Positions 1 through 64,000 of a DNA stretch of 64,000 nucleotides are shown here, in pieces; the first letter of the stretch is position 1; every line of letters begins with the position of its first letter. The DNA is taken from contig SMLU01000004.1 of NCBI GenBank assembly GCA_007859745.1, positions 62,001 through 126,000 on the forward strand, read 5' to 3'. The DNA comes from Phycisphaerae bacterium RAS1 (lineage in GTDB: Bacteria; Planctomycetota; Phycisphaerae; UBA1845; Fen-1342). Both the position numbers and the translations under genes were made by a program. A model generated the notes under the pieces. It saw only the letters and a program-made list of their open reading frames with translations, searched no databases and was not told where the DNA came from.

Positions 1-281
1 AGTACGTCCGCCTCAACGTCCGCCGCGAGGGGTTCCTGGTCGTGATGACGGTCGAGGACCACGGCATCGGCATGACCAACGACCAACTGCGCGAGCTGGG
101 CGCGAGTTTCTATCGCGCCCCCGACCCGCGCGTCCGCCGCACGCGCGGCACCGGGCTGGGACTGACGATCGTGAATCACATCGTGACGGCCCACGGCGGA
201 AAGCTGGAAGTGCAGTCGCGCGAGGGGGCCGGCAGCGCCTTCACCGTCTGGCTGCCGCTCGATCCGCGCCGGCAACCGTAA
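1..281 (+). CDS. Sensor histidine kinase, C-terminal fragment (5' end outside window)
   Basis: Reading frame open from base 3 to the stop at 281, so only the last 92 residues are present. It shows the ATP-binding lid region of a GHKL (HATPase_c) domain: a G1-box EDHGIGM followed by a G2-box GTGLGLTI, then the usual closing strands ending in AFTVWLPL. The N-box, the phosphoacceptor histidine and any sensor domain lie upstream of the window. By family it would autophosphorylate and pass phosphate to a response regulator; no regulator gene follows it here, so the partner is unknown. Confidence 0.9.
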   Translation, partial: YVRLNVRREGFLVVMTVEDHGIGMTNDQLRELGASFYRAPDPRVRRTRGTGLGLTIVNHIVTAHGGKLEVQSREGAGSAFTVWLPLDPRRQP

Positions 282-519
282 TACTGCTGATGCGTTTTCG
301 GAGCCGCGACCGTGAGGGAGCGACGGGTGGCATGCTTTCGCGTACTCGCGTAAGCATGCCGCATCGCGCGGCGTCTGTAATCCAGGCATGCATGCTAATG
401 CGGAGTACCGCGAGAGCATGCCACCACATGCCACTGCCACCCGACCGCTCGGAGCCGCGACCTTGAGGGAGCGGAGGCTCAAGAACCGCTTGCTTACGCG
501 CGCGGCTCGGATGGGCCAG
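282..519. repeat. Intergenic gap with two copies of a GAGCCGCGACC-type repeat and palindromes
   Basis: No credible gene. Two direct copies of the dispersed family B motif (core GAGCCGCGACCGTGAGGGAG) lie at about 299-322 and 450-474. Between them are GCATGC-bearing palindromes: 331-362 reads as a hairpin with a GCATGC arm at each end, and a diverged version is at 385-425. The gap separates two convergent genes. Confidence 0.6.
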
Positions 520-1719
<1,200 letters not shown>

Positions 1720-1738
1720 GCTCTCTCAGCGCCGCCGT

Positions 1739-1812
1739 TCCGAGCCGCGACCGTGAGGGAGCGGTTCTTCGGCGAACAAACGCCATCCGCTCCCTCACGG
1801 TCGCGGCTCGGA
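1739..1812. repeat. Inverted pair of family B repeats (hairpin)
   Basis: Two family B units face each other: one at 1739-1764 and its reverse complement at 1787-1812, separated by about 22 bases. The arms are nearly perfect complements of about 25 bp, so the transcript would fold into a strong hairpin just upstream of the ligase gene. Single family B units occur at 299-322, 450-474, 59118-59143 and 61009-61032. Confidence 0.8.
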
Positions 1813-1923
1813 TGCCACCGGCGTCTTCCGCCACCGCGCTCGCTGGCGCTTCGCGTTCTGACCAGCGGGGGCGCGCGTTCCGGTCTACGGCCGGCACGGG
1901 GGCCGGCCGCTACCGCGAATCAA

Positions 1924-2508
1924 TTACGGGTTGACCACAAAATCCGCCGTCACGTCGCAGGTGTAACGGAAACGAACCGGCGGCAGGTTCGGACCGCCGG
2001 GGTTCTGCAGCCAGCCCTTGCCGGCCCACTCCATTACCACCTCACCCGTCTGCGCATCCGAAAACGTCACGACGCCATTCGACGTTCCCGGCAGGATCGC
2101 GGGCGACGTCAGGCCGAAGGCGCTGAGGTCGCCGGTGAAGCTGATCACGTAATAGTCGATCGTCACGAACGCCCCGCTCGCAGCGTCATACTTTCCGAAT
2201 GAAAACTCCGGCATCGTCTGGATGGTGATGTCGCCGGTGCTGAATCCGCCCGGCAGCGTGAGCGGCTCGACCTCCTGGTAGTAATCCACCATCCGGGCGC
2301 GGCGCGTCTGCGGGTCAATCGAGAGCGTGAAATCGGTCAGCGCGATGTTCGCGCTGGTCACGCCGCCCGCCTGGCCGAAATCCAGCGTGAAGTAGCTCGG
2401 AACGCTCTGGCTGCCGCTGCCGTACAAGAGCTGCTCAGCGGCCAGGGCCTGAGCGCCCGCGGCCACGGTCAGGATCGCCAACGACACGCCGCTCAGTGTG
2501 CTACGCAT
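1924..2508 (-). CDS. Secreted protein of unknown function
   Basis: 194 residues from the ATG at 2506-2508, chosen because AAGGAG lies 8 bases upstream and the protein then opens with a clear signal peptide (MRSTLSGVSLAILTVAAGAQ, cleavage probably after ALA). An in-frame ATG further upstream would only add an arginine-rich stretch before the signal. The mature part is rich in beta-type sequence and mentions no known catalytic motif. There is no PEP-CTERM or dockerin tail. No family was recognised. It is separated from its neighbours by repeats. Confidence 0.7.
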   Translation of the reverse strand: MRSTLSGVSLAILTVAAGAQALAAEQLLYGSGSQSVPSYFTLDFGQAGGVTSANIALTDFTLSIDPQTRRARMVDYYQEVEPLTLPGGFSTGDITIQTMPEFSFGKYDAASGAFVTIDYYVISFTGDLSAFGLTSPAILPGTSNGVVTFSDAQTGEVVMEWAGKGWLQNPGGPNLPPVRFRYTCDVTADFVVNP

Positions 2509-2890
2509 GGACAATGCTCCTTGACTGGATTGAGGTTGCTCGCCAATCCGCAACGATTCGGCTCGATTCGCGAGCCGCGGCTTGCCCGCGGCCACGGAAT
2601 GGTCGAAAGCCTACGGGCGCTGCCGACGGGTTTCAAGCGCCCGGCCCACATGCGGGAATCCGACGGGAATGTCCGAACCCGCTGCGCCAAGCGGCGGGGT
2701 GACGATCGAGAGCGAACAGCGCTGCAAACGCCAGGGACGTCACCCCGCCGCTTGGCGCGGCGGGTTCGGAAAAACGGCTCGGCCGGCGACGTATGCCAAA
2801 TGACGTTGGCCACGCTGCGGAATCCGCGTCCCCACCACCAGACGGCTGGCAAGTGTCCACCCCTGTCACAAACTGGCGTGATCGGAACGC
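2509..2890. repeat. Repeat-filled gap
   Basis: No supported gene. The stretch holds a short GC-rich palindrome near 2571-2600 (CCGCGG cores) and the family A element at 2673-2769. The remaining 120 bases up to the end of the gspM gene show nothing recognisable. Confidence 0.5.
2673..2769. repeat. Family A palindromic element, copy 1
   Basis: About 97 bp. Begins CCGAACCCGCTGCGCCAAGC and ends with the complementary arm GCTTGGCGCGGCGGGTTCGG. The centre of about 45 bases is flanked by GTGACG and CGTCAC. It is followed by AAAAACGGC, as at copy 6. Other copies are at 32430, 49781, 52973, 54737 and 57889. Confidence 0.9.
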
Positions 2891-4072
2891 CTATTCCTCG
2901 CGCAGCGCGGCGTCAAGCTGGCGCTTGACGTCCGGCATGGCCTCGGCGTCGAGCTCCTGGCGCTTGCCGAATTCGTCGCCGAGCTTGTAGAAGTAGTCCT
3001 TCGTTCCGGCCTCGGGAGTGCCTTTCATTTCGCTGCGGACGACCATCCCCAACGGGTGGATCAACACCACGGTGCCGTCGTGCAGCGAATCGTTAACGCG
3101 ATAGGCCTTTGGCGGCTCCGTGCGCTTATCGTTGTCGCGCACGTACGCCACCGGCTCGTTGTTCAGGGACACGGTCGAAACCAAAACCAGGTTCGGCGGC
3201 GGCGGGGGCGGCGGAGGCGGAGGCGGGGGCTTGTCCTGGTGGGCCACCGCCGGAGACGTCTCAGGCGTCAGCACCCTGGTCTCGGGCTGTGGCACGTACT
3301 TGCGGAAGATGTTGGTCGCGTAAATCTCGCGATAGGCGTCCAGCGGCCGCGTAAGGCGGCCCGGCTCCTGGTCCTGAATCTCCTCCACCGGTTTGAACGT
3401 CAGCACGCCCGCCATGGGCGCAACGATCGTCTTGGCGGTCATGTTGATCTTCAGCGGCGGACCGTCCACCGACGAATCTCCGCCGTGGCTGGGTGCGATC
3501 GGCGGCGCCGTGTTCGCCACCGGCTGGCCTGGCTTGTTGCTCCGCGGCGGCGGCCGGCGGCTGGCCGCGGGTGGGGAGGCGGCGACCGCCGGATTGCGAT
3601 TCAGCCGCTCGGGCGTGACGGTGAGCTTGTCGATGCGCGAGATGTAATTTCGCCGCTCGAAAGCGCACAGAAAATCAGTCAGGGACTGGAGCGAGCCCAT
3701 GGTCTCGATCGTGAACGCGATCTCGGTGATGCCGGTGTCGCGATTCGTGAACGTCTGCGAAGGCGTCACCTTGGCGCCGGTGTGCAGGTTGTTCGTCTGC
3801 AGGAGCTGCTGAAGGTCGGCCTCGAAGCGCTCCTTCACCGGGTCGGGCGTCTCGCCCAGCGTGCGGCCGGCCAGGTCTTTCCATTTCTGCTCGACGCTGG
3901 CCAGGTCGCTCAGCGACTTGCTGATTTTCTCGCGGCGCGTCTGGGCGTCGGCGATGCGTTTGTCGAGCTCCCGGAACGGCGCAATGACGGTCCACTGCAC
4001 GAGCTTGGTTCCGAAAAGAACCAGGACCACCGCGCCGGTCAGCATCGCCAGGATTTTCTCGCGCTGCTTCAA
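2891..4072 (-). CDS. gspM: Type II secretion inner-membrane protein, GspM/PilO-like with GspC/PilP-like C-terminal part
   Basis: 393 residues, last gene of the secretion operon; its ATG follows 3 bases after the gspL stop. Residues 9-29 form one membrane segment after a short charged start, followed by a coiled coil (about 33-70) and a ferredoxin-like PilO/GspM region to about 155. Then come a long proline/serine-rich linker, a run of 12 prolines at 282-293, and a small beta-rich domain (about 295-350) resembling the homology region of GspC/PilP. The fusion of a PilO-type and a PilP/GspC-type domain is inference from layout. Role by family: part of the inner-membrane platform, contacting GspL. 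Confidence 0.7.
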   Translation of the reverse strand: MKQREKILAMLTGAVVLVLFGTKLVQWTVIAPFRELDKRIADAQTRREKISKSLSDLASVEQKWKDLAGRTLGETPDPVKERFEADLQQLLQTNNLHTGAKVTPSQTFTNRDTGITEIAFTIETMGSLQSLTDFLCAFERRNYISRIDKLTVTPERLNRNPAVAASPPAASRRPPPRSNKPGQPVANTAPPIAPSHGGDSSVDGPPLKINMTAKTIVAPMAGVLTFKPVEEIQDQEPGRLTRPLDAYREIYATNIFRKYVPQPETRVLTPETSPAVAHQDKPPPPPPPPPPPPNLVLVSTVSLNNEPVAYVRDNDKRTEPPKAYRVNDSLHDGTVVLIHPLGMVVRSEMKGTPEAGTKDYFYKLGDEFGKRQELDAEAMPDVKRQLDAALREE

Positions 4073-4075
4073 CGC

Positions 4076-5674
4076 CTAGAACTCCTTCAGCCGTCGGGCG
4101 CGGGCCCGCGCCCGCTCCTGCTGGATGTCAGTCCATTTCACTCCCGGATCACGCAGCATCAGTGTGATGTCCGAGCTGCCCTTGAATTCTGCGTCCGGCT
4201 GCTTCGTCCCCGTCCAGGTCGGCGTCGGCACCCAGAACACGTGCTGGCTGTCGTCCAGCCGCATGTTGTCCAGGTTTTTCCGAAACTCCTGGAACGTCGC
4301 GTACTCGATGAACGCCGTGTTGCGCAGCTTCAGCGACCACTGCTCGCCGCTGGCGTCAATCCCGTCTGCGAGCATTTTCTTGCCCGGGTCGACGGCCTGC
4401 TTGGTGACGTGCAGCAGGTAGTCGCTCCAGACCGGCCATTGCGACCACTCGCGAAGCTCCTGAACGCGGTTGTCAATCACCAGCTTCTCGCGCAGCGCGC
4501 GGCTCAGGTCGGCCAGCTCGCCGTTCACGGCGGACAGCGCGCGGGCCTTGCGGGCATACAGCGTCACGCCCGAGCCCAGCACGACCACCGCCACCATCGC
4601 CGCCGCCAGACCGCCGACGCGCAGCCGCTGCCGCAGGTCGTGCCCCGGCGGCGCAGGCCGCTTGGGATTCAGAAAGTCGATTTCGAAGCCGGCGGCCTTT
4701 CGTAATCCCCACGCCAGCCCCAGCGACGAGGCGAACGAGCGGAGCTTGGTCCCGTCGGTCTTGGGCACGCCCAGCGCCTCGGTCGGGTCGAAAAAGCCGC
4801 AAGACAAGCCAAAACGCTTCTCGACCGCTTCCAGCAGTTGCGGCTCGGCCCCCGTGCCGCCGGCGATCATGATGTGCTCGATGACCGCGTTCGGCTCCGT
4901 GGCGCGATAGGCCTGCATGGTGCGCGCCATCTCGGTCAGCAGGTCAGCCACTGCGGCGCTGACGGCCTCGTCGCCGCGGGCCAGGTCGGCCGGCGTGAAC
5001 ATGCGCGAGTCTTCGTGCAGGCTGATTTCCGGCCCCGGCTCGGGGATGTTCACGTTGGCCGCCCGCGAGAACGCCAGCAGCCCGCCGCGCATGATGTCGA
5101 TCTCGGTCATGGCCGGACCAACGTCCACGAACAGCACGCGCTTGTCGGCCGTGTCCGCGAACTGCTGCACGCTCATCAGGTTCGCGTAAGGCCGCAGGCC
5201 GATCCGCAGCGGCTCCAAACCGGCGGCCGAGCACGTCTCGCGCAGCCGGTTGAGCGTCGTCTTCAGCACGGCCGCCAGCAAGACCTCGCCCACCAGCCCG
5301 TCGTCGTTGCGCTGCATGATGACGAAGTCGATCTCGGCGTCGTCGAGCGGGAAAGGCAGCTCTTTCATCGCCTGGAAGCGAACCGCCGCCGCCAGTTCCT
5401 TCTCCGGCGTGGGCGGAAGCATCAGGCGGTTGATGGTGGCCTTGTCGCGCGGGACGTCAACGATGACGAGGCGATGATGCCAGCGATGCTTCTTGAGCAT
5501 CTGCTGAACGAACTCGCCCATGGCGGCCGGATCATCCGGGTTCACCCCGGCCGGCAGGCGATGTGAATGCGCATCCTCCAATTCGACGCGCTTGGCGCCG
5601 GGTCGCGCCACGACCATGCGCAGCGAGCGCTTGTCCCAGTCGAGGCACAGCACGCGTCGGGGGATGCGGGGCAA
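4076..5674 (-). CDS. gspL: Type II secretion platform protein GspL (PilM-PilN fusion type)
   Basis: 532 residues. The N-terminal 330 or so are a PilM-type actin-fold ATPase: LCLDWDKRSLRMVVA at the start, VLFVDVGPAMTEIDI at 180-194 and IMIAGGTGAEPQLLE at 269-283. A membrane segment at 353-373 follows, then a coiled coil and a PilN-like periplasmic part. This is the domain order of GspL, which links the cytoplasmic ATPase GspE to the pseudopilus assembly site. It sits between gspK and gspM, as expected. Confidence 0.85.
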   Translation of the reverse strand: MPRIPRRVLCLDWDKRSLRMVVARPGAKRVELEDAHSHRLPAGVNPDDPAAMGEFVQQMLKKHRWHHRLVIVDVPRDKATINRLMLPPTPEKELAAAVRFQAMKELPFPLDDAEIDFVIMQRNDDGLVGEVLLAAVLKTTLNRLRETCSAAGLEPLRIGLRPYANLMSVQQFADTADKRVLFVDVGPAMTEIDIMRGGLLAFSRAANVNIPEPGPEISLHEDSRMFTPADLARGDEAVSAAVADLLTEMARTMQAYRATEPNAVIEHIMIAGGTGAEPQLLEAVEKRFGLSCGFFDPTEALGVPKTDGTKLRSFASSLGLAWGLRKAAGFEIDFLNPKRPAPPGHDLRQRLRVGGLAAAMVAVVVLGSGVTLYARKARALSAVNGELADLSRALREKLVIDNRVQELREWSQWPVWSDYLLHVTKQAVDPGKKMLADGIDASGEQWSLKLRNTAFIEYATFQEFRKNLDNMRLDDSQHVFWVPTPTWTGTKQPDAEFKGSSDITLMLRDPGVKWTDIQQERARARARRLKEF

Positions 5675-5833
5675 TCAGGCTCCTTTAATGGGTGCGCGTG
5701 CCACGGGCGCCATGGTGGGTGACATGCCCGCGGCTTTTGCGTGGGCAGGCCGACGCAAAGGCCGTCGGCATGGCACCCGGGCTTTCGGCATTTGGCATTT
5801 GGCATTCTGCATTCAGCATTTGCCATTCACCAT
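5675..5833. repeat. Gap with GGCATTT-type tandem repeat
   Basis: About 160 bases between gspK and gspL. At 5785-5835 there is a run of imperfect 7-8 base units (GGCATTTGGCATTTGGCATT, then CATTC variants). A reverse-complement relative (GCCAAATGCC units) is at about 62382-62416. A GC-rich palindromic stretch with GCACCCGGGC precedes it. This is the only sizeable gap inside the secretion operon. Confidence 0.7.
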
Positions 5834-7858
5834 TCATCGCGACGTCGTCACCAGCGCCGAATCATCGTCGATCGGCCACGCCATACCCAGCGACGTCAGG
5901 TCGCGCTGATACTTGATCTGCGCCACCGGGCCGATCATCTCGATAATCCACTCCATCCGCCGGGTGGTCTTTACGTGGTCGGCGTATCCGACCGCCTCCA
6001 CGTGGACCTGCACGGCCTTCGTCGTAATATACGGGGCAATGGCCCGGAAGGTGGCAGGGTCCACTAATCCCTGCGTCAGAGGCCAGGCGGTGTTGTTCAT
6101 CACCAGCGGGTCCAGCGCCGCCCGACCGCCGATGATCCCGGCGGCGGCTTCCGGCGTCATGCCCGGGATGACCGCGAGCACCTCGAGCGGGGCGCTATTG
6201 ATATTGATCAGTCCATACACGCCGTTCTGGGCGACTTGCGGGTTCAGGCAACTGAAGCGGTCCATGATGACCGACATCTCTTCGAGAGTTGCCGGACTGT
6301 TCGTGAGCTGCGTCGGGGCGCCGCCGCCGCGGCGCCGGCCGCCTTGTCCCTCGGGGTCGGCGTCCGGATTCGGGGCTGCGGACGGCTCGGCGTCCGGCGC
6401 GGCGCCGCCCGGCACCGCCACGGGGGGCAAGCCTGGAGGCTGGTCATCGGGCGGTTTGTCGTCCGGTTGCCCGTCGGGGGGCTTTGCGCCGGGCTGCGCG
6501 CCGGGCGTCCGCGACCCGGGCCGCGCGCCGGTCGCGCCCGGACGCGGTTGCGGGTCGCGCGATTGCCGATTGGCGTCCGCCTTGGCGTCGTCATCGGCGG
6601 CAGCCCCACCGCCCGGATTCTGGTCCGAGCCCGGCGCTGTCGCCGCACCGAACGTGTAGAGCGCCGCCGGGCTGCCGAGTTGTTGAAAATTCACGCCCGA
6701 CTGCTTCTGCTGCATGATGTACGCGACGGTGGCCTGGCTGAGCTGCCCGTCAGGAATCTGCTGCGCGATCATCGCCGCGATGACGCCCGCGTCCGCGTTG
6801 AGGTTGATCCGCTGCTTGTTGTCCGCCGCCGTGTCCGGCTCGCGCGACCAGATCGTGAGGTAGGGCGCAATGCCGCGGTTCAGGACGCCGTCGCCGTTGT
6901 CGTGAAGCGGTTCCGACGCATCGCCGTCGTTTTCGTTAGGGTCGAGAATTCCGTTGCGGTTGATGTCCTCGCCCCAGAGCACCGCCGCCGTGTACCCCTT
7001 CACCAGCAGCAACTCTTCAACCGTGTCAAAAGGCCCGTTCTTCGCGTTGTACGGAGGCTTGAGCGTGTTGTAGTACTCGCTCTCCGCGCCGCCGTCGCGG
7101 ACGTCGGCGTTGTCATCGCGCCAGTCAAGCAGCGCGTTGATCAACTCCTGCGGGTTCTCGAGCTGGAGGTTCAAAAGCAGCGGCGTCAGCAGCATCGCGA
7201 TCTGCTCGTCGCGGGCGACGTTGATATTCAGCTTGCCCGACTCCGGCGTGACGCCGTAACGCATGGTGTCCGGGACGCCGCTCACCCCCTCGGCGACGAC
7301 GCTGAAGCGCCAGGCGGGCGCGAGCGACTTGGATTCGGCCAGATACTCGGCCCGGGCGCCCTTCCGCTCGCGGATCGGGTCTTCCTCGATCTTGAAGCGC
7401 TCGCTCCAGACCAGCCCGTGCCGCAGGGCGGCCGTGTTGTCGGACCACGCCTTGAAATTCAGCCGCTCGTTCCGCATCAGGGCGATGACCTGCTCAAGTC
7501 CGGATTCGGCGGCCAACCTCGCCTGCTGGCCGTCGGCAAAGGCCCGCGTGCCGGTGACCTCGGCCCGGATGAAGTAGACAAACCCGGCCATCGTCAGCGC
7601 CAAGAGGCCGATGAGCACGAGAACGACGGGGAGAATGAGCGCGCGCCTCAGAGCTTCGTTGAGCCTGAGAACTTCTTCGGGTGGAACGGGCATCTTGCCC
7701 GTTCCAGATGCGGCCGGGACGGGCGAGACGCCCGTCCCCCACTTGGGGTGGAATGGGCATCTTGCCCGTTCTGGCAACCGCAAGGACGGGCGAGACGCCC
7801 GTCCCACCCGAATTGCTCTCAGGCTCTGTGGGGCTGACGGGCGCTGGCTGCGTCTCAT
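5834..7858 (-). CDS. gspK: Type II secretion minor pseudopilin GspK
   Basis: 674 residues, about twice the usual GspK length. The start overlaps the gspJ stop by ATGA. Residues 1-71 precede the pilin-like hydrophobic segment at 73-96; residues 20-60 of this leader are translated from palindromic repeat DNA (reads GTGVSPV and GTGKMPVP). The body has GspK blocks (QQARLAAESGLEQVIALM, LLDWRDDNADVRDG, EELLLVKG) and two acidic calcium-type loops, DINRNGILDPNEND and DNGDGVLN. A proline/glycine-rich insert of about 130 residues follows, then a helix-hairpin-helix-like repeat (VIPGMTPEAA). GspK caps the pseudopilus tip. No Gly precedes the hydrophobic segment. Confidence 0.85.
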   Translation of the reverse strand: MRRSQRPSAPQSLRAIRVGRASRPSLRLPERARCPFHPKWGTGVSPVPAASGTGKMPVPPEEVLRLNEALRRALILPVVLVLIGLLALTMAGFVYFIRAEVTGTRAFADGQQARLAAESGLEQVIALMRNERLNFKAWSDNTAALRHGLVWSERFKIEEDPIRERKGARAEYLAESKSLAPAWRFSVVAEGVSGVPDTMRYGVTPESGKLNINVARDEQIAMLLTPLLLNLQLENPQELINALLDWRDDNADVRDGGAESEYYNTLKPPYNAKNGPFDTVEELLLVKGYTAAVLWGEDINRNGILDPNENDGDASEPLHDNGDGVLNRGIAPYLTIWSREPDTAADNKQRINLNADAGVIAAMIAQQIPDGQLSQATVAYIMQQKQSGVNFQQLGSPAALYTFGAATAPGSDQNPGGGAAADDDAKADANRQSRDPQPRPGATGARPGSRTPGAQPGAKPPDGQPDDKPPDDQPPGLPPVAVPGGAAPDAEPSAAPNPDADPEGQGGRRRGGGAPTQLTNSPATLEEMSVIMDRFSCLNPQVAQNGVYGLININSAPLEVLAVIPGMTPEAAAGIIGGRAALDPLVMNNTAWPLTQGLVDPATFRAIAPYITTKAVQVHVEAVGYADHVKTTRRMEWIIEMIGPVAQIKYQRDLTSLGMAWPIDDDSALVTTSR
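7679..7808. repeat. Family C repeats embedded in the gspK leader
   Basis: Four palindromic units in a row (GGGTGGAACGGGCATCTTGC and GGGACGGGCGAGACGCCCGT types), each able to fold on itself. They lie in frame inside the gspK coding region, upstream of its membrane segment. Related units occur in gaps at 14466, 22042, 36348 and 56604. Confidence 0.9.
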
Positions 7859-8907
7859 TTCCCGCTCCCCTCCACCCCAAGCTGCTCGCTGAACTGCTTG
7901 CCGACGCGCTGCACGCGGCTGGAAAAGAACCGGTCCGCCGCCGGGATGCGGACGATGGTCGTGAAGCGGTCCGGGTGATACACGTCGTCGCCGAACGGAT
8001 ACTCAGCCACCGGAAACGACTCCAGGTCGGTGTTGTTGTGCTCGTCGATCGTCAGCGGCTTGAAACCGACGGTCACCATGACGAGCTGCGGCAGCGAATT
8101 GCCTTCCGTGATGTCCCACTTCGTGTCCCACTGCACGCCGTCGAAAAAGCGGAACTCCAGAAAGCCCAGCTCCGCCGACCAGAGGTCGGTCCGCACGGCC
8201 TGCGGGTCTTCCTCGTCCACGATGAACTGGTTGAGCGTTTTCTTTTCCGTGCGAATGATCCCGCCCACGGTCGGATTGCCCTCCGCGGTCGGTGTCTTGT
8301 CGTTCACCCACAGCTCGTACGCGACCTCGCGCAGGTCATGCGCGCCCGGCGGCGGCTCCTCTGACGGCTGCATGAACCGATAGCTCGACTTGGCCGGCAG
8401 CCCGGTCGTCAGAAAGCTGATCTTGCGGCGATCGCCCACCAGCCGCTGCTCCACCGGAAAGCCCGTCCGCTCGGTGCCGAGACAGCCGCGGATTTCAGTG
8501 GCGATGCGCTCCAGCACCTGCCGCGCGACTTGCGTGCGGTCGGCCATGCGCGCCGCTTCGCTGCGGATTTCGCCGCTCTGCTTGAAGAAAAGCAGCAGGG
8601 CCGTCAGGAGGAAAGACATGATGCTGACGGCGATGATGACTTCGAGCAGCGTCAACGCCCGGCGTCGCGTGCGGGCCAGGCCGCGCGTGTCAGAACGCGA
8701 AGCGCAAGCGAGCGCGGCACGCGGCGTCGGGTGCCACTGGCAGCTTGCTGCCAGTGCGACCTGCGGTGATCCACGGGAGCGAGCACGGGCGGAGCAGCCG
8801 CCCGTGGCACCCATTGCACGGGCGGACCAGCCGGCCGTGGCACCCAACCCCGTCGCACCCGCGAATCGGCCGGGCCGATCGTCAAGAGTGAGCGTGCGTC
8901 GCATCAT
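7855..8907 (-). CDS. gspJ: Type II secretion minor pseudopilin GspJ
   Basis: 350 residues; start overlaps the gspI stop and the stop overlaps the gspK start, both by 4 bases. The prepilin motif RRRA-LTLLEVIIAVSIMSFL is at 81-100, with Glu at position +5 but Ala rather than Gly at -1. The 83 residues before it are far longer than a normal leader and are largely translated repeat DNA: 8689-8844 holds three palindromic units also seen in gaps. The mature part fits GspJ in length and its QVARQVLERIATEIRG block. Alternative: the real start is an internal non-ATG codon nearer the prepilin motif, although translational coupling argues for the long leader. Confidence 0.85.
   Translation of the reverse strand: MMRRTLTLDDRPGRFAGATGLGATAGWSARAMGATGGCSARARSRGSPQVALAASCQWHPTPRAALACASRSDTRGLARTRRRALTLLEVIIAVSIMSFLLTALLLFFKQSGEIRSEAARMADRTQVARQVLERIATEIRGCLGTERTGFPVEQRLVGDRRKISFLTTGLPAKSSYRFMQPSEEPPPGAHDLREVAYELWVNDKTPTAEGNPTVGGIIRTEKKTLNQFIVDEEDPQAVRTDLWSAELGFLEFRFFDGVQWDTKWDITEGNSLPQLVMVTVGFKPLTIDEHNNTDLESFPVAEYPFGDDVYHPDRFTTIVRIPAADRFFSSRVQRVGKQFSEQLGVEGSGK
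8689..8844. repeat. Three repeat units embedded in the gspJ leader
   Basis: 8689-8716 matches, in reverse orientation, the repeat at about 1836-1862 (core CGCTTCGCGTTCTGAC). 8731-8756 is a GTGCCACTGGCAG hairpin and 8783-8812 a GCACGGGCGG/CCGCCCGTGG hairpin; both have relatives at 11457-11510. 8816-8844 is a further diverged copy. All are read through in frame by gspJ. Confidence 0.85.
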
Positions 8908-10151
8908 CCACCCCCGCGTTTGCCGCGTCCGCCGCCGGTCGGGCGGTTTCCCCGCCCGCCGCCGGGAGTGCTGCCGGTGTTTCCGCTGCCGCCACGGCCG
9001 CCGCCGCCCACTCTGCGCCCGCCGCCCGTGCCCTCGCCGCCGGGCCGCCCGCCGCCGGGACGGCCGCCGGCACCGGGGCCGCCGGAAGGCGGAAAGTTGC
9101 CGCCGGCGTTTAACTCGTCGCGCAGGCGCATCAGGTCTTCGATCGACATGGGCTGATCTTGTCCGGTGCCGCCGCGCGCCCGTCCGCCGCCGTCGCCGCG
9201 CCCGTCTCGGCCGCGGGGTCCGTCGCCTGAGCCGTTATCCGGCCCGCGGTCGTCGGCCTCCTTGCCGTCGCGGCCCGGCGCGCTGGGCCGCAATCCGCGC
9301 GGCGGCGGCTGGGGCGACGCTCCGGGGCGAACCGCGCCGGGCGCACCGCCGGCGGGCGCGTCGGATCCACCAAGCTGATCCCGCAGGCGAATCAGGTCGT
9401 CAATGCTGCCCGGCTGTCCTTCCCCGCCCGGCGCGCCCGCAGCGCCGGGAACCTGCCCGTTCTGAAGCTGGTTGAGCAGCTCCATCATTTGCTCAGGCGA
9501 TTGAATCTGGCTCGGGTCGAACGGCAACTGGCCGCCGGTGTACTGCTGAATGATCGGCAGCAGCGTTTGCAGCAGTTGGAACAGCTCGATCGGATCGCGC
9601 GAGACAATGTCCTGCGGGTTCAGCGCGGTCGGGTCTATCCCCAAGAGCGGCAGCGCCTGATTCAGCGCCTCCATCTGGTCTTCGGCCAGGCCGAAATCCG
9701 TCGCCAGGTTGATCTTTCCCGGGTCGGCCTTCAGTAGCGAAACAGTTCGCACCGGCTTGGCTGCGTCAATCGAGTCGAGCCGCTCCTGGTCCTCGTTGAA
9801 GAGAATCGTCAGCGTCACCTGCCCCAGCCCGACCGTCGGCGTCGGCTCCAGATGCACGCGCCAGAAATAGCCCGGGTGAGCCTCGCCGAAATCGCCACTG
9901 TCCTCCTGATCCGTGAAGACGCGCTGAAGCAGCTCCTGGTCCATCTCGAGCAGCGACAGCATTCGGTCAGCCAGCTCCGCCCCGCGCGTCTGCTTCTCGT
10001 CGATCTGAACGAGTTGAAGCCCGTTGACGAGCTGCGAACCCAGCATTGCAATCGCCGCAACCATGATGGTGAGCGCGATCACGACTTCCAGCAGCAGTGC
10101 AGCCCGTGCACGCCCCCGGGCGGGAATCCCGACGCTGACCCGCGCGCTCAT
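8904..10151 (-). CDS. gspI: Type II secretion minor pseudopilin GspI with long glycine-rich tail
   Basis: 415 residues. Leader of 17 residues, then ALLLEVVIALTIMVAAIAML (18-37) with Glu at +5 and Ala at -1. The first 200 residues resemble a minor pseudopilin, whereas GspI proteins are usually 120-140 residues long. From about 235 the sequence becomes Gly/Arg/Pro-rich low complexity, interrupted by two near-identical helices, SIDDLIRLRDQL (249-260) and SIEDLMRLRDEL (336-347). The tail ends in repeated GGGR units. It overlaps gspH and gspJ by 4 bases on each side. The assignment to I rather than another minor pilin rests on operon order. Confidence 0.75.
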   Translation of the reverse strand: MSARVSVGIPARGRARAALLLEVVIALTIMVAAIAMLGSQLVNGLQLVQIDEKQTRGAELADRMLSLLEMDQELLQRVFTDQEDSGDFGEAHPGYFWRVHLEPTPTVGLGQVTLTILFNEDQERLDSIDAAKPVRTVSLLKADPGKINLATDFGLAEDQMEALNQALPLLGIDPTALNPQDIVSRDPIELFQLLQTLLPIIQQYTGGQLPFDPSQIQSPEQMMELLNQLQNGQVPGAAGAPGGEGQPGSIDDLIRLRDQLGGSDAPAGGAPGAVRPGASPQPPPRGLRPSAPGRDGKEADDRGPDNGSGDGPRGRDGRGDGGGRARGGTGQDQPMSIEDLMRLRDELNAGGNFPPSGGPGAGGRPGGGRPGGEGTGGGRRVGGGGRGGSGNTGSTPGGGRGNRPTGGGRGKRGGG

Positions 10152-10852
10152 GATGGCGCTCCCTTCAAGTTCTCATCCTCGATCAGCGGCGGCGGCGAAA
10201 GCCGGTCACCGCTGATCGCCTGGGCGTCCACCACGTCCACCCGTCCCAGCCTTCCGTCCAGCGTCATCTGAATTCCCGCACCGCGCTTGTCGCGAATGAT
10301 CCAGCGGGCCGAAGTCGAGGAGCCGTCCGGCTCGAACTCGAGCGCAAACTCGGCCTCCAATTCCGTGACGGACGTCAATTCGAGGTCGTCGAACTCGGTG
10401 AACTCGATCTCGTCGTCTTCAACCAGAATCGGCGGCGGCCCGTCGGGCAGCGGCAGCAGTTGATCGACCCAGATGTCGTCCAGCAGGATCGCCAGGCGCG
10501 CCCAATCGGACGGAATCGCCTCATATTCCTGCGGCTTCGTGATCGGATCCACCTGCCGCTCGACGCGAATCCGCCCATCCTGCCGGATCGTCATCCGGTA
10601 GCGTCGCCCGTCGGCCATGGCCTGCGCCCGGCACATGGCGATGGTGGTCTTCACCCGCCGGCCGGATTCCACCAAATCCTCGGCGTGGCCGATCGACCCG
10701 AGGTTGGGAAAGACGAGGATCGAAAGCAGCCCCAGCAAAGCGACGACGAGCAGGAGCTCCATCAGCGTGAAGGCCCGGCGTGAGAAGTGCGCAGGGTGGG
10801 CACTGCCCACCATTCGCCAGTCGGAAGCCGATTCACGCTGATTCATCATCAT
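10148..10852 (-). CDS. gspH: Type II secretion minor pseudopilin GspH
   Basis: 234 residues. The prepilin motif SRRA-FTLMELLLVVALLGLL starts at residue 24, with Ala at -1 and Glu at +5. The 27-residue leader includes VGSAHP, which is translated from a palindrome (10795-10811) that recurs in the gap just upstream (10871-10887). A GspH-like body follows (GRRVKTTIAMCRAQAMADGR), then an acidic stretch near the middle. GspH is a low-abundance pseudopilin of the tip complex. It lies between gspG and gspI. Confidence 0.85.
   Translation of the reverse strand: MMMNQRESASDWRMVGSAHPAHFSRRAFTLMELLLVVALLGLLSILVFPNLGSIGHAEDLVESGRRVKTTIAMCRAQAMADGRRYRMTIRQDGRIRVERQVDPITKPQEYEAIPSDWARLAILLDDIWVDQLLPLPDGPPPILVEDDEIEFTEFDDLELTSVTELEAEFALEFEPDGSSTSARWIIRDKRGAGIQMTLDGRLGRVDVVDAQAISGDRLSPPPLIEDENLKGAPS
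10795..10811. repeat. GGTGGGCA palindrome inside the gspH leader
   Basis: A perfect 17-base palindrome GGTGGGCACTGCCCACC within the leader codons of gspH. A near copy with one changed centre base lies at 10871-10887 in the gspG-gspH gap. Confidence 0.8.
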
Positions 10853-10870
10853 CCATCATCGGCGTCAACT

Positions 10871-10887
10871 GGTGGGCAATGCCCACC
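10871..10887. repeat. GGTGGGCA palindrome in the gspG-gspH gap
   Basis: GGTGGGCAATGCCCACC, a 7-bp stem with a 3-base loop, in the 50-base gap between gspG and gspH. It is the partner of the copy inside gspH. Confidence 0.8.
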
Positions 10888-10902
10888 CTATGGTCTTTCA
10901 GC

Positions 10903-11355
10903 CTAGCTCGTCGTCCAGTTGCACAGCCCCTTGTCATCCTCGTCGCCGAAGTTGCCGTTGTTGCCGGGGCTGGAAAGGTCGAACGAGTCGCGGTTGTACT
11001 GGCCGGGGCATTCGTACTTGTAGTCATGCTGCCAGGGGTCTTTCACCTGATCGACGGTCAGGTACGGTCCGCCCCAGCGCGCCGCGAGCCGCTCGTCCGA
11101 CGGCTTATTGAGCAGGATCGCCAGTCCCTCTTCGCTGGTCGGATAGCGGCCGACCTGCGCTTTGAACAGCTCCAGCTTCTGCGCGATGGTTTTGATCGCC
11201 GCTTTGGTCAGGTCCTTCTTGACCACCTCGGTCTGCCCGCCGAACTGCCCGGCGACAATGGCGATCAGCACGCCCAGAATCGCCACCACCATGATGATTT
11301 CGAGCAGCGTAAAACCGCGCCGCCCGGCGTGCCTGCGTCTCACGATTCGTTTCAT
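10903..11355 (-). CDS. gspG: Type II secretion major pseudopilin GspG
   Basis: 150 residues from the ATG at 11353-11355, which has GGAAG upstream and gives a short basic leader. The cleavage site is canonical: GRRG-FTLLEIIMVVAILGVL with Gly at -1 (residue 14) and Glu at +5. The C-terminal half has the GspG hallmarks GRYPTSEEGLAILL, WGGPYL and DPWQHDYKYECPGQYN, ending in the calcium-binding-type loop with DEDDKG. GspG is the main subunit of the pseudopilus. It is the only pseudopilin in this operon without a repeat-laden leader or long tail, apart from gspI's normal leader. Confidence 0.95.
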   Translation of the reverse strand: MKRIVRRRHAGRRGFTLLEIIMVVAILGVLIAIVAGQFGGQTEVVKKDLTKAAIKTIAQKLELFKAQVGRYPTSEEGLAILLNKPSDERLAARWGGPYLTVDQVKDPWQHDYKYECPGQYNRDSFDLSSPGNNGNFGDEDDKGLCNWTTS

Positions 11356-11456
11356 GTCTGTCTTCCTTTCACACGAGTAGCGCGACTTTCCGGCCACGTC
11401 CATTCCGCTATCGCATCCGTCGCACCGCGCGACGGCCTGTTTCCACCACTGCCCTT

Positions 11457-11510
11457 CCACTGGCGGCTTGTCCGCCAGTGCCGCACGGGCGGCGAGCCGC
11501 CCGTGGCACC
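11457..11510. repeat. Two adjacent hairpin repeats between gspF and gspG
   Basis: CCACTGGCGGCTTGTCCGCC followed by a GCACGGGCGG/CCGCCCGTGG hairpin. Both units have relatives inside the gspJ coding region (8731-8812). They lie in the 177-base gap between gspF and gspG. Confidence 0.8.
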
Positions 11511-11532
11511 CTCTTTGGTGCCTCTGTCCCTG

Positions 11533-12738
11533 TTACTTCAAACCCGTGCTGGCCAGCTTCAGAATCGGCAGCAGCAGCGACACGGCGATGAACATCACCA
11601 CCGCGCCCATCACCATCAGCATCAGCGGCTCGATCAGCCGCACCAGCAGATCGATCTGGTGCGCCGTCCGCTCTTCCTGCGTGTTCGCGACTTCGATCAG
11701 CACCTTTTCCAGAGTATTGCTCTCCTCGGCGACCGCGATCATATCCACGATCGCCGGCGGAAAAAACTTGCTCTTGCTCAGCGGGCCGACCAGCGACTCG
11801 CCGCCGCTGACGTTCTCAGCCGCCTCCTCGATCGTAGCCGTCAGCAGCGGATTGCCGGTCGAATCCTTCGAAATCCGCAGCGCCTGAAGGATGGGAATGC
11901 CGTTGGCCAGCATCGTGCCGAAAATCCGGCAGAAGCGGCAAAGCGAAACGCGCGTATAGATGTTCCCCAGCCCCGGAAAGGTCAGTTGCAGCCGGGCCTT
12001 GAACAGTTTTCCGCCCGCCGTTTGCAGATACGCCGTGACGGCGACCAGGAGCACCACCAGCACGCCGACGACTTCGAGAGCGTGGTTCTTCAGCAGGTCA
12101 TTCACGCCGAAGACCAGTTGCGTGGTCCAGCCGAGCTCCTGCTTGTCCAGAAACTTCCGAATCTTCGGGACCACGTAGAGCAGGATCACCAGTACCGCGC
12201 CCAGCCCGCCCATCGCGAGCACCGCGGGGTAAATCAGGGCGCCGATGAACTTGTTACGGAGCTGATCCTGGCGCGCGACGAACTCCGAGAGCCGCGTCAG
12301 CACGTCTTCCAGAAAACCGCCCTTTTCGCCGGCCCGGACCATCGAGCAGTGCAATTCCGGGAAGCCCTCCGGATGTTTGGCCATCGCGTCGGCCAGCGCG
12401 TCGCCGCCGGCGACGTGGTCGTGCACCTCGCGCAGCACGCGCGTCAGTGCGGGCGATGACGATTGTTTCGAAAGTACGTTGAGCGCCCGCAGGATTGGCA
12501 CTCCCGCCCGCAGCAAATCCGCGAGCTGCTCGTACAGCAGTCCGACCTTCGACAGGCTCAGCCGGCGAGCTCTGCCCGTGAAGAACGACGTCTTATGCGC
12601 CGCCAGCTCGCTCAACTCGACCGGCACCAGCGAGCGTTCGTCGAGCATCCGTGCCGCCGCCAGCGTCGTGTCGGCGATCAGCGTGCCGCGAATCTCCGCG
12701 CCGGAGTTGTTGCGCGCCCTGTACGTGAACGTCGCCAT
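11533..12738 (-). CDS. gspF: Type II secretion inner-membrane platform protein GspF
   Basis: 401 residues from the ATG at 12736-12738 (GAGGA upstream; MATFTYRARNNSG is a typical GspF opening). Two T2SSF domains are visible, each with the LLRAGVPILRAL / MLANGIPILQALR motif, and three hydrophobic stretches including a C-terminal one (LMLMVMGAVVMFIAVSLLLP). GspF is the polytopic protein at the base of the pseudopilus that works with GspE. It is the first gene of this operon in the window, facing away from the helicase gene; gspD and gspE must be elsewhere. Confidence 0.95.
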   Translation of the reverse strand: MATFTYRARNNSGAEIRGTLIADTTLAAARMLDERSLVPVELSELAAHKTSFFTGRARRLSLSKVGLLYEQLADLLRAGVPILRALNVLSKQSSSPALTRVLREVHDHVAGGDALADAMAKHPEGFPELHCSMVRAGEKGGFLEDVLTRLSEFVARQDQLRNKFIGALIYPAVLAMGGLGAVLVILLYVVPKIRKFLDKQELGWTTQLVFGVNDLLKNHALEVVGVLVVLLVAVTAYLQTAGGKLFKARLQLTFPGLGNIYTRVSLCRFCRIFGTMLANGIPILQALRISKDSTGNPLLTATIEEAAENVSGGESLVGPLSKSKFFPPAIVDMIAVAEESNTLEKVLIEVANTQEERTAHQIDLLVRLIEPLMLMVMGAVVMFIAVSLLLPILKLASTGLK

Positions 12739-12989
12739 CAAATCCTCAAGCACCAGCCGCGAAAACGCGCACGCGGGGCGCCATTCCCACGGCTTTCGCA
12801 TGGTCATGCTGACGCAACCGGCGCGAAAAACGTGCGCGCCAACCATCGCTTTATACCGGCCGGCGTCGCGTGTGGATGCAACGGCCCGCCGCCATGACCC
12901 TTGTGCAGTCCGGAAACTTAGCTAAAGTACGCATGGCTGGCAAAGGAAGTGCCCGTTCCTTATTGGACGTAGGCCGGCCGGCGAGACCA

Positions 12990-14438
12990 ATGAAACAAGT
13001 CCGAACCCCGACTCAACCGAAGAAAAAGACCCCCGACCGTCCGGCGTCGAATCCACGCCCGCCCCGTGCGTCGAAAGTGACGCCAGCGCCGCCGCCGCAG
13101 GTTCCGTCAGCGCCGCCCTCACCCGCGCCCGCTCCGGCCGGACCCGGCTTCGCCGAACTCGGCCTCAGCCCCGCCTTGCTGGGCGTGCTGAAGCGCATGG
13201 GCTTCCTGAAGCCGACCGACATTCAGCGCGAGCTGATCCCCCACGCGCTCAAACGCCGCGACTGCCTCGGCCAGGCCAAAACCGGCACCGGCAAGACCGC
13301 CGCCTTCGCGCTGCCGATGATCGAGCTGCTCCAGGAAGCGGCCGGCTTGCAGGCGCTGGTGCTCGTCCCGACCCGCGAACTAGCGGCCCAGGTCGATGAG
13401 AACGTGCAGAAATTCGCTGCCGATCATCCGCTGCGCACCGCGCTGATCCTGGGCGGCAAGGGAATGAAACAGCAGATCAGCGCCCTGCGCCGCGGCGTCG
13501 AGATCGTCATCGGCACGCCTGGCCGCGTGCTCGATCTGATGGGCCGAAAAGAGCTCGACCTCTCGAAGATCCGCCTGGCCGTGCTCGACGAAGTCGATCG
13601 GATGCTCGACATCGGCTTCCGCGACGACATCCGCCGCATATTGCGGACCATCAAGCACGCGCATCAAACCATCTTCGTCTCGGCCACGCTCGATGATGAG
13701 ATTCGCACTCTCGCCAGGACGTTCATGCATGAGCCGGTCGAGGTGAACGTCTCATCCGACAAGCTCACGGTCGAGAGCGTTGTTCAGACGTACGCGCCGG
13801 TCGAACAGAATCAGAAGTTCGACGCGCTGGTCGGCTTCCTGAAGCATGAAAACCCGACCCTCGCCATCGTCTTCACCCGCACCAAGCACACCGCGCGGCG
13901 CGTCGCGGATCGGCTGCGGCGCTTGCACTTCAAGTGCATGGAAATCCACGGCGACCTGATGCAGTCGAAGCGCGAGAAGGTGCTGGCCAGCTTCCGCAAG
14001 CAGCACATCAACGTGCTGGTGGCGACCGATCTTGCGTCGCGCGGCCTGGACGTCATGGAAATCTCGCACATCCTCAACTACGACATCCCCGAGGACACGG
14101 CCTCCTACGTGCATCGCGTCGGCCGCACCGCCCGAATGGGCAACGTCGGCTACGCGGTCACCTTTGTCACCAGCGAGCAGGGCGAGCTGCTCACCGATGT
14201 CGAGAAGCTGATCAACAAGGAGCTGCCGCGCATGGACGCGCCTTGGGTTCCGGCGGGTCCGCCCGTGTTGAAGCCTCCGCCGCTCAGCCAGGACGCCGAG
14301 GGGAACGAACGATCGGGCGGGCCGGCGCGTCTGACCGAGGCGGCCCACCGCTGCAACGTGCTCGATTCGCTGGGAATCAAGCCGGTGGCGCGCACACTCG
14401 GCAGCCGTTTTCGAACCGCGCGAAAATTCCGCCGCTAG
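12990..14438 (+). CDS. DEAD-box RNA helicase (RhlE-like)
   Basis: 482 residues from the ATG at 12990; in-frame ATGs at 12933 and earlier are possible but lack a better ribosome site. A basic, proline-rich N-terminus of about 45 residues precedes the core. Motifs: Q-motif region FAELGLSPALL, Walker A AKTGTGKT (96-103), PTRELAAQV, GTPGRVLDL, motif II DEVD at 200-203 instead of DEAD, SAT, ATDLASRGLD, and HRVGRTARMG. It unwinds short RNA duplexes, probably in ribosome assembly or decay. It is divergent from gspF, sharing a gap of about 250 bases. Confidence 0.9.
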   Translation: MKQVRTPTQPKKKTPDRPASNPRPPRASKVTPAPPPQVPSAPPSPAPAPAGPGFAELGLSPALLGVLKRMGFLKPTDIQRELIPHALKRRDCLGQAKTGTGKTAAFALPMIELLQEAAGLQALVLVPTRELAAQVDENVQKFAADHPLRTALILGGKGMKQQISALRRGVEIVIGTPGRVLDLMGRKELDLSKIRLAVLDEVDRMLDIGFRDDIRRILRTIKHAHQTIFVSATLDDEIRTLARTFMHEPVEVNVSSDKLTVESVVQTYAPVEQNQKFDALVGFLKHENPTLAIVFTRTKHTARRVADRLRRLHFKCMEIHGDLMQSKREKVLASFRKQHINVLVATDLASRGLDVMEISHILNYDIPEDTASYVHRVGRTARMGNVGYAVTFVTSEQGELLTDVEKLINKELPRMDAPWVPAGPPVLKPPPLSQDAEGNERSGGPARLTEAAHRCNVLDSLGIKPVARTLGSRFRTARKFRR

Positions 14439-14465
14439 CAACGTGCCTCTGAGCTTGTGGGCGTT

Positions 14466-14524
14466 GGGGTGGGACGGGCGTCTGGGGTGTGAAGATTTGG
14501 GTGGGACGGGCGTCTCGCCCGCTC
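14466..14524. repeat. Family C repeat between helicase and tadA
   Basis: Two direct units of GGGTGGGACGGGCGTCT, the second continuing into the self-complementary CTCGCCCG half. They fill the gap between convergent genes. Confidence 0.8.
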
Positions 14525-14530
14525 GTAATG

Positions 14531-15016
14531 TCACTTCTCCCCTTCCGCCCGCCGCTGCCTGAAGAACGCCCGCAGCAACTCGCCGCATGGTTCCGCCAGC
14601 ACGCCACCGACTGTCTCGACCCGGTGGTTCAGGCGCTCGTCGCGCGTGATCTCAAACAGCGACCCGCACGCGCCGGCCTTCGGATCGCCGGCGCCGAAAA
14701 CCAGCCGCGGCAGACGCCCCAGCACCAGGGCCCCCGCGCACATCACGCACGGCTCCAGCGTGACGTAGAGCGTGCAGCGCTCCAGCCGCCAGTGGCCCAC
14801 GTGCGCCGCCGCCGCCGTCAGCGCCAGCATTTCGGCGTGCGCCGTCGGGTCCTGCAACAGCTCACGCTGGTTGAAACCGCGGCCGATGATTTGCCCGTCC
14901 CGTTCGACGACCGCCCCGACCGGAACGTCGGCGGAAGCCAGCGCCTTGCGCGCTTCCTCGATCGCCTGCGTCATCCAGCGCCGGTCGATTTCGTCTTGTG
15001 TGCTGCGCGGCGTCAT
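14531..15016 (-). CDS. tadA: tRNA-specific adenosine deaminase TadA
   Basis: 161 residues, the usual length. Zinc and catalytic motifs are complete: HAEMLAL (His and proton-shuttle Glu) and PCVMCAG (two Cys ligands), plus GAVVERDGQIIGRGFN before them. The enzyme converts adenosine 34 to inosine in tRNA-Arg(ACG). The stop is 14 bases from the family C repeat, and the upstream DUF2961 gene ends 7 bases before its start, so the two may be co-transcribed. Confidence 0.95.
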   Translation of the reverse strand: MTPRSTQDEIDRRWMTQAIEEARKALASADVPVGAVVERDGQIIGRGFNQRELLQDPTAHAEMLALTAAAAHVGHWRLERCTLYVTLEPCVMCAGALVLGRLPRLVFGAGDPKAGACGSLFEITRDERLNHRVETVGGVLAEPCGELLRAFFRQRRAEGEK

Positions 15017-15022
15017 GAGGGG

Positions 15023-17056
15023 CTATTTCGGCTCGAGAATCCAGCAGTCCAGAAGCACCAGCGCGTCGCTCTGAACTCCCAGCTCATTCAGGCCTTCCTT
15101 GAGCGTCAAGATTCCGATGTCGTATACGCCGTCTGAAGTCCGCTCGTAGACGGCCCTGCCGATCACGTCGCCCGCCGCGCTTGAGACTTCGATCGTCCCG
15201 AATGGCCGCCGCGGGCGGACGCGCAGCTTCACCCGATGCTCTCCGGCGCGTTTCGCGGGAACCGTCACGGTCACCTTCACGTTTTCCTTGAGCGCGACGG
15301 CCCCACCGCCGGACAGCTCCATGTCCGGCACGTTCTTCTGGCTTAGAATCGCCCCCCAGTCCTCGCCGCTGACTCGGCCTTCAATTTCGACGGCGTTCGG
15401 AATGCGCAGCGGCCAAACCGCCAGGTCCTCGCCGCGCAGCGCCTTGGGCGTAGCCCCCTCCGGCTCACCATACCAGTAGACGACGGCCGAGTAGAACACA
15501 TCCTGCCGCCCGCCATCCTGCCGATTGCCGAAGCTGAGCCGCAGCGATTTCTGAAACGGGATGTCATCGCCGATGTGCCAGCGGAAGGCTCCCTGCTTGC
15601 CGTAGGCCCCGTGCCGCGTGACGCCGGCCAGGGCCCCGCTCCACGCGCGCAGCGGGGCCGCGTCGCCGAAGTAGGCCGCGATGTCCGATCCCAGCCGCAG
15701 CGGCGCGCCGCGATCCGCCGTCGCCAGCACGGCGCCCGCGCCCCACCATGCCTCGCGCGGGCAATCCACGCCCAGCGTGCAGCCCACGAGCCGGCCGCGC
15801 CCGGATGTCTCGATCGCCGTAAACTCCGCCGAGTTGCACGGATCCTCGCGGCGGAATCCGGCCCGGAAGCGCAGCGCGCCTTCGGGCGGCGCCGCGCGGT
15901 CGACGCGCAAGTACACCATCAGTCCGATGCTCTCGTCGCCGCCATTGTGTATTTCAAGCGCGGCCCCCTTGCTGAATGGAATCGGGTAGTAGCAGTACAG
16001 GTAATAGTCTTGCCCAATGCGCCGCTCCGGCAACGGTACATTCAGGTACCGCTGTGTTCCCATCGGCAGACTGTTGTACGGAGCGTAGTCAAACGCTGCC
16101 CCGAAGAAATCTATCAATGGACACTCTACATCCGCGCGGCTGCGGCCGTCCGAGTGAATGCGAATCGTACAGCGATGCAGCGCGTAGAGCGCCCGGGGAT
16201 TGCTGCGGTCGGTCAGCGCCACGTACAGCGCCCGCACCACGCCGGCCTTCTCCAGCGTCTCCCCCATCGACTCCCCCGCCCCAACGCTCTTCTGCGACGC
16301 GACCGCGTACGTGCGCCGGTTTCGCAGCACATGGTCCTCAACCGGACTTTGCAACAGATCCGCCGCGTCGGCCGGCATGCTCGTGGGCTGCGACTCCTCC
16401 AGCAGCCTGCCGATTTCGCGCCGCGCCGCCTCCGCCTCCTCGCTGAGCGGCCGCCGGAACGGCTCCACCGCCGTACCCGGAGCAAACTGCACCGCGCCGA
16501 CGCTGTACGCGCCCTTCAGACGTCGAAACGAAACCTCGCAGCTCTTCGAGAAACCCAGCGGAAAGCGGCACCACGCGCCCCCGCCCGGCGACGCAACGCA
16601 GAACGGCGGCGCCAGCGGCGCCAGCGAGCCGTCGACCAGCCGCCCTGCCGGACCTTCCACAACGGTCGCGCCATCGATGGCGATGCGAATCTCCGCCGAA
16701 GCGCTGTCGGCAACCCAAAGATGCGTCATCGCGCCCGGCCCATCGATTCGTGCGGCGATCGTCCAGCCGTCCCCCGCCGACCCGGACGCCGCCGCGCCGT
16801 CGCCGCCGAAGACCCGCGCCTGCTCGCCGACGGGCGGGGGCGTCATCAGCCGGTCGAAGTCGGCGATCCGGCGCAGCAGCGCAGCCTGCGAAATCGCGTC
16901 GGCGGCTGCGATGTGAGCGTCCAAAGCGCCAATCGCCGCAGCGGCGATCATCCCGATGAAACATCGACAAAGCCGGCGGCGCGGCGTCGTCGTACCGGCA
17001 GGAGATCGGGCCGTTTCAGGCAGCATTGCTCGGGCGCGGAACGCTTGCGTTCGCAT
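15023..17056 (-). CDS. Secreted DUF2961 (GH172-type) glycoside hydrolase-like protein
   Basis: 677 residues. A basic N-terminus is followed by a hydrophobic signal segment (about 34-53, FIGMIAAAAIGALDAHIAAA). DUF2961 features are visible: IDGPGAMTHLWV early, a DFFGAAFDYAPYNSLPMG block, LYCYYPIPFSKGA, and a closing carbohydrate-module-like beta domain. The family includes GH172 enzymes acting on difructose anhydrides and related fructans or arabinans, so an extracytoplasmic sugar hydrolase is likely; the substrate is inference. The start could be internal, at a later ATG nearer the signal peptide. Confidence 0.7.
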   Translation of the reverse strand: MRTQAFRARAMLPETARSPAGTTTPRRRLCRCFIGMIAAAAIGALDAHIAAADAISQAALLRRIADFDRLMTPPPVGEQARVFGGDGAAASGSAGDGWTIAARIDGPGAMTHLWVADSASAEIRIAIDGATVVEGPAGRLVDGSLAPLAPPFCVASPGGGAWCRFPLGFSKSCEVSFRRLKGAYSVGAVQFAPGTAVEPFRRPLSEEAEAARREIGRLLEESQPTSMPADAADLLQSPVEDHVLRNRRTYAVASQKSVGAGESMGETLEKAGVVRALYVALTDRSNPRALYALHRCTIRIHSDGRSRADVECPLIDFFGAAFDYAPYNSLPMGTQRYLNVPLPERRIGQDYYLYCYYPIPFSKGAALEIHNGGDESIGLMVYLRVDRAAPPEGALRFRAGFRREDPCNSAEFTAIETSGRGRLVGCTLGVDCPREAWWGAGAVLATADRGAPLRLGSDIAAYFGDAAPLRAWSGALAGVTRHGAYGKQGAFRWHIGDDIPFQKSLRLSFGNRQDGGRQDVFYSAVVYWYGEPEGATPKALRGEDLAVWPLRIPNAVEIEGRVSGEDWGAILSQKNVPDMELSGGGAVALKENVKVTVTVPAKRAGEHRVKLRVRPRRPFGTIEVSSAAGDVIGRAVYERTSDGVYDIGILTLKEGLNELGVQSDALVLLDCWILEPK

Positions 17057-17460
17057 GGGAATCTCCGCAGCGACATCGTCGCTCAGGCGGTCGGCCGCGC
17101 AGTTCTAAACGCCAGCGCTGGCGGCGTCCAGCGTGGTTGGCTCGGGTAAACCGTAGCGTCGGCCCTCAGTGGCCGACGGTGTTTTCGCGGCGTTTCTCGC
17201 ATCGTCGGGCACAGAGGGCCGACGCGACGGCCTTTTTTCCGGAATCGAGGCACTGTCTGCATATGCCCGGTGAAAGAAAAAGGAGGCTTCGCGAAATCAG
17301 GTGCGACATTTTGGCCGGTTTTTTGTATAATTTTTCGCCAATTCAGTTGACTTTACCTGACGCTCAAACTATGTTTGTCAATTGACTGCGGCGCAGCATG
17401 GTTATGTTGCGTGCGCTTGTAGTCTTTATTCTAGTGCTTTGGCAGGAGGCAGGAGAGAGT
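17057..17460. other. Divergent intergenic region with family D repeats and AT-richer promoter zone
   Basis: About 400 bases between divergent genes. 17153-17230 holds family D units (CGTCGGCCCTCAGTGGCCGA type). From about 17300 the sequence turns unusually AT-rich for this genome (TTTTTTGTATAATTTTTCGC), with TATAAT at 17327-17332. That is a credible -10 element for the PEP-CTERM gene, giving a leader of about 125 bases. No gene is supported here. Confidence 0.5.
17153..17230. repeat. Family D repeat, copy 1
   Basis: A short hairpin unit CGTCGGCCCTCAGTGGCCGA is followed after about 30 bases by the reverse-type unit GTCGGGCACAGAGGGCCGAC. The same arrangement is seen at 40035-40140 and 61041-61105, with a single unit at 47869-47896. 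Confidence 0.75.
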
Positions 17461-18165
17461 ATGTCACCACGTCTATTGACTCGCATGTCGGGGGCTGCGC
17501 TTGCGTTCGCCGCAGCGGCGGGAATCGCCCGCGCTGATTCGGTGATGTATATGGGGAGCGTCAGTTTCACCAGCGATCTCGAAGCTTCCCAGAACATCAA
17601 CCTGCCCTCGTTCGACACGATGGGTGGGACGCTCACGCTGCTGAGCGTGCTCGTGGAAACCGAGCACAGCGGCTCGGTTCACCCGCGCGCCGACAATGAC
17701 GATCCATTCCAGGGCGCCACGGTTCGCGCGCGGGTTGTCCGCCAGTGGTCGAGCACCGGTCCGGGTGTGTTCGCATTCGGCAACACCACCATCAACAGCC
17801 CGTTTGTGGACTTGCTCGCCGATGACGGCGACGGCGGCAACAATGACAATTTCGACGCCACCGCGCCGGACGGCGTTGACTTCGGCGTTCTGGGATACGG
17901 GCCGGTCCTCGCAAACTCGACCAATCCGGCCCCCGTGCTTTACGCGACGCCCGGGCCGAACACCGTGTCGTTCCTCGTGGACCCCATCCTGATGGTGAAC
18001 GACCTTCAGTGGGAAGACCCGCCCGGAACGCCCGACGCCTGGCAGCTTGAAGTCGAGACCCCGATCCTCACGGTTAAGGTGAAAGTGACGTACGAGTACA
18101 TCCCTGAGCCGGCGTCGCTCGCGCTGCTCGCTATCGGAGGTCTGCTGATCGCCCGCCGCCGCTAG
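17461..18165 (+). CDS. PEP-CTERM choice-of-anchor E domain protein, copy 1
   Basis: 234 residues from the ATG at 17461 (GGAGAGAG upstream, then a signal peptide ending ARA). The body matches the choice-of-anchor E type: LPSFDTMGGTLTLLSV near residue 45, then beta-rich sequence. It ends in a PEP-CTERM signal: the PEPASLALLAIGGLL helix and a final RRR. By family the protein is exported, recognised through PEP and processed by an exosortase. The next gene is a tandem paralogue with roughly two-thirds matching residues by eye. Confidence 0.85.
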   Translation: MSPRLLTRMSGAALAFAAAAGIARADSVMYMGSVSFTSDLEASQNINLPSFDTMGGTLTLLSVLVETEHSGSVHPRADNDDPFQGATVRARVVRQWSSTGPGVFAFGNTTINSPFVDLLADDGDGGNNDNFDATAPDGVDFGVLGYGPVLANSTNPAPVLYATPGPNTVSFLVDPILMVNDLQWEDPPGTPDAWQLEVETPILTVKVKVTYEYIPEPASLALLAIGGLLIARRR

Positions 18166-18418
18166 ACGGGCGCAAACGTCGTCGAAAATTCTCACGCTGA
18201 CGGACTCATTGAGATTCGCCAGCTCTTGAGACGCAGGCAGTTTATTATCGGTCTTTTCTCCGGAAGACGGGCCAAACCGCGCCACTTCCGGAAAAATCTG
18301 CTCGCGCTGCATTGACTCTCGCTCCCCGGAGCGTTTATCATGCCGTTTGTTCAGGTGGCGGTTCTTAGCCGCCGGCTGGATCGAAGCGGTAATAGACGCT
18401 TTCTAGGAGGAGAGAAGC

Positions 18419-19105
18419 ATGAGGCGCAGCCTCTTCACATCGGCGCTTGTCGCAGTCCTAGGGTTTTCCAGTTCGCTCGGCTTGGCTGATTCGATCAAAT
18501 ACATGGGCCAGATCTCTTTTCAAAGCGATCTCCAGGCCCCGGCGAACGTCGACCTGCCCAGCTTTGATACGCAGGGCGGCGCCCTGACGTTGATCTCCGT
18601 TCAGGTCGAGACATTCCATAGCGGTGCTGCCGAGCCGGCCGGCGACAACGACGATCCCTTCCAGGGTGCGCGGGCCAGCGCCCGCATCATCCGTAGCTGG
18701 ACCAGCACCGGCCCCGGCGTTTTCGCCTTCGGCAATCGCACGGTCAATAGCCCGTTCGTCGACCTCACGGCGGACAACGGTGACCTTGCGGCGTTCGACG
18801 CAACACCGCCCGACGGCGTTGATTTCGGCGTCCTCGGTTACGGGCCGGAGCTTGCCAACACCACGAATCCGGCTCCCGGGCTCTACGCCACTCCGGGGCC
18901 CGGCACCGTATCCTTCACCGTCACCCCGACGCTGATGGTAAACGACACGCAGTTTGAAGATCCGCCCGGCACGCCGGATTCCTGGCAGCTCGAAGTCGAG
19001 AACCCGGATCTGACCGTGAAGGTGTCCGTCACCTACACGTGGATCCCCGAGCCGGCGACGCTCTCGCTGCTCGCCCTCGGCGCGCTCGCGCTTCGCCGTC
19101 GATAA
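18419..19105 (+). CDS. PEP-CTERM choice-of-anchor E domain protein, copy 2
   Basis: 228 residues with an excellent ribosome site (AGGAGGAGAG ending 5 bases before ATG). It has a signal peptide (MRRSLFTSALVAVLGFSSSL) and the same body as its upstream paralogue, with shared strings such as GDNDDPFQGA / DNDDPFQGA, TGPGVFAFGN and DGVDFGVLGYGP. It ends in PEPATLSLLALGALALRRR. The separate ribosome site and the 253-base spacer suggest it may be transcribed independently. A hairpin terminator follows. Confidence 0.85.
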   Translation: MRRSLFTSALVAVLGFSSSLGLADSIKYMGQISFQSDLQAPANVDLPSFDTQGGALTLISVQVETFHSGAAEPAGDNDDPFQGARASARIIRSWTSTGPGVFAFGNRTVNSPFVDLTADNGDLAAFDATPPDGVDFGVLGYGPELANTTNPAPGLYATPGPGTVSFTVTPTLMVNDTQFEDPPGTPDSWQLEVENPDLTVKVSVTYTWIPEPATLSLLALGALALRRR

Positions 19106-19136
19106 TCGCCGGTAGCGCGCTAATCTTCCGTGAATA

Positions 19137-19172
19137 TCGGGCCGTCCCCTTGCGGACGGCCCGTCCCATTTA
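19137..19172 (+). terminator. Hairpin terminator after the PEP-CTERM pair
   Basis: GGGCCGTCC and GGACGGCCC form a perfect 9-bp stem around a 6-base CCTTGC loop. It is followed by CATTTAG rather than a strong T run. It lies 33 bases after the stop of the second paralogue. Confidence 0.6.
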
Positions 19173-19281
19173 GTACAGTTATCCTGACAATCGTTCGCTG
19201 GGTGCGGCGCCCGGTCACTCCCGGTCTGCAACACCCGCTCCTTATTGTGGCTGATAACCGCTCTCACATGGTTGATGCGCC

Positions 19282-21165
19282 ATGCGAAATCGCCCTGTTC
19301 CCCTAGTGCTTCTAGGCATTTTTCTCACGCACCCCGCCGCCGCACAGGTGCTCTATGTGGATGCGTCGGCGCCCGGCCTGAACGACGGATCAAGCTGGAC
19401 GAACGCGTTCGTCGATCTTCAGGACGCGCTCGACGTTGCCCAGCCCGTCGTCGAGATTCGAATTGCCGCGGGGGCCTACAGGCCCGACCGCGCCACCGGC
19501 AATCGAAACGCGCGCTTCAGCCTGCGAAGCGGCCTGACGCTCCGCGGCGGATACGCCGGCTGGCAGGCTTCCGACCCCAACCTGCGCGACCCGCAGCAAT
19601 TCACAACCATCCTGAGCGGCGACATCGGCCAGCCGGCCAGCACGCTGGACAACTGCTTCACCGTCGTCAGCGCGTTGAGCGCCAACACCACCGCCGTCCT
19701 CGACGGCCTGACCATCAGCGGCGGCCAGGCGGACGGCGCCTATCCAAACGACTCCGGCGGCGGCCTGCTGATCAGCGGCGGTGCGCCGTTTGTCGATCGT
19801 TGCGTACTTCGCGAAAACTACGCGGTCTCCAGCGGCGGCGCCGTCTTCGCCGCGAACAGCGGCAGCCCGCACTTTCGTCAGTGCGAGTTCATCGGCAACT
19901 GGTCCGGCGGCGGCGGCGGCGCCATCGCGGTCAGCGGCGGTGTTCCGTTGATCTCCAAGTCCCGGTTCGAGTCGAACCGCTCGGACGCGGGCGGCGGCGC
20001 GATCTACGCGATCTTCTCCAACATCACCGTGGACAAGTCGAATTTTCTGGGCAACAACGGCGCCTACTTCGGCGGCGCGATTCACAGCTTCCTCAGCACC
20101 GTCGTGATTCAGAGCGGCGTGTTTGAAGGAAATTACCTGACCAACAATTTTGACATCCCCTACGACGGCGGCGGCGCCCTCTACCACGATCAGGGATCGT
20201 CCCTCGTGCTGGATTCACAGTTCATCCAGAATTTCTCGACCGACGGCGGCGGCGCGGCCTACACCATCAACTGCCCCCAGACCTTTCTCAATTGCGCCTT
20301 CGTCGACAACTACGGCTTCGAGGACGGCGGCGCCCTTCACAACCGAAACGCCGCCATGACCGTCACCAACTGCAAGTTTCTCGCCAACCAGACGCCCCTG
20401 CGCGGCGGCGCCGTTTACAACGCCAATGCCCCGCTCACCATCACGCAATGCACGCTCAAGGAAAACCGCGCCTTCGGCGTCGGCGCGGGTGGCGGCGTCC
20501 ACTGCTCGGGCGGCAGCCCGCAGATTCGCAATTCCATTCTCTGGGGCAATCGCAATCCCGCCGGAGTGCTTGAGCCGGCCCAGTGCGTCGGGATGCCGCT
20601 CGGCTCCGTCAATTTCTGCTGCGTGCAGAACCTCAGCGGCAACTTGCAGGGATCGGGAAACCTGGGCGCCAACCCGTCGTTCACCGACCCGTCCGGCCCC
20701 GACGGCGTCGTCGGTACGCTCGACGATAACCTCCGCCTGCGCGAAGCGTCCGCGTGCCGCGACGCCGCCAGCGATCTGTACCTCCCCGCCGATACCTGGG
20801 ACGTCGACCACGACGGAGATACGGCCGAGGCCCTCCCGATCGACCTCGACTGGAGCGCGCGTGCTCTCTACAGCGGCGTCGACATGGGCGCGTTTGAGTA
20901 TCGCGCCCCAGGCCGAACCGGCGACCTGAACTGCGACGACCTCATCGACATCCAGGACTTGAACCCATTTTCGCTCGCCCTCGCGGATCCCACCCTCTAT
21001 TTCGCCGAGTTTCCCGATTGCTCACGGCTGCACGCTGACTGCAACGGAGACGGCGAGGTCAATCTGCTTGATGTGAATGTGTTCGTCGCCTTGCTGGAAG
21101 CCGGGGGAGCGCCGCAACCCGGCGGCGCCTTGCCGGCCGACGGCGCTTTGCCGCGCCTCGAATAG
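19282..21165 (+). CDS. Secreted right-handed beta-helix protein with C-terminal dockerin-like domain
   Basis: 627 residues. Signal peptide MRNRPVPLVLLGIFL ending at AAAQ, then the common opening LYVDASAPGLNDGSSW. Residues about 130-430 are parallel beta-helix coils marked by repeated GGA / GGGA turns (SGGGLLISGG, GGAVFA, GGGAIYA, GGGALYHD), as in Pmp-like proteins. The tail from about residue 547 holds two dockerin-type calcium loops, GDLNCDDLIDIQDLNPF and DCNGDGEVNLLDVNVF. It is probably a large extracellular or cell-surface protein; no cohesin partner is in view. Adjacent secreted proteins suggest a surface-protein neighbourhood. Confidence 0.85.
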   Translation: MRNRPVPLVLLGIFLTHPAAAQVLYVDASAPGLNDGSSWTNAFVDLQDALDVAQPVVEIRIAAGAYRPDRATGNRNARFSLRSGLTLRGGYAGWQASDPNLRDPQQFTTILSGDIGQPASTLDNCFTVVSALSANTTAVLDGLTISGGQADGAYPNDSGGGLLISGGAPFVDRCVLRENYAVSSGGAVFAANSGSPHFRQCEFIGNWSGGGGGAIAVSGGVPLISKSRFESNRSDAGGGAIYAIFSNITVDKSNFLGNNGAYFGGAIHSFLSTVVIQSGVFEGNYLTNNFDIPYDGGGALYHDQGSSLVLDSQFIQNFSTDGGGAAYTINCPQTFLNCAFVDNYGFEDGGALHNRNAAMTVTNCKFLANQTPLRGGAVYNANAPLTITQCTLKENRAFGVGAGGGVHCSGGSPQIRNSILWGNRNPAGVLEPAQCVGMPLGSVNFCCVQNLSGNLQGSGNLGANPSFTDPSGPDGVVGTLDDNLRLREASACRDAASDLYLPADTWDVDHDGDTAEALPIDLDWSARALYSGVDMGAFEYRAPGRTGDLNCDDLIDIQDLNPFSLALADPTLYFAEFPDCSRLHADCNGDGEVNLLDVNVFVALLEAGGAPQPGGALPADGALPRLE

Positions 21166-21167
21166 GC

Positions 21168-21956
21168 CTATCGAGGCGGCTCCCCGCCTTGCACCACGTG
21201 CATCACCTGCTCGAAGAGCGGCCCGTTCGTCGCGATCGCATCGCCGCCCGTGTGCGTCGTCTTGCCGTTCCAGTCAGTGAACGTTCCGCCCGCCTCGCGG
21301 ACGATCGGCAGCAACGCCGCACAGTCCCAGATCGCCATCTTCGGATCGGCGACCACCTCGACCCGCCCCGTCGCCAGCAGCGCATACGCGTACGCATCGC
21401 TCCAGCCGCGGTCGATCCGGCAGGCTGCGATGAGCCGCTCGAACGCCTCCACGCGCCCGTGGGCGCGCATGCCGCGCACCCCCGTGTACGCAAAACGGGC
21501 CTGAGAAAGCTCAGCAACCTCAGAGGTCCACGCCCGCCGGCCGTTGCACCAGCAGCCCAGCCCGCGGGCGGCGTAGATTGTCTCGTGCAGCGCCGGCAAG
21601 TGAATCACGCCCAGCACCATCTCACCGCGCCATTCCAGCCCGACCAGCACGCTGTAAAGCGGCACGCCGCTGATGAATGACTGCGTGCCGTCGATCGGAT
21701 CGAGAATCCACCGGGCCGGGTCGACGCCGCTCTTCTCGCCGAACTCCTCGCCCAGTATCCCGTGGCCGGGAAAAGCGGCCTCAATCCGCGCCCGCAAGCG
21801 CTCTTCCGCCCCCCTGTCGGCGACCGTCACCGGCGAATCGTCGCTCTTGATCTCGGTCGGCGGGGCTGCATTGAAATATCCGAGTGTGTACGCCCCGGCC
21901 AACTGGGCCGACTCGACCGCGAAATCCAGAACGTCCTGCAGTTGCTTGGCGTCCAT
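21168..21956 (-). CDS. Inositol monophosphatase family phosphatase (histidinol-phosphatase HisN-like)
   Basis: 262 residues from the ATG at 21954-21956, which has AAGGAAC upstream; the longer reading frame adds an unlikely tail. Metal-site motifs are present: EEFGE (about residue 70), WILDPIDGTQSF and, near the end, WSDAYAYALLATGRVEVVAD and IWDCAALLPIVREAGG. The family removes phosphate from inositol or histidinol phosphates, or from 3'-phosphoadenosine phosphate. The histidinol-phosphatase branch is favoured by the DPIDGTQSFISGVPLY form, but substrate is inference. It stands alone and convergent with the beta-helix gene. Confidence 0.8.
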   Translation of the reverse strand: MDAKQLQDVLDFAVESAQLAGAYTLGYFNAAPPTEIKSDDSPVTVADRGAEERLRARIEAAFPGHGILGEEFGEKSGVDPARWILDPIDGTQSFISGVPLYSVLVGLEWRGEMVLGVIHLPALHETIYAARGLGCWCNGRRAWTSEVAELSQARFAYTGVRGMRAHGRVEAFERLIAACRIDRGWSDAYAYALLATGRVEVVADPKMAIWDCAALLPIVREAGGTFTDWNGKTTHTGGDAIATNGPLFEQVMHVVQGGEPPR

Positions 21957-22041
21957 GACCCACCGTTCCTTTCGCCGGTCCCTCGGGCACACGATAGGTT
22001 GGCGCCCGCTCCCGGACAACGCTCGCCGCGCGCCCTACCGT

Positions 22042-22070
22042 TTGGGTGGGACGGGCGTCTCGCCCGTCCC
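22042..22070. repeat. Family C repeat
   Basis: Self-complementary GGGTGGGACGGGCGTCTCGC followed by CCGTCCC in the gap between two minus-strand genes. Confidence 0.8.
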
Positions 22071-22116
22071 CGCGCAAGAGGCCCGCACTCCGCGCCACGG
22101 GGCGACCGCCCAAGCT

Positions 22117-22545
22117 CTACACGTCAATCGTGGCGATCACCTTCAGCTCAATCGCGATGGGCGTCGGCAACGCCGTGACGGCGACGGTCGTCCGCGTCGG
22201 GTTCGGCTTGCCCGGACCGGCGAAATACTCGGCGTAGACCTCGTTATAGCGCGCGAAGTCATCCATGTTCGTGAGAAACGTCGTGACGTCGACGATGCGT
22301 TCCCACGATGAACCGGCGTCTTCAAGCACGGTGCGGATGTTCTGGAAAACGCTGCGGCACTGGATTTCGATGTCGTACGACACGACCTTGCCCGCCGGGT
22401 CAAGCGTGACGCCCGGAATCCGGAGCGAGCCGCGGGTGCGCGGGCCGAGGCCGGAAACGAAGAGCAGATTCCCGACGCGCTTGGCGTGCGGATACGGGCC
22501 GACGGGTTCGGGGGCGCGCGAGCTGATGATCGTGTCGGGAATCAT
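22117..22545 (-). CDS. RidA/YjgF family protein
   Basis: 142 residues from the ATG at 22543-22545. It has the RidA fold signatures: LLFVSGLGP near the start, QCRSVFQNIRTVLEDAG in the middle and PTRTTVAVTALP near the end, with the Arg that binds the substrate carboxylate. RidA proteins hydrolyse reactive enamine/imine intermediates; some branches act as aromatic-pathway deaminases. It is divergent from the alpha/beta hydrolase gene, which starts 65 bases away. Confidence 0.85.
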   Translation of the reverse strand: MIPDTIISSRAPEPVGPYPHAKRVGNLLFVSGLGPRTRGSLRIPGVTLDPAGKVVSYDIEIQCRSVFQNIRTVLEDAGSSWERIVDVTTFLTNMDDFARYNEVYAEYFAGPGKPNPTRTTVAVTALPTPIAIELKVIATIDV

Positions 22546-22610
22546 GGAAACTAGTGTAACCCTGCGCGGAGCCGGCGCGGCGGGCCGCGGGCGGCGCATA
22601 AAATGTTCAC

Positions 22611-23468
22611 ATGACCGGCGCGATGCAAAACCCGAGTCGGGTGCGGCGCGGGGCCTTCGCGGTATGGCTGGCGCGCGGCGTGGCGGCGGCCGCCGCCGCG
22701 TATCTCATCTATCTGATCACCATGACGATCATGCAGGACCGCCTGGTGTTTCCGGCGGCGGGCGTTCGTTCCGCCCGGCTCGGTCCGCCGCCCGGAGTCG
22801 AGCAGTGGTGGACGGGGACGGACACCGATGCCCGCGTCGAAGCGTGGTTCAAGCCAGGCCGCGGCCGTAGCGCGGCAAACCCCGGCCCCGCGGTGATCTA
22901 CTTCCACGGCAACGGGGATCTCATCGACTACCACTGGAACGCTCTGCAACACTACCGCGACGCCGGCATCTCGACGCTCGCGGTCGAGTTCCGCGGGTAC
23001 GGGCGCAGCGGCGGAAAGCCGTCGATCGCCGGAATCGTCGCCGACGGCCGCGCTTTCCGCGAGATGCTCGTACAGCGGCCCGAGGTCGACCCGCAGCAGA
23101 TTATCTTTCACGGGCTTTCCCTCGGCGGCGGGCTGGCGATTGCGCTTTCTGAAGATGCTCCGCCGGCAGCGCTGATCGTCGAGGCGACGTTCTTCAGCCT
23201 GGACGAGTTGATTGCGCGCTTCGGCCTCCCCCCGCAACTTTCCAGGCATCGGCTGGACTCAGGCAGAATCGTCGCCGGTCTGCACGTCCCGCTGCTGGTG
23301 CTGCACGGCCGGCACGACGCGACCATCCCCGTGGATCACGGGCGTCGTCTGGCGCGCGCCGCCCGCCACGGGCAAATACTCGAGCTGGATTGCGGACATA
23401 GCGACATTCAGCCTCCCTGGCCTGCCGTGCGGCAATTCCTGAGGGAATCCGGCCTTGCCGTCCGGTAA
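22611..23468 (+). CDS. Membrane-anchored alpha/beta hydrolase (BEM46/ABHD13-like)
   Basis: 285 residues. One N-terminal membrane segment at about 20-41 (GVAAAAAAYLIYLITMTIMQ) followed by DRLVFPAAG, a typical BEM46-type opening. The catalytic triad is complete: nucleophile Ser in GLSLGG, Asp in HGRHDATIP and His in CGHSDI; YFHGNGD supplies the oxyanion region. By family a serine hydrolase of unknown substrate, anchored in the membrane. It precedes the ECF sigma gene by 138 bases. Confidence 0.85.
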   Translation: MTGAMQNPSRVRRGAFAVWLARGVAAAAAAYLIYLITMTIMQDRLVFPAAGVRSARLGPPPGVEQWWTGTDTDARVEAWFKPGRGRSAANPGPAVIYFHGNGDLIDYHWNALQHYRDAGISTLAVEFRGYGRSGGKPSIAGIVADGRAFREMLVQRPEVDPQQIIFHGLSLGGGLAIALSEDAPPAALIVEATFFSLDELIARFGLPPQLSRHRLDSGRIVAGLHVPLLVLHGRHDATIPVDHGRRLARAARHGQILELDCGHSDIQPPWPAVRQFLRESGLAVR

Positions 23469-23606
23469 GAACCGGCCGGATCGCGCCGCGAGACTCTGCC
23501 CGCTTCATTTCCCTCTGGGTCACGCATAGACTTGATAGGGCGCGCCGATAGTCCGGTGGGCGCCACAGCAGACCCACGGGCATAGGCGCGACTACCCGGA
23601 GCCGCG

Positions 23607-24197
23607 ATGAACGTCGCAACCACCACGCATTCAACGCTGCTCGCGCGGGTCGCCGGCGGCCATGAGCCGGCCGCGTGGAACGAGTTCTGCGAGCGTTACG
23701 GCGAACTGATCCGCGGCTTCGCCAAGCGCCGCGGACTTCAGCCGGCGGATTGCGATGACATCGTGCAGGACGTGCTGCTCGCGCTGACGACCGCGATGAC
23801 CGGGTTTCAGTACGATCCCAGCAAGGGCAAGTTCCGCTCCTACCTGAAGACGATCGTCATTCACTCCATCTTCCGCCGCGGCAAGCAGAAGCGCGGCGAG
23901 GCCGACTTGAGCGACATTGAGGAAGCGACGCGCGTCGCATCGACCGATGAGCTCGTCGAAGCGGCGTGGGAGGAAGAGTGGCGGCAATATCATCTGCAGC
24001 AGGCGATGAAATTCGTCGACGCCGAATTCAACGAGGCCGACCGCACGGCCTTCCGCATGTACGCCCTGGAGGGCCGCAGCGCCAACGAGACCGCCGAAGC
24101 GTTGGGACTGTCGCTGGACCAGGTGTACCAGGCCAAGTCACGCGTGCTCAAGCGGCTGAGCCACCTGATCGAGACGCAGGTGGCGGACGAGGGATGA
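23607..24197 (+). CDS. ECF-type RNA polymerase sigma factor
   Basis: 196 residues. Region 2 reads AWNEFCERYGELIRGFAKRRG, with the DCDDIVQDVLLAL core-binding helix, and region 4 reads EGRSANETAEALGLSLDQVYQAKSRVLKRL. There is no obvious anti-sigma gene. Instead a Ser/Thr kinase gene starts 19 bases downstream, a pairing well known in planctomycetes, so control by phosphorylation is a reasonable inference. The two are probably one operon. Confidence 0.9.
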   Translation: MNVATTTHSTLLARVAGGHEPAAWNEFCERYGELIRGFAKRRGLQPADCDDIVQDVLLALTTAMTGFQYDPSKGKFRSYLKTIVIHSIFRRGKQKRGEADLSDIEEATRVASTDELVEAAWEEEWRQYHLQQAMKFVDAEFNEADRTAFRMYALEGRSANETAEALGLSLDQVYQAKSRVLKRLSHLIETQVADEG

Positions 24198-24216
24198 CCC
24201 GCCGGTAGGCCGCACC

Positions 24217-27018
24217 ATGCCGAGCTGGTTCCATAGCGACGATATCATTCTCGCCGAGCTCCGCCGCACCGGCGGCGGGCCGCGGCCGGCGCTGGGGATT
24301 CCCGGCTACGACGACTTGTCGGAGCTGAAGCGCGGCGGGCAGGGCGTGGTGTATCTCGCCACGCAGCGCTCGACCAAGCGGCAGGTGGCGGTCAAGGTGC
24401 TGCTCGAGGCGGTTTCGTCCGACGCCGGCCGGCGGCGCTTCGAGCGCGAGGTCGACCTGATCGCCAGTCTGAACCACCCCAACATCGTGCAGATCTTTGA
24501 CAGCGGAACGACGCCCGACGGACGCCCCTATTACGTGATGGAGTACATCGACGGCGCCCCGCTTGACGACCTCATCCGGCTTTCGGGCCGATTGCCGAGC
24601 GAGGCGCAGCCGGGCCCGGACGCCAACCGTGAGCGCCCTTTCGCACCGCCGCGCGACGAATCGTTCAGCGTCCCCGTCAGCGTCCGCCAGCCCTCGGCCA
24701 TGCTTCCGGTGGATGGCGCCCTGCACCTGTATGCCACGATCTGCGACGCCGTGCACTACGCCCATCAGCGCGGCGTGATTCACCGCGACCTGAAGCCCAG
24801 CAACATCCGCGTCGACCGCGGCGGCGCGCCGCACGTTCTGGATTTCGGGCTGGCCAAGCTCACGGCCGACAGCAGCGCGCCCGGCGGAGTCGGCGACGCC
24901 GGCCCGGCCCGCTCGCCGACCGGGCAGCAGGCCATGAGCATCACGGGCCAGTTCATGGGTTCGCTGCCGTGGGCCAGCCCCGAACAGGCCGAAGGTCACG
25001 TCACGCGGCTCGACATTCGCACCGACATCTACTCCCTGGGCGTGATCCTGTTTCAGTTGCTGACCGGCCGGTTCCCCTACGACGTGACCGGCCCGCTGCG
25101 GCTCGTGTTCGACCAGATCGTCCACGCGATTCCCGACCGGCCGAGCAAGTTCCGCCGCGAGCTGAACGACGAGATCGACACCATCGTCGTCAAGTGCCTC
25201 GCCAAGGAGCCGGATAGGCGCTATCAGAGCGCCGGCGACCTGGCGCGGGACGTCCGCCGGTTTCTGGCCGGCGAACCGATCGAGGCCAAGCGCGACAGCG
25301 CCTGGTACACGCTGCGAAAAGCGGCCACGCGGTACAAATCCGCCGCTCGCGTGACGGCCGCGTTCCTGGCGCTCAGCATTCTGGCGCTCATCATCTCGCT
25401 CAATTACTGGAAAGAAGCGCGGCAGCAGCGCGACGCCGCCCGCGCGGCGGAGGACATGGCCAAGGCGGCGCTGGCCACGGCCAAGGATGAAGCCGAGCGC
25501 GCGTCGGAGATCAACAAATTCCTGACGGCGACGCTGGTCAACGCCGATCCGTTCAAGACCGGCCGAACGCTGAGCGTCGCCGACTTTCTGAAGCGCGCTT
25601 CCGACGACGCCGGGCGGCGTTTCGAGAAGCGCCCGCGGACCGAGGCGCAGGTGCGCGACACGCTGGCGATGAGCTACTGGAGCCTGGGAATGCTGGAGGA
25701 CGCCCACCGCGAGTACGACCGCGCGGCGGCGGCAATGGAACCCCTTCGCGACAAGGACACGGCCGAGGCCTACCACCTGGACGGCAATCGGGCGCTGCTG
25801 CTTTCGGACCTGGGGCGGCTCGACGAATCCGAGCGGCTGCAACGCGCGCTGATCGAGCGATCGCGCGAACTGTTCGGCCAGGACTCGCGCGAGAACCTCA
25901 CCATGCGCGGAAACTGGGCCACGACGCTGAACTCCCTGAACCGCCACGACGAGGCCGAAACGACGCTCCGCGGTGTGCTGGAAGCCTGCCGCCGCGTGTA
26001 TGGCGAGGACGATCCGAACGTCAGCACGTACGAGAACAACCTCGCGACGTCGCTGATCGCGCAGGCCCGCTATGACGAGGCAGACGCGCTGGTGAGCGAT
26101 GCGATCCGGGCGCGCGCGGCGTCGCTGGGTCCGACGCACCCGACGACGCTCATCGCCCGCGGCAACCTGGCGCAGGTCCGGCACGGGCAGGGGCGCCTGG
26201 AGGAGTCTGAGCGGCTCCACCGCGAGATCCTGACGGATGTGGAGACCGCGCTCGGCGCGACGCATCCGCAGATGGCCGAGGCGGCGTCGAACTTCGCCGT
26301 CCTCCTGCACGAAATCGGGAAGCTCGCGGAAGCCGAGCAGCTCGACCGCCGCGCGATCGACAACTACACCGCCGCCGTCGGCCCGACGCACCCCGACACG
26401 CTCCGCGTCCGCAACAACCTGAGCGGCGTGCTGGTGTCGATGAAGCGCTTCTCGGAAGCGGCGAGCGTCCTTCGCGATGTGGCGCAGGGCATGGAGGCGG
26501 TGTACGGTGCGGAGCACAACTCGACCCTCCGCGCCCAGTCAAACCTGGCGCTGGCCCTCGACGAGGACGGCCAGACCGATGAGGCGGTGCGCGTATCCGA
26601 GCGCGCGCTTCAAACGCGGCGCAGGCTGCTCGGCGACACGGACGGCGACACGCTGATCTCGATCAACAACCACGGCTGGCTCCTGCTGAAGACCGGCCGC
26701 AAGCCGGAGGCGCTCGACTATTGGACCCAGGCCTACGCCGGGGCGCAGCGCGTTTTTGCCGACAACCCGGCGACACTGGCCGTGTTCCAGAACAGCTTCG
26801 GCTACGGACTGGCCCAGGTCGGCCGCTTCGATGAAGGCGAACAGCAGTTGCTCGCCGCGTTCGCGTCGATGAACGCCGCCGTCGGCGCGGATTCGCCGCG
26901 CACGCTGCGCGTCGCGCAGCGCCTCGCGGAGATGTACGAGCTGTGGGGCAAGCCCGAAAAGGCGGCCGAGTACCGCAAGCTCCAGGGCGCCGCGCCGGAA
27001 ACGCAGCCATCGAAGTAA
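24217..27018 (+). CDS. Ser/Thr protein kinase with one membrane segment and TPR region
   Basis: 933 residues. Kinase domain about 27-345: glycine loop KRGGQGVVY, Lys60 in VAVKVLL, catalytic HRDLKPSN at 189, DFGLAKL at 209, and PWASPEQAEG in the activation segment. A disordered insert lies between the hinge and the catalytic loop. A membrane helix at about 378-397 (VTAAFLALSILALIISLNYW) is followed by a coiled coil and about ten tetratricopeptide repeats of the kinesin-light-chain type (ARYDEADALVSDAI, GKLAEAEQLDRRAI). The TPR part probably senses or recruits partners outside the membrane. It follows the ECF sigma gene by 19 bases. Confidence 0.95.
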   Translation: MPSWFHSDDIILAELRRTGGGPRPALGIPGYDDLSELKRGGQGVVYLATQRSTKRQVAVKVLLEAVSSDAGRRRFEREVDLIASLNHPNIVQIFDSGTTPDGRPYYVMEYIDGAPLDDLIRLSGRLPSEAQPGPDANRERPFAPPRDESFSVPVSVRQPSAMLPVDGALHLYATICDAVHYAHQRGVIHRDLKPSNIRVDRGGAPHVLDFGLAKLTADSSAPGGVGDAGPARSPTGQQAMSITGQFMGSLPWASPEQAEGHVTRLDIRTDIYSLGVILFQLLTGRFPYDVTGPLRLVFDQIVHAIPDRPSKFRRELNDEIDTIVVKCLAKEPDRRYQSAGDLARDVRRFLAGEPIEAKRDSAWYTLRKAATRYKSAARVTAAFLALSILALIISLNYWKEARQQRDAARAAEDMAKAALATAKDEAERASEINKFLTATLVNADPFKTGRTLSVADFLKRASDDAGRRFEKRPRTEAQVRDTLAMSYWSLGMLEDAHREYDRAAAAMEPLRDKDTAEAYHLDGNRALLLSDLGRLDESERLQRALIERSRELFGQDSRENLTMRGNWATTLNSLNRHDEAETTLRGVLEACRRVYGEDDPNVSTYENNLATSLIAQARYDEADALVSDAIRARAASLGPTHPTTLIARGNLAQVRHGQGRLEESERLHREILTDVETALGATHPQMAEAASNFAVLLHEIGKLAEAEQLDRRAIDNYTAAVGPTHPDTLRVRNNLSGVLVSMKRFSEAASVLRDVAQGMEAVYGAEHNSTLRAQSNLALALDEDGQTDEAVRVSERALQTRRRLLGDTDGDTLISINNHGWLLLKTGRKPEALDYWTQAYAGAQRVFADNPATLAVFQNSFGYGLAQVGRFDEGEQQLLAAFASMNAAVGADSPRTLRVAQRLAEMYELWGKPEKAAEYRKLQGAAPETQPSK

Positions 27019-27069
27019 CCACAACCCGAATGGCGCGGCCCCCGCGATAGAATGAGAAACGTGATTCCA

Positions 27070-27670
27070 ATGACCCTGAAAAAGCGCGTCATGGAAACCG
27101 AGAATCAGCGCCAGCGGCGCGGCCGCGTGTGGGACACCCTCCGCCGCGTCGCGCATGAGCTCGAAGGGCTCAACGTGCCGTACGCGGTGGTCGGGGCGCT
27201 GGCCCTGCAGCACCACGGCCTGCTGGGCCGCTCGACGCAAGACGTGGATCTGCTCGTCCAGTCCACGGCTGATTTGTCGCTGATTCACGACCGTCTCATC
27301 GGCCGCGGATTCGCCCGCCAAGCCCCCGGCAGCCGGCACCTTCGCGATGAAGTGACCCGCGTGCGCGTCGAGTTTCTTCTCGGCGGCGAGTTCCCCGGCG
27401 ACGGCCGGCCCAAGCCGGTGGCATTCCCCGCGCCGAGCGCCGTTTCAGAGCGGGCCGACGATGGCCTGTCGATCATCAACCTCCGATCGCTCATCGAACT
27501 CAAGCTGGCCAGCGCCAGAAGCGCGCCGCACCGTATCAAGGACCGCCGACGTACTCGATCTGATCCACACGCTGCATCTGCCGCCGGATTTCGCCGAGAA
27601 TCTTCATCCATCCGTGAGGGACGACTTCGTCGAGCTCGCCCGGCTGCCTTCACCCGACACTGAGCCCTGA
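27070..27670 (+). pseudogene. Frameshifted nucleotidyltransferase (AbiEii/MNT-like)
   Basis: The first frame encodes about 155 residues with LNVPYAVVGALALQHHG and STQDVDLLVQ, the GxxA...DxD pattern of minimal nucleotidyltransferases. Near 27545 it runs into arginine-rich nonsense. The +1-related frame then supplies a fitting tail, ADVLDLIHTLHLPPDFAE, to the stop at 27670. Restoring two bases (GC) after GACCGC would join them as RIKDRADVLDLI. It is either a decayed gene or a sequencing error. The start at 27052 or 27091 is also possible. No toxin or partner gene is adjacent. Confidence 0.7.
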
Positions 27671-27694
27671 ACCGCGGCGAATGCGGCCCCCTCC

Positions 27695-28981
27695 TTACTC
27701 CGACGGCTGTGACGCCGCGCGGCCCAGCAGTGCATCCCAGGTCTTGGCACTGCGCCAGTGTTCCAGCCGGCGCCCATCGAGGTAGAGCGCGGGCAACGTC
27801 TTGATGCCCAGTTCCTGCCCGAGGGCGACGTCCGCCGCCACGCGGGCGGCGGCCGCCTGCAGCGCCTCTTCAAAGCGCGGCGGGCTGAGGCCGATCTCTT
27901 CGGCGAACTTCACGAAGTCCATGCCCGCCAGCCGCTCCTGCCGCTCATACAGCAGCTTTCGCATCTTGTTGAACGAAACCGACCCGCCGACCGCCCGCGC
28001 CGCCTCCGCGGCGTACGCGGCCCGGCACGCCAGCGCGTGCCCGCCCTGCTTGAACGCCGAATTGCACAGCGGGTCCATCGGGAAGTGCTTGTACACCACG
28101 CGCAGCGCGCCCGGAGAGCGGTCCAATACGTCGCCCACCACGCGATTCGCTTCGCGGCAAGCCGTGCACTGGAAATCGACGAAGACAACCAGCGTGTGAA
28201 CCGCGTCCGACGCGCCGGAAATCGGGTCATCCTCGCGCAGCGGAATCTCGACTTGCGGGCTGCGCTGGTAGTTCCACATCGCGAACTGCGGGTCTTCGAC
28301 AATCGCGCGATACGCCTGCGCGGTGCGGGCCGCGGTGCTGTTGGTGACCAGCAGAATGGCCAGGATGAAGTTAAGGCAGAAGAGCGCCGCACCCGCCGCA
28401 AGCGTCGCGCACGCCAGGCTCCCCGTCGGATGCAGCGGCTCCGCCGACCGGTCTTTCACGCGCCGCGGCCAGGAGAGAATCGTGACCGCCGCAATCAGTG
28501 CGTTGGCGGCGTGCGCCGCGACGCAGCCGATGCACCACTGCTTGAGCTCGACCGCCATGTAGCGCGTCAACAGAATGGAGTTGGTCAGCCCGATGCCTAC
28601 GACCAGCAGCACGAGCGCGTGCCACCAGACGCCGCGGCGCGACGTCGGCCCGACGAACAGGTACCACGCGCCGACGAACGCGAAATACGCCATTCCCAGC
28701 GCGGATACCGGCAACCGGAAGCCCGGCCCGAGCAAAATATACCCCGCCGGCGAGGATATCACGGCGCTGCACGCTGATGGGCCGGCGCCGTCGTCGCCGC
28801 ATTGCATCGCCAGCAGCGGGTTGGTCGCAACCGCTCCCCCCGCCACGCGAAACAGGTCAAAACTCAACCACCAGCCGAAAAACGCCAACGCGACCGCGAT
28901 CCCGCGCAGCGCCAACTGGGGCGGCCGCGCCGGGCGGGCCCCGAAGCTCGCCGCGAGATTCGACATCGGAGTGTCGCTCAT
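27695..28981 (-). CDS. VKOR-DsbA fusion (disulfide-bond formation)
   Basis: 428 residues. The N-terminal half is a vitamin K epoxide reductase domain with about five membrane segments, the loop cysteines C61 and C71, and the active CxxC at 150-153 (WCIGC). A further membrane segment at about 192-213 leads to a DsbA/thioredoxin domain with CxxC at 272-275 (FQCTACREAN) and the cis-proline loop KTLPALYLDG. By family VKOR reoxidises the attached thiol oxidase with quinone, making disulfides in exported proteins. Its start overlaps the glycosyltransferase stop by 4 bases; it is the last gene of a four-gene operon. Confidence 0.92.
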   Translation of the reverse strand: MSDTPMSNLAASFGARPARPPQLALRGIAVALAFFGWWLSFDLFRVAGGAVATNPLLAMQCGDDGAGPSACSAVISSPAGYILLGPGFRLPVSALGMAYFAFVGAWYLFVGPTSRRGVWWHALVLLVVGIGLTNSILLTRYMAVELKQWCIGCVAAHAANALIAAVTILSWPRRVKDRSAEPLHPTGSLACATLAAGAALFCLNFILAILLVTNSTAARTAQAYRAIVEDPQFAMWNYQRSPQVEIPLREDDPISGASDAVHTLVVFVDFQCTACREANRVVGDVLDRSPGALRVVYKHFPMDPLCNSAFKQGGHALACRAAYAAEAARAVGGSVSFNKMRKLLYERQERLAGMDFVKFAEEIGLSPPRFEEALQAAAARVAADVALGQELGIKTLPALYLDGRRLEHWRSAKTWDALLGRAASQPSE

Positions 28982-30621
28982 GGCGCAGATTGTCGCGAAC
29001 CCGTCGGCCTTGACGAGGCCGGCGGTTCGATTTTTTCAAAAACGTAGCAGAAAACGCCTTCGTACGGGTGCGGGCTGCCGTGCCAGATCTCGCGGAAATC
29101 CCGCCGACTCTGCAGCCGCTGCAAGTCGAAATGGTGCGCCGAACTCGGCCCGTAACGCCGATCCCAGATGATGAGGTCGCCCGGCCGAAGGTTCGCGAAG
29201 CGCTCCGCCGAAGAAATCTCGACCGGCGATCGCCGGATATCCAGGAATTCGTCGAACCAGATATTCGTGGTAATCGCGTAGCGGCGATCCAGCCCCTGCG
29301 ATTTCAGCCAGTCCGCCGCTTCCTTGAGAGCAAGTTCCGTCGGCCCGAGCATCAGCGGCGCGCACTGCTGGTAAGGCGGTGCGACGCCGCGCGCCAGAAT
29401 CGGCTGGGCCACGACCAATCCCGCGAGCAGCAGCGGGCACAGGGCGATACCACCCGCGCGAACGACGCGGGAAGGAGCATGCGTGAGAGCCAGGCAAGCG
29501 AGTGAAAGAAAGATCGCGGCGCCCATCGCGACCGTCACCATTCTCAGCAGCCAGAGCATCGACGCCGGCGTCTGCACAAACGTCGCGTACCAGAAGAGCG
29601 CCGCACCGACGGCCACCAGCAGCAACCCGCGGCGGACGTCGCGCATCGCATGCGCGCCATCGTCCGCACTCCTCCGCGCCGTCACGCCGCAGATCGCCGC
29701 CCACGCCGCCGAAAGAGCGTCCGCCGCTGCGACGGCGACGATCGGTGCGATCGGCACAAGAAATCGCTCATAGCCGCCGCTCGCGAACAGACCGAAGCGA
29801 AAGAACAGCGTGTGCGCCAGGAAATAGGCCGCACCACACGTAATCCACAGCATCCCGCCGCTTCGCCGCCACGTGCGCGGCGCCCCCGCAATCGCCAGAA
29901 GAACCGTCGCCCCGCCGGCGGCGACGCCCCAGCGCGTCAGCATCGTCCACCACGTCCCCGATCCATACTCGTCCGTCGCCGTCGGCCGCAGGTAACGCAC
30001 CAGCGGAATGTCGTCCAGGAAGATCGCGCTGAGAACGTTGTGCGCCAGCACGGCCCAGGTCAGCCAAAGCCAATCCCGCGGCGGGCGGCGGCGCGACAAC
30101 AGCGCGACGAGCCACAAACCACAGAACAGAACGCCCTCGTGCCGCGTGAGCGGCGCCAGCGCCACGATCGCCGCACTCCATGCATAGCGCTGCCGCAAGA
30201 ACAGGCTCATCGCCAGCGCCAGGTAAAACCCCATCACGGTCTCGGTCAGCGTCGTGTAGCTGAGCGTGAAGACCATCGGCTGGAGCCAGACCAGCGCCGC
30301 GGCCAGCGGCGCCAGCTCGACCTTCTGTCGCCGCGCCACGTCGTACGCCAGCAGGGCCGTCGCCGCCGTCAGAATGCCGCTGAAGAGCCGCGCCGGCAGC
30401 CACCCGAGCTGCGCGGGAATCGCGTAGAGAACCGTGAACCCCGGACGGCCCCACTCGTGAAGCAAGTACTGCGGAAAGTCCCAGCTCCAGCGGGCAATCT
30501 GAAGGTGGCACAGATCGTCGTCGTGGTGCGTGCCGTTGCTGTAAGCCGCCATCCAGAAAGACCACGCCAGCCCGGCCAGCGTGAAGCCAAGGGCAAGGGC
30601 AAGAGGCGCGCGACCCGTCAT
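28978..30621 (-). CDS. Integral membrane GT-C type glycosyltransferase
   Basis: 547 residues with about ten to twelve hydrophobic segments. The first loop holds the acidic motif HHDDDLCHLQIARW, as expected of GT-C (GT39/GT83-like) enzymes that use lipid-linked sugars, and LAPLTRHEGVLF is a further typical block. The C-terminal part is a soluble extracytoplasmic domain (ITTNIWFDEFLD, LIIWDRRYG). Acceptor and sugar are unknown. It overlaps ispF at its start and the VKOR gene at its stop, each by 4 bases, so translation is probably coupled. Confidence 0.8.
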   Translation of the reverse strand: MTGRAPLALALGFTLAGLAWSFWMAAYSNGTHHDDDLCHLQIARWSWDFPQYLLHEWGRPGFTVLYAIPAQLGWLPARLFSGILTAATALLAYDVARRQKVELAPLAAALVWLQPMVFTLSYTTLTETVMGFYLALAMSLFLRQRYAWSAAIVALAPLTRHEGVLFCGLWLVALLSRRRPPRDWLWLTWAVLAHNVLSAIFLDDIPLVRYLRPTATDEYGSGTWWTMLTRWGVAAGGATVLLAIAGAPRTWRRSGGMLWITCGAAYFLAHTLFFRFGLFASGGYERFLVPIAPIVAVAAADALSAAWAAICGVTARRSADDGAHAMRDVRRGLLLVAVGAALFWYATFVQTPASMLWLLRMVTVAMGAAIFLSLACLALTHAPSRVVRAGGIALCPLLLAGLVVAQPILARGVAPPYQQCAPLMLGPTELALKEAADWLKSQGLDRRYAITTNIWFDEFLDIRRSPVEISSAERFANLRPGDLIIWDRRYGPSSAHHFDLQRLQSRRDFREIWHGSPHPYEGVFCYVFEKIEPPASSRPTGSRQSAP

Positions 30622-31118
30622 TTCGTCGCGACCAGCAGCACGTTCGCCCAGCAGGCGATCGCCTCCACCCGTCCGACCGCGTCCATGCCCTCGTTGGTCT
30701 TGGCTTTCACGGCGACGCAGTCTTCGCCAACGTTCAAAAGCGCCGCAAGCGACGCGCGCATCGCCGGCTTATGGGCCGACAGCTTCGGCCGCTGCGCATG
30801 CACCACCACGTCCAGATTGCCCACGCCGTAGCCGCGCCGCCGGACCTGCACCAGCACTTCGCGCACAAGGTCGCGGCTGTCAGCATCCTTGAACCGCGCG
30901 TCGGTGTCAGGAAACAACTCGCCGATATCCGGCAGCCCCGCCGCCCCGAGCAGCGCATCGCACACCGCGTGCAGAACGACGTCGGCGTCGCTGTGGCCGG
31001 CCAGCCCGAATTCGAACGGAATGGCGACACCGGCCAGGATCAGCCGTCGGCCCGGCTCGAGGCGGTGCAGGTCGTAGCCCAGGCCGGTGCGGAAACCCAT
31101 CGCGCCCCCTGCCGTCAT
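30618..31118 (-). CDS. ispF: 2-C-methyl-D-erythritol 2,4-cyclodiphosphate synthase IspF
   Basis: 166 residues. Signature blocks are intact: GLGYDLHRL (metal-binding Asp and His), GHSDADVVLHAVCDALLGA, DTDARFKDADS and AKTNEGMDAVGR. It makes the cyclic diphosphate in the non-mevalonate isoprenoid pathway. No other pathway gene is nearby. It overlaps by 4 bases with both neighbours: the membrane fusion protein upstream and the glycosyltransferase downstream. The start may be the second ATG (MGFRTGLG). Confidence 0.97.
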   Translation of the reverse strand: MTAGGAMGFRTGLGYDLHRLEPGRRLILAGVAIPFEFGLAGHSDADVVLHAVCDALLGAAGLPDIGELFPDTDARFKDADSRDLVREVLVQVRRRGYGVGNLDVVVHAQRPKLSAHKPAMRASLAALLNVGEDCVAVKAKTNEGMDAVGRVEAIACWANVLLVATK

Positions 31119-32335
31119 GGCTTGATTCGCTGCCCGTCGCGGAGCTTGTCCAGCCCCTCCGCGACGATCTGATCGCCCTCATTCAACCCGCTCAGCACTT
31201 CAACCTGCGCGCTGCTTCGGCGGCCCAGCCGCACAACGCCCTCGACCGCCCGCTCCGCGCGCACCACGAACACGCGCGCCTGCCCGTCTTTTTCGAGCAC
31301 GGCGCCGGTCGGTATCCAGATCGTCGCCGGCTGCGACTCCGAGCCGCCGCGCGATTCCGTCAGAAAGGAAACCTGCGCGGCGCCCTCCACGCGCAGGAAA
31401 TCATCCGGTTCCTCAATTCGCACCTTCACCTGCACCGTGGCCTTCGCATAATTGGCGCCAGGGTCAATCCACATCACGTGGCCGGCGAACTTGCGCTCCT
31501 TGTACGCATCCGGCGCCACGACGCACGGGAGATTCGCGCTCAGCCGCGAGATGTCCAGCTCGCTCACGTCAACCTCGACCCGCAGCTTGGACATGTCGGC
31601 GATCGCCGCGAACTGCGCGTTCGCGTTCGCCCCGCGCCCGCCCTCAGCCGCGACGAAATCGCCCACTTCGACGTTCCGTTCCAGCACCACGCCGGCGATC
31701 GGCGCGACGACCTGGCAGTCGGCGAGCTGCTTCTCCCAGAACGCCAGCGCCGCCTGGTCCGCTTTGACCTGCGCCACGGCCTCGTCGTGCCAGCGGCGCG
31801 CATCCGCCAGCTCGATGTCCGAAGCGGACTTGTCGGCGTGCATGCGCTGCACGCGCGGGTAGTTGGTCTTCTGGTACTCCAGGTTCGCGGTCGAGCGCGC
31901 CAGCGTGGCCAGCGCCTCGTCGCGACGCGTGCGGTAGTTCACGTCCTCAATCCGCGCCAGCACCTGCCCTTTTTCGACCCGGTCGCCCTGCTCAAAGCGC
32001 AGCTCGACGATCTGCCCGGACACTTTCGTCACCACCTGCACCCGGTGATCGCTGACGATCTTCCCGGTCGCCGTCAGCACCGGCGACTGCTCGTCGCCGC
32101 TGCGCCGGGCGACGACCAGCGTCCGCACGCGCGGCGCATCCTGCGACGCCGTCAGAAGCGTCAGCAGCGGCGCGCGGTAGCGATACGCCGCCGCCCCCCC
32201 GCCGCCCACCAGGACGATCACCAGCAGCGCGGCGAACCAACCGGACCGCCGCTGCGTTGCCTGCGGCGCCGGCCGCTGCTCTTTCGGAATCGTCAGCGTG
32301 CTGAGGCGCTGCCGAACTTCGGGAGATACGCTCAT
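31115..32335 (-). CDS. Efflux membrane fusion protein (HlyD/MacA-like)
   Basis: 406 residues from the ATG at 32333-32335; the longer frame has no signal of its own. A membrane anchor lies at about 32-52 (GWFAALLVIVLVGGGGAAAY). Then come a biotinyl-lipoyl half (VVTKVSGQIVELRFEQGDRV), a helical hairpin (about 130-190), the second lipoyl half (VVAPIAGVVLERNVEVGDFV) and beta-barrel domains. It would link an inner-membrane transporter to the cell envelope. No permease or ABC gene is beside it; the downstream gene is ispF. The partner pump is therefore unknown. Confidence 0.9.
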   Translation of the reverse strand: MSVSPEVRQRLSTLTIPKEQRPAPQATQRRSGWFAALLVIVLVGGGGAAAYRYRAPLLTLLTASQDAPRVRTLVVARRSGDEQSPVLTATGKIVSDHRVQVVTKVSGQIVELRFEQGDRVEKGQVLARIEDVNYRTRRDEALATLARSTANLEYQKTNYPRVQRMHADKSASDIELADARRWHDEAVAQVKADQAALAFWEKQLADCQVVAPIAGVVLERNVEVGDFVAAEGGRGANANAQFAAIADMSKLRVEVDVSELDISRLSANLPCVVAPDAYKERKFAGHVMWIDPGANYAKATVQVKVRIEEPDDFLRVEGAAQVSFLTESRGGSESQPATIWIPTGAVLEKDGQARVFVVRAERAVEGVVRLGRRSSAQVEVLSGLNEGDQIVAEGLDKLRDGQRIKP

Positions 32336-32678
32336 ATCGCTCAATTCTAGCCATTCACCCGCCCGACAGCGACCCAACTGCGAAGCGCCGGCGCCGCTCG
32401 GGTGCATCCGGTTTCAGCGGGCGATCCGTCCGAACCCGCCGCGCCAAGCGGCGGGGTGACGTCGGCGGACTGTGGGGCGCCGATCGCTAACGATCGTCAA
32501 CCCGCCGCTTGGCGCGGCGGGCTCGGAAAAACGCCGCCAATCGCAACTTCCATCGGGAAGCGCCCGAGCGGTATCCCGCAACCGGCGGCCGAGTGAATCC
32601 CGCGCCACGCGCCGCTATCATCCTGTTCGTACGAGCCGGCCGCCGCCGGCCGACGACATCCAACCCACGGACCGGACG
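32336..32678. other. Divergent gap holding family A copy 2
   Basis: No supported gene. The family A element covers 32430-32526. An open frame runs from 32472 through the element into the next gene, but its first 69 codons are repeat and low-quality sequence, so they are not counted as coding. Confidence 0.5.
32430..32526. repeat. Family A palindromic element, copy 2
   Basis: 97 bp. Left arm CCGAACCCGCCGCGCCAAGC, right arm GCTTGGCGCGGCGGGCTCGG. Its centre matches copies 3 and 5 when read in the opposite direction (GATCGTTAGCGATCGGCGCC), so the element has an orientation despite its palindromic ends. Confidence 0.9.
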
Positions 32679-33293
32679 TTGAATCCTCAGCAACTCCACG
32701 ATGCCGCCTTGGCCGAGCTCCAGCGCCAACTGGGGCCGCGCGCCCCCCACCGCCTGACCCCGGTCGGCATCTTCGATGAGGCGCCCCTCGAAGGCGAAGG
32801 CCGCACGGCCCTCTTCTCGTTCGAGCTGCCGCCGGCAAACGACCCTTGCTCCGGCGACGGACGACACTATGTCGCCGTCGGCCTCACCACGCCGACGTAC
32901 TTTCCATCGTACGATTTCGACGCCGACGACGCCTACAGCTTTCACATCGGCACGCGCTTCATGGTCGAGATGCGCATCGCGCGCATCGACGCCGATCAGG
33001 AGCCGCCCGCCGCCCGGGACGAAATGAGGAAGTTCGTCATCGGCTGCAACCCGGCCGCCCGCATCGAGCGCGATGAGCTGGCGGCCCTCTTCACCTGCGA
33101 CGGCCAGAAACTGGCGGTCTACCGCGTCGTGATCAGCGGCCGCCCGCTCTACGTGCTGGGCGGCGACTGCCCGCCGGGGTTTTACGAGCTGGTGCAGCAC
33201 CCGCCACAGGTCGCGCTTCGTCTGCACCTCGGCAAGCTGATCCGCGCCGAGGCGGAGAGCGAACGGCGGCGTCCGCAGCGCCATCGCCTGTGA
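32679..33293 (+). CDS. Conserved-looking protein of unknown function
   Basis: 204 residues from a TTG at 32679, chosen because the earlier in-frame sequence is translated repeat DNA. Starts LNPQQLHDAALAELQRQLGP. The protein is soluble, acidic, with no signal peptide or membrane segment. Notable blocks are PTYFPSYDFDADDAYSFHIGTRFMVEM and LYVLGGDCPPGFYELVQHP. No family recognised. It ends 28 bases before the cysteine desulfurase gene on the same strand, so co-transcription is possible. Confidence 0.65.
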   Translation: MNPQQLHDAALAELQRQLGPRAPHRLTPVGIFDEAPLEGEGRTALFSFELPPANDPCSGDGRHYVAVGLTTPTYFPSYDFDADDAYSFHIGTRFMVEMRIARIDADQEPPAARDEMRKFVIGCNPAARIERDELAALFTCDGQKLAVYRVVISGRPLYVLGGDCPPGFYELVQHPPQVALRLHLGKLIRAEAESERRRPQRHRL

Positions 33294-33321
33294 GCCGCTC
33301 CGATAAGGAAACTCAGCCGCG

Positions 33322-34506
33322 ATGAGACGAATCTATCTCGACAACGCCGCGACCAGTTTTCCAAAGCCGCCCGGCGTCGCCGAGGCGGTGCTGGACTATC
33401 TCACGAATGTGGGCGCCAGCGCCGGGCGCGGGGCGTATCGCGAAGCGGTCGAGTCGGGGCGTCTGCTCGATTCCTGCCGGACCGAAATTCGCGCGCTTGC
33501 CCGCGCCGCTCCGGATGACGCGGTGATTTTCACCCTGAACGGCACCGACGCCCTGAACCTCGCAATCAAGGGTTGCGTCAATCCGGGTCAGCACGTCGTC
33601 ACCACCAGCATGGACCACAACTCCGTGCTGCGTCCGCTGACGACCCTGGAAGAGCGTCAAGGCGTTTCCTGGACCGCCGTCCAGCCTGACCCGCAGACGA
33701 CACTCATCAATCCCGCCGCCATCGAACGCGCCATGACCCCGCAGACCGCGCTGGTCGCGATCAATCACGCCAGCAACGTCACCGGCGCGCTCCAGCCGAT
33801 CGCGAGAATCTCGGATATCTGCCGCCGCCGCGGGGTCCCGCTGCTGGTTGACGCGGCCCAGTCGATGGGCCATGTGCCGAGCGCGTGCTTTGATGCACCG
33901 ATGGACCTGCTGGCCTTCCCCGGGCACAAGGGTCTGCTCGGCCCGCTGGGGACGGGCGTGCTGGTGATCCGCGCCGCGATGGTCGAGCGGCTGCGAAGCC
34001 TGCGCGAAGGCGGCACGGGGTCCCTCAGTGAGCAGCCGCGCCAGCCGCAACACGCTCCCGACAAGTTCGAAGCCGGCAGCCACAACGCGGTCGGCCTGGC
34101 TGGACTGCTTGCAGCGCTGCGCTGGATTCACACCGAGTCGGTCGCCGCGCTCGCGCAGCGCGAGTCGGCCTTGGCGGCGCGCATGCTGAACGGACTGGAA
34201 CGCCTGCAGCGCGAGAATCGCGCCGTCCACTATTTCGGCCCGCGCGACCCGGACTGCCGCGTCGCGGTCTTCAGCGTCCTCATCGATGGCCTGGAACCCG
34301 CCGAGCTTTCCGCGCTGCTCGAAACGCACTACGGGCTGCTCACGCGCAGCGGCCTGCACTGCGCCCCGCTGGCCCACCGGACCATCGGCACAGACTCGCG
34401 CGGCGGAACCTGTCGGCTATCATTCGGGGCGATGAATACGACAGAGGACGTCGACGCCGCGCTCGCCGCTCTCTCTGAAATCGCCGCCGGCGCGAGCGTT
34501 CAGTAG
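33322..34506 (+). CDS. Cysteine desulfurase-like class V aminotransferase
   Basis: 394 residues. It opens RRIYLDNAATSFPKPPGV, has the PLP-binding lysine in AFPGHKGLLGPLGTGVL and the candidate catalytic cysteine in RSGLHCAPLAH. The form fits the stand-alone family sometimes called EF2568-type rather than IscS or SufS. It would release sulfur from cysteine, or act on a related substrate such as selenocysteine. No scaffold or SUF genes are adjacent. Confidence 0.88.
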   Translation: MRRIYLDNAATSFPKPPGVAEAVLDYLTNVGASAGRGAYREAVESGRLLDSCRTEIRALARAAPDDAVIFTLNGTDALNLAIKGCVNPGQHVVTTSMDHNSVLRPLTTLEERQGVSWTAVQPDPQTTLINPAAIERAMTPQTALVAINHASNVTGALQPIARISDICRRRGVPLLVDAAQSMGHVPSACFDAPMDLLAFPGHKGLLGPLGTGVLVIRAAMVERLRSLREGGTGSLSEQPRQPQHAPDKFEAGSHNAVGLAGLLAALRWIHTESVAALAQRESALAARMLNGLERLQRENRAVHYFGPRDPDCRVAVFSVLIDGLEPAELSALLETHYGLLTRSGLHCAPLAHRTIGTDSRGGTCRLSFGAMNTTEDVDAALAALSEIAAGASVQ

Positions 34507-34517
34507 ACCGGAATGGA

Positions 34518-34985
34518 ATGTCCATGCGCTTCCTGCGTAACACCATTAGTGTCGCCTTGCTGATATCCCTGCACCCCGGCTGCACCCAGCGGGCCGCCGA
34601 CGCTGGTGGATCCCATCGCGCTGACGCGGACGGCTATCGCCAGATCACCAGCAACGGCGGCGCCTATCGCGTGCGCTATCGTCCACGACCGCAGCCGATC
34701 CCGATGAACGCACCCTTCGCGCTCGATGTAGAGATCGAGCCCATCTCGAAGGACGCCGGCCGGGCCGGCGGGGCGGAGCGATCCGACGTCATGCTGAACG
34801 TCGACGCCGACATGCCCGAGCACGGCCACGGCATGAACACCAAGCCCATCATCACGCGCACCGGCCCCGGCCGCTTCACCGTCGGCGGCCTGCTTTTTCA
34901 CATGCCCGGCTACTGGGAGGTCTATCTCGACATCACTCGTGACAACCGGACCGAGCGGGCCCAGTTCGACGTTACGCTCGAGTAA
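34518..34985 (+). CDS. Lipoprotein with FixH/YtkA-like domain
   Basis: 155 residues; the second ATG at 34524 is an equally good start. A short lipoprotein signal ends LLISLHPGC. The body is a beta-sandwich with DADMPEHGHGMNTKP, then GRFTVGGLLFHMPGYWEVYLDI, the pattern of YtkA/FixH-like domains, which often occur near copper or cytochrome proteins. The next gene, 3 bases later, is a di-haem peroxidase, so a shared role in the periplasm is likely. The His/Met cluster could bind copper; this is inference. Confidence 0.75.
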   Translation: MSMRFLRNTISVALLISLHPGCTQRAADAGGSHRADADGYRQITSNGGAYRVRYRPRPQPIPMNAPFALDVEIEPISKDAGRAGGAERSDVMLNVDADMPEHGHGMNTKPIITRTGPGRFTVGGLLFHMPGYWEVYLDITRDNRTERAQFDVTLE

Positions 34986-34988
34986 TCG

Positions 34989-36317
34989 ATGCCTGGCCTG
35001 AGCTGTCCAAATTCCACGAGTTACATTCCGCTGTGGGCGACGCTCAGCCGCGCCGCGATCGCGCTGCTCGCCTTGTCGGCGCCGCCGTCGGTTCTTGCAG
35101 ACGAACCGTCGCCGGATTTCAGCCCGCAAGAGCAGGCCCGCATCCTGCAACACTCGCCGCTCCCCGCGCTTCCCGCCGACCCCACCAATGCGGTCGCCGA
35201 CGACCCGCGCGCCGCACGACTTGGCCAGGCGCTCTTCTTCGACAAGCGCCTGTCGGCAAACGGCGAGGTTTCCTGCGCCACCTGCCACGATCCGGCAAAA
35301 GGTTTCAGCGACGCCAAGCCGCTGGCCGAAGGGCTGGCGCGCGCTGAACGGCACACGCAAACCGTCTGGAACGCCGCCTACAACCGCTGGTTCTTCTGGG
35401 ACGGGCGGGCCGACTCGCTCTGGGCGCAGGCGATGAAGCCCATCGAACACCCGCGCGAGATGGGCGGCAGCCGGGTCGACGTCGCCGCGCTGCTGGCTCG
35501 CGACCCGACCCTGAAACGCGACTATGAAGAGCTCTTCGGCCTGCTGCCCGATTGCCGCGAAACCCAGCGGTTCCCACGCGGCGCCCGGCCAGCGATGCCG
35601 CGCGCCCCAAGCGACGCCGCCGCGGCCGCCTGGAACGACATGCACGCCGATGACCGCGATGCAATCGACCGCGTCTTTTCAAACGCATCCAAGACCATCG
35701 CCGCCTACGAGCGAAAGCTCATCAGCCGCGCCGCTCCGTTTGACCTGTTCGTCGAGGGCCTGCGGACGCAGGATCAGAAAAAACAGGCCGCGCTCTCCCC
35801 CTCCGCGCGGCGCGGGCTGAGGCTCTTTGTCGGCCGCGGCAACTGCCGCGCCTGTCACAGCGGGCCGCAGTTCACCGACGGCGAGTTTCACACCATCCGC
35901 CTCCCTCCGTCCGACGGCGGCGCCCCGCGCGACCCGGCCCGCTATGCCGGCGCCGCCGATGTTGTCGCCGACCCGTTCAACGCGCTCGGCCGGTACAGCG
36001 ATCGCCGCGACGGCCCGCCCGCCGAGAAGTTGCGGGCGCTGCTCAACCGGCCCGAAAACTTCGGCCTCTACAAGACGCCGACCCTGCGAAACGTCGCGAA
36101 AACCGCGCCCTACATGCACGACGGCCGCTTCAAAGCGCTCGGCGACGTCCTGGATTTCTACTCGACGCTTCAGGACGCCCTGCCGCCGGGACATCACCAG
36201 CAGGAAATCATCCTCACGCCGCTCAATCTCTCGCCGGCCGAGAAGTCCGACCTGATCGCGTTTCTCGAATCTCTCACGGACGAAAACGTCGACGAGTCGC
36301 TTCTGAAGCCGCCGTGA
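34989..36317 (+). CDS. Di-haem cytochrome c peroxidase / MauG family
   Basis: 442 residues with a signal peptide ending VLA. Two haem c sites: CATCH at 96-100 and CRACH at 286-290. Other family blocks are LGQALFFDKRLS, FFWDGRADSLWAQAMKPIEHP, KTPTLRNVAKTAPYMHDGRF and LIAFLESLT at the end. These enzymes reduce hydrogen peroxide in the periplasm, while MauG relatives oxidise proteins. It follows the FixH/YtkA-like lipoprotein gene by 3 bases, forming a two-gene operon. Confidence 0.93.
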   Translation: MPGLSCPNSTSYIPLWATLSRAAIALLALSAPPSVLADEPSPDFSPQEQARILQHSPLPALPADPTNAVADDPRAARLGQALFFDKRLSANGEVSCATCHDPAKGFSDAKPLAEGLARAERHTQTVWNAAYNRWFFWDGRADSLWAQAMKPIEHPREMGGSRVDVAALLARDPTLKRDYEELFGLLPDCRETQRFPRGARPAMPRAPSDAAAAAWNDMHADDRDAIDRVFSNASKTIAAYERKLISRAAPFDLFVEGLRTQDQKKQAALSPSARRGLRLFVGRGNCRACHSGPQFTDGEFHTIRLPPSDGGAPRDPARYAGAADVVADPFNALGRYSDRRDGPPAEKLRALLNRPENFGLYKTPTLRNVAKTAPYMHDGRFKALGDVLDFYSTLQDALPPGHHQQEIILTPLNLSPAEKSDLIAFLESLTDENVDESLLKPP

Positions 36318-36611
36318 CCGGCTCGCGACCGATCCCAGTTGCCAACTGGGTAGGACGGGCAGCTTTTGAACATTTGGGTGGGATGGGCGTCTCGCCCGTC
36401 CGATGGTCTCAGGAACGGGCAGGATGCCCGTTCCACCCGAAGAGCCGCGACCCCGCCGTTCCAACCCTCCTACGCCTGTCGGATTTCGTCATTCTCGCCG
36501 TGGCGCATTGACGAATCTGACGGCATCGCGGACCCTAGCACGTCTGAGGAACTAAGCGCGGACCGGCGTCTTGGGGTGTTTTCGCGCCGGCACATTCTTG
36601 AAAGGAACCCG
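36318..36611. other. Gap with family C repeats
   Basis: 294 bases. 36348-36440 holds three family C hairpin units. The rest up to the tricorn-like gene shows no gene; AAAGGA just before 36612 is that gene's ribosome site. Confidence 0.6.
36348..36440. repeat. Family C repeat cluster
   Basis: An AACTGGGTAGGACGGGCAG part unit, then GGGTGGGATGGGCGTCTCGC with its complementary end, then AACGGGCAGGATGCCCGTTC. The spacer between units differs from other clusters. Confidence 0.8.
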
Positions 36612-39600
36612 ATGAATCTCCGTCTCTCGCGCCGCCGCTACCCGGCGGGAATCGCATTTGCTGCCTCGCTTCTCGCCGCCGTGCTCGCGCCTCCTGCCTC
36701 CGCTCAGGTTACGCCCCACGCCGGCATGCTCCGCTTCCCCGACATCAGCGCCACGCACGTCGTCTTCTGTTACGCCAACGACCTCTGGCTCGCCCCGCGC
36801 GACGGCGGCACGGCCGTGCTGCTCGCCAGCCCGCCCGGTCCAGAGGCCTTCCCGCGTTTCAGCCCCGACGGCAAGTCGGTCGCCTTCATCGGAAACTACG
36901 AAGGCAACCGCGACCTCTACGTCGTCAGCCTTGACGGCGGCCCCGCCACACGCGTCACGTACCACCCCGGCTTCGAGACGCTGTGCGGCTGGACTCCCGA
37001 CGGCAAGCTGCTCTTCTCCGCCGACTACCAGGCCCCCTTCTCCCGGCGCGACGAGCTTTTCGTCATTCCCGCGACCGGCGGCGCACCCGAGAAACTGCCG
37101 ATTCCCTACGGAACCCTCGCCAGCATCAAGTCCGACGGCGTCTGGCTCGCCTACACGCCGCACAGCATCGACTCGCGCACCTGGAAGCGCTATCGCGGCG
37201 GCATGGCCACCGACATCTGGCTCTTCAACCTGAAAGACAAGACTTCCAAGCGCATGACCGACTGGGAAGGCCTGGACTCGCAGCCCATGTGGCAAGGCGA
37301 CGCCGTCTATTACCTCAGCGACAACGGCCCCGAGCACCGGCTCAACATCTGGATGTTCGATAGCAACTCCGGCCAGCGCAAGCAGGTCACCACGCACAAG
37401 GACTACGACGTGAAGTGGCCCGCCAACGGCCCCGGCAAGGACGGCAAGGGCGAGATCGTCTACCAGTGCGGCGCCGATCTCTGCCTGCTCGATCTCGCGA
37501 CCGGCCAGGCCAGGACGCTTACCATCACTATCCCCGGCGATCGCCCCAAAATCAGGCCGCAGCGAGTGGACGCGGCGAAATTCATCGCCGGCGGCGATAT
37601 CTCCTCCACCGGCAAGCGCCTCGTGGTCGAAGCCCGCGGCGACATCTGGACCGTGCCTGCCAAGAACGGCGCCCCGCGCAACCTGACGCAGACCAGCGGC
37701 GTCGCCGAGCGCGACCCCTCGTGGAGCCCCGACGCGCAGTGGATCGCCTACTTCTCCGACGCCACCGGCGAATATGAGCTCTACGTTCGCCAGTCGGATG
37801 GAAAGGGCGAGCCGCGGCAGCTCACCAAGGACGGCAACTGCTACCGCTATCGCATCACCTGGTCTCCCGACTCGAAGCACGTCGTCTTCAACGACAAGAC
37901 CGGCGCCATCTTCGTGCACACAATCGACGGCGGCGCGACCAAGCTGATCGACAAGGACCCGACCGCCAACGCCGGCGGCATTCCCGTGAACTGGGCCCCC
38001 GATTCGCGCTGGATCACGTACACCCGCGAAGTCGAGAACACGCAGAACGCGATCTTCATCTACAACGTGCCCACCGGCGAGTTGAAACAGGTTACCAGCG
38101 GCGTCTTCAACGACTCGTGGCCGACGTTCGACCGCAAAGGCGACTACCTCTATTTCTCCAGCAACCGCAACTGGACCAGCCCGCTCTACGAGGACATGGG
38201 CACCACCTTCGCCTACGCGAATACCGACGTGCTGCACGTCGTCCCGCTCCGCGCCAAGGTCGGCGTCCCCAACCCACCCAAGAGCGACGAAGAGCTTTGG
38301 GGTGAAAAGAAGAAGCAAGAGGAAGAAAAGGACAAGAAGAAAGACGGCGACAAGAAGGACGAAGAAAAGAAGGACGCCGCCGCCAGCGCTCCCGCAACGG
38401 CAACCGCCTCCGCAACCGCCTCCGCTGAAAACGACGACAAGAAAGCTGACGAAAAGAAGGTCGATCCGATCGAGATCGAGCTGGACGGCTTCGAACGCCG
38501 CGCCGTTCCCCTGCCGCTCAAGCCCGGCGCCTTCGGCGTGCTCAGCGTCAATGACGAGGGCAAGCTCATCTACGTCCGCCAGCCGTCGCGCGGCGTCGAC
38601 GCCGAGCCGTCACTCAAAATCTTCGACCCCAAGGATGACGAGAAAAAGGAAAACACGATCCTCGACGGCATCGGCGGCTACGGCATTTCAGCCGACGGCA
38701 AGAAACTGGTCGTCTTCAAAGGCGACAACATCGCGATCATCGACGCCAAGGCCGATCAGAAAATGGACAAGCCTGTCCCGACCGACGGTCTGAAGGCCTT
38801 GGTCGACCCGCGAGAAGAGTGGAAGCAGATTTTCGTGGAAGCCTGGCGCGTGCAGCGCGACTTCTTCTACGACCCCAACCTGCACCGCGTCGACTGGCCC
38901 GCCATCCGCAAGCAGTATGAGAAGATGCTGCCCGACTGCGTCTCGCGCGAAGACCTCAGCTACATCATCCGCGAGATGATCAGCGAGCTGAACGTCGGCC
39001 ACGCCTACTACCAGGGCGGCGAGAGTGAAAGCGGTCCAACCGTCTCGGTCGGCCTGCTGGGCTGCGACTACGAATGGAAGGACGGCGCCTACCAGATCGC
39101 CCGCATCATTGAAGGCGCCCCCTGGGACACCGACGCTCGCGGCCCGCTCAGCCGTCCAGGCGTCGATGTGCAGGTCGGCGATTACCTCCTCGCCGTTAAT
39201 GGTTCGCCCGTCGACGCCGCTAAGGACCCCTGGGCCGCGTTCCAGGGCCTCGCCGGAAAGACCATCACCATCACCGTCAGCAAGTCGCCCAAAATGGACG
39301 ACTCGGCGCGCGACGTCGTCGTCGAAGCTCTCGGCAGCGAGGAAAACCTCCGCTTCCGCAACTGGATCGAGAAAAACCGCGCCCACGTCGCCGACAAAAC
39401 CGGCGGCAAGGTCGGCTACGTCTACGTCCCCGACACCGGCGTCAACGGCCAGAACAACCTCTTCCGCCAGTTCTACGGCCAGCGCGACAAGCAGGCCCTG
39501 GTCGTCGATGAGCGCTGGAACCGCGGCGGCCAGATTCCGACCCGCTTCATCGAGCTGCTCAATCGCCCCGCCACCAACTACTGGGCCCGCCGCGACGGCC

Positions 39601-40034
39601 GCGACTGGATGTGGCCGCCGGATTCGCTCCAAGGCCCCAAGTGCATGCTCATCAACGGCCTGGCCGGCTCCGGCGGCGACGCGTTCCCGTATTACTTCCG
39701 CCAGTCCGGCCTCGGCAAGCTCATCGGCATGCGCACCTGGGGCGGACTGGTCGGCATCAGCGGAAACCCCGGTTTCATCGACGGCACCGGCAGCACCGCC
39801 CCGACCTTCGGCTTCTACGAGCGCGACGGCACCTGGGGCGTGGAAGGCCACGGCGTCGATCCGGACATCGAGGTCATCGACGACCCCGCGAAAATGCAGA
39901 ACGGCGCCGACGTCCAGCTTGACGCGGCCATCACCCACATCACCGAAGAGCTGAAGACCAAGGCCTACGTGAAGCCCAAGCGCCCCGAATACCCGGATCG
40001 CAAGGGCATGGGAATTCCGGAAAAGGACCACTAG
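36612..40034 (+). CDS. Secreted tricorn-like S41 peptidase with beta-propeller and PDZ domain
   Basis: 1140 residues from the ATG at 36612 (AAAGGA upstream), with a signal peptide ending ASAQ. Residues about 35-550 are TolB/PD40-type beta-propeller blades (FSPDGKSVAF, WSPDAQWIAYFSD, WSPDSKHVVF). A highly charged Lys/Glu linker lies at about 560-617. Then come the tricorn core, a PDZ domain (about 855-900) and the tail-specific protease fold. Candidate catalytic residues are His797 (NVGHAYY) and Ser1020 (AGSGGDAFPYYF). By family it degrades peptides; the signal peptide puts it in the periplasm, unlike the cytosolic archaeal tricorn. Confidence 0.93.
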   Translation: MNLRLSRRRYPAGIAFAASLLAAVLAPPASAQVTPHAGMLRFPDISATHVVFCYANDLWLAPRDGGTAVLLASPPGPEAFPRFSPDGKSVAFIGNYEGNRDLYVVSLDGGPATRVTYHPGFETLCGWTPDGKLLFSADYQAPFSRRDELFVIPATGGAPEKLPIPYGTLASIKSDGVWLAYTPHSIDSRTWKRYRGGMATDIWLFNLKDKTSKRMTDWEGLDSQPMWQGDAVYYLSDNGPEHRLNIWMFDSNSGQRKQVTTHKDYDVKWPANGPGKDGKGEIVYQCGADLCLLDLATGQARTLTITIPGDRPKIRPQRVDAAKFIAGGDISSTGKRLVVEARGDIWTVPAKNGAPRNLTQTSGVAERDPSWSPDAQWIAYFSDATGEYELYVRQSDGKGEPRQLTKDGNCYRYRITWSPDSKHVVFNDKTGAIFVHTIDGGATKLIDKDPTANAGGIPVNWAPDSRWITYTREVENTQNAIFIYNVPTGELKQVTSGVFNDSWPTFDRKGDYLYFSSNRNWTSPLYEDMGTTFAYANTDVLHVVPLRAKVGVPNPPKSDEELWGEKKKQEEEKDKKKDGDKKDEEKKDAAASAPATATASATASAENDDKKADEKKVDPIEIELDGFERRAVPLPLKPGAFGVLSVNDEGKLIYVRQPSRGVDAEPSLKIFDPKDDEKKENTILDGIGGYGISADGKKLVVFKGDNIAIIDAKADQKMDKPVPTDGLKALVDPREEWKQIFVEAWRVQRDFFYDPNLHRVDWPAIRKQYEKMLPDCVSREDLSYIIREMISELNVGHAYYQGGESESGPTVSVGLLGCDYEWKDGAYQIARIIEGAPWDTDARGPLSRPGVDVQVGDYLLAVNGSPVDAAKDPWAAFQGLAGKTITITVSKSPKMDDSARDVVVEALGSEENLRFRNWIEKNRAHVADKTGGKVGYVYVPDTGVNGQNNLFRQFYGQRDKQALVVDERWNRGGQIPTRFIELLNRPATNYWARRDGRDWMWPPDSLQGPKCMLINGLAGSGGDAFPYYFRQSGLGKLIGMRTWGGLVGISGNPGFIDGTGSTAPTFGFYERDGTWGVEGHGVDPDIEVIDDPAKMQNGADVQLDAAITHITEELKTKAYVKPKRPEYPDRKGMGIPEKDH

Positions 40035-40140
40035 TAGCGTCGGACCTCTGTGTCCGACGGCGACGCCAGCATCGGACCCCCGTGGCCGACGGTGTGAAAA
40101 ACCGCGGAAAACACCGTCGGACGCGGAGGTTCGGCGCTAC
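40035..40140. repeat. Family D repeat, copy 2
   Basis: TAGCGTCGGACCTCTGTGTC opens the element directly after the stop codon of the tricorn gene. A diverged middle unit follows, then a closing reverse unit ending TTCGGCGCTAC. Confidence 0.8.
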
Positions 40141-40208
40141 AGCAAAACCAGAACCACGCTAGCAGGGGAGCATCGGCGTTCCGCCGGTTCGCGCCGGCCA
40201 GCGCCGTA

Positions 40209-40284
40209 GGGCGGGGTGGCACTGTCGGAGCATCGGAAGCGAGTGATGGTCCGTGTGCCACTGCTCTGCGAGCAGTGTCTTGGG
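40209..40284 (+). repeat. Left REP arm flanking the transposase remnant
   Basis: Opens GGGCGGGGTGGCACTG and contains the palindrome CCACTGCTCTGCGAGCAGTG, ending TCTTGGG. The reverse complement of both ends recurs at 40659-40728, and a direct copy at 41899-41974. Confidence 0.85.
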
Positions 40285-40315
40285 TCGCCGGCGACGGGTC
40301 CGGAATCATGGCGGC

Positions 40316-40643
40316 ATGGAGAGCGGGATACGCAAGACGCGGAAGGCTTGGGACAAGCCGGGGCACGCGCACTTTCTCACGTACTCGTGCTACCGGCGGC
40401 TCCGCCTGCTGACGCGCGATCGGACGCGGCGATGGGTGATTGTTCCGTTTCTGGCAGCCGGGCGGCGGGTTCGACCACAACATTTTCCAGCAGAAGACCC
40501 TCGCGGCGGTGGTAGAATACATCCATGCGAACCGGGTCCGGCGCGGGTTGGTCGGCTGCCCGACCGATTGGGAGTGGTCGAGCGCTCGGTTCTGGGAAGG
40601 AAGACGGGATGTTCCACTGGCGATGAACCACCCCGACGGCTGA
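40316..40643 (+). pseudogene. REP-associated tyrosine transposase (RAYT), internally deleted remnant
   Basis: The N-terminal part reads MESGIRKTRKAWDKPGHAHF and then LTYSCYRRLRLLTRD, typical of the planctomycete RAYT branch of Y1 transposases. After RRWVI near 40440 the frame is lost, and another frame supplies the C-terminal end (FWQPGGGFDHNIF, YIHANRVRRGLVG, WEWSSARF). About half the gene is missing, including the His-hydrophobe-His metal motif and the catalytic Tyr region. The remnant sits between inverted REP arms. Family members process single-stranded REP sequences; this copy cannot be active. Confidence 0.85.
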
Positions 40644-40658
40644 AGGTGTGGCCGACGG

Positions 40659-40728
40659 CCCAAGACACTGCTCGCAGAGCAGTGGCACACGTGGAGGTTG
40701 CTTGGAGAATGAACAGTGCCACCCCGCC
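40659..40728 (-). repeat. Right REP arm, inverted
   Basis: Reverse complement of the left arm at both ends: CCCAAGACACTGCTCGCAGA with the GAGCAGTGG half at 40659-40690, and CAGTGCCACCCCGCC at 40714-40728. The middle differs. The start codon of the next gene (40716) lies inside it. Confidence 0.85.
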
Positions 40729-41612
40729 GCACCATCTTCTGGGCCGGAGTTCTAGCGTATATTGCGGCGCCGCTCCAAGCGGATGACATCTTCACAGGGT
40801 TGCACGAGGAGCGTCTGCTGACGCGGCTCGGCCGGAGCGCCAAGAGCGTTTCGCTTGGACGCGACGGGGTCGAATACTGCTTTACAAAGCGCGGTGAGCG
40901 TCGGCAGGATCCGGGCAGCATCCGCATTGGGGTCCATCCGAGCGTGGCAGCCGCGCGCGAGTCGTTTGACTTTCAGGTTCAGAGCCGGTCGGTCGGTCCG
41001 TTGACCTGGCCGACGGACGTGCCGGGAGCGGATGAGGTCTGGTGGGCGCAGACGCCGAGCGGCGAAAACGCGTGCGTGATTTTTCGCGAACGGAACATCA
41101 TCATTTCGTTCGAAGGACCGTGCCCCATGGCGATCAACTGGATGACCGAAATCCTGGACGAAATCCGCAATGACCGCGAGACGGCGCCGCTCGGCGCCTT
41201 CCCCGACACGCCCCGTATCGAAAGCGCTGGATTTCCAGCATCGCTCACGGCGTCCGTTGACCGGCGCAACTTCAACTACGTCCCCATTCAACCGGAGATT
41301 CGCGGCCTGGGCGACATTGGCCAGGTGCGGTTTCTCGTCAAGCGAGGCGGGATGCTGCCGAGCGCCGATGGGCACGTCACCATCTCACTGTCGGACTTCG
41401 AGGGCAAGCCGCTTGGCAAGCGGCGGCAATGGGCGCAGTCGCCCCGAAGCGGCGAATTTCTGGTTCGGGACGAAAGCTACTCCGGCGACGGGCGGTTCAT
41501 CATCTACGCACCGGAAACGACCGGAACGGTCACACTGACGCTGGTTGCCGTCAACGACTTGAACGTGTTCGTTACGAAGACCATTGATGTGAACGTCGTT
41601 GCTGCGCCCTGA
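40716..41612 (+). CDS. Putative exported protein of unknown function, start inside a REP arm
   Basis: 298 residues from a GTG at 40716; an in-frame stop at 40710 leaves no earlier start, and GGAG lies 8 bases upstream. The first residues MPPRR come from REP sequence and are followed by a signal-like hydrophobic stretch IFWAGVLAYIAAPLQA. The body is soluble and beta-rich, with blocks WAQTPSGENACVIFRERNIIISF and VRFLVKRGGMLPSADGHV. No family recognised. If the original N-terminus was lost when the REP unit arrived, the present start is a replacement. The stop is 1 base from the convergent aroE fragment. Confidence 0.65.
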   Translation: MPPRRTIFWAGVLAYIAAPLQADDIFTGLHEERLLTRLGRSAKSVSLGRDGVEYCFTKRGERRQDPGSIRIGVHPSVAAARESFDFQVQSRSVGPLTWPTDVPGADEVWWAQTPSGENACVIFRERNIIISFEGPCPMAINWMTEILDEIRNDRETAPLGAFPDTPRIESAGFPASLTASVDRRNFNYVPIQPEIRGLGDIGQVRFLVKRGGMLPSADGHVTISLSDFEGKPLGKRRQWAQSPRSGEFLVRDESYSGDGRFIIYAPETTGTVTLTLVAVNDLNVFVTKTIDVNVVAAP

Positions 41613-41613
41613 A

Positions 41614-41898
41614 TCATGCACCGCCGAACGACGCCGTTCGCTCGTGCCAGATTTCGTATTGTCGCCGGGCCTGGGCGAGGAAGAGCGCGTCGCCGTTGAT
41701 GATCTTCGCACCCGCCGCCGCCGCGTCGCGCAGCAGGCGCGTTTCGCGGGGCGCGTAGACCGTGTCAAACACGGTCTGAGCGGCGCGAATTGAGCCGGCC
41801 GGAAGCGGCGACTCTGCAACTCCCGGCTGCATGCCGACGCTGGTGCAGTTCACGATCAGATCGGCGCCGGCGGCGGCGCGCCCATCCCATGCAAGAAC
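41614..41898 (-). pseudogene. aroE: Shikimate dehydrogenase, C-terminal fragment
   Basis: Reads in frame on the minus strand as AAAGADLIVNCTSVGMQPG at the upstream edge, then TVFDTVYAPRETRLLRDA, and ends with INGDALFLAQARRQYEIWHE. These are the NADP-domain and C-terminal blocks of AroE (ADLIVNxTSxGM; D...Y.P.xTxLL; FLxQAxxQYE.W). The 5' two-thirds of the gene are absent: the match stops abruptly at 41899, where the duplicated REP/RAYT segment begins. By this reading it is a broken gene, and an intact copy should exist elsewhere. Confidence 0.85.
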
Positions 41899-42045
41899 GG
41901 GCGGGGTGGCACTGTCGGAGCATCGGAAGCGAGTGATGGTCCGTGTGCCACTGCTCTGCGAGCAGTGTCTTGGGTCGCCGGCGACGGGTTCGGTATCATG
42001 GCGGCATGGAGAGCGGGATACGCAAGACGCGGAAGGCTCGGGACG
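41899..42045 (+). repeat. Second copy of the REP plus RAYT 5' end
   Basis: About 147 bases nearly identical to 40209-40355, including the REP arm and the first dozen codons of the transposase (MESGIRKTRKARD). Identity ends near 42045. It is followed at 42055-42080 by an unrelated palindrome GCTGGGCTTCG...CGAAGCCCAGC. Confidence 0.9.
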
Positions 42046-42086
42046 AGTCGCGTAGGCTGGGCTTCGTACTCGAAGCCCAGCGATGC

Positions 42087-42240
42087 GCGGGCGGTCCTGA
42101 ATATGCCTGGACCCTCGACAACACCGTCGCCACGAGAACCGAATACGACGCCACCGTCTCGCCCGCGACGACGGACGTGACGACGTTCGCCTACGACCGC
42201 CGCGACCGGCTGATCAGCGAGCGCCGCGTCAAGCCCGGCA
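42087..42240 (+). pseudogene. RHS/YD-repeat protein fragment
   Basis: About 50 codons, open in the same frame as the RAYT remnant, reading EYAWTLDNTVATRTEYD and TTFAYDRRDRLISERR. The xYDxxxRLxxE pattern is that of RHS/YD repeats of large secreted or toxin-delivery proteins. No start, no signal and no further repeats are present, and the frame then runs on into the 5' side of cyoE. It is a decayed fragment, not a working gene. Confidence 0.65.
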
Positions 42241-42336
42241 GGTCGGGTGATCGACGGCAGTTTTCCGCTGCGGACGTCGCCGCTACAATCCCCCCTCATT
42301 GGAACGCCCCCTTGCCCGCGCGTTCCCGGAGCGCTC

Positions 42337-43254
42337 TTGAGTCAGAACACGCTGCCCGCCGCCGTCGCCGGTCCTGTGCGCCTCTCGGCCCGCTCCTTCG
42401 CCGCGGCGCTGGCTGACCTGCTCGATCTCTCCAAGGCCCGCCTCAGCAGCCTGGTGCTCTTCACGACCGCCATCGGATTCACCCTCGCGGCTCCGGGACC
42501 CATCGAGTGGCACCGGCTGGCCGCCGTGCTGATCGGAACGGCCCTGACCGCCTTCGGCGCAAACGCCCTGAACCAGTGGATCGAAGCCGATCGCGACGCG
42601 CGCATGCATCGCACCCGCAACCGGCCGCTGCCCGCCGGGCGAATCTCCTCGGCCCAGGCGCTCTGTTTCGCGGCGCTAACCGGCATGGCCGGGCCGCTGA
42701 TTCTGGCCTGGTTCGTCAACCTGCTGACCGGGCTGCTCGGGCTGTTCACGCTGGCCGCCTACGTGCTCGTCTACACGCCGCTCAAGACGCGCACGCCGCT
42801 CAACACGCTCGTCGGCGCGGTCGTCGGAGCGATTCCGCCGGTGATGGGCTGGACGGCGGCGACCGGCCGCGTCGGCGTCGCCGCGGTTGTGCTGTTCGGG
42901 ATCCTGCTCATCTGGCAGATGCCGCATTTCATGGCCCTGGCGTGGCTGTATCGCGAGGACTACGCCCGCGGCGGGTTCAAGATGCTGCCCGTGGTCGATC
43001 CGCATGGGCGGCTGACGGCCGCCGTGGCGGTATCGCACGCTTTTCTGCTGATTCCGATCGCGGCGGCGTTGTGGGCGCTGGGCGTCTGCGGGGCGGCGTA
43101 TGGCGTCGGTTCGATCCTGCTGGGCGCGGCGTTCGCCTGGCTGGCGCTGCGGCTCTGGCGGCGGCGGAGCGACGCGGCGGCGCGGCAGCTCTTCTTCGGA
43201 AGCGTGATTTACCTGCCGCTGCTGCTGATCCTGATGGCGGCGGATCAGGCGTAA
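42337..43254 (+). CDS. ctaB: Protohaem IX farnesyltransferase (haem O synthase)
   Basis: 305 residues from a TTG at 42337, which has GGAG 5 bases upstream; the longer frame from GTG 42247 runs into the RHS debris and is rejected. UbiA-type prenyltransferase motifs: NQWIEADRDARMHRTRNRPL (first Asp-rich site) and YREDYARGGFKMLPVVDP (second). About eight or nine membrane segments. It adds farnesyl to haem B for cytochrome oxidase. Oxidase genes are not in the window. The start lies within 100 bases of decayed DNA, so its promoter region may have been rearranged. Confidence 0.93.
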   Translation: MSQNTLPAAVAGPVRLSARSFAAALADLLDLSKARLSSLVLFTTAIGFTLAAPGPIEWHRLAAVLIGTALTAFGANALNQWIEADRDARMHRTRNRPLPAGRISSAQALCFAALTGMAGPLILAWFVNLLTGLLGLFTLAAYVLVYTPLKTRTPLNTLVGAVVGAIPPVMGWTAATGRVGVAAVVLFGILLIWQMPHFMALAWLYREDYARGGFKMLPVVDPHGRLTAAVAVSHAFLLIPIAAALWALGVCGAAYGVGSILLGAAFAWLALRLWRRRSDAAARQLFFGSVIYLPLLLILMAADQA

Positions 43255-43353
43255 GACCCGCCTTGCGGGCGATTGCCGACTGGATATACTTCACAGGCTC
43301 GGGACGGGGTGGTCCCGTGCGTATTCTCGATGCCCAGAAAGGACACGGTGTGC

Positions 43354-43536
43354 ATGATTCGAGTGAAGGCGCGCAGCAACGAATCCGTCGAGCAGATGGT
43401 TCGGCGGTTCAAGAAACTCTGTGAGAAGGAGGGGTTGACCCGCGACATCAAGCGCAACAGCTACTACGAAAAGCCCTCCGAGCGCCGTCGCCGCAAGGAA
43501 CGTAAGTCCCTGAAGCGCATTGCCCGCGACGGGTAG
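43354..43536 (+). CDS. rpsU: Small ribosomal subunit protein S21
   Basis: 60 residues from the ATG at 43354 (MIRVKARSNESVEQMVRRFK). The basic protein has the S21 core: a two-helix shape with RRFKKLCEKEG, then RNSYYEKPSERRRRKERKS. An ATG at 43330 (MPRKD) is the alternative start; AAAGGA at 43335-43341 favours the shorter form only weakly. It sits between ctaB and rsfS on the same strand, as is common for translation genes. Confidence 0.9.
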   Translation: MIRVKARSNESVEQMVRRFKKLCEKEGLTRDIKRNSYYEKPSERRRRKERKSLKRIARDG

Positions 43537-43658
43537 CCGCTTCGCCCGCCGCCGACGCGGCGCTGCCCGACGGGTGTCGGGCGGGGCACCCCGCAGCGAC
43601 CCACCGACCTATCGAGTTCGGCCGCGCGCCGCGCTTGAGCCAGCGAGCCACAGTACGC

Positions 43659-44075
43659 ATGCCGGAAACGATGCAAATGACCGGGGCATTACAGAGTGAC
43701 GCCGACAACGAGGCGGGGGTGCGCTTTGCGCAGGAGGCGGCTCGGATCGCGTCCGACAGCAAGGCCGAGGACGTGGTGGTGCTGGACCTGCGCGGGATCA
43801 GCCCGCTGGCCGACCTGTTCGTGATCGGCACCGGCACGTCCGCGCGCCAGATGCACGCGACGCTCGAGAACATCCGCGAGTTTGCCAAATCACAGAACCG
43901 CCGCCCGTTTCGCGTCTCGGGCGGGAGCGATACGAGCTGGATTCTGGCGGACTACGTGGACGTGGTGATTCATCTCTTCGACGCCCGCCACCGCTCGTAC
44001 TACGACCTGGACGGCCTCTGGGGAGATGCACCGCAAATAGAGTGGCGCCGCCCGGAAGACCCGGACGGCGCCTGA
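43659..44075 (+). CDS. rsfS: Ribosomal silencing factor RsfS
   Basis: 138 residues from the ATG at 43659; a TTG at 43635 is an in-frame alternative. Family blocks: AARIASDSKAEDVVVLDLRG, PLADLFVIGTGTSARQMHAT, SGGSDTSWILADYVDVVIHLFD and YYDLDGLWGDAP. RsfS binds uL14 and keeps ribosomal subunits apart when nutrients are low. It is downstream of rpsU on the same strand, with a 122-base GC-rich spacer. Confidence 0.95.
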   Translation: MPETMQMTGALQSDADNEAGVRFAQEAARIASDSKAEDVVVLDLRGISPLADLFVIGTGTSARQMHATLENIREFAKSQNRRPFRVSGGSDTSWILADYVDVVIHLFDARHRSYYDLDGLWGDAPQIEWRRPEDPDGA

Positions 44076-44115
44076 GGGCACGCACAGGGGATCGGGAACA
44101 GGATTCCGCTCAGGG

Positions 44116-44409
44116 TCACTCGCCTGCAGCCGGCGGCGGCGTCTGGTCGTTGCCCGGCTCTTGCTCAAGCATTTTTCGCAAGTAGGCGTTCTCCCGCCGC
44201 GTCGCTTCCAGGTCGAACAACAGGTATTTGATTCCCAGGCGCAGAAAGTCGATGCTTTCCTGCAGCGTCCGCACGCTGCGCTGGATGTCGTCGTGCCGCT
44301 GCTTGGTCTCGGCCGCCATCTGTCGCAGCCGGTCGCGTTCGGCCTCGGGCAGCGTCTCGATCTCCGCCACCAGCTCGGCCAGTTTCTTTTGAAAGACCTG
44401 CTCGTCCAT
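44116..44409 (-). CDS. Small coiled-coil protein of unknown function
   Basis: 97 residues from the ATG at 44407-44409, which has AGGAGAGAGG upstream. Almost entirely helical with heptads (FQKKLAELVAEIETLPEAER, then RSVRTLQESIDFLRLGIKYL) and a disordered proline-rich end (QTPPPAAGE). No signal or membrane segment. The family is unknown to me; it resembles small planctomycete helical proteins. It is convergent with rsfS, 40 bases apart. Confidence 0.75.
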   Translation of the reverse strand: MDEQVFQKKLAELVAEIETLPEAERDRLRQMAAETKQRHDDIQRSVRTLQESIDFLRLGIKYLLFDLEATRRENAYLRKMLEQEPGNDQTPPPAAGE

Positions 44410-44844
44410 AATGCCTCTCTCCTCCTCGGATGGCGACGGAGCAGGCCGAATCGCCGGCTTCCTGCAGCCTGGCTGGCGCTCCACGGCATTCTAGGCGCTC
44501 GCACGACGGGTCGATTCTGCGATCCCACCTCGGGCCCGCGGCGGCGGCGAAAACGGCCGGTTCATCCGGCCGTGGAACTAAATATGAGAGCAACGGGCGT
44601 CACTTTGTGTTCGAGGGGTCCCGCAGCGGCGATAAATCAATACGCGCGGGCGTAGCGACTGGGCGCGCGTCGGTATCTCCGGCTCGGTTAAACACCATTA
44701 GGTAAACTCCCGATGGGACAGGTGCGTGCCCCCGATGACGCCGCTGGCCTATGGAAAGAAGCGGTTCGAGGCCGGGATCTCCCGGCGGTTGCGGACTGTT
44801 CGCCGGCGGCGCCCGTGTGCCGATAAACAGGAGGATTTGGTTTG
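44410..44844. other. Gap of 435 bases upstream of the HDOD-GGDEF gene
   Basis: No credible gene, repeat family or riboswitch was recognised. The last bases carry AGGAGG at 44829-44834, the ribosome site of the next gene. The sequence near 44580-44700 is less GC-rich (AAATATGAGAG, GATAAATCAATAC, GGTTAAACACCATTAGG) and is the likely promoter region. A long 5' leader is possible. Confidence 0.4.
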
Positions 44845-46395
44845 ATGTCAAATGAGTTTCTCGGGCGTGTGCTGAAGGCGGAGAGCCTGCCGTCGTTGCC
44901 CACCGTCGCGATGGAGGTGTTGCGGATCAGCCGTGATGAGAACGCGTCGGCGGATGACCTGGCGGCGGCGATTCAGCACGATCCGGCGTTGACCGGCAAG
45001 GTGCTGAAGATGGTCAACTCCTCGATGTTCGGGGTGGCGCGCAAGGTCGGCTCGGTGAAGCAGGCCGTCAGTCTCCTGGGCTTGCGGACGGTCAAGGTGA
45101 TGGCCCTGAGCTTTTCGCTGGTCGACACGGTAAAAGGCTGTCAGGGAGGTGGATTCAACTTCGAAGCGTTCTGGCGCCGGTCCCTGAGCACCGCGGTTGC
45201 CGCGAGGCTGCTTGGAAAAGCGGCGCTGCCGCAACTCGCGGAGGATGCGTTTGTGGCCGGGCTGCTTTCGGACCTGGGGATGGTCGCCGTGTGGCGGGCG
45301 GCGCCCGAGAAGTACGAGGCCGTGTTGAAGGAGCTCGCGAAGCGCGATCAGCACGTCACAGTCATTGAGCAGCGCGTTCTTGGAATGAATCATGCCGCCA
45401 TCGGCAGCGCGCTGCTGAAGGCCTGGGGCTTGCCGGAGGGAGTGCAGACCTCAGTATCGGCGCACCATGGAGATCGCCTCGGCGAGTTGACCGGGCCGGT
45501 GCAGCAGCAGGCCAGGCTGGTGCATTGCGCCGCGAGCGTGGCTGATCTGTTCTGTCAGGAAATCCCGCCGTCAGAGCTGGATCGCGTCCGAGAGCAATGC
45601 GTTCGCGACCTGGGAATCGACAAGCCGAAGCTGGAGCAGATTCTCGAAGCGCTCGCCATGAACGTCAAAGACACGGCGTCGACGCTGTCTCTGAACGTCG
45701 GCCATCCGATCGACTACGCCCAGTTGCAGGCTGAGGCGAGCATGCAGATGGTGCAGCTCAGCATGCAGGCGGAAGTGGAGCGCGTCGAGATATCGAAAAG
45801 GGCGGACGAGGCGCGCCTGGAGGCCGACCGCCTGAACCAGGAAAAGCAGCAGATTCTCGAAGTCGCCTCGACCGATTCGCTCACGAAGGTCGCCAACCGC
45901 GCCGCGTTCGACAAGCGCCTGGACGAGGAGCTGCGCCGCGCCCGCGAACGGCGGCATGAGGTGGCGCTCATCATGCTGGACGTGGACCACTTCAAGAAGT
46001 TCAACGACGCCCACGGCCACCAGGCCGGAGACGCCGTGCTGCGCAGCGTCGGACAGTGCCTGCGCGAGGTCATCCGCGACGCCGGCTTTGTGGCCCGCTA
46101 CGGGGGCGAGGAATTCGCGGTCATCCTGGCCGGGATGGCTGAGACCGCGGTGCGGTCGCTGGCCGAAAAGCTGCGGCGCTCGATCGAGTCGACGCCCACC
46201 CTTCACCATGGGGCCAGGCTGCACGTAACGGCCAGCCTTGGGGCGGCGATGGCGAACGTCGGATCAAGCACCGCACCGGAGCGAATGATCCGCGACGCCG
46301 ACCAGCGGCTCTACCAGGCCAAACGCGCCGGGCGCAATCGGATTGAGATGGGAGAGCCGGCCGCCCGGCCGGCCCTGGCCGGCGCCCGGGGTTGA
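44845..46395 (+). CDS. HDOD-GGDEF protein (probable diguanylate cyclase)
   Basis: 516 residues. AGGAGG lies 10 bases before the ATG; a TTG one codon earlier is the alternative. Residues about 14-205 are an HDOD domain (LPSLPTVAMEVLRI, IQHDPALTGKVLKMVNSSMF, AHHGD). A coiled coil (about 295-345) joins it to a GGDEF domain whose active-site motif is intact, GGEEF at 420-424, with TDSLTKVANRAAFDKRL before it. It would make cyclic di-GMP, with the HDOD domain as input. An inhibitory RxxD site is not obvious. It stands alone. Confidence 0.93.
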   Translation: MSNEFLGRVLKAESLPSLPTVAMEVLRISRDENASADDLAAAIQHDPALTGKVLKMVNSSMFGVARKVGSVKQAVSLLGLRTVKVMALSFSLVDTVKGCQGGGFNFEAFWRRSLSTAVAARLLGKAALPQLAEDAFVAGLLSDLGMVAVWRAAPEKYEAVLKELAKRDQHVTVIEQRVLGMNHAAIGSALLKAWGLPEGVQTSVSAHHGDRLGELTGPVQQQARLVHCAASVADLFCQEIPPSELDRVREQCVRDLGIDKPKLEQILEALAMNVKDTASTLSLNVGHPIDYAQLQAEASMQMVQLSMQAEVERVEISKRADEARLEADRLNQEKQQILEVASTDSLTKVANRAAFDKRLDEELRRARERRHEVALIMLDVDHFKKFNDAHGHQAGDAVLRSVGQCLREVIRDAGFVARYGGEEFAVILAGMAETAVRSLAEKLRRSIESTPTLHHGARLHVTASLGAAMANVGSSTAPERMIRDADQRLYQAKRAGRNRIEMGEPAARPALAGARG

Positions 46396-46644
46396 CCCGG
46401 CCAAGTGGGGGGACCGGTCTGACTTGGTACTGACTCAATTCTCACGCAGTGCCCGCACATCGGTACTGGCCAAGTGGGATAGCGAGTGCCATGTGGTGCC
46501 GTGGGTGCCATGGCACTCAGCACTACCGCGGCATGGACCAGGCCGCGGCAGCCCCTGCACGGCTTCGGCGGCGGCGGTATAATCCTCGCAGGAAACCAGC
46601 GGGCCCAGCGGGCCGCGGGTTGGGCAGGCGCGCCGGAGAATCAC

Positions 46645-47871
46645 ATGCGATACATCGTACTGGCCATGGTCGTTGCGGGTTTTCTGAGTTCCGCGGCGGC
46701 GCGGGCGGACTTGAAAGAGGGGACGATCGCCCCGGACATTGAAGCGAAGGAATGGCTGAACACGGACGAGCCGGTGTCGCTGTCCGATCTGCGCGGGATG
46801 GTGGTGGTGCTGTTCTTCTGGGTCGGCTGGCATGACGCGGGCGAGGCGATTCTGCCGCTGGTCAACCAGCTCGACAACACGCGCGGCATGGGGCGCTCGG
46901 CGGGCGTCTACACGATCGGCATTACCGAGGCGGACAAGAAGCGCACCGGGCCGGTGATCGAGAAGAACAAGGTCTTTTTCCCGATCGCGCTCGAGTCGAA
47001 GTCGGTGAAGGAGTATGAGCCGAAGTCGCTGCCGTCGGTGGTGGTCATCGATCCGTCCGGCAAGATCGTGTACTCCGGCTGGCCGGGCACGGGCGGCGGA
47101 AACGAGTTCGTCAAGAAGATTCAGGACCTGATCGAGTCCAATCCGCCAACGAAAACGCACCCGCGCGAGGCGGAATTCGCCCGCGAGCACCTGGAAAACG
47201 CGAAGCGCGAGCTTCGCGAGTATGACTACCTGCGGGCGTTTCGCGACGGGCGGCTGGCGTTTGAGCGGGCGCTGCAGGGCGACCCGCTGAAGGTGTACTG
47301 CCAGAACATGCTCGACCTGATCGACGTGCTGGGGCGCGACATGCTGGCGCGCGGCGAGCGGCAGTTCGAGGAGAAGAACTTCAGCGAAGGCGTGACGACG
47401 CTGCGGCAGGTCATCGTGCAGTTCCGCGGCAGCGACACGGCCAAGCGCGCCCGCCGCCTGCTCGAATCGATGGCCAAGGACAACGCCGAGGTGAAGAAGG
47501 CGGTCGAGGCCCAGAAGCAGGAGGACCTGGCGCGGGTTGAACTCAAGGGCGCGCTGGATGACCTCCGCCAGCGGAAATTCGGCGACGCGGTCGATGCGCT
47601 GACGAAGATCGAGAAGGACTACGCCGACACCAGCGCCGCGACCGACGCCCGCGACCTGAAGACGCGGCTGCTGAAGAACGAGATCGCGGCGGCGATCGTG
47701 CGCGACCACCTGGCACGCAATGACTGCGAGTCCTGGCTGTCGCAGGGGCGGAACATGGTCCGGAGCAAGCGCGTGAGGGAAGCCAAGGAGTTCTTCCAGA
47801 AAGTGCTCGACAAGTACCCCGAGACGTCCTTCGCCGACGAGGCGCGCAAGGAACTCATCGAGCTGCCGTAG
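46645..47871 (+). CDS. Exported thioredoxin-fold protein with helical repeats, lacking the CxxC pair
   Basis: 408 residues from the ATG at 46645 (GGAG upstream; signal peptide ending ARA). The first domain, about 22-165, is an AhpC/TlpA-type thioredoxin fold: GTIAPDIEAKEWL, SLSDLRGMVVVLFFWVGWHD, LPSVVVIDPSGKIVYSGWPG. Where the active CxxC should follow the tryptophan there is WHDAGEAI, so no redox pair. The C-terminal 240 residues are helical, with TPR-like units (FSEGVTTLRQVIVQFRGSD, AKEFFQKVLDKYPETSFADE). The stop codon TAG is also the first three bases of family D copy 3. Confidence 0.8.
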   Translation: MRYIVLAMVVAGFLSSAAARADLKEGTIAPDIEAKEWLNTDEPVSLSDLRGMVVVLFFWVGWHDAGEAILPLVNQLDNTRGMGRSAGVYTIGITEADKKRTGPVIEKNKVFFPIALESKSVKEYEPKSLPSVVVIDPSGKIVYSGWPGTGGGNEFVKKIQDLIESNPPTKTHPREAEFAREHLENAKRELREYDYLRAFRDGRLAFERALQGDPLKVYCQNMLDLIDVLGRDMLARGERQFEEKNFSEGVTTLRQVIVQFRGSDTAKRARRLLESMAKDNAEVKKAVEAQKQEDLARVELKGALDDLRQRKFGDAVDALTKIEKDYADTSAATDARDLKTRLLKNEIAAAIVRDHLARNDCESWLSQGRNMVRSKRVREAKEFFQKVLDKYPETSFADEARKELIELP

Positions 47872-47896
47872 CGTCGGACCTCTGGGTCCGACGGCG
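47869..47896. repeat. Family D repeat, copy 3
   Basis: Single unit TAGCGTCGGACCTCTGGGTC followed by CGACGGCG. Its first three bases are the stop codon of the preceding gene. Confidence 0.75.
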
Positions 47897-48065
47897 TGAT
47901 GTGCGGCGCGAGGTATACCGCTGCCGCAATCAGGGTGAAAATGTGCGCCCGCCGTCCGTTTCCGCCTTTTTTCGCGCCGGGCCGGGCTTCGCGCCGCGTG
48001 GAGCGGCACGGCATCCCCACCCCGGCGCGGCGCTCCCCCGACGCGGTATAATCGTCGCGGAGGAA

Positions 48066-48293
48066 ATGTGCTACCAGGGCCGCGTTAGGAACGGCGTCAT
48101 CGTGCTTGAAGAAGGCCACAGCCTGCCCGAGGGTACGATCGTCGAAGTTGTCGCCGCCGCAACGGGGGACGAAGATGCGGAGGCCGCGAAGTTATCTGAG
48201 GAACTCCTGAAGCTGGCGGGCACCGTCAGGGATTTGCCGGCTGATTTTGCTCGTCAACACGATCACTATCTCCACGGTCAGCCCAAGCGATGA
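48066..48293 (+). CDS. Antitoxin-like protein of a PIN-domain pair
   Basis: 75 residues from the ATG at 48066, with GGAGG close by (spacing only 2 bases, so an upstream start cannot be excluded). The first part, CYQGRVRNGVIVLEEGHSLP then EGTIVEVV, is a short beta-rich fold of the type found in small antitoxins; the rest is an acidic helical tail (EAAKLSEELLKLAGTVRDLP) likely to wrap the toxin. It overlaps the PIN gene by 4 bases (ATGA). Confidence 0.75.
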   Translation: MCYQGRVRNGVIVLEEGHSLPEGTIVEVVAAATGDEDAEAAKLSEELLKLAGTVRDLPADFARQHDHYLHGQPKR

Positions 48294-48688
48294 AGGCCCG
48301 TTTTGCCGATGCGGCTTACTATTTTGCCCTTCTGAGCGAATCCGACGAACACCACGCTCTTGCCGTCCGGCTAAGCCGCGAGCGCCATCGGCTGGTCACC
48401 ACGCGCTGGGTGCTGGCGGAGGTCGCGGATGGGCTGTCCGGTGTTGAGCGGCGCGCGCAGTTTGTGGCGCTTCTCAAAGTGCTCCGTGGGTCGCGTGTGG
48501 TGGAGATACTCCACGGCTCGGACGACTTGTTCGACCGCGGCGCGACGCTGTACGCGCAACGACCCGACAAGGCGTGGTCGCTGACCGATTGCATCTCATT
48601 TGTCGCGATGGAGAATCGCGCCATTCGTGAAGCGCTCACGCCCGATCATCATTTCGAGCAGGCGGGGTTTGTTGCCCTCCCTAAGTAG
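48290..48688 (+). CDS. PIN-domain toxin (VapC-like)
   Basis: 132 residues. The acidic PIN residues are visible: Asp in RFADAAYYFALL, Glu in TTRWVLAEVADGLS and the Asp in WSLTDCISFVAM; the end (ALTPDHHFEQAGF) has the usual final acidic-aromatic stretch. PIN toxins cut RNA and are blocked by the partner encoded just upstream, with which it shares a 4-base overlap. Family call is safe; the RNA target is unknown. Confidence 0.88.
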   Translation: MKARFADAAYYFALLSESDEHHALAVRLSRERHRLVTTRWVLAEVADGLSGVERRAQFVALLKVLRGSRVVEILHGSDDLFDRGATLYAQRPDKAWSLTDCISFVAMENRAIREALTPDHHFEQAGFVALPK

Positions 48689-48801
48689 CGTACGGGGCAG
48701 GTGTCACGTATGGCGGGCCGTGCCCAGCACCTGCCTGCTTCGTCGACGGCGAACACGCGCCGCCGGTCCCGGCCGGGGGCGGCCGGGCTACAATCCGGCG
48801 C

Positions 48802-49761
48802 ATGAGCGGTAAAGACCCGTACAAGATTCTGGGCGTGTCACGCACGGCGTCCGCCGACGAAGTTAAGCAGGCCTATCGCCGCCTCGCCAAGCAGCATCAC
48901 CCCGACCGCAATCCGGGCGACCGCACCGCTGAGCTGCGCTTCAAGGAAGTGCAGGCCGCGTACGAGGTCCTCGGCGACGCCGAGCGACGGGCGCAGTTTG
49001 ACCGTTTCGGCGAAGGCGGCCCGCGACCGGACGTGCACGCCTGGCGCTCGCAAGGGGCGCCGGACTTCGAAGACATCCGCTTCAACTTCAACGACATGGG
49101 CGACCTGGGGAGCATCTTCGAGCAGTTCTTCACCCGCGGCGGCGGAATGGGCGGCATCGGAAGCGGGCGGCGCGGCGGATCGCGGCGCGGCGGCAGCGTG
49201 CGCGCGGCCCGGTCCGAGATCGGGAGCGACCTGGAGCACAGCGTCGATCTCTCCTTCGACGAGGCCATGCGCGGCACGCGACGGCAGGTGCTGATCCGCA
49301 GCGGCGAGAACGGCGCCATCGAGCGGATCGAGGTGCACATTCCCGCCGGGGTCGCCAGCGGCCAGAAGGTGCGCGTTCGCGGGAAGGGCAACGCCGGCCC
49401 CGGCGGCCGAGGTGATCTCTACATCGCCTGCCGCGTCCAGCCGCATGCATACTTCCGAGCCGAGGGGCTGGACGTGGTGCTGGAGCTGCCGCTGAGCTTG
49501 GCCGAGGCGGCGCTGGGCGCGAAAGTGGAAATCCCGACGCTTGACGGTCCCACGCTGTTGACGGTTCCGCCGGGCGCCTCGAGCGGAATGCGCCTGCGGC
49601 TGCGCGGCAAGGGCGGCGGCGACGGGCGCACAATGCGCGGCGACATGCTGGTGGCCATTCGGATCCTCGCGCCGCGCGAGCTGACGCCGCGGGCGCGCGA
49701 GTTGCTGGAGACGCTGGCGGGCGAGTTGAAGCAATCGCCGCGGACGGGCTGGCCGGGTTAG
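48802..49761 (+). CDS. J-domain co-chaperone (CbpA/DnaJ-like, no zinc finger)
   Basis: 319 residues. J domain at 4-68 with DPYKILGVSRTASADEVKQA and the HPD triad (KQHHPDRNPGD). A Gly/Arg-rich linker follows (GGGMGGIGSGRRGGSRRGG). There is no CxxCxGxG zinc finger, so this is class B/CbpA-type. Two C-terminal substrate-binding folds follow (VHIPAGVASGQKVRVRGKG, LPLSLAEAALGAKVEIPTL). It would stimulate DnaK ATPase; dnaK is not in the window. Confidence 0.93.
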   Translation: MSGKDPYKILGVSRTASADEVKQAYRRLAKQHHPDRNPGDRTAELRFKEVQAAYEVLGDAERRAQFDRFGEGGPRPDVHAWRSQGAPDFEDIRFNFNDMGDLGSIFEQFFTRGGGMGGIGSGRRGGSRRGGSVRAARSEIGSDLEHSVDLSFDEAMRGTRRQVLIRSGENGAIERIEVHIPAGVASGQKVRVRGKGNAGPGGRGDLYIACRVQPHAYFRAEGLDVVLELPLSLAEAALGAKVEIPTLDGPTLLTVPPGASSGMRLRLRGKGGGDGRTMRGDMLVAIRILAPRELTPRARELLETLAGELKQSPRTGWPG

Positions 49762-49780
49762 GGGGCGCCGGACTGTCTTT

Positions 49781-49876
49781 CCGAACCCGCCGCGCCAGCG
49801 GCGGGGTGACAATCGTAAGCAAGGGGCGCCACACAGGCCGGAGCCGTCAACCCGCCGCTTGGCGCGGCGGGTTCGG
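49781..49876. repeat. Family A palindromic element, copy 3
   Basis: 96 bp. Left arm CCGAACCCGCCGCGCCAGCG lacks one base (CCAGCG for CCAAGCG); the right arm is intact. Its centre (CAATCGTAAGC...GGGCGCC) matches copies 2 (reversed) and 5. Confidence 0.9.
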
Positions 49877-50028
49877 ACAGACGGGAATTGTCTCGTACAC
49901 AGCGCCCGCGCGGCTATAATCCCGCATGGCCATTCGGCCGGACCGGGTGGCAAGACACATCATCGCAACGGGCAGTCGAAATCGGCAGCAATGCACTGGT
50001 TCCCTTTCAACGAATGAAGGAGCCGACC

Positions 50029-51222
50029 ATGAAGAAACACCTCAGACCTGTAGCTCTGGTACTCGCGGCGGTGTGCATCAGCGCGGCCGTCGCGCAGCCT
50101 CCCACGAAGCCCGGCGCTTCGGACCCGGCCGCAACCGCACAAACGCTCGTCACGCGCTGCGCGGGGATTCACCCCGGCGAGACGGTGCTCATCAGCGGCA
50201 GCCCGCGCGATTTGGAGCTGCTGGAGAACATCGCCGTCGAGGTGCGCAAGCTCGGCGCGTTCCCGCTGCTCACGATCGACACCGAGCGGCTGATCAAGAA
50301 GATGTACGCCGACGTGCCGGCCAAGCACGACCAGCAGGAACCGAAGTTCGCGATGAAGCTGGCCGAGTTCATCGACGCCCAGATTGACGTCGAGGTCGGC
50401 GAGGCGGTGGATCCGCTGGCGGGCGTCGCTCCGCAACGCATCCTCGACACCGGCAAGGCCATGCAGGCCGTGCATGACCGAATGCTCAAACGCGGGGTGG
50501 TGAGCGTGCACCTGGGAAACAACCTCTATCCGACGAAGGCGCGCGCGGCGCTGTACGGGGTTCCGCAGGAGACGCTGGCCAAAATCTTCTGGTCCGGCGT
50601 CGACTGCGACTATGCCGCGTTGCAGAAGACCGGCCGCTCGGTCCGCGACAAGCTGGCCGCGGGCAAGTCCGTCAAGATCACCGCGCCCAACGGCACGGAC
50701 CTGACGGTGCAGATCGGGCAGCGCCCCGTGTACGTCAGCGACGGCGTGATCTCGACCGAGGACCGCTCCGAGGGCGGACCCGCGTGCCAGGCGTGGCTGC
50801 CGGCGGGCGAGGTCTACCTGGCGGCCGCGCCCGGCACGGCGACCGGCACATTCATCGCCGACACGTTTTTCCATGAAGGCACGCTCATCGAGGGCTTGAA
50901 GCTCGAATTCAAGAACGGCAAGCTCACCAGCTTCACCGCCGCCAAGGGCGACCTCGGCGAATTGAAGAAACGCTATGAGGCCGCGCCGGCCGGGCGCGAC
51001 GACTTCGCCGCGATCGACATCGGCGTCAACCCGAACGTGAGCATCCCGGCCGGCAGCAAGATGGTGTCGTGGGTGGCGGCCGGAACGATCACCGTCGGCT
51101 TCGGCGGAAACGCGTGGGCCGGCGGCGAGAACACTTGTCCGTTCGAAGTGTCCTGCCATCTGAACGGCGGCACGCTGACGGCGGATGGAACGCCGGTGGT
51201 CGAGAAAGGCGCGCTCAAGTAG
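50029..51222 (+). CDS. Exported M29-type aminopeptidase-like protein, metal ligands apparently degenerate
   Basis: 397 residues from the ATG at 50029 (AAGGAG 6 bases upstream), with a signal peptide ending AVAQ. The fold follows thermophilic M29 aminopeptidases: GIHPGETVLI, then WLPAGEVYLAAAPGTATGTF, LKLEFKNGKLTSFTA and IDIGVNPN. At the expected metal-ligand positions after GEVY, the family's Glu of E(L/F)GIGxN, His of the GTIHIA-type strand and the HWD near the end read as Ala, Thr and a non-HWD sequence. It may therefore be a binding protein rather than an active peptidase; this judgement is from memory of the family. M29 enzymes are usually cytosolic. Confidence 0.75.
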   Translation: MKKHLRPVALVLAAVCISAAVAQPPTKPGASDPAATAQTLVTRCAGIHPGETVLISGSPRDLELLENIAVEVRKLGAFPLLTIDTERLIKKMYADVPAKHDQQEPKFAMKLAEFIDAQIDVEVGEAVDPLAGVAPQRILDTGKAMQAVHDRMLKRGVVSVHLGNNLYPTKARAALYGVPQETLAKIFWSGVDCDYAALQKTGRSVRDKLAAGKSVKITAPNGTDLTVQIGQRPVYVSDGVISTEDRSEGGPACQAWLPAGEVYLAAAPGTATGTFIADTFFHEGTLIEGLKLEFKNGKLTSFTAAKGDLGELKKRYEAAPAGRDDFAAIDIGVNPNVSIPAGSKMVSWVAAGTITVGFGGNAWAGGENTCPFEVSCHLNGGTLTADGTPVVEKGALK

Positions 51223-51265
51223 GCGCCGGCGGATCACCGGTGCGTGACGAAGTTTCGTACTCTGC

Positions 51266-51306
51266 GAATCGCCGGGTGCGAGAGGGGACTCTCGCACCCG
51301 CGATTC
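51266..51306 (+). terminator. Strong hairpin after the M29-like gene
   Basis: CGGGTGCGAGAG, a 4-base GGGA loop and CTCTCGCACCCG make a perfect 12-bp stem, extended by GAATCG/CGATTC on the outside. No T run follows. It lies 50 bases after the stop and 29 bases before the next start. Confidence 0.6.
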
Positions 51307-51334
51307 ACGATGTTTGTACGTGAAGGAGGCGCGG

Positions 51335-52174
51335 GTGAAACTCGGGCGCGACGGTCGGGCGGTGGCGTGCGTCCTCCTGCTGGTCGTCGGGATCGGCGTG
51401 CACGGTTGCGCCTCCGCCGGGCATCGCAATGTGACCGAAGCGATCATCGTGACGACGACCCCGTCGATGTCCGAGGACGAAACGAAGCTCGTCCTGGAAT
51501 TGCGCGACGCGCGCGAGGAGCTGTCGCTTGGCGAAGTAGACGCGTTTCTGGCGTCCGATCGAGCGGCCCGGCTGAGCCGTGCGAATCGGTCCCAACTGCT
51601 GGAGCGACGTCAGGCAGTGCGCCAGACGCTGCCCCAGGCTCGGCGGGACTTGGCGGATGGCGTTGCAATCATCAGGCCGAATCCCGACGGAGCCGCCGAC
51701 GACGGCAACATCGTGGTTTATGTTGCAGGCAAGTCCGCTGTCCACGTGCTCTTTTCGCGCGCCGAAATCGGCCAACTGCTCGCATCGAGAGAATGTGCCG
51801 ACGATCTGACCACGCTCCGCTACACGCATCCGGGGTTCGATCCGGCGCAGCTGGCGGTCCTGCGCGAGCGGGTCACCGCTCTGAATCCGAAAGTCGCGAA
51901 CCTCGCCCCGTCCAAGTCCGAACTCGAACTGCTCCGGGCCGAGGCGGCCACGCGGCTGCTGGAGCGCTGTCTGCGCGACGCCGCCGTCCCGTTGCCCGGC
52001 GGCGCACCACTCTTAACCTCGGGCCCGCTGACATCGATGCGCTCTCCGAAGCTGACCGCGGCGTTGAAGGACCCGTCGGTCGTCGAGCGCATCCTCCGCG
52101 ACCACAATCCGGACACGCTCCGAGCGCTGGTTTTCCTGGTCAGCCGGAACATCATCGAATTGGATTATCCGTGA
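51335..52174 (+). CDS. Lipoprotein of unknown function
   Basis: 279 residues from a GTG at 51335; AAGGAGG 5 bases upstream decides this start over an earlier TTG. The lipoprotein signal is AVACVLLLVVGIGVHGC (Cys at about 24). The rest is mostly helical and charged (ELRDAREELSLGEVDAFLAS, SRANRSQLLERRQAVRQTLP) with a VVYVAGKSAVHVLFSRAEIG block. No domain recognised. It is convergent with the HEAT-like gene, 24 bases apart. Confidence 0.75.
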   Translation: MKLGRDGRAVACVLLLVVGIGVHGCASAGHRNVTEAIIVTTTPSMSEDETKLVLELRDAREELSLGEVDAFLASDRAARLSRANRSQLLERRQAVRQTLPQARRDLADGVAIIRPNPDGAADDGNIVVYVAGKSAVHVLFSRAEIGQLLASRECADDLTTLRYTHPGFDPAQLAVLRERVTALNPKVANLAPSKSELELLRAEAATRLLERCLRDAAVPLPGGAPLLTSGPLTSMRSPKLTAALKDPSVVERILRDHNPDTLRALVFLVSRNIIELDYP

Positions 52175-52198
52175 AACGGTCGGGGCCGGCTCCCGCCG

Positions 52199-52813
52199 TC
52201 AGCCGCAACCCGACCGGCTTGCGGCCAGCGCCGCGGCCCGGCGGGCCACCGCCGGCCGGGGATTGCGCTGCTGTTGACGGACAAACTCCATCACGCCGGG
52301 CCTGGCGCGCAGATCGTCCCAGAGGTCTTCGAGGACATTAAGCGCCTGACCGGCGATCACGTTGCGACATTCGGGCGTTTCGAATGTCTCCTGCTGGACC
52401 CGCAGCAGCGACGGCAGAATCGCGTCCACCAGGTCGGGCCGATGGCGCATGATGCGCCCCAGCGCGCCGATCGCGTTCGCGGCGCTGACAAGCTGCCCGC
52501 ATCGAATGAAGCTGAGCAGCTTGTCCAGCACGCCGTCGATCTGACGCGGCGCGTCGACTCCCGCCAGCGCCCCCAGCGTCTGAACCGCGTTCCAGCGAAC
52601 GATCTTGCAATCTCCGTCCAGCAGCGCGGCGATCGTCGTGAAGTGCGGATAGACCCGGTCCGGTGCACGGTCGGCCGTCGCCGCCACCGCCTTGCCGGCG
52701 GCGAAGCGCTCAGTCCCCTTCGGCGCGGCCATTCGCTGCACAGCCGCCGCGACCTGCGATCGCGTGAGCATTCGAGCCGGCGGTTTCCGGCGTGGTGAAA
52801 CAAGCTTGCTCAT
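52199..52813 (-). CDS. HEAT-repeat-like protein
   Basis: 204 residues from the ATG at 52811-52813, with GGGAGAAGG upstream. The longer open frame starts inside family A copy 4 and is rejected. After a basic N-terminus (SKLVSPRRKPPARMLTR) the protein is a string of helices of about 35-40 residues (PHFTTIAALLDGDCKIVRWN, AANAIGALGRIMRHRPDLVD, AGQALNVLEDLWDDL) like HEAT or armadillo units, implying a protein-binding scaffold. Partner unknown. No signal peptide. Confidence 0.75.
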   Translation of the reverse strand: MSKLVSPRRKPPARMLTRSQVAAAVQRMAAPKGTERFAAGKAVAATADRAPDRVYPHFTTIAALLDGDCKIVRWNAVQTLGALAGVDAPRQIDGVLDKLLSFIRCGQLVSAANAIGALGRIMRHRPDLVDAILPSLLRVQQETFETPECRNVIAGQALNVLEDLWDDLRARPGVMEFVRQQQRNPRPAVARRAAALAASRSGCG

Positions 52814-53166
52814 GACCTTCTCCCTGCCCCCACTGAGGTTCGTCTCATGCATTATACTCCTCGAGGTCTCTCGACAGTCGAGGCGATGGAGCACCGCCGA
52901 GCGGCGGTTCGCGGCGCCCGGGCAGTGGGCCGATCCGGCGCGTCGTGTAGTCGGTTGCCGTTCGCGGGCTTTCCGAACCCGCCGCGCCAAGCGGCGGGGT
53001 GAGGTTCGATGATTGGCGGCGTTTCCACGCGACGACGTCACCCCGCCGCTTGGCGCGGCGGGTTCGGACAAACCGATCGGCCGCGGCGCACACCGGGATG
53101 CGCTCGTCCGCGCCGACTAGTGGTGTCTAGTCGCGAAACCACATCCGCAACCCCTGGAACAAGAGC
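52814..53166. other. Divergent gap with family A copy 4
   Basis: 353 bases between divergent genes. Holds the family A element at 52973-53067. ATTATACTCC at 52851-52860 (reading TATAAT on the minus strand) is a possible promoter for the HEAT-like gene. No gene supported. Confidence 0.45.
52973..53067. repeat. Family A palindromic element, copy 4
   Basis: 95 bp with arms CCGAACCCGCCGCGCCAAGC and GCTTGGCGCGGCGGGTTCGG. Its centre is the most diverged of the six. Confidence 0.9.
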
Positions 53167-54690
53167 ATGAGTGTCGTCGCAAAGACAGCATCCGCAGACG
53201 CCTGCCCGCTCCTCATCGCCGGCGAGTGGGCCGGCTCAAACGCCACGCGCTTCGCCGACGTCTGGAACCCCTCCAGCGGCGAGGTGATCGCCCGCACGCC
53301 GCTGTGCGAAGCCGACGAAATCGATCGGGCCGTACAGGCGGCGGCGAAGGCGTTTCCGGCGTGGCGCGAGACGCCTGCGCCCGACCGCGCCCGCGTCATG
53401 TTCCGCTTTCGCGAGCTGCTGGCCCGCGACGCGGAAAACCTGGCCCGCATCGTCACGCGCGAGCACGGAAAAACGCTGGCCGAGTCGCGCGCCTCCGTGC
53501 AGCGCGGGCTCGAAATGGTTGAATTCGCCTGCGGCCTGCCGGCGCTGCTGGCCGGAGAGATCGTCGAGAACCTCGCTCCCTCGGTCGATTGCGAGACGGT
53601 GCGGCATCCGCTGGGCGTTGTCGTCGGCGTCACGCCGTTCAACTTCCCGGCGATGGTCCCGCTGTGGATGTTCCCGAACGCGCTGGTGTGCGGAAATTGC
53701 TTCGTGCTCAAGCCGTCGGAGCGCGTGCCGCTCTCCGCCATTCGCCTCGGCGAGCTGCTGGTTGAAGCCGGTGTGCCGGCGGGCGTTTTTTCGATCGTCC
53801 ACGGCGACCGGGTCGCGGTTGACGCCCTGCTCACCCACCCGCTCGTCCAGGCGATCTCGTTTGTCGGCTCGACCACGGTCGCGCGCCACATCTACACCAC
53901 CGGGACGGCACACGGGAAACGCGTGCAGGCCAACGGCGGCGCGAAGAATCACATCATCATCATGCCCGACGCCGACCTCGACCTGACCGTTCCGGCGCTG
54001 CAGGCCGCGGCTTTCGGCTGCGCCGGCGAGCGCTGCATGGCCGCCAGCCTGGCCCTGCCGGTCGGAAACATCGCGGACGAGCTCGTCACGCGCCTCGCCG
54101 GCGCCGCCGCGACGATGCGCGTCGGCCGCACGGACATCGGCGCTGACGTGGACATGGGCCCGCTGATCACCCGCGCGCACGCCGACCGCGTACGGGCCCA
54201 CGTCGACACCGCCCAGAGCGAGGGCGCCCGCGTGGTGACCGACGGCCGCACGACGCGCGTCGCCGACGCTCCCGGCGGTTTCTTTTTCGGCCCGACCGTT
54301 GTTGATCACGTGAAACGCGGCATGAGAATCGCGCGCGACGAGGTTTTCGGCCCGGTGCTGAGCGTCACGCGCGTCGGCTCGCTCGACGAAGCGCTGGCGC
54401 TCGGCGACGCCTGCGAATACGGCAACGGCGCGGTGATCTACACGCGCAGCGGCCGCGCGGCGCGCGAGTTCAAGCGCCGCTTCAACGCCGGCATGATCGG
54501 CGTCAACGTCGGCGTCCCGGCCCCGATGGCGTGGTTCCCGTTCACCGGCTGGAACGCATCGTTCTTCGGCGATCTGCACATCCAGGGGCGCGAGGGAATG
54601 CTGTTCTACACGCAGCAGCGCATGACGATGACGCGCTGGCCTGAATCGCGCGACAAGTTTGACCCTGTTTGGCGGCCGGGGAAAGCATAG
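53167..54690 (+). CDS. mmsA: Methylmalonate-semialdehyde dehydrogenase (CoA-acylating)
   Basis: 507 residues, the normal length. Aldehyde dehydrogenase blocks: PFNFPAMVPLWMFPNALVCG, KPSERVPLSA, FVGSTTVARHIY and catalytic Cys290 in FGCAGERCMAAS. PFNFPAMVPLWM and GERCMA are the marks of the CoA-dependent MMSDH branch, which turns methylmalonate semialdehyde into propionyl-CoA in valine or inositol breakdown. Other pathway genes are not adjacent. Confidence 0.93.
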   Translation: MSVVAKTASADACPLLIAGEWAGSNATRFADVWNPSSGEVIARTPLCEADEIDRAVQAAAKAFPAWRETPAPDRARVMFRFRELLARDAENLARIVTREHGKTLAESRASVQRGLEMVEFACGLPALLAGEIVENLAPSVDCETVRHPLGVVVGVTPFNFPAMVPLWMFPNALVCGNCFVLKPSERVPLSAIRLGELLVEAGVPAGVFSIVHGDRVAVDALLTHPLVQAISFVGSTTVARHIYTTGTAHGKRVQANGGAKNHIIIMPDADLDLTVPALQAAAFGCAGERCMAASLALPVGNIADELVTRLAGAAATMRVGRTDIGADVDMGPLITRAHADRVRAHVDTAQSEGARVVTDGRTTRVADAPGGFFFGPTVVDHVKRGMRIARDEVFGPVLSVTRVGSLDEALALGDACEYGNGAVIYTRSGRAAREFKRRFNAGMIGVNVGVPAPMAWFPFTGWNASFFGDLHIQGREGMLFYTQQRMTMTRWPESRDKFDPVWRPGKA

Positions 54691-55064
54691 CGCGCACGCG
54701 AGTTTGCCCATTTTTCCGGGCGGGCGGCCTTTCTGTCCTAACTCGCCGCGCCAAGCGGCGGGTTGACGATCATGAGCGATCGGCCCCACGCAGGCCGCGG
54801 GCGTCACCCCGCCGCTTGGCGCGGCGGGTTCGGACAAGCGCGCAGGCTTGCGTGGGGTCTTTGGGCACACCCGGGGTATGGTCGGCCGCGCTCGCTATTT
54901 CGCCGGACTGCGATTAGATTGCCACATTGTTCCGATCCGGCGATGGTCTGGCCGGCCCGGTCTGTACTCGATCGCATCGCTCTGCGGCCCCCGTCGCCGA
55001 ACCGGCCTGCCGACCGGCTGGCCAATACGGTCTGACCTGTCGGCGGGCTGCAAAGGAATTACCT
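54691..55064. other. Gap with family A copy 5
   Basis: 374 bases. The family A element is at 54737-54833. The last 200 bases hold GGCCGG/CCGGCC palindromes and AAAGGA at 55052-55057, the ribosome site of the next gene. No separate gene supported. Confidence 0.5.
54737..54833. repeat. Family A palindromic element, copy 5
   Basis: 97 bp. The left arm is altered at its outer end (CCTAACTCGCCGCGCCAAGC); the right arm is canonical. Its centre (GACGATCATGAGCGATCGGC) is close to the reverse of copy 2. Confidence 0.9.
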
Positions 55065-56564
55065 TTGATATATGACTCGCCGCGCGCCGTGCGTTTCGCC
55101 GTCGCGGCCCTGGCCGGCGTCGCAATTCTCGCGCCGTCCGGCTGCATCAGCGAACAATCGTTCAAGATGCAGCCCGGCGACGTGGTCCACGCCAGCACCA
55201 TCGGACGACCGGACGGACCGGTTTCGACGCGCGCCTGGCTGGCCGAGACTCACCGCGAGCTGGCGCATCTGCTTCCGCAAGGCGACGCCCCCGCCCTGCT
55301 CGACGCCGACTTCGCCGACACGGACGGCCGGACCACCGACGTCTATCGCCATTTCAGCCTTGATCCGAACAAGCTGAGCATGATCTTCGCCAATTGGGAC
55401 GGCCTGATCCACAGCGCGCAGGCCTTCGCCGGTCCCTACGGCGGCGACGCGGCGGCCGCCTGGCCGCAGTTCGAGGAAACCTGGATCCCGGTCACGGACG
55501 AAATCAGCCTCTGTGGACGACTCGGCATCGTCCGAACCGACGACGGCGTCCCGGCGTCGGCCGACTGTATCGTCATCGTTCCCGGACTGCTGGCCGACAA
55601 CGCCGTCAAGCGCAACGCCGACCTGGCCAGCGCCCTGCTTCAGGCCGGGCATCACGTCCTGGCGCTCGAGCCGCGCGGTCACGGCCAGACCGACACTCGC
55701 TTTCCCAACGTCGGCGACGATTTCGGCGTGCTGTCGGTTGGCGACCTGATTGTCGTTTCCGAGTGGCTCGAAGCGCTGCCCTTTGTCCGGCACACCGGCC
55801 TGGTCGGTTACTGCTGGGGCGGCAACCAGGCGCTGCTCGCCGCCTGGTTCGACGGCCGCGGCGAGACGGACCCGAGCATCACCGACGGCCTGGCGCCCTA
55901 CCTTCGCCCGCTCTCGGCGCGGCGGCACTTTGAGGCCGGCATCCTCGCGTTTTCGCCGGTGATCCGCTTTGAGGACCTGATCGATAAACTCGAGCGGCCC
56001 TGGACGGTGCTCTCGCGACCCGAGCTGGCGACGGTGCAGTCGATCATCCGGGATCGCATGACTTACAAGGGGCATCCCGAAATCAGCGGCAGCCTGCGAA
56101 AGTTGATCGTCTTTGAAAGCGCGCATTGCGGCGTGCGTTACGCTGATCTTGTCGTTGATGGGCTTCGCTTCCTGCGATTCCTGCCCCACCGCGACCTGCC
56201 CGCGAGCGACAAGCTCGGAAAAGCCCGCGTGCCGGTGCTGATCGTGCACGGCGCCAACGACCCGCTCGGCTCGGCGCAAGACGTCGCCGACCTGATCACG
56301 GGTGAAGCCAACACCAACGTCGCGGCGCTGATTCTGGCCGGGGGCGGACACAACGGATTCGCGGCCTACGCCCGCTCCTACTATTTCAGCCTGATCGTCA
56401 ACTACTTTGATGCGCGCCACGGCGCCGCGGCGTGCATCGAGGCCGGCGCCGCACGCATGGCTCGCCGACCCGACGACGGCGCCGCGCCACTTGTCACACG
56501 CCCTGGGGCCGCTTCGTCCGTCGGTGCTGATGGGCGACCGCGCGCCCGCGTGATCGTGGACTGA
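55065..56564 (+). CDS. Lipoprotein alpha/beta hydrolase with Cys nucleophile (PhaC-like)
   Basis: 499 residues from a TTG at 55065, set by AAAGGA 7 bases upstream; it gives a lipoprotein signal AVAALAGVAILAPSGC. The hydrolase core has IVIVPGLLADN, EPRGHGQTDTRFPN, a nucleophile elbow GYCWGG with Cys250, Asp399 in HGANDPLG and His429 in AGGGHNGF. A Cys in this elbow is characteristic of polyhydroxyalkanoate synthases and dienelactone hydrolases rather than esterases. The protein lacks other clear PhaC marks, and a lipid-anchored, exported position would be odd for PhaC. Function is uncertain. Confidence 0.75.
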   Translation: MIYDSPRAVRFAVAALAGVAILAPSGCISEQSFKMQPGDVVHASTIGRPDGPVSTRAWLAETHRELAHLLPQGDAPALLDADFADTDGRTTDVYRHFSLDPNKLSMIFANWDGLIHSAQAFAGPYGGDAAAAWPQFEETWIPVTDEISLCGRLGIVRTDDGVPASADCIVIVPGLLADNAVKRNADLASALLQAGHHVLALEPRGHGQTDTRFPNVGDDFGVLSVGDLIVVSEWLEALPFVRHTGLVGYCWGGNQALLAAWFDGRGETDPSITDGLAPYLRPLSARRHFEAGILAFSPVIRFEDLIDKLERPWTVLSRPELATVQSIIRDRMTYKGHPEISGSLRKLIVFESAHCGVRYADLVVDGLRFLRFLPHRDLPASDKLGKARVPVLIVHGANDPLGSAQDVADLITGEANTNVAALILAGGGHNGFAAYARSYYFSLIVNYFDARHGAAACIEAGAARMARRPDDGAAPLVTRPGAASSVGADGRPRARVIVD

Positions 56565-56603
56565 GGGGGGAGTGCGGGCGTCTGAAACTTCAGACTTCTT
56601 CAT

Positions 56604-56666
56604 GTGGAACGCGCAACTTGCCCGTTCCTGAGACCGCGGGGGCGGGCGAGACGCCCGTCCCACCCA
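56604..56666. repeat. Family C repeat cluster
   Basis: A diverged GTGGAACGCGCAACTTGCCC unit followed by GGCGGGCGAGACGCCCGTCC, ending CACCC, in the gap before the VOC gene. Confidence 0.75.
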
Positions 56667-56679
56667 ATCGGAGCGACCC

Positions 56680-57165
56680 GTGACGCGACCTGGTCTTTGC
56701 GTACTGGCGTGTTTCATCGGCGGTTGGGCATCGATGCAGACAGCCGCGCCGCCGACCACTCAACCGTCCACGGAGAAACCGATGAGACTCGGCAATTTCT
56801 CGGTCAGCCTAGCGGTCAAGGACCTCGCAGCGTCACGCGCCTTCTACGAGAAACTCGGCTTTCGCGCGATCACCGGTAACGGCAAGAACTGGCTCATCCT
56901 GCAGAACGAAACCGCCACGATCGGGCTGTTTCAGGGGGCGTTCGAAAAGAACATTCTGACGTTCAATCCCGGCTGGGACCGCAGCGGCGCCACCTTGCCC
57001 GACTTCGACGACGTGCGCGACATTCAGAAAGCGCTCAAGGCGCGCGGCCTCACCCTGGCAATCACCGCCGATGAATCGACAACCGGCCCGGCGAGCTTCA
57101 CCCTCGTTGATCCGGACGGGAACCAGGTCCTTGTTGATCAGCATGTGCCCAGGCCGGGCAAGTAG
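56680..57165 (+). CDS. VOC (glyoxalase/bleomycin-resistance) family protein
   Basis: 161 residues from a GTG at 56680, which yields a short hydrophobic leader (LCVLACFIGGW) and a Thr/Pro linker, suggesting export; an ATG at 56782 (MRLGNFSVSLAVKD) would give a cytosolic form. The VOC fold shows SVSLAVKDLAASRAFYEKLG, then FTLVDPDGNQVLVDQH, with the Glu/His/Asp metal set incomplete by eye. Substrate unknown. Confidence 0.8.
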   Translation: MTRPGLCVLACFIGGWASMQTAAPPTTQPSTEKPMRLGNFSVSLAVKDLAASRAFYEKLGFRAITGNGKNWLILQNETATIGLFQGAFEKNILTFNPGWDRSGATLPDFDDVRDIQKALKARGLTLAITADESTTGPASFTLVDPDGNQVLVDQHVPRPGK

Positions 57166-57268
57166 CTTCCTCGACCGGGCGTGCAGAGTTCGGCATTGCA
57201 CGAGCGGCCCGCGGGACGACTCAAACCCGGCCTGTTTGCGGCCCCGCGCCGCCCCCAGATTGCCACGC

Positions 57269-57577
57269 ATGACGCTTGACTGTCTCCAGCTCACTGAATC
57301 CCCGGCCGGCGTCGAATTCCAGATCAAGGTCGTCCCCGGCGCGTCGCGCGACCGAGTCGCCGGAGTGCTCGGAACGGCGTTGAAGATCGCCGTTTCCGCC
57401 CCGCCGGAGGCCGGGAAGGCCAACGCCGCGATCATCGAACTGCTCGCGGCACGACTGGCGGTCCGCCGGAAGGACGTCGAAATCGTGTCCGGGCACACGC
57501 AGGCGCGGAAGCGCATTCGCGTTGCCGGCGTCAGCGCGGTTGAAGTTCGTCAGAGATTGAGGCAGAGCGACGGCTAG
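57269..57577 (+). CDS. DUF167 (YggU) family protein
   Basis: 102 residues from the ATG at 57269. It matches the YggU fold: FQIKVVPGASRDRVAGVLG, LKIAVSAPPEAGKANAAII and VEIVSGHTQARKRIRVAG. The family is widespread, small and of unknown function. No adjacent YggT gene is seen here. It lies 103 bases after the VOC gene on the same strand. Confidence 0.93.
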   Translation: MTLDCLQLTESPAGVEFQIKVVPGASRDRVAGVLGTALKIAVSAPPEAGKANAAIIELLAARLAVRRKDVEIVSGHTQARKRIRVAGVSAVEVRQRLRQSDG

Positions 57578-57580
57578 ACT

Positions 57581-57775
57581 TCAGGGCTTTTCGGCCGGGG
57601 GCTTGGGCGGGGGAACTTTCTGGATTGACAGGTTGCGGTAATACGCCTCCTTCGCGAAACGCGCGTGGTCGGCCTCGGCCTCGGCTTCCGTGCGATACTT
57701 GCCGAGCGTGACCGTCTGGCCGTCGCCGGCGATGCCGACGATGCGAAAGAGGATCGGGGGCAATGGTGCTTTCAT
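57581..57775 (-). CDS. Small protein of unknown function
   Basis: 64 residues. Reads as beta then helix: LFRIVGIAGDGQTVTLGKYR, then TEAEAEADHARFAKEAYYRN, ending with a proline-rich KVPPPKPPAEKP. The open frame and amino-acid pattern look genuine, being unlike repeat-derived sequence. It is convergent with the DUF167 gene, 3 bases apart. No family recognised. Confidence 0.6.
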   Translation of the reverse strand: MKAPLPPILFRIVGIAGDGQTVTLGKYRTEAEAEADHARFAKEAYYRNLSIQKVPPPKPPAEKP

Positions 57776-57888
57776 TCGCGCAGTTTACGTAAAAGCCGGC
57801 GAACTAGCCAGTGATCGCGGCCGCCCGACCGGCACGCGTCAGCGCGGGTGTGACTGGAGGTATTGCCGGCCTGGGCCGGCATATCTGT

Positions 57889-57986
57889 CCGAACCCGCCG
57901 CGCCAAGCGGCGGGGTCGACCTCCCCGCCCTTTGAGGCGCCACTCGCCAAGGCTCGTCAACCCGCCGCTCGGCGCGGCGGGTTCGG
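57889..57986. repeat. Family A palindromic element, copy 6
   Basis: 98 bp with arms CCGAACCCGCCGCGCCAAGC and GCTCGGCGCGGCGGGTTCGG (one change). Followed by AAAAACGGC as at copy 1. Confidence 0.9.
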
Positions 57987-58011
57987 AAAAACGGCCCGGC
58001 CGGCCCACACG

Positions 58012-58530
58012 TTACTGCGCCGGCAACCCCTTTTTTTCGCATTCGTTTCTCAGCATCGCGACAATCGGCCCGAACACCTTGCGATTCGCCTCATCCAGTT
58101 CCGCCAGTTCCTCGTGTGCCGCCAGGAGCAGCCGCAGGGCCTGCGGATCGTTTCTCACGAGCTCGGGGCAGACCATCTGCCGCAGCTCCCGCGGCGCTGC
58201 GACCTCGCCGAATTCCAGCAGCTTCGTCAGCCCCATCGTTCCGAAGTTCTTGTGGCACTCCTCCCCGCAGTGCGCAATGGTCAGCTTGCCGCCGCCCGCC
58301 CGTGTGCGGCGCAGCAGCCCCACTAGCCAGCCGGCAAACGTGCTGTCCACCCACCGGCAATCCTGGACGTCGATTACGACGCGCGGGGAGTCGTGGTGCG
58401 TGCTCAGATACGCGGCGACCAACTGCTCCGCGCTCGGGCACACGCGGTTCGTCGCCGTCCCCTCAAAGCGGATGAATAGCTCGCCGGCGGACGTTCCGAA
58501 CGAAATTCGGGGCGAGGCAGCGGCGTCCAT
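58012..58530 (-). CDS. STAS-domain protein (anti-sigma-factor-antagonist-like)
   Basis: 172 residues from the ATG at 58528-58530; the longer frame lacks support. The STAS core reads RVVIDVQDCRWVDSTFAGWL, with the DST where SpoIIAA-type proteins carry the phosphorylated Ser, followed by GGGKLTIAHCGEE. A C-terminal helical tail (LLAAHEELAELDEANRKVFG) goes beyond the domain. No anti-sigma kinase is adjacent. It diverges from the CoA-binding protein gene. Confidence 0.85.
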   Translation of the reverse strand: MDAAASPRISFGTSAGELFIRFEGTATNRVCPSAEQLVAAYLSTHHDSPRVVIDVQDCRWVDSTFAGWLVGLLRRTRAGGGKLTIAHCGEECHKNFGTMGLTKLLEFGEVAAPRELRQMVCPELVRNDPQALRLLLAAHEELAELDEANRKVFGPIVAMLRNECEKKGLPAQ

Positions 58531-58622
58531 TGATTGCGCCTCCGGTTGGTTGCGTGCGACTTTCGCGATCTTGATCGGCCGCACTATAGTCTACCTTCGG
58601 CCAGGCCTCGCGGAGAACAAGT

Positions 58623-59006
58623 ATGAAGCGCAGGACTGTCGCGATCGTAGGAGCTTCAGCCGACCGCACCAAGTACAGCAACAAATCCGTCCGCGCCCAC
58701 GTGCAGCAGGGGTGGGACGTGTACCCGGTCAATCCCAAAGGCGGCGAGGTCGAGGGACTGAAGGTCTACACGTCTCTGCGCGACGTCCCGGTGGCGCTCG
58801 ACCGCGTCACGATCTACTTGCCGCCCGCCGTCGGCGTGAAACTCCTGCCCGACATCGCCATGGTCAAACCGGCGGAGTTCATGGTGAATCCCGGCGCGGA
58901 GAGCGACGAGCTGCTGGCTGAGGCGGAGCGGCTCGGCTTATCGCCGATCCTGGCGTGCAGCATCGTCTCCGTCGGCATGACGCCGGCCGAGCTGCCGGAG
59001 CGCTAG
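58623..59006 (+). CDS. CoA-binding domain protein (YccU-like)
   Basis: 127 residues; GGAG 8 bases before the ATG. It has the nucleotide-binding start VAIVGASADRTKYSNKSVRA, then GWDVYPVNPKGGEVEGLKVY and a final block CSIVSVGMTPAELP. The family binds CoA through a Rossmann fold; its role is unknown. No partner gene is adjacent. Confidence 0.92.
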   Translation: MKRRTVAIVGASADRTKYSNKSVRAHVQQGWDVYPVNPKGGEVEGLKVYTSLRDVPVALDRVTIYLPPAVGVKLLPDIAMVKPAEFMVNPGAESDELLAEAERLGLSPILACSIVSVGMTPAELPER

Positions 59007-59192
59007 CCGTCGCGCCGCTGCTGGGCGGCCTGCTGATGACCAGCCAGGACGGGCGCGTGCTCAGCTACCGCCCGGCCCCACCCCACGGAAGCGCGTAAGC
59101 AGACAGCAACTCAAGACCCGCTCCCTCACGGTCGCGGCTCGGATGGAATCGTGCGGTAGCTTCAAGTCATCGGACGCGCGGTGAATCCAGGC
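59007..59192. other. Gap with a family B repeat and a possible coding remnant
   Basis: A family B unit lies at 59118-59143. From 59006 to the TAA at 59096-59098 an open stretch reads AVAPLLGGLLMTSQDGRVLS then YRPAPPHGSA, which looks protein-like but has no start. It may be a decayed gene end; this is weak. Confidence 0.35.
59118..59143. repeat. Family B repeat unit
   Basis: CCGCTCCCTCACGGTCGCGG then CTCGGA, the reverse orientation of the copies at 299 and 450. Confidence 0.8.
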
Positions 59193-60953
59193 TCAGTCGT
59201 CAAGCTCCTTCGCCGCGCGCGGCTTGCTCCGCTCCGGCATCCGCTCCGGCGGAACATGCATGTACGCCAGCACGTCCGCGAGGATCGCGCCCACCGCCGG
59301 CGCCGCGACCGTGCCGCCGTAGTACTTGCCCGACGAGGGCTTGTAGAGAGACACCAGCGCCACAACGCGCGGGTCGTCGCTCGGCGCCCCGCCCACGAAC
59401 GATCCGATGTACTTGCCGGGAATGTAGCCGCGCCCGCCGGGCCGCGCGATCTGGGCGGTGCCCGTCTTGCCGAAGACCTGCCAATCGGGAATCGCGGCCG
59501 ACTTGCCGGTCCCGTCCGTCACCGTTTCGACCAGCGCCTGCCGCCGGAAGAGCAGCGCCGTGGACGGCTCGAGCACGCGGCGGATCGCAATCGGCTCGGA
59601 TGTGTCCGAAAGCGTCTCACCGTCGGAGCTGATCACGCCGCGCACGATCCGCGGCCGATACAGCACCCCGCCGTTGCAGAAAACGGAAAACGCCGTGGCG
59701 ATCTGAATCGGCGTGAGGGCGATTTCCTGCCCGATCGGAATCGACTGCGTGGAGAACGGCCCCCAGCGCGAGAAATCCTGCACCAGCCCGGTGTGCTCGC
59801 CGGGCAGCTCGATGCCGGTCGCATCGCCGAAGCCGTAGGAGCGCACATACCGGCAAAGCCGCTCGTTGCCCAGGCGTGAGCCGAGCAGCGCCATGCCGAT
59901 GTTGCTCGACTTGCTGATCACCTCGTGCAGCGCCAGCGAGCCGTACGTGTGCGTGTCGTGGATGGTCCGGCTGCCAAACTGCCGCGCCGGTCCGTTGACG
60001 GCGAAGATTTCGTCCATCCGCACGCGCTGCTCGTCGAGCGCGATGGACGCGATGAACGGCTTGAAGATGCTACCGGGTTCATAGCTGTCCGAAACGCTGC
60101 GATTGCGCAGCTTCTCCTGGGCTGCCGCCAGCGCCGCGCCCGCCAGTCCCGGCGCGATCGGCTCGCGCGGGTCGAAATCGGGTACGACGGCCATTGCCAG
60201 AACCTCGCCCGTCTGCGGGTCCATCACGACCGCCGCGCCCCACTCGGCCTTGAACTGCTCCACGGCCGTGCGCAGGTGCTCCTGCGTGCGCTCCTGGATA
60301 TGTGCGTCGATCGTCAGCACGACGCTGGCGCCCATGTGCGGCGCGACGTACTCGTCCGGCAGCGTTTCCACCCGCCGCCGCAACACGTCGACGATCGCCG
60401 AGCGGCGGCCGTCGCGGCCGGTCATCTCCTCGTTGAATGCCTGCTCGATGCCGGCCAGCCCGTTCTGCTCCGCGCCCACGAACCCGATGATGTGCGCGGC
60501 CAGCGCGCCTTGCGGATAGTCGCGCACCGGTTCGTAGCGCACCGCGAACGCCCGCAGGTGCCGCCCGGCCCGCAGCGCGCTGAACCGCGCCAACTCGTCC
60601 TCGCTCACGCCGCGCTTGACCCATGCGAAGCCGCGCTCGGCTTTTTCGACCAGTTCCTGCTCCAGCGCGGACGGTTCGAGCCTCAACACGGGGGCGATGC
60701 TATAGGCCGCGAAGCGGGGATTCTCGATCTGCGAGGGATCGGCGTAGATCGAGGGTCTGCGAACACTGCCCGCCAGCACGCGCCCCTTCGTATCCAGGAT
60801 TTCGCCGCGCTGCGCGGGGATCGGTGTGGTCGCTGTGTGCTGACCGGCCGCCCGGCGGCGCAGCTCCTCGCCGCGATTCTGCTCCAGCCACGCCAGCCGC
60901 CCGGCCCCGCCGGCCAGCAGTGCGGAGACGATCAGGAAATGCAGCGCACGCAT
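59193..60953 (-). CDS. ftsI: Penicillin-binding protein 2/3 (FtsI-like)
   Basis: 586 residues from the ATG at 60951-60953 (GAGGG upstream). One N-terminal membrane segment, a dimerisation domain opening PAQRGEILDTKGRVLAGSVR, then a transpeptidase domain with SxxK at 295-298 (EPGSIFKPF), SSN (ISKSSNIGMALLG) and KTGT (VFGKTGTAQIARP). The full catalytic set shows an active peptidoglycan transpeptidase. It is the distal gene of the mraZ-rsmH-LysM-ftsL-ftsI cluster and would act at the septum. Confidence 0.95.
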   Translation of the reverse strand: MRALHFLIVSALLAGGAGRLAWLEQNRGEELRRRAAGQHTATTPIPAQRGEILDTKGRVLAGSVRRPSIYADPSQIENPRFAAYSIAPVLRLEPSALEQELVEKAERGFAWVKRGVSEDELARFSALRAGRHLRAFAVRYEPVRDYPQGALAAHIIGFVGAEQNGLAGIEQAFNEEMTGRDGRRSAIVDVLRRRVETLPDEYVAPHMGASVVLTIDAHIQERTQEHLRTAVEQFKAEWGAAVVMDPQTGEVLAMAVVPDFDPREPIAPGLAGAALAAAQEKLRNRSVSDSYEPGSIFKPFIASIALDEQRVRMDEIFAVNGPARQFGSRTIHDTHTYGSLALHEVISKSSNIGMALLGSRLGNERLCRYVRSYGFGDATGIELPGEHTGLVQDFSRWGPFSTQSIPIGQEIALTPIQIATAFSVFCNGGVLYRPRIVRGVISSDGETLSDTSEPIAIRRVLEPSTALLFRRQALVETVTDGTGKSAAIPDWQVFGKTGTAQIARPGGRGYIPGKYIGSFVGGAPSDDPRVVALVSLYKPSSGKYYGGTVAAPAVGAILADVLAYMHVPPERMPERSKPRAAKELDD

Positions 60954-61004
60954 GAGACCCTCGGTAATGTGATCCGAGTCGCGCGCGTCAGCAAGCGGCT
61001 TCAA

Positions 61005-61135
61005 GCTTCCGCTCCCTCACGGTCGCGCTCGGAACACTGGCGTCGGACCTCCGCGTGCGACGCCGAATCGTCGAATCGCCGTCGGACACAGAGGTCCGAC
61101 GCTACAGGCTCGCTACTCGCCACTCCTGAATCGGC
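61005..61135. repeat. Family B and family D units between ftsL and ftsI
   Basis: A family B unit at 61009-61032 is followed by family D copy 4 at 61041-61105 (CGTCGGACCTCCGCGTGCGA ... GTCGGACACAGAGGTCCGAC). They fill the gap between two genes of one cluster, which may weaken read-through from ftsL to ftsI. Confidence 0.75.
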
Positions 61136-61459
61136 CTATGGCTTTTTGGCCTTCGTCGGGTTCTTCTGCCGCGGGGGCAGGCGGACTTTTCCATCGTCCT
61201 TGTCCGGCTTTTTCTTCGCGGCCTCTTCGGCGCTGTCTGCCATACGCATTTCCTGTACGCGCTCGCGGATGTGAGCCGGATTGCGCCAGCGGGCAAGCTC
61301 CATTTCGCGTTGCTGCAACTCCTGCCGTGCCGCATCGATTTTCTGCTCGATCAGCGACGTCTCGTACTGCATGCGCGTCGTCTCGGCCCGCAGAATCACC
61401 GCCGCCAGCAAGATGCACAGCGCGCCGCCGAGAATGACGATCGTCCGCGTTAGCGTCAT
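61136..61459 (-). CDS. ftsL: FtsL-like septal protein
   Basis: 107 residues. A single membrane segment (about 6-24, TIVILGGALCILLAAVILRA), then a coiled coil (TSLIEQKIDAARQELQQREM) ending with a short NPAHIRERVQEMRM motif similar to FtsL, and a Lys-rich disordered tail. Position between the LysM gene and ftsI supports FtsL, which recruits FtsI through a trimer with FtsB and FtsQ. Sequence similarity across FtsL proteins is low, so the call leans on layout. Confidence 0.8.
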   Translation of the reverse strand: MTLTRTIVILGGALCILLAAVILRAETTRMQYETSLIEQKIDAARQELQQREMELARWRNPAHIRERVQEMRMADSAEEAAKKKPDKDDGKVRLPPRQKNPTKAKKP

Positions 61460-61553
61460 GCTTCAGAAGTGTACCCGCTCCAGCCTGCCGCATCCGACCA
61501 GACGAATCTGGGAGCCGGCGCTGATCGTCGCGGGTCCTTCGCCGGCGCTTCGC

Positions 61554-62354
61554 TCACCCCGTCCGCGGTCCGCCGCGTCCGGCGGCGGATTTGCCTGATT
61601 TACCCTTGTCACGCGCCGCGGGCTTGGGCGCCGCCTTGCCGCCGCCGTCACGTCGCGGCGTCGCGGCGGCCGACTTCGAGCGCGGGTTGCGACTCGGCTC
61701 CGCCGACGCGACGGTCTTCTGGTTCGGATCGGGAATCGTCAGTTCCTGGCCAGCCAGAACGCGATCCGCCCGGCCGCGCAGGGCAGGGTTGGCCGCGAGA
61801 ATCAGCTTGACCATCCGCCCGTCATCGCTGCCCAGCTCACGTTTGGCGATCTTCGACAGGCTCTCGCCCGCCGCCACACGCACGAGTCGCGGAAACGCCG
61901 CCGCCGCCGCGTTCGACGCCGCCGGCGTCTCGGCGGGCGAGTCGGTCACTCCCGCGACCACCAGAGCCTGCGACTCGCTCGGCAGTGAGTCGTCGGTCGC
62001 GTTCAGCGCCACGTCCCTCGCCGGCTCGATGGCGCGCTGCAGCGGAGGAAGGGCAGGACCGTCGCGGTCCACCGGCGCCAGCGTCACGAATTCCGTCGCC
62101 CCCTGCGGCTCGATCACCGAGGGAGGCGTATGAACTGCGCTGGGGCGCGCAAACGCATCGGGCGAAACGCGCCCGGCTTCGACATCGCGGCTCTTCACCG
62201 CTCCGTCGCCAGGCTCGCCGGTCGTGGTCGGCTGAGCCCGCGTCGGTATGACGCCGCCACCGCTTCCGGGCAGCGCCACCTGGTTCACGGCCCATGTCAT
62301 GCCGCCGATGAACAGCAGGCACACCATGAGGGCCGCCTTCACGCTCATCACCAT
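61554..62354 (-). CDS. Membrane-anchored LysM-domain protein in the division cluster
   Basis: 266 residues from the ATG at 62352-62354, with GGGAG 6 bases upstream. One membrane segment (about 8-24, ALMVCLLFIGGMTWAVN), then a long Ala/Pro/Glu-rich linker, a LysM domain at about 155-210 (LVRVAAGESLSKIAKRELGS ... ILAANPALRGRADRVLAGQE) and a Lys/Arg-rich tail. LysM binds peptidoglycan glycan strands, so this is probably a septal peptidoglycan-binding factor. It lies between rsmH and ftsL, a place where typical clusters have no such gene. Confidence 0.85.
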   Translation of the reverse strand: MVMSVKAALMVCLLFIGGMTWAVNQVALPGSGGGVIPTRAQPTTTGEPGDGAVKSRDVEAGRVSPDAFARPSAVHTPPSVIEPQGATEFVTLAPVDRDGPALPPLQRAIEPARDVALNATDDSLPSESQALVVAGVTDSPAETPAASNAAAAAFPRLVRVAAGESLSKIAKRELGSDDGRMVKLILAANPALRGRADRVLAGQELTIPDPNQKTVASAEPSRNPRSKSAAATPRRDGGGKAAPKPAARDKGKSGKSAAGRGGPRTG

Positions 62355-62381
62355 TGCTCGCTCCCGTTCGAAAGGCCAAAT

Positions 62382-62416
62382 GCCAAAGTGCCAAGTGCCA
62401 AGTGCCAAGTGAAACG
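62382..62416. repeat. GCCAAAT/GCCAAGT tandem repeat
   Basis: About five units of GCCAAGT-type 7-8 base repeats (GCCAAATGCC, AAAGTGCCAAGTGCCAAGTG) between rsmH and the LysM gene. Reverse-complement relative of the run at 5785-5835. Confidence 0.75.
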
Positions 62417-62444
62417 CGAAGGTTCGGCCGCTGGCCCTTGGCCC

Positions 62445-63365
62445 TTAGCCTTTGGTATTCGGCCGTCTCCGTGCCACACGCAGCTTCGCGCTGCGGCTGC
62501 GTGGGTTTGTGCCGCGCTCGCGAGGCGACGCGACATCGGGCCGGTCGGTCAGCTCTTCCAGCAGCCCCGCGGCGCATGCGTCACGCAGCGAGCGCTTCAC
62601 CAGCCCATCCTCAATACTGTGGAACGAAATCACCGCCAGGCGGCCGCCCGGCGCCAGGTGCTCCGGAGCGACCGCGAGAAACCGCTTCAGATTGTCATAC
62701 TCATCGTTGACCGCGACGCGCAGCGCCTGAAACACGCGCGTCGCCGGGTGCGTCTTGCCGCTGCGGGCGCCGCCTTCGCCGACGACCGCCGCTTCCACCG
62801 CGCGAGCCAACTGAAGCGTGGTCGTGATGCGTCCGCTGTGACGTGCATGGCAGATGCGCTTGGCGATCTTGCGGCTCAGCCCCTCCTGACCGAACTCGTA
62901 GAACAGGTCGGCCAGCTCGCGCTCGCCCAGACCGTTCACGAGGTCGATCGCCTTCTTCTTCTGGTCCTGGTTAAACCGCATGTCCAGCGGCCCATCCCGA
63001 TCGAACGAAAACCCGCGAGCCGGGTCCGCCAACTGCGCCGAGTTCACCCCGAGATCCAAAAGCAGCAATTCCACTCGCTGCAGACCGCGCGTCTTCAGGA
63101 CCTCTGTGAACTCGGCGTAATTGGCCTTGACCAGCTCAACCGCGCCGCCAAATTCCGCCAGGCGCCGCCGCGCCGAAGCCAGAACCAAGTCGTCCAGATC
63201 CAATCCGATGAACCGTCCGCCGGGCAGAATCCGCGGGAGAATCGCGGCCGCGTGTCCGCCCAAGCCGACCGTCCCGTCCAGCACAACCTGTCCGGGCTGC
63301 GGATCGAGGTGGCGCAGCACTTCCGCCACCAGCACCGGCTGGTGTTCAAACTGTGTTTCATTCAC
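62445..63365 (-). CDS. rsmH: 16S rRNA (cytosine-1402-N4)-methyltransferase RsmH
   Basis: 306 residues, normal length. Blocks: HQPVLVAEVLRHLDPQPGQV, the SAM motif LDGTVGLGGHAAAIL, GLDLDDLVL, LLLLDLGVNSAQLADPARGF, and ISFHSIEDGLVKRSL. It methylates C1402 in the decoding centre. As in most bacteria, rsmH follows mraZ in the division cluster. Confidence 0.97.
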   Translation of the reverse strand: MNETQFEHQPVLVAEVLRHLDPQPGQVVLDGTVGLGGHAAAILPRILPGGRFIGLDLDDLVLASARRRLAEFGGAVELVKANYAEFTEVLKTRGLQRVELLLLDLGVNSAQLADPARGFSFDRDGPLDMRFNQDQKKKAIDLVNGLGERELADLFYEFGQEGLSRKIAKRICHARHSGRITTTLQLARAVEAAVVGEGGARSGKTHPATRVFQALRVAVNDEYDNLKRFLAVAPEHLAPGGRLAVISFHSIEDGLVKRSLRDACAAGLLEELTDRPDVASPRERGTNPRSRSAKLRVARRRPNTKG

Positions 63366-63679
63366 GAAAACATCCCCGGGTCAGACCGCACCCGGGCCGG
63401 AACTGGCCCGCGACGTCTGGACGTGCCGGTCGCGGGCGGATACAAGATGCGCCTTCGCCTCACGGCGAAGAAAACGCCCGTCGCCGGCCTTCCATGGCCG
63501 GCGACGAGCAGGAGCTGGCGGAGCATCCACTGAACCGCCATGCGGAAAGCGGAAGCGTCATGCTTCCGTGCCGAGGCGCCTCGGCGTAAAGCGCCTGCGG
63601 CTTCCGCGTTCTGCCTTGAGGGAGCGGCGATGCCGGCGATACCGACATCGCCGCGTGAGGACCCTCTTCGAAACCCAAC
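63366..63679. other. Gap between mraZ and rsmH
   Basis: 314 bases without a supported gene. It holds a perfect 11-bp palindrome at 63479-63506 (CGTCGCCGGCC arms), GAGGCGCCTC near 63570 and a partial family B motif at about 63615 (TTGAGGGAGCG). No clear promoter was recognised. Confidence 0.5.
63479..63506. repeat. Palindrome upstream of rsmH
   Basis: CGTCGCCGGCC and GGCCGGCGACG around a 6-base loop. Could be a weak terminator or a repeat of this genome; no other copy was seen. Confidence 0.5.
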
Positions 63680-64000
63680 TTATTCGCGTCGGCCCCTGGC
63701 TTCGTCGCCCGGGCCGGTGAATTCGTCCATCAGCTCCTTGGAGAGCTCTTCGAAGCACTCGTGCAGGCTGGCCGACTTTTCGTGGTACGCGGCGTAGTTG
63801 GCCTTTTCGAATGCTTCGTAGTCGCTGCGATTCCAGAGCTCCAGATGATCGACGTTGCCGACCATCGTCACCTCGCGACCGATTCCGTTGGCCTTCAGCA
63901 GCCGGTCCGGAATCAGCGCCCGCCCGCTGGCGTCGGTCTCGAGCAGCGCGCTCTGCGAATTTACAAAGAGCAGGCCGCCAGGGAACTCGCGAAACTTCTC
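63680..64000 (-). CDS. mraZ: Division/cell-wall cluster regulator MraZ, 3' part (5' end outside window)
   Basis: Open from the window edge to the stop at 63680, 106 residues. The second AbrB-like unit is visible: TDASGRALIPDRLLKANGIG then EVTMVGNVDHLELWNRSDYE. MraZ represses the division cluster by binding repeats in its promoter, and rsmH follows downstream, as expected. The promoter and its binding sites are beyond the window. Confidence 0.9.
   Translation of the reverse strand, partial: EKFREFPGGLLFVNSQSALLETDASGRALIPDRLLKANGIGREVTMVGNVDHLELWNRSDYEAFEKANYAAYHEKSASLHECFEELSKELMDEFTGPGDEARGRRE

Follow-up and report, generated by a model that had tools for sequence, protein, structure and literature searches.

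Bacterial repeats are mostly discussed for their regulatory roles, or as sequences inserted into or behind genes, and insertion sequences can give neighboring genes promoters or hybrid starts. The locus described here resembles promoter-donating insertion sequences in that the end of an element would give a flanking gene an expression signal, but the putative signal of this gene, which we call X', is translational and replaces a native start that has been lost. Closer to it are REPs at the beginnings of genes. Passages of PMC3733652 describe REPs inside ORFs and at their N termini (GTAG/CGTC repeats and the Rickettsia RPE), state that RPE-1 proteins are expressed in Rickettsia, and indicate that REP termini can give flanking ORFs stop codons. 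The same passages caution that many N-terminal REPs may be extragenic, with translation possibly starting downstream, and infer such a downstream start in three species for most of the REPs at N termini. They also describe TIRtrons, which are transposase elements with terminal repeats of another kind at their borders; these repeats are unrelated to GTAG REPs and in some cases share the motif GGGGWSAS. For GTAG-type REPs, PMC2817692 gives a GT(A/G)G head next to the palindrome as a feature.

X' is like the N-terminal REPs described in those passages of PMC3733652 in that a palindromic repeat overlaps a coding start. It differs from them in that the repeat ends a whole transposase element and would give the ribosome site and the start codon both, and in that the sole downstream candidate, a TTG, looks poor. 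With the REPtrons and TIRtrons (IS200/IS605-like), the family of the element shares a Y1-type transposase gene between inverted terminal repeats with hairpins, whereas the copy at X', element A, is a derivative of 519 bp that has lost the HVH region. Among literature titles and abstract openings we found no RAYT end that supplies both a ribosome site and a start codon, which leaves the absence of such a case unproven. We propose, with moderate confidence, that the end of element A replaces the lost start and signal-peptide n-region of the gene and acts as the translation start of X'.

Anatomy of element A and the start of X'

The window (the whole 64,000-nucleotide stretch of DNA that was analyzed) contains the features in Table 1. 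The initial annotation had placed a gene at 40716–41612 with a GTG start, an in-frame TGA at 40710–40712, and a GGAG 8 nt upstream of the GTG, and these coordinates were correct on re-reading. The ORF from the GTG comprises 298 codons, with its terminal TGA ending at 41612. The product begins MPPRRTIFWAGVLAYIAAPLQADD, in which a basic n-region, a hydrophobic stretch, and a small residue ahead of DD look, by eye, like a signal peptide; the X' product is probably secreted. The protein had no match in Pfam, NCBIfam, or PDB sequences (the PDB search was made with a profile of 16 sequences), and a single-sequence AlphaFold2 model of it had a mean pLDDT of 44.

Table 1. Positions of the features at and around X' (coordinates are those of the window; a dot marks a feature without strand)
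Feature	Position	Strand	Remark
Element A, RAYT/IS200-type mobile element, 519 bp	40210..40728	+	compared with seven 752-bp copies; transposase gene destroyed
Left terminal repeat GGCGGGGTGGCACTG	40210..40224	+	ends common to full copies
Left subterminal hairpin CACTGCTC-TGC-GAGCAGTG	40259..40277	.	read from sequence
Right subterminal hairpin CACTGCTC-GCA-GAGCAGTG	40666..40684	.	
GGAG ribosome site (predicted)	40704..40707	+	inside element A, 8 nt before GTG
In-frame TGA closing the frame upstream	40710..40712	+	earlier start excluded
Right terminal repeat CAGTGCCACCCCGCC, 15 bp	40714..40728	+	holds GTG and codons 2–4
Gene X'	40716..41612	+	298 aa, signal-like N terminus; 40716–40728 element DNA, gene DNA from 40729
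GTG start codon	40716..40718	+	faces the ATG of the paralogue
Remnant of shikimate-dehydrogenase-like gene, 94 residues, 95.7% identical	41617..41898	-	gene lies beside paralogue L037 on contig C1
Element B, left-end fragment of a sister copy of element A	41900..42046	+	4 differences/147 bp

What had been described as a REP arm does contain the GTG and is properly the right terminal repeat of a RAYT element, with matching ends on seven 752-bp copies (right end CAGTGCCACCCCGCC, left end GGCGGGGTGGCACTG, with small differences in two copies). Membership in the RAYT family is indicated by the inverted 15-bp terminal repeats and by the CACTGCTC/GAGCAGTG hairpins present at both ends of the element. 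In one full copy, the transposase (L047:3724-4278) scores 101.9 bits against NF047646 REP_Tyr_transpos (cutoff 80) and 24.8 bits against PF01797 Y1_Tnp, just over the cutoff of 23; no Pfam match was found for the ORF at 40253–40786 in element A. By eye, no GTAG adjoins the hairpins of element A, a GTGG overlaps the 3' side of the right hairpin, and the terminal repeat contains GGGGTGGC, which has one mismatch to the TIRtron motif. An 89-base right end was matched (E 0.01 or better) in 23 of the 27 genomes of the host's family, its own genome included, and those in other genomes were, among the matches listed, mostly restricted to the hairpin part. The right-end pattern was found in 0 stretches of a wider contig collection, which may omit the host genome or a near one.

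Element A is without 233 bp of the 752-bp copies, lost in two gaps of 230 and 3 bp that include the HVH region. Over 519 aligned bases it shows 40 to 64 differences from the full copies; given these losses and differences, it is probably an old, immobile derivative. The same comparison bears on whether the arrangement could be an assembly artifact between repeat copies. Speaking for an artifact are the repeated occurrence of the element in the genome and the distance of only 1.7 kb between A and B; the junction, however, is internal to a 434-kb contig, and element A has a private deletion of 230 bp and differs from each of the seven full copies at 40 or more of the 519 aligned bases. Of the explanations considered here, we rank this one as the least probable.

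The element part stops at 40728, so that the element contributes the GTG, codons 2–4 (PPR), and one base, the first, of codon 5, the terminus reading outward as GGAG-8 nt-GTG-CCA-CCC-CGC-C. The first five residues, MPPRR, had all been ascribed to the repeat; this applies to the start codon, to PPR, and to the first base of codon 5, and the rest of codon 5 is gene DNA. When the flanks are joined without element A, the frame reads open but contains no in-frame ATG, GTG, or TTG before a TTG at codon 29 (40800), and apart from this TTG and the GTG the first 60 codons offer no common start in frame. The ribosome site and the start codon both lie in the repeat, with no other common start before codon 29. 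The left flank follows a tricorn-protease-domain gene and shows no sign of the front part of gene X. We considered whether element A had simply jumped into a complete X gene; this is unsupported, the left flank being without an in-frame start. Because the joined flanks give no such start before codon 29, we infer that a deletion or recombination must also have taken place at the locus.

A start at the TTG would yield a protein without a signal peptide and would leave the element merely as leader. Its standing as the sole other candidate speaks for it, as do passages of PMC3733652 in which N-terminal REPs elsewhere are often thought noncoding for such a reason. Against it, the TTG pairs less well with the 16S tail (-3.3 versus -6.4 kcal/mol for the GTG) and would drop the entire signal-like stretch, which 15 relatives have ahead of the corresponding position. 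We consider a TTG start very improbable. In our preferred reading, initiation would take place within the repeat. The right end of element A directly adjoins codon 5 of a gene whose product is probably secreted, and the native ribosome site, start codon, and first codons of X have gone from the locus. The element terminus, in the right frame, would supply the ribosome site, the GTG, and, with PPRR, a basic n-region ahead of what is left of the signal peptide; mRNA would be produced and translation would initiate at the GTG at 40716.

The window holds further repeats. Members of a second family, which combine a CGTCGGAC/GTCCGACG palindrome with a head of the GTAG type, occur at 40034–40059 and 40115–40140, just upstream of element A, and also at 17153–17228, 47868–47893, and 61037–61105, as inverted pairs in three of the four places. 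The repeat pair GCGGGGTGAC lies in similar GC-rich surroundings at 49801 and 54812, on opposite strands. Beyond element B there is unrelated sequence that is Rhs-like by eye.

The start signal among right ends, and what chance would give

A script gathered 20 distinct element ends from stretches of the host genome, 11 right and 9 left, which were sorted by their match to the right end in the window, by position in full copies, and, for L054, by eye; the right end L004 was left out because it does not differ from L003 in the bases compared. We found GGAG within 20 nt before an outward GTG in all 11 right ends and in none of the 9 left ends that passed the filter. The right ends pair with the 16S tail at -5.9 or -6.4 kcal/mol and the left ends at 0.4 to -3.5 kcal/mol. 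Filter failures stand outside these counts, namely the divergent L015 and L024, which have no GGAG there, and the hairpin-less L047 1996, which has one. A 16S rRNA 3' end of the host genome, CACCTCCTTTCT, includes CACCTCC, which complements the ribosome site, and pairing at the X' GTG is -6.4 kcal/mol.

The flanks of the right ends differ, save for a passenger shared behind L003 and L004. Because repeat, GGAG, and GTG recur beside other flanks in the genome, the junction at X' is an element end and not a chance likeness, and because the GGAG-GTG arrangement is common to right ends beside differing flanks, the predicted ribosome site and start of X' are former element features, without change towards X'.

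Frame length carries little weight. Of 20,000 random window positions, 8.8% were open for 294 codons or more, so that a single long frame among the right ends (1 of 11 is open that far) is unsurprising by length. Long frames are also found behind two left ends, which open into 296 codons or more and have their own ATG at codons 15 and about 22. Similarly, of 3,000 random 20-mers from the window, 8.9% reach the strength of pairing that the X' leader has with the 16S tail. The case for the putative start is one of homology, of the signal-like stretch, and of start position rather than of ORF length or 16S pairing. As an observation apart, the left end at L006 2240 onward (G000:C2) leads outward into an open frame of 296 or more codons, which has an ATG of its own at codon 15 and by eye looks like the first part of a group II intron reverse transcriptase.

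In the predicted RNA, the GGAG is largely accessible (unpaired 0.71) and the GTG largely base-paired (unpaired 0.38; the stretch as a whole, 0.40). At 40709, an ATG in a different frame opens 25 codons and may compete or interfere with the GTG start. The fold of the 69-nt element end was stabler than that of its shuffles (z -1.99; two other stretches gave z 1.50 and 0.75), and the fold of the 121-nt leader had no added stability (z 0.17); we ascribe no regulatory role to the RNA structure. A promoter scan that may not suit the host organism gave no sigma-70-like site in 40000–41700.

Paralogue L037 and the history of the locus

The initial annotation had proposed comparison with an element-free orthologue. 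No orthologous locus was found, and a paralogue served in its place. Across the 61 genomes searched, the host is the only member of its genus, and the tricorn-like protease, the UbiA-like protein, and the C1 shikimate-type protein had no match in the relatives' stretches L056–L060 (five, 8.6–20 kb), which made the paralogue the only comparison possible. The X' protein had no relative in the wider contig collection, which may omit the host genome or a near one. Four PF07596 matches above the cutoff of that family (26.8 to 33 bits) would suit a planctomycete-like host lineage. The paralogue, L037 (contig C1, G000:C1:2346537-2347421), is element-free and convergent to a gene that we take to be shikimate-dehydrogenase-like. 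The two proteins have 298 residues each and align without gaps, with 238/298 identical; the ATG of L037 lies exactly opposite the GTG of X', and in both the start is 22 residues ahead of DD. The ribosome site of L037 (AAGGAG) and its first codons are different DNA from the element end. The suggestion that a repeat has been taken in as the start of the gene is thus supported at the level of sequence, where L037 is without the element, its ATG is opposite the GTG, and X' would have no common in-frame start codon ahead of codon 29 if the element were absent.

In 15 relatives, from the host and other genomes, a signal-like stretch lies ahead of the position matching codon 29. The likeliest ATG was picked by hand among candidates in each, so that a uniform ATG start is partly a matter of choice. 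In 14 of the 15, GGAG, GAGG, or AGGA occurs within 20 nt upstream of the picked start (one at 16 nt, which is wide); relative L046 has none of the three in that interval.

The two halves of X' differ in their relation to L037. Codons 6–141 are 67% identical without gaps (275/408 bases), with dN 0.28 and dS 1.23; the ratio of about 0.23 indicates that the 5' half was under purifying selection over its history as a whole, a span that covers all time since the split of X' and L037 and so gives no proof of use after the element arrived. In codons 142–298 there are 2 differences in 471 bases, and 41139–41899, which takes in the 3' part of X' and the 94-residue remnant of the adjacent gene, differs from contig C1 at 7 of 761 bases with a sharp conversion or recombination boundary. 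The gapped blastn match to the paralogue begins at 40794–40795, and the C1 match ends exactly where element B begins (41900). The likeliest history that we can infer is of an older X copy whose 3' part and neighbor would have been overwritten from C1. Because the 3' half was recently homogenized with the paralogue, its intactness says little, and when 3% neutral change was simulated, just 34% of the trials gained a stop within the 423 nt at the 5' end.

These results bear on the main alternative, that X' is a beheaded, silent pseudogene in which the rearrangement that placed the element end at codon 5 killed the gene, and the GGAG-GTG, a fixed part of the element terminus, came to lie in frame by chance (1 in 3). 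The upstream flank without an in-frame start, the lack of a promoter-like site in 40000–41700, the reduction of the adjacent gene copy to a 94-residue remnant, the decay of element A, the frequency of equally long open runs (8.8% of random positions), and the intact paralogue on contig C1 are all consistent with it. Against this, 298 codons are open, the start position equals that of the paralogue, and the complete signal-like stretch is retained. We regard a pseudogene as a serious contender, though clearly less probable than a start supplied by the element.

A possible second case and implications

At L047 2037-5944 (G000:C1:2614536-2618443), three 752-bp RAYT elements alternate with two 826-bp passengers at a period of 1578 bp. 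The passengers share 824 identical bases and encode lipoprotein-like, internally repeated proteins. A right-end GTG opens a 150-codon ORF (L047:2776-3225) and its copy, with a stretch, MISLSLAAC, that is lipobox-like by eye; the ORF had no match beyond its own array in the 27 genomes searched. Because pairing with the 16S tail is slightly weaker for the ATG that the ORF itself has at codon 13 than for the element GTG (-5.1 versus -6.4), use of the element start by this ORF is possible. A broader generalization, in which the RAYT right end is a portable translation start (ribosome site, GTG, and a short basic PPR leader, retained in right ends but absent from left ends) that may repeatedly capture or revive genes, seems to us unlikely on present evidence.

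N-terminal REPs are already in print in PMC3733652, and beside them X' appears to be a clear and well-resolved, if modest, case of a repeat that has become part of a gene. At X' the element origin of the ribosome site, the start, and the first codons can be traced base by base, with an unaltered paralogue and other copies of the element as controls. If the gene is expressed, X' would show the end of an element giving a beheaded gene a new beginning, and would warn gene callers that starts inside repeats can be real.
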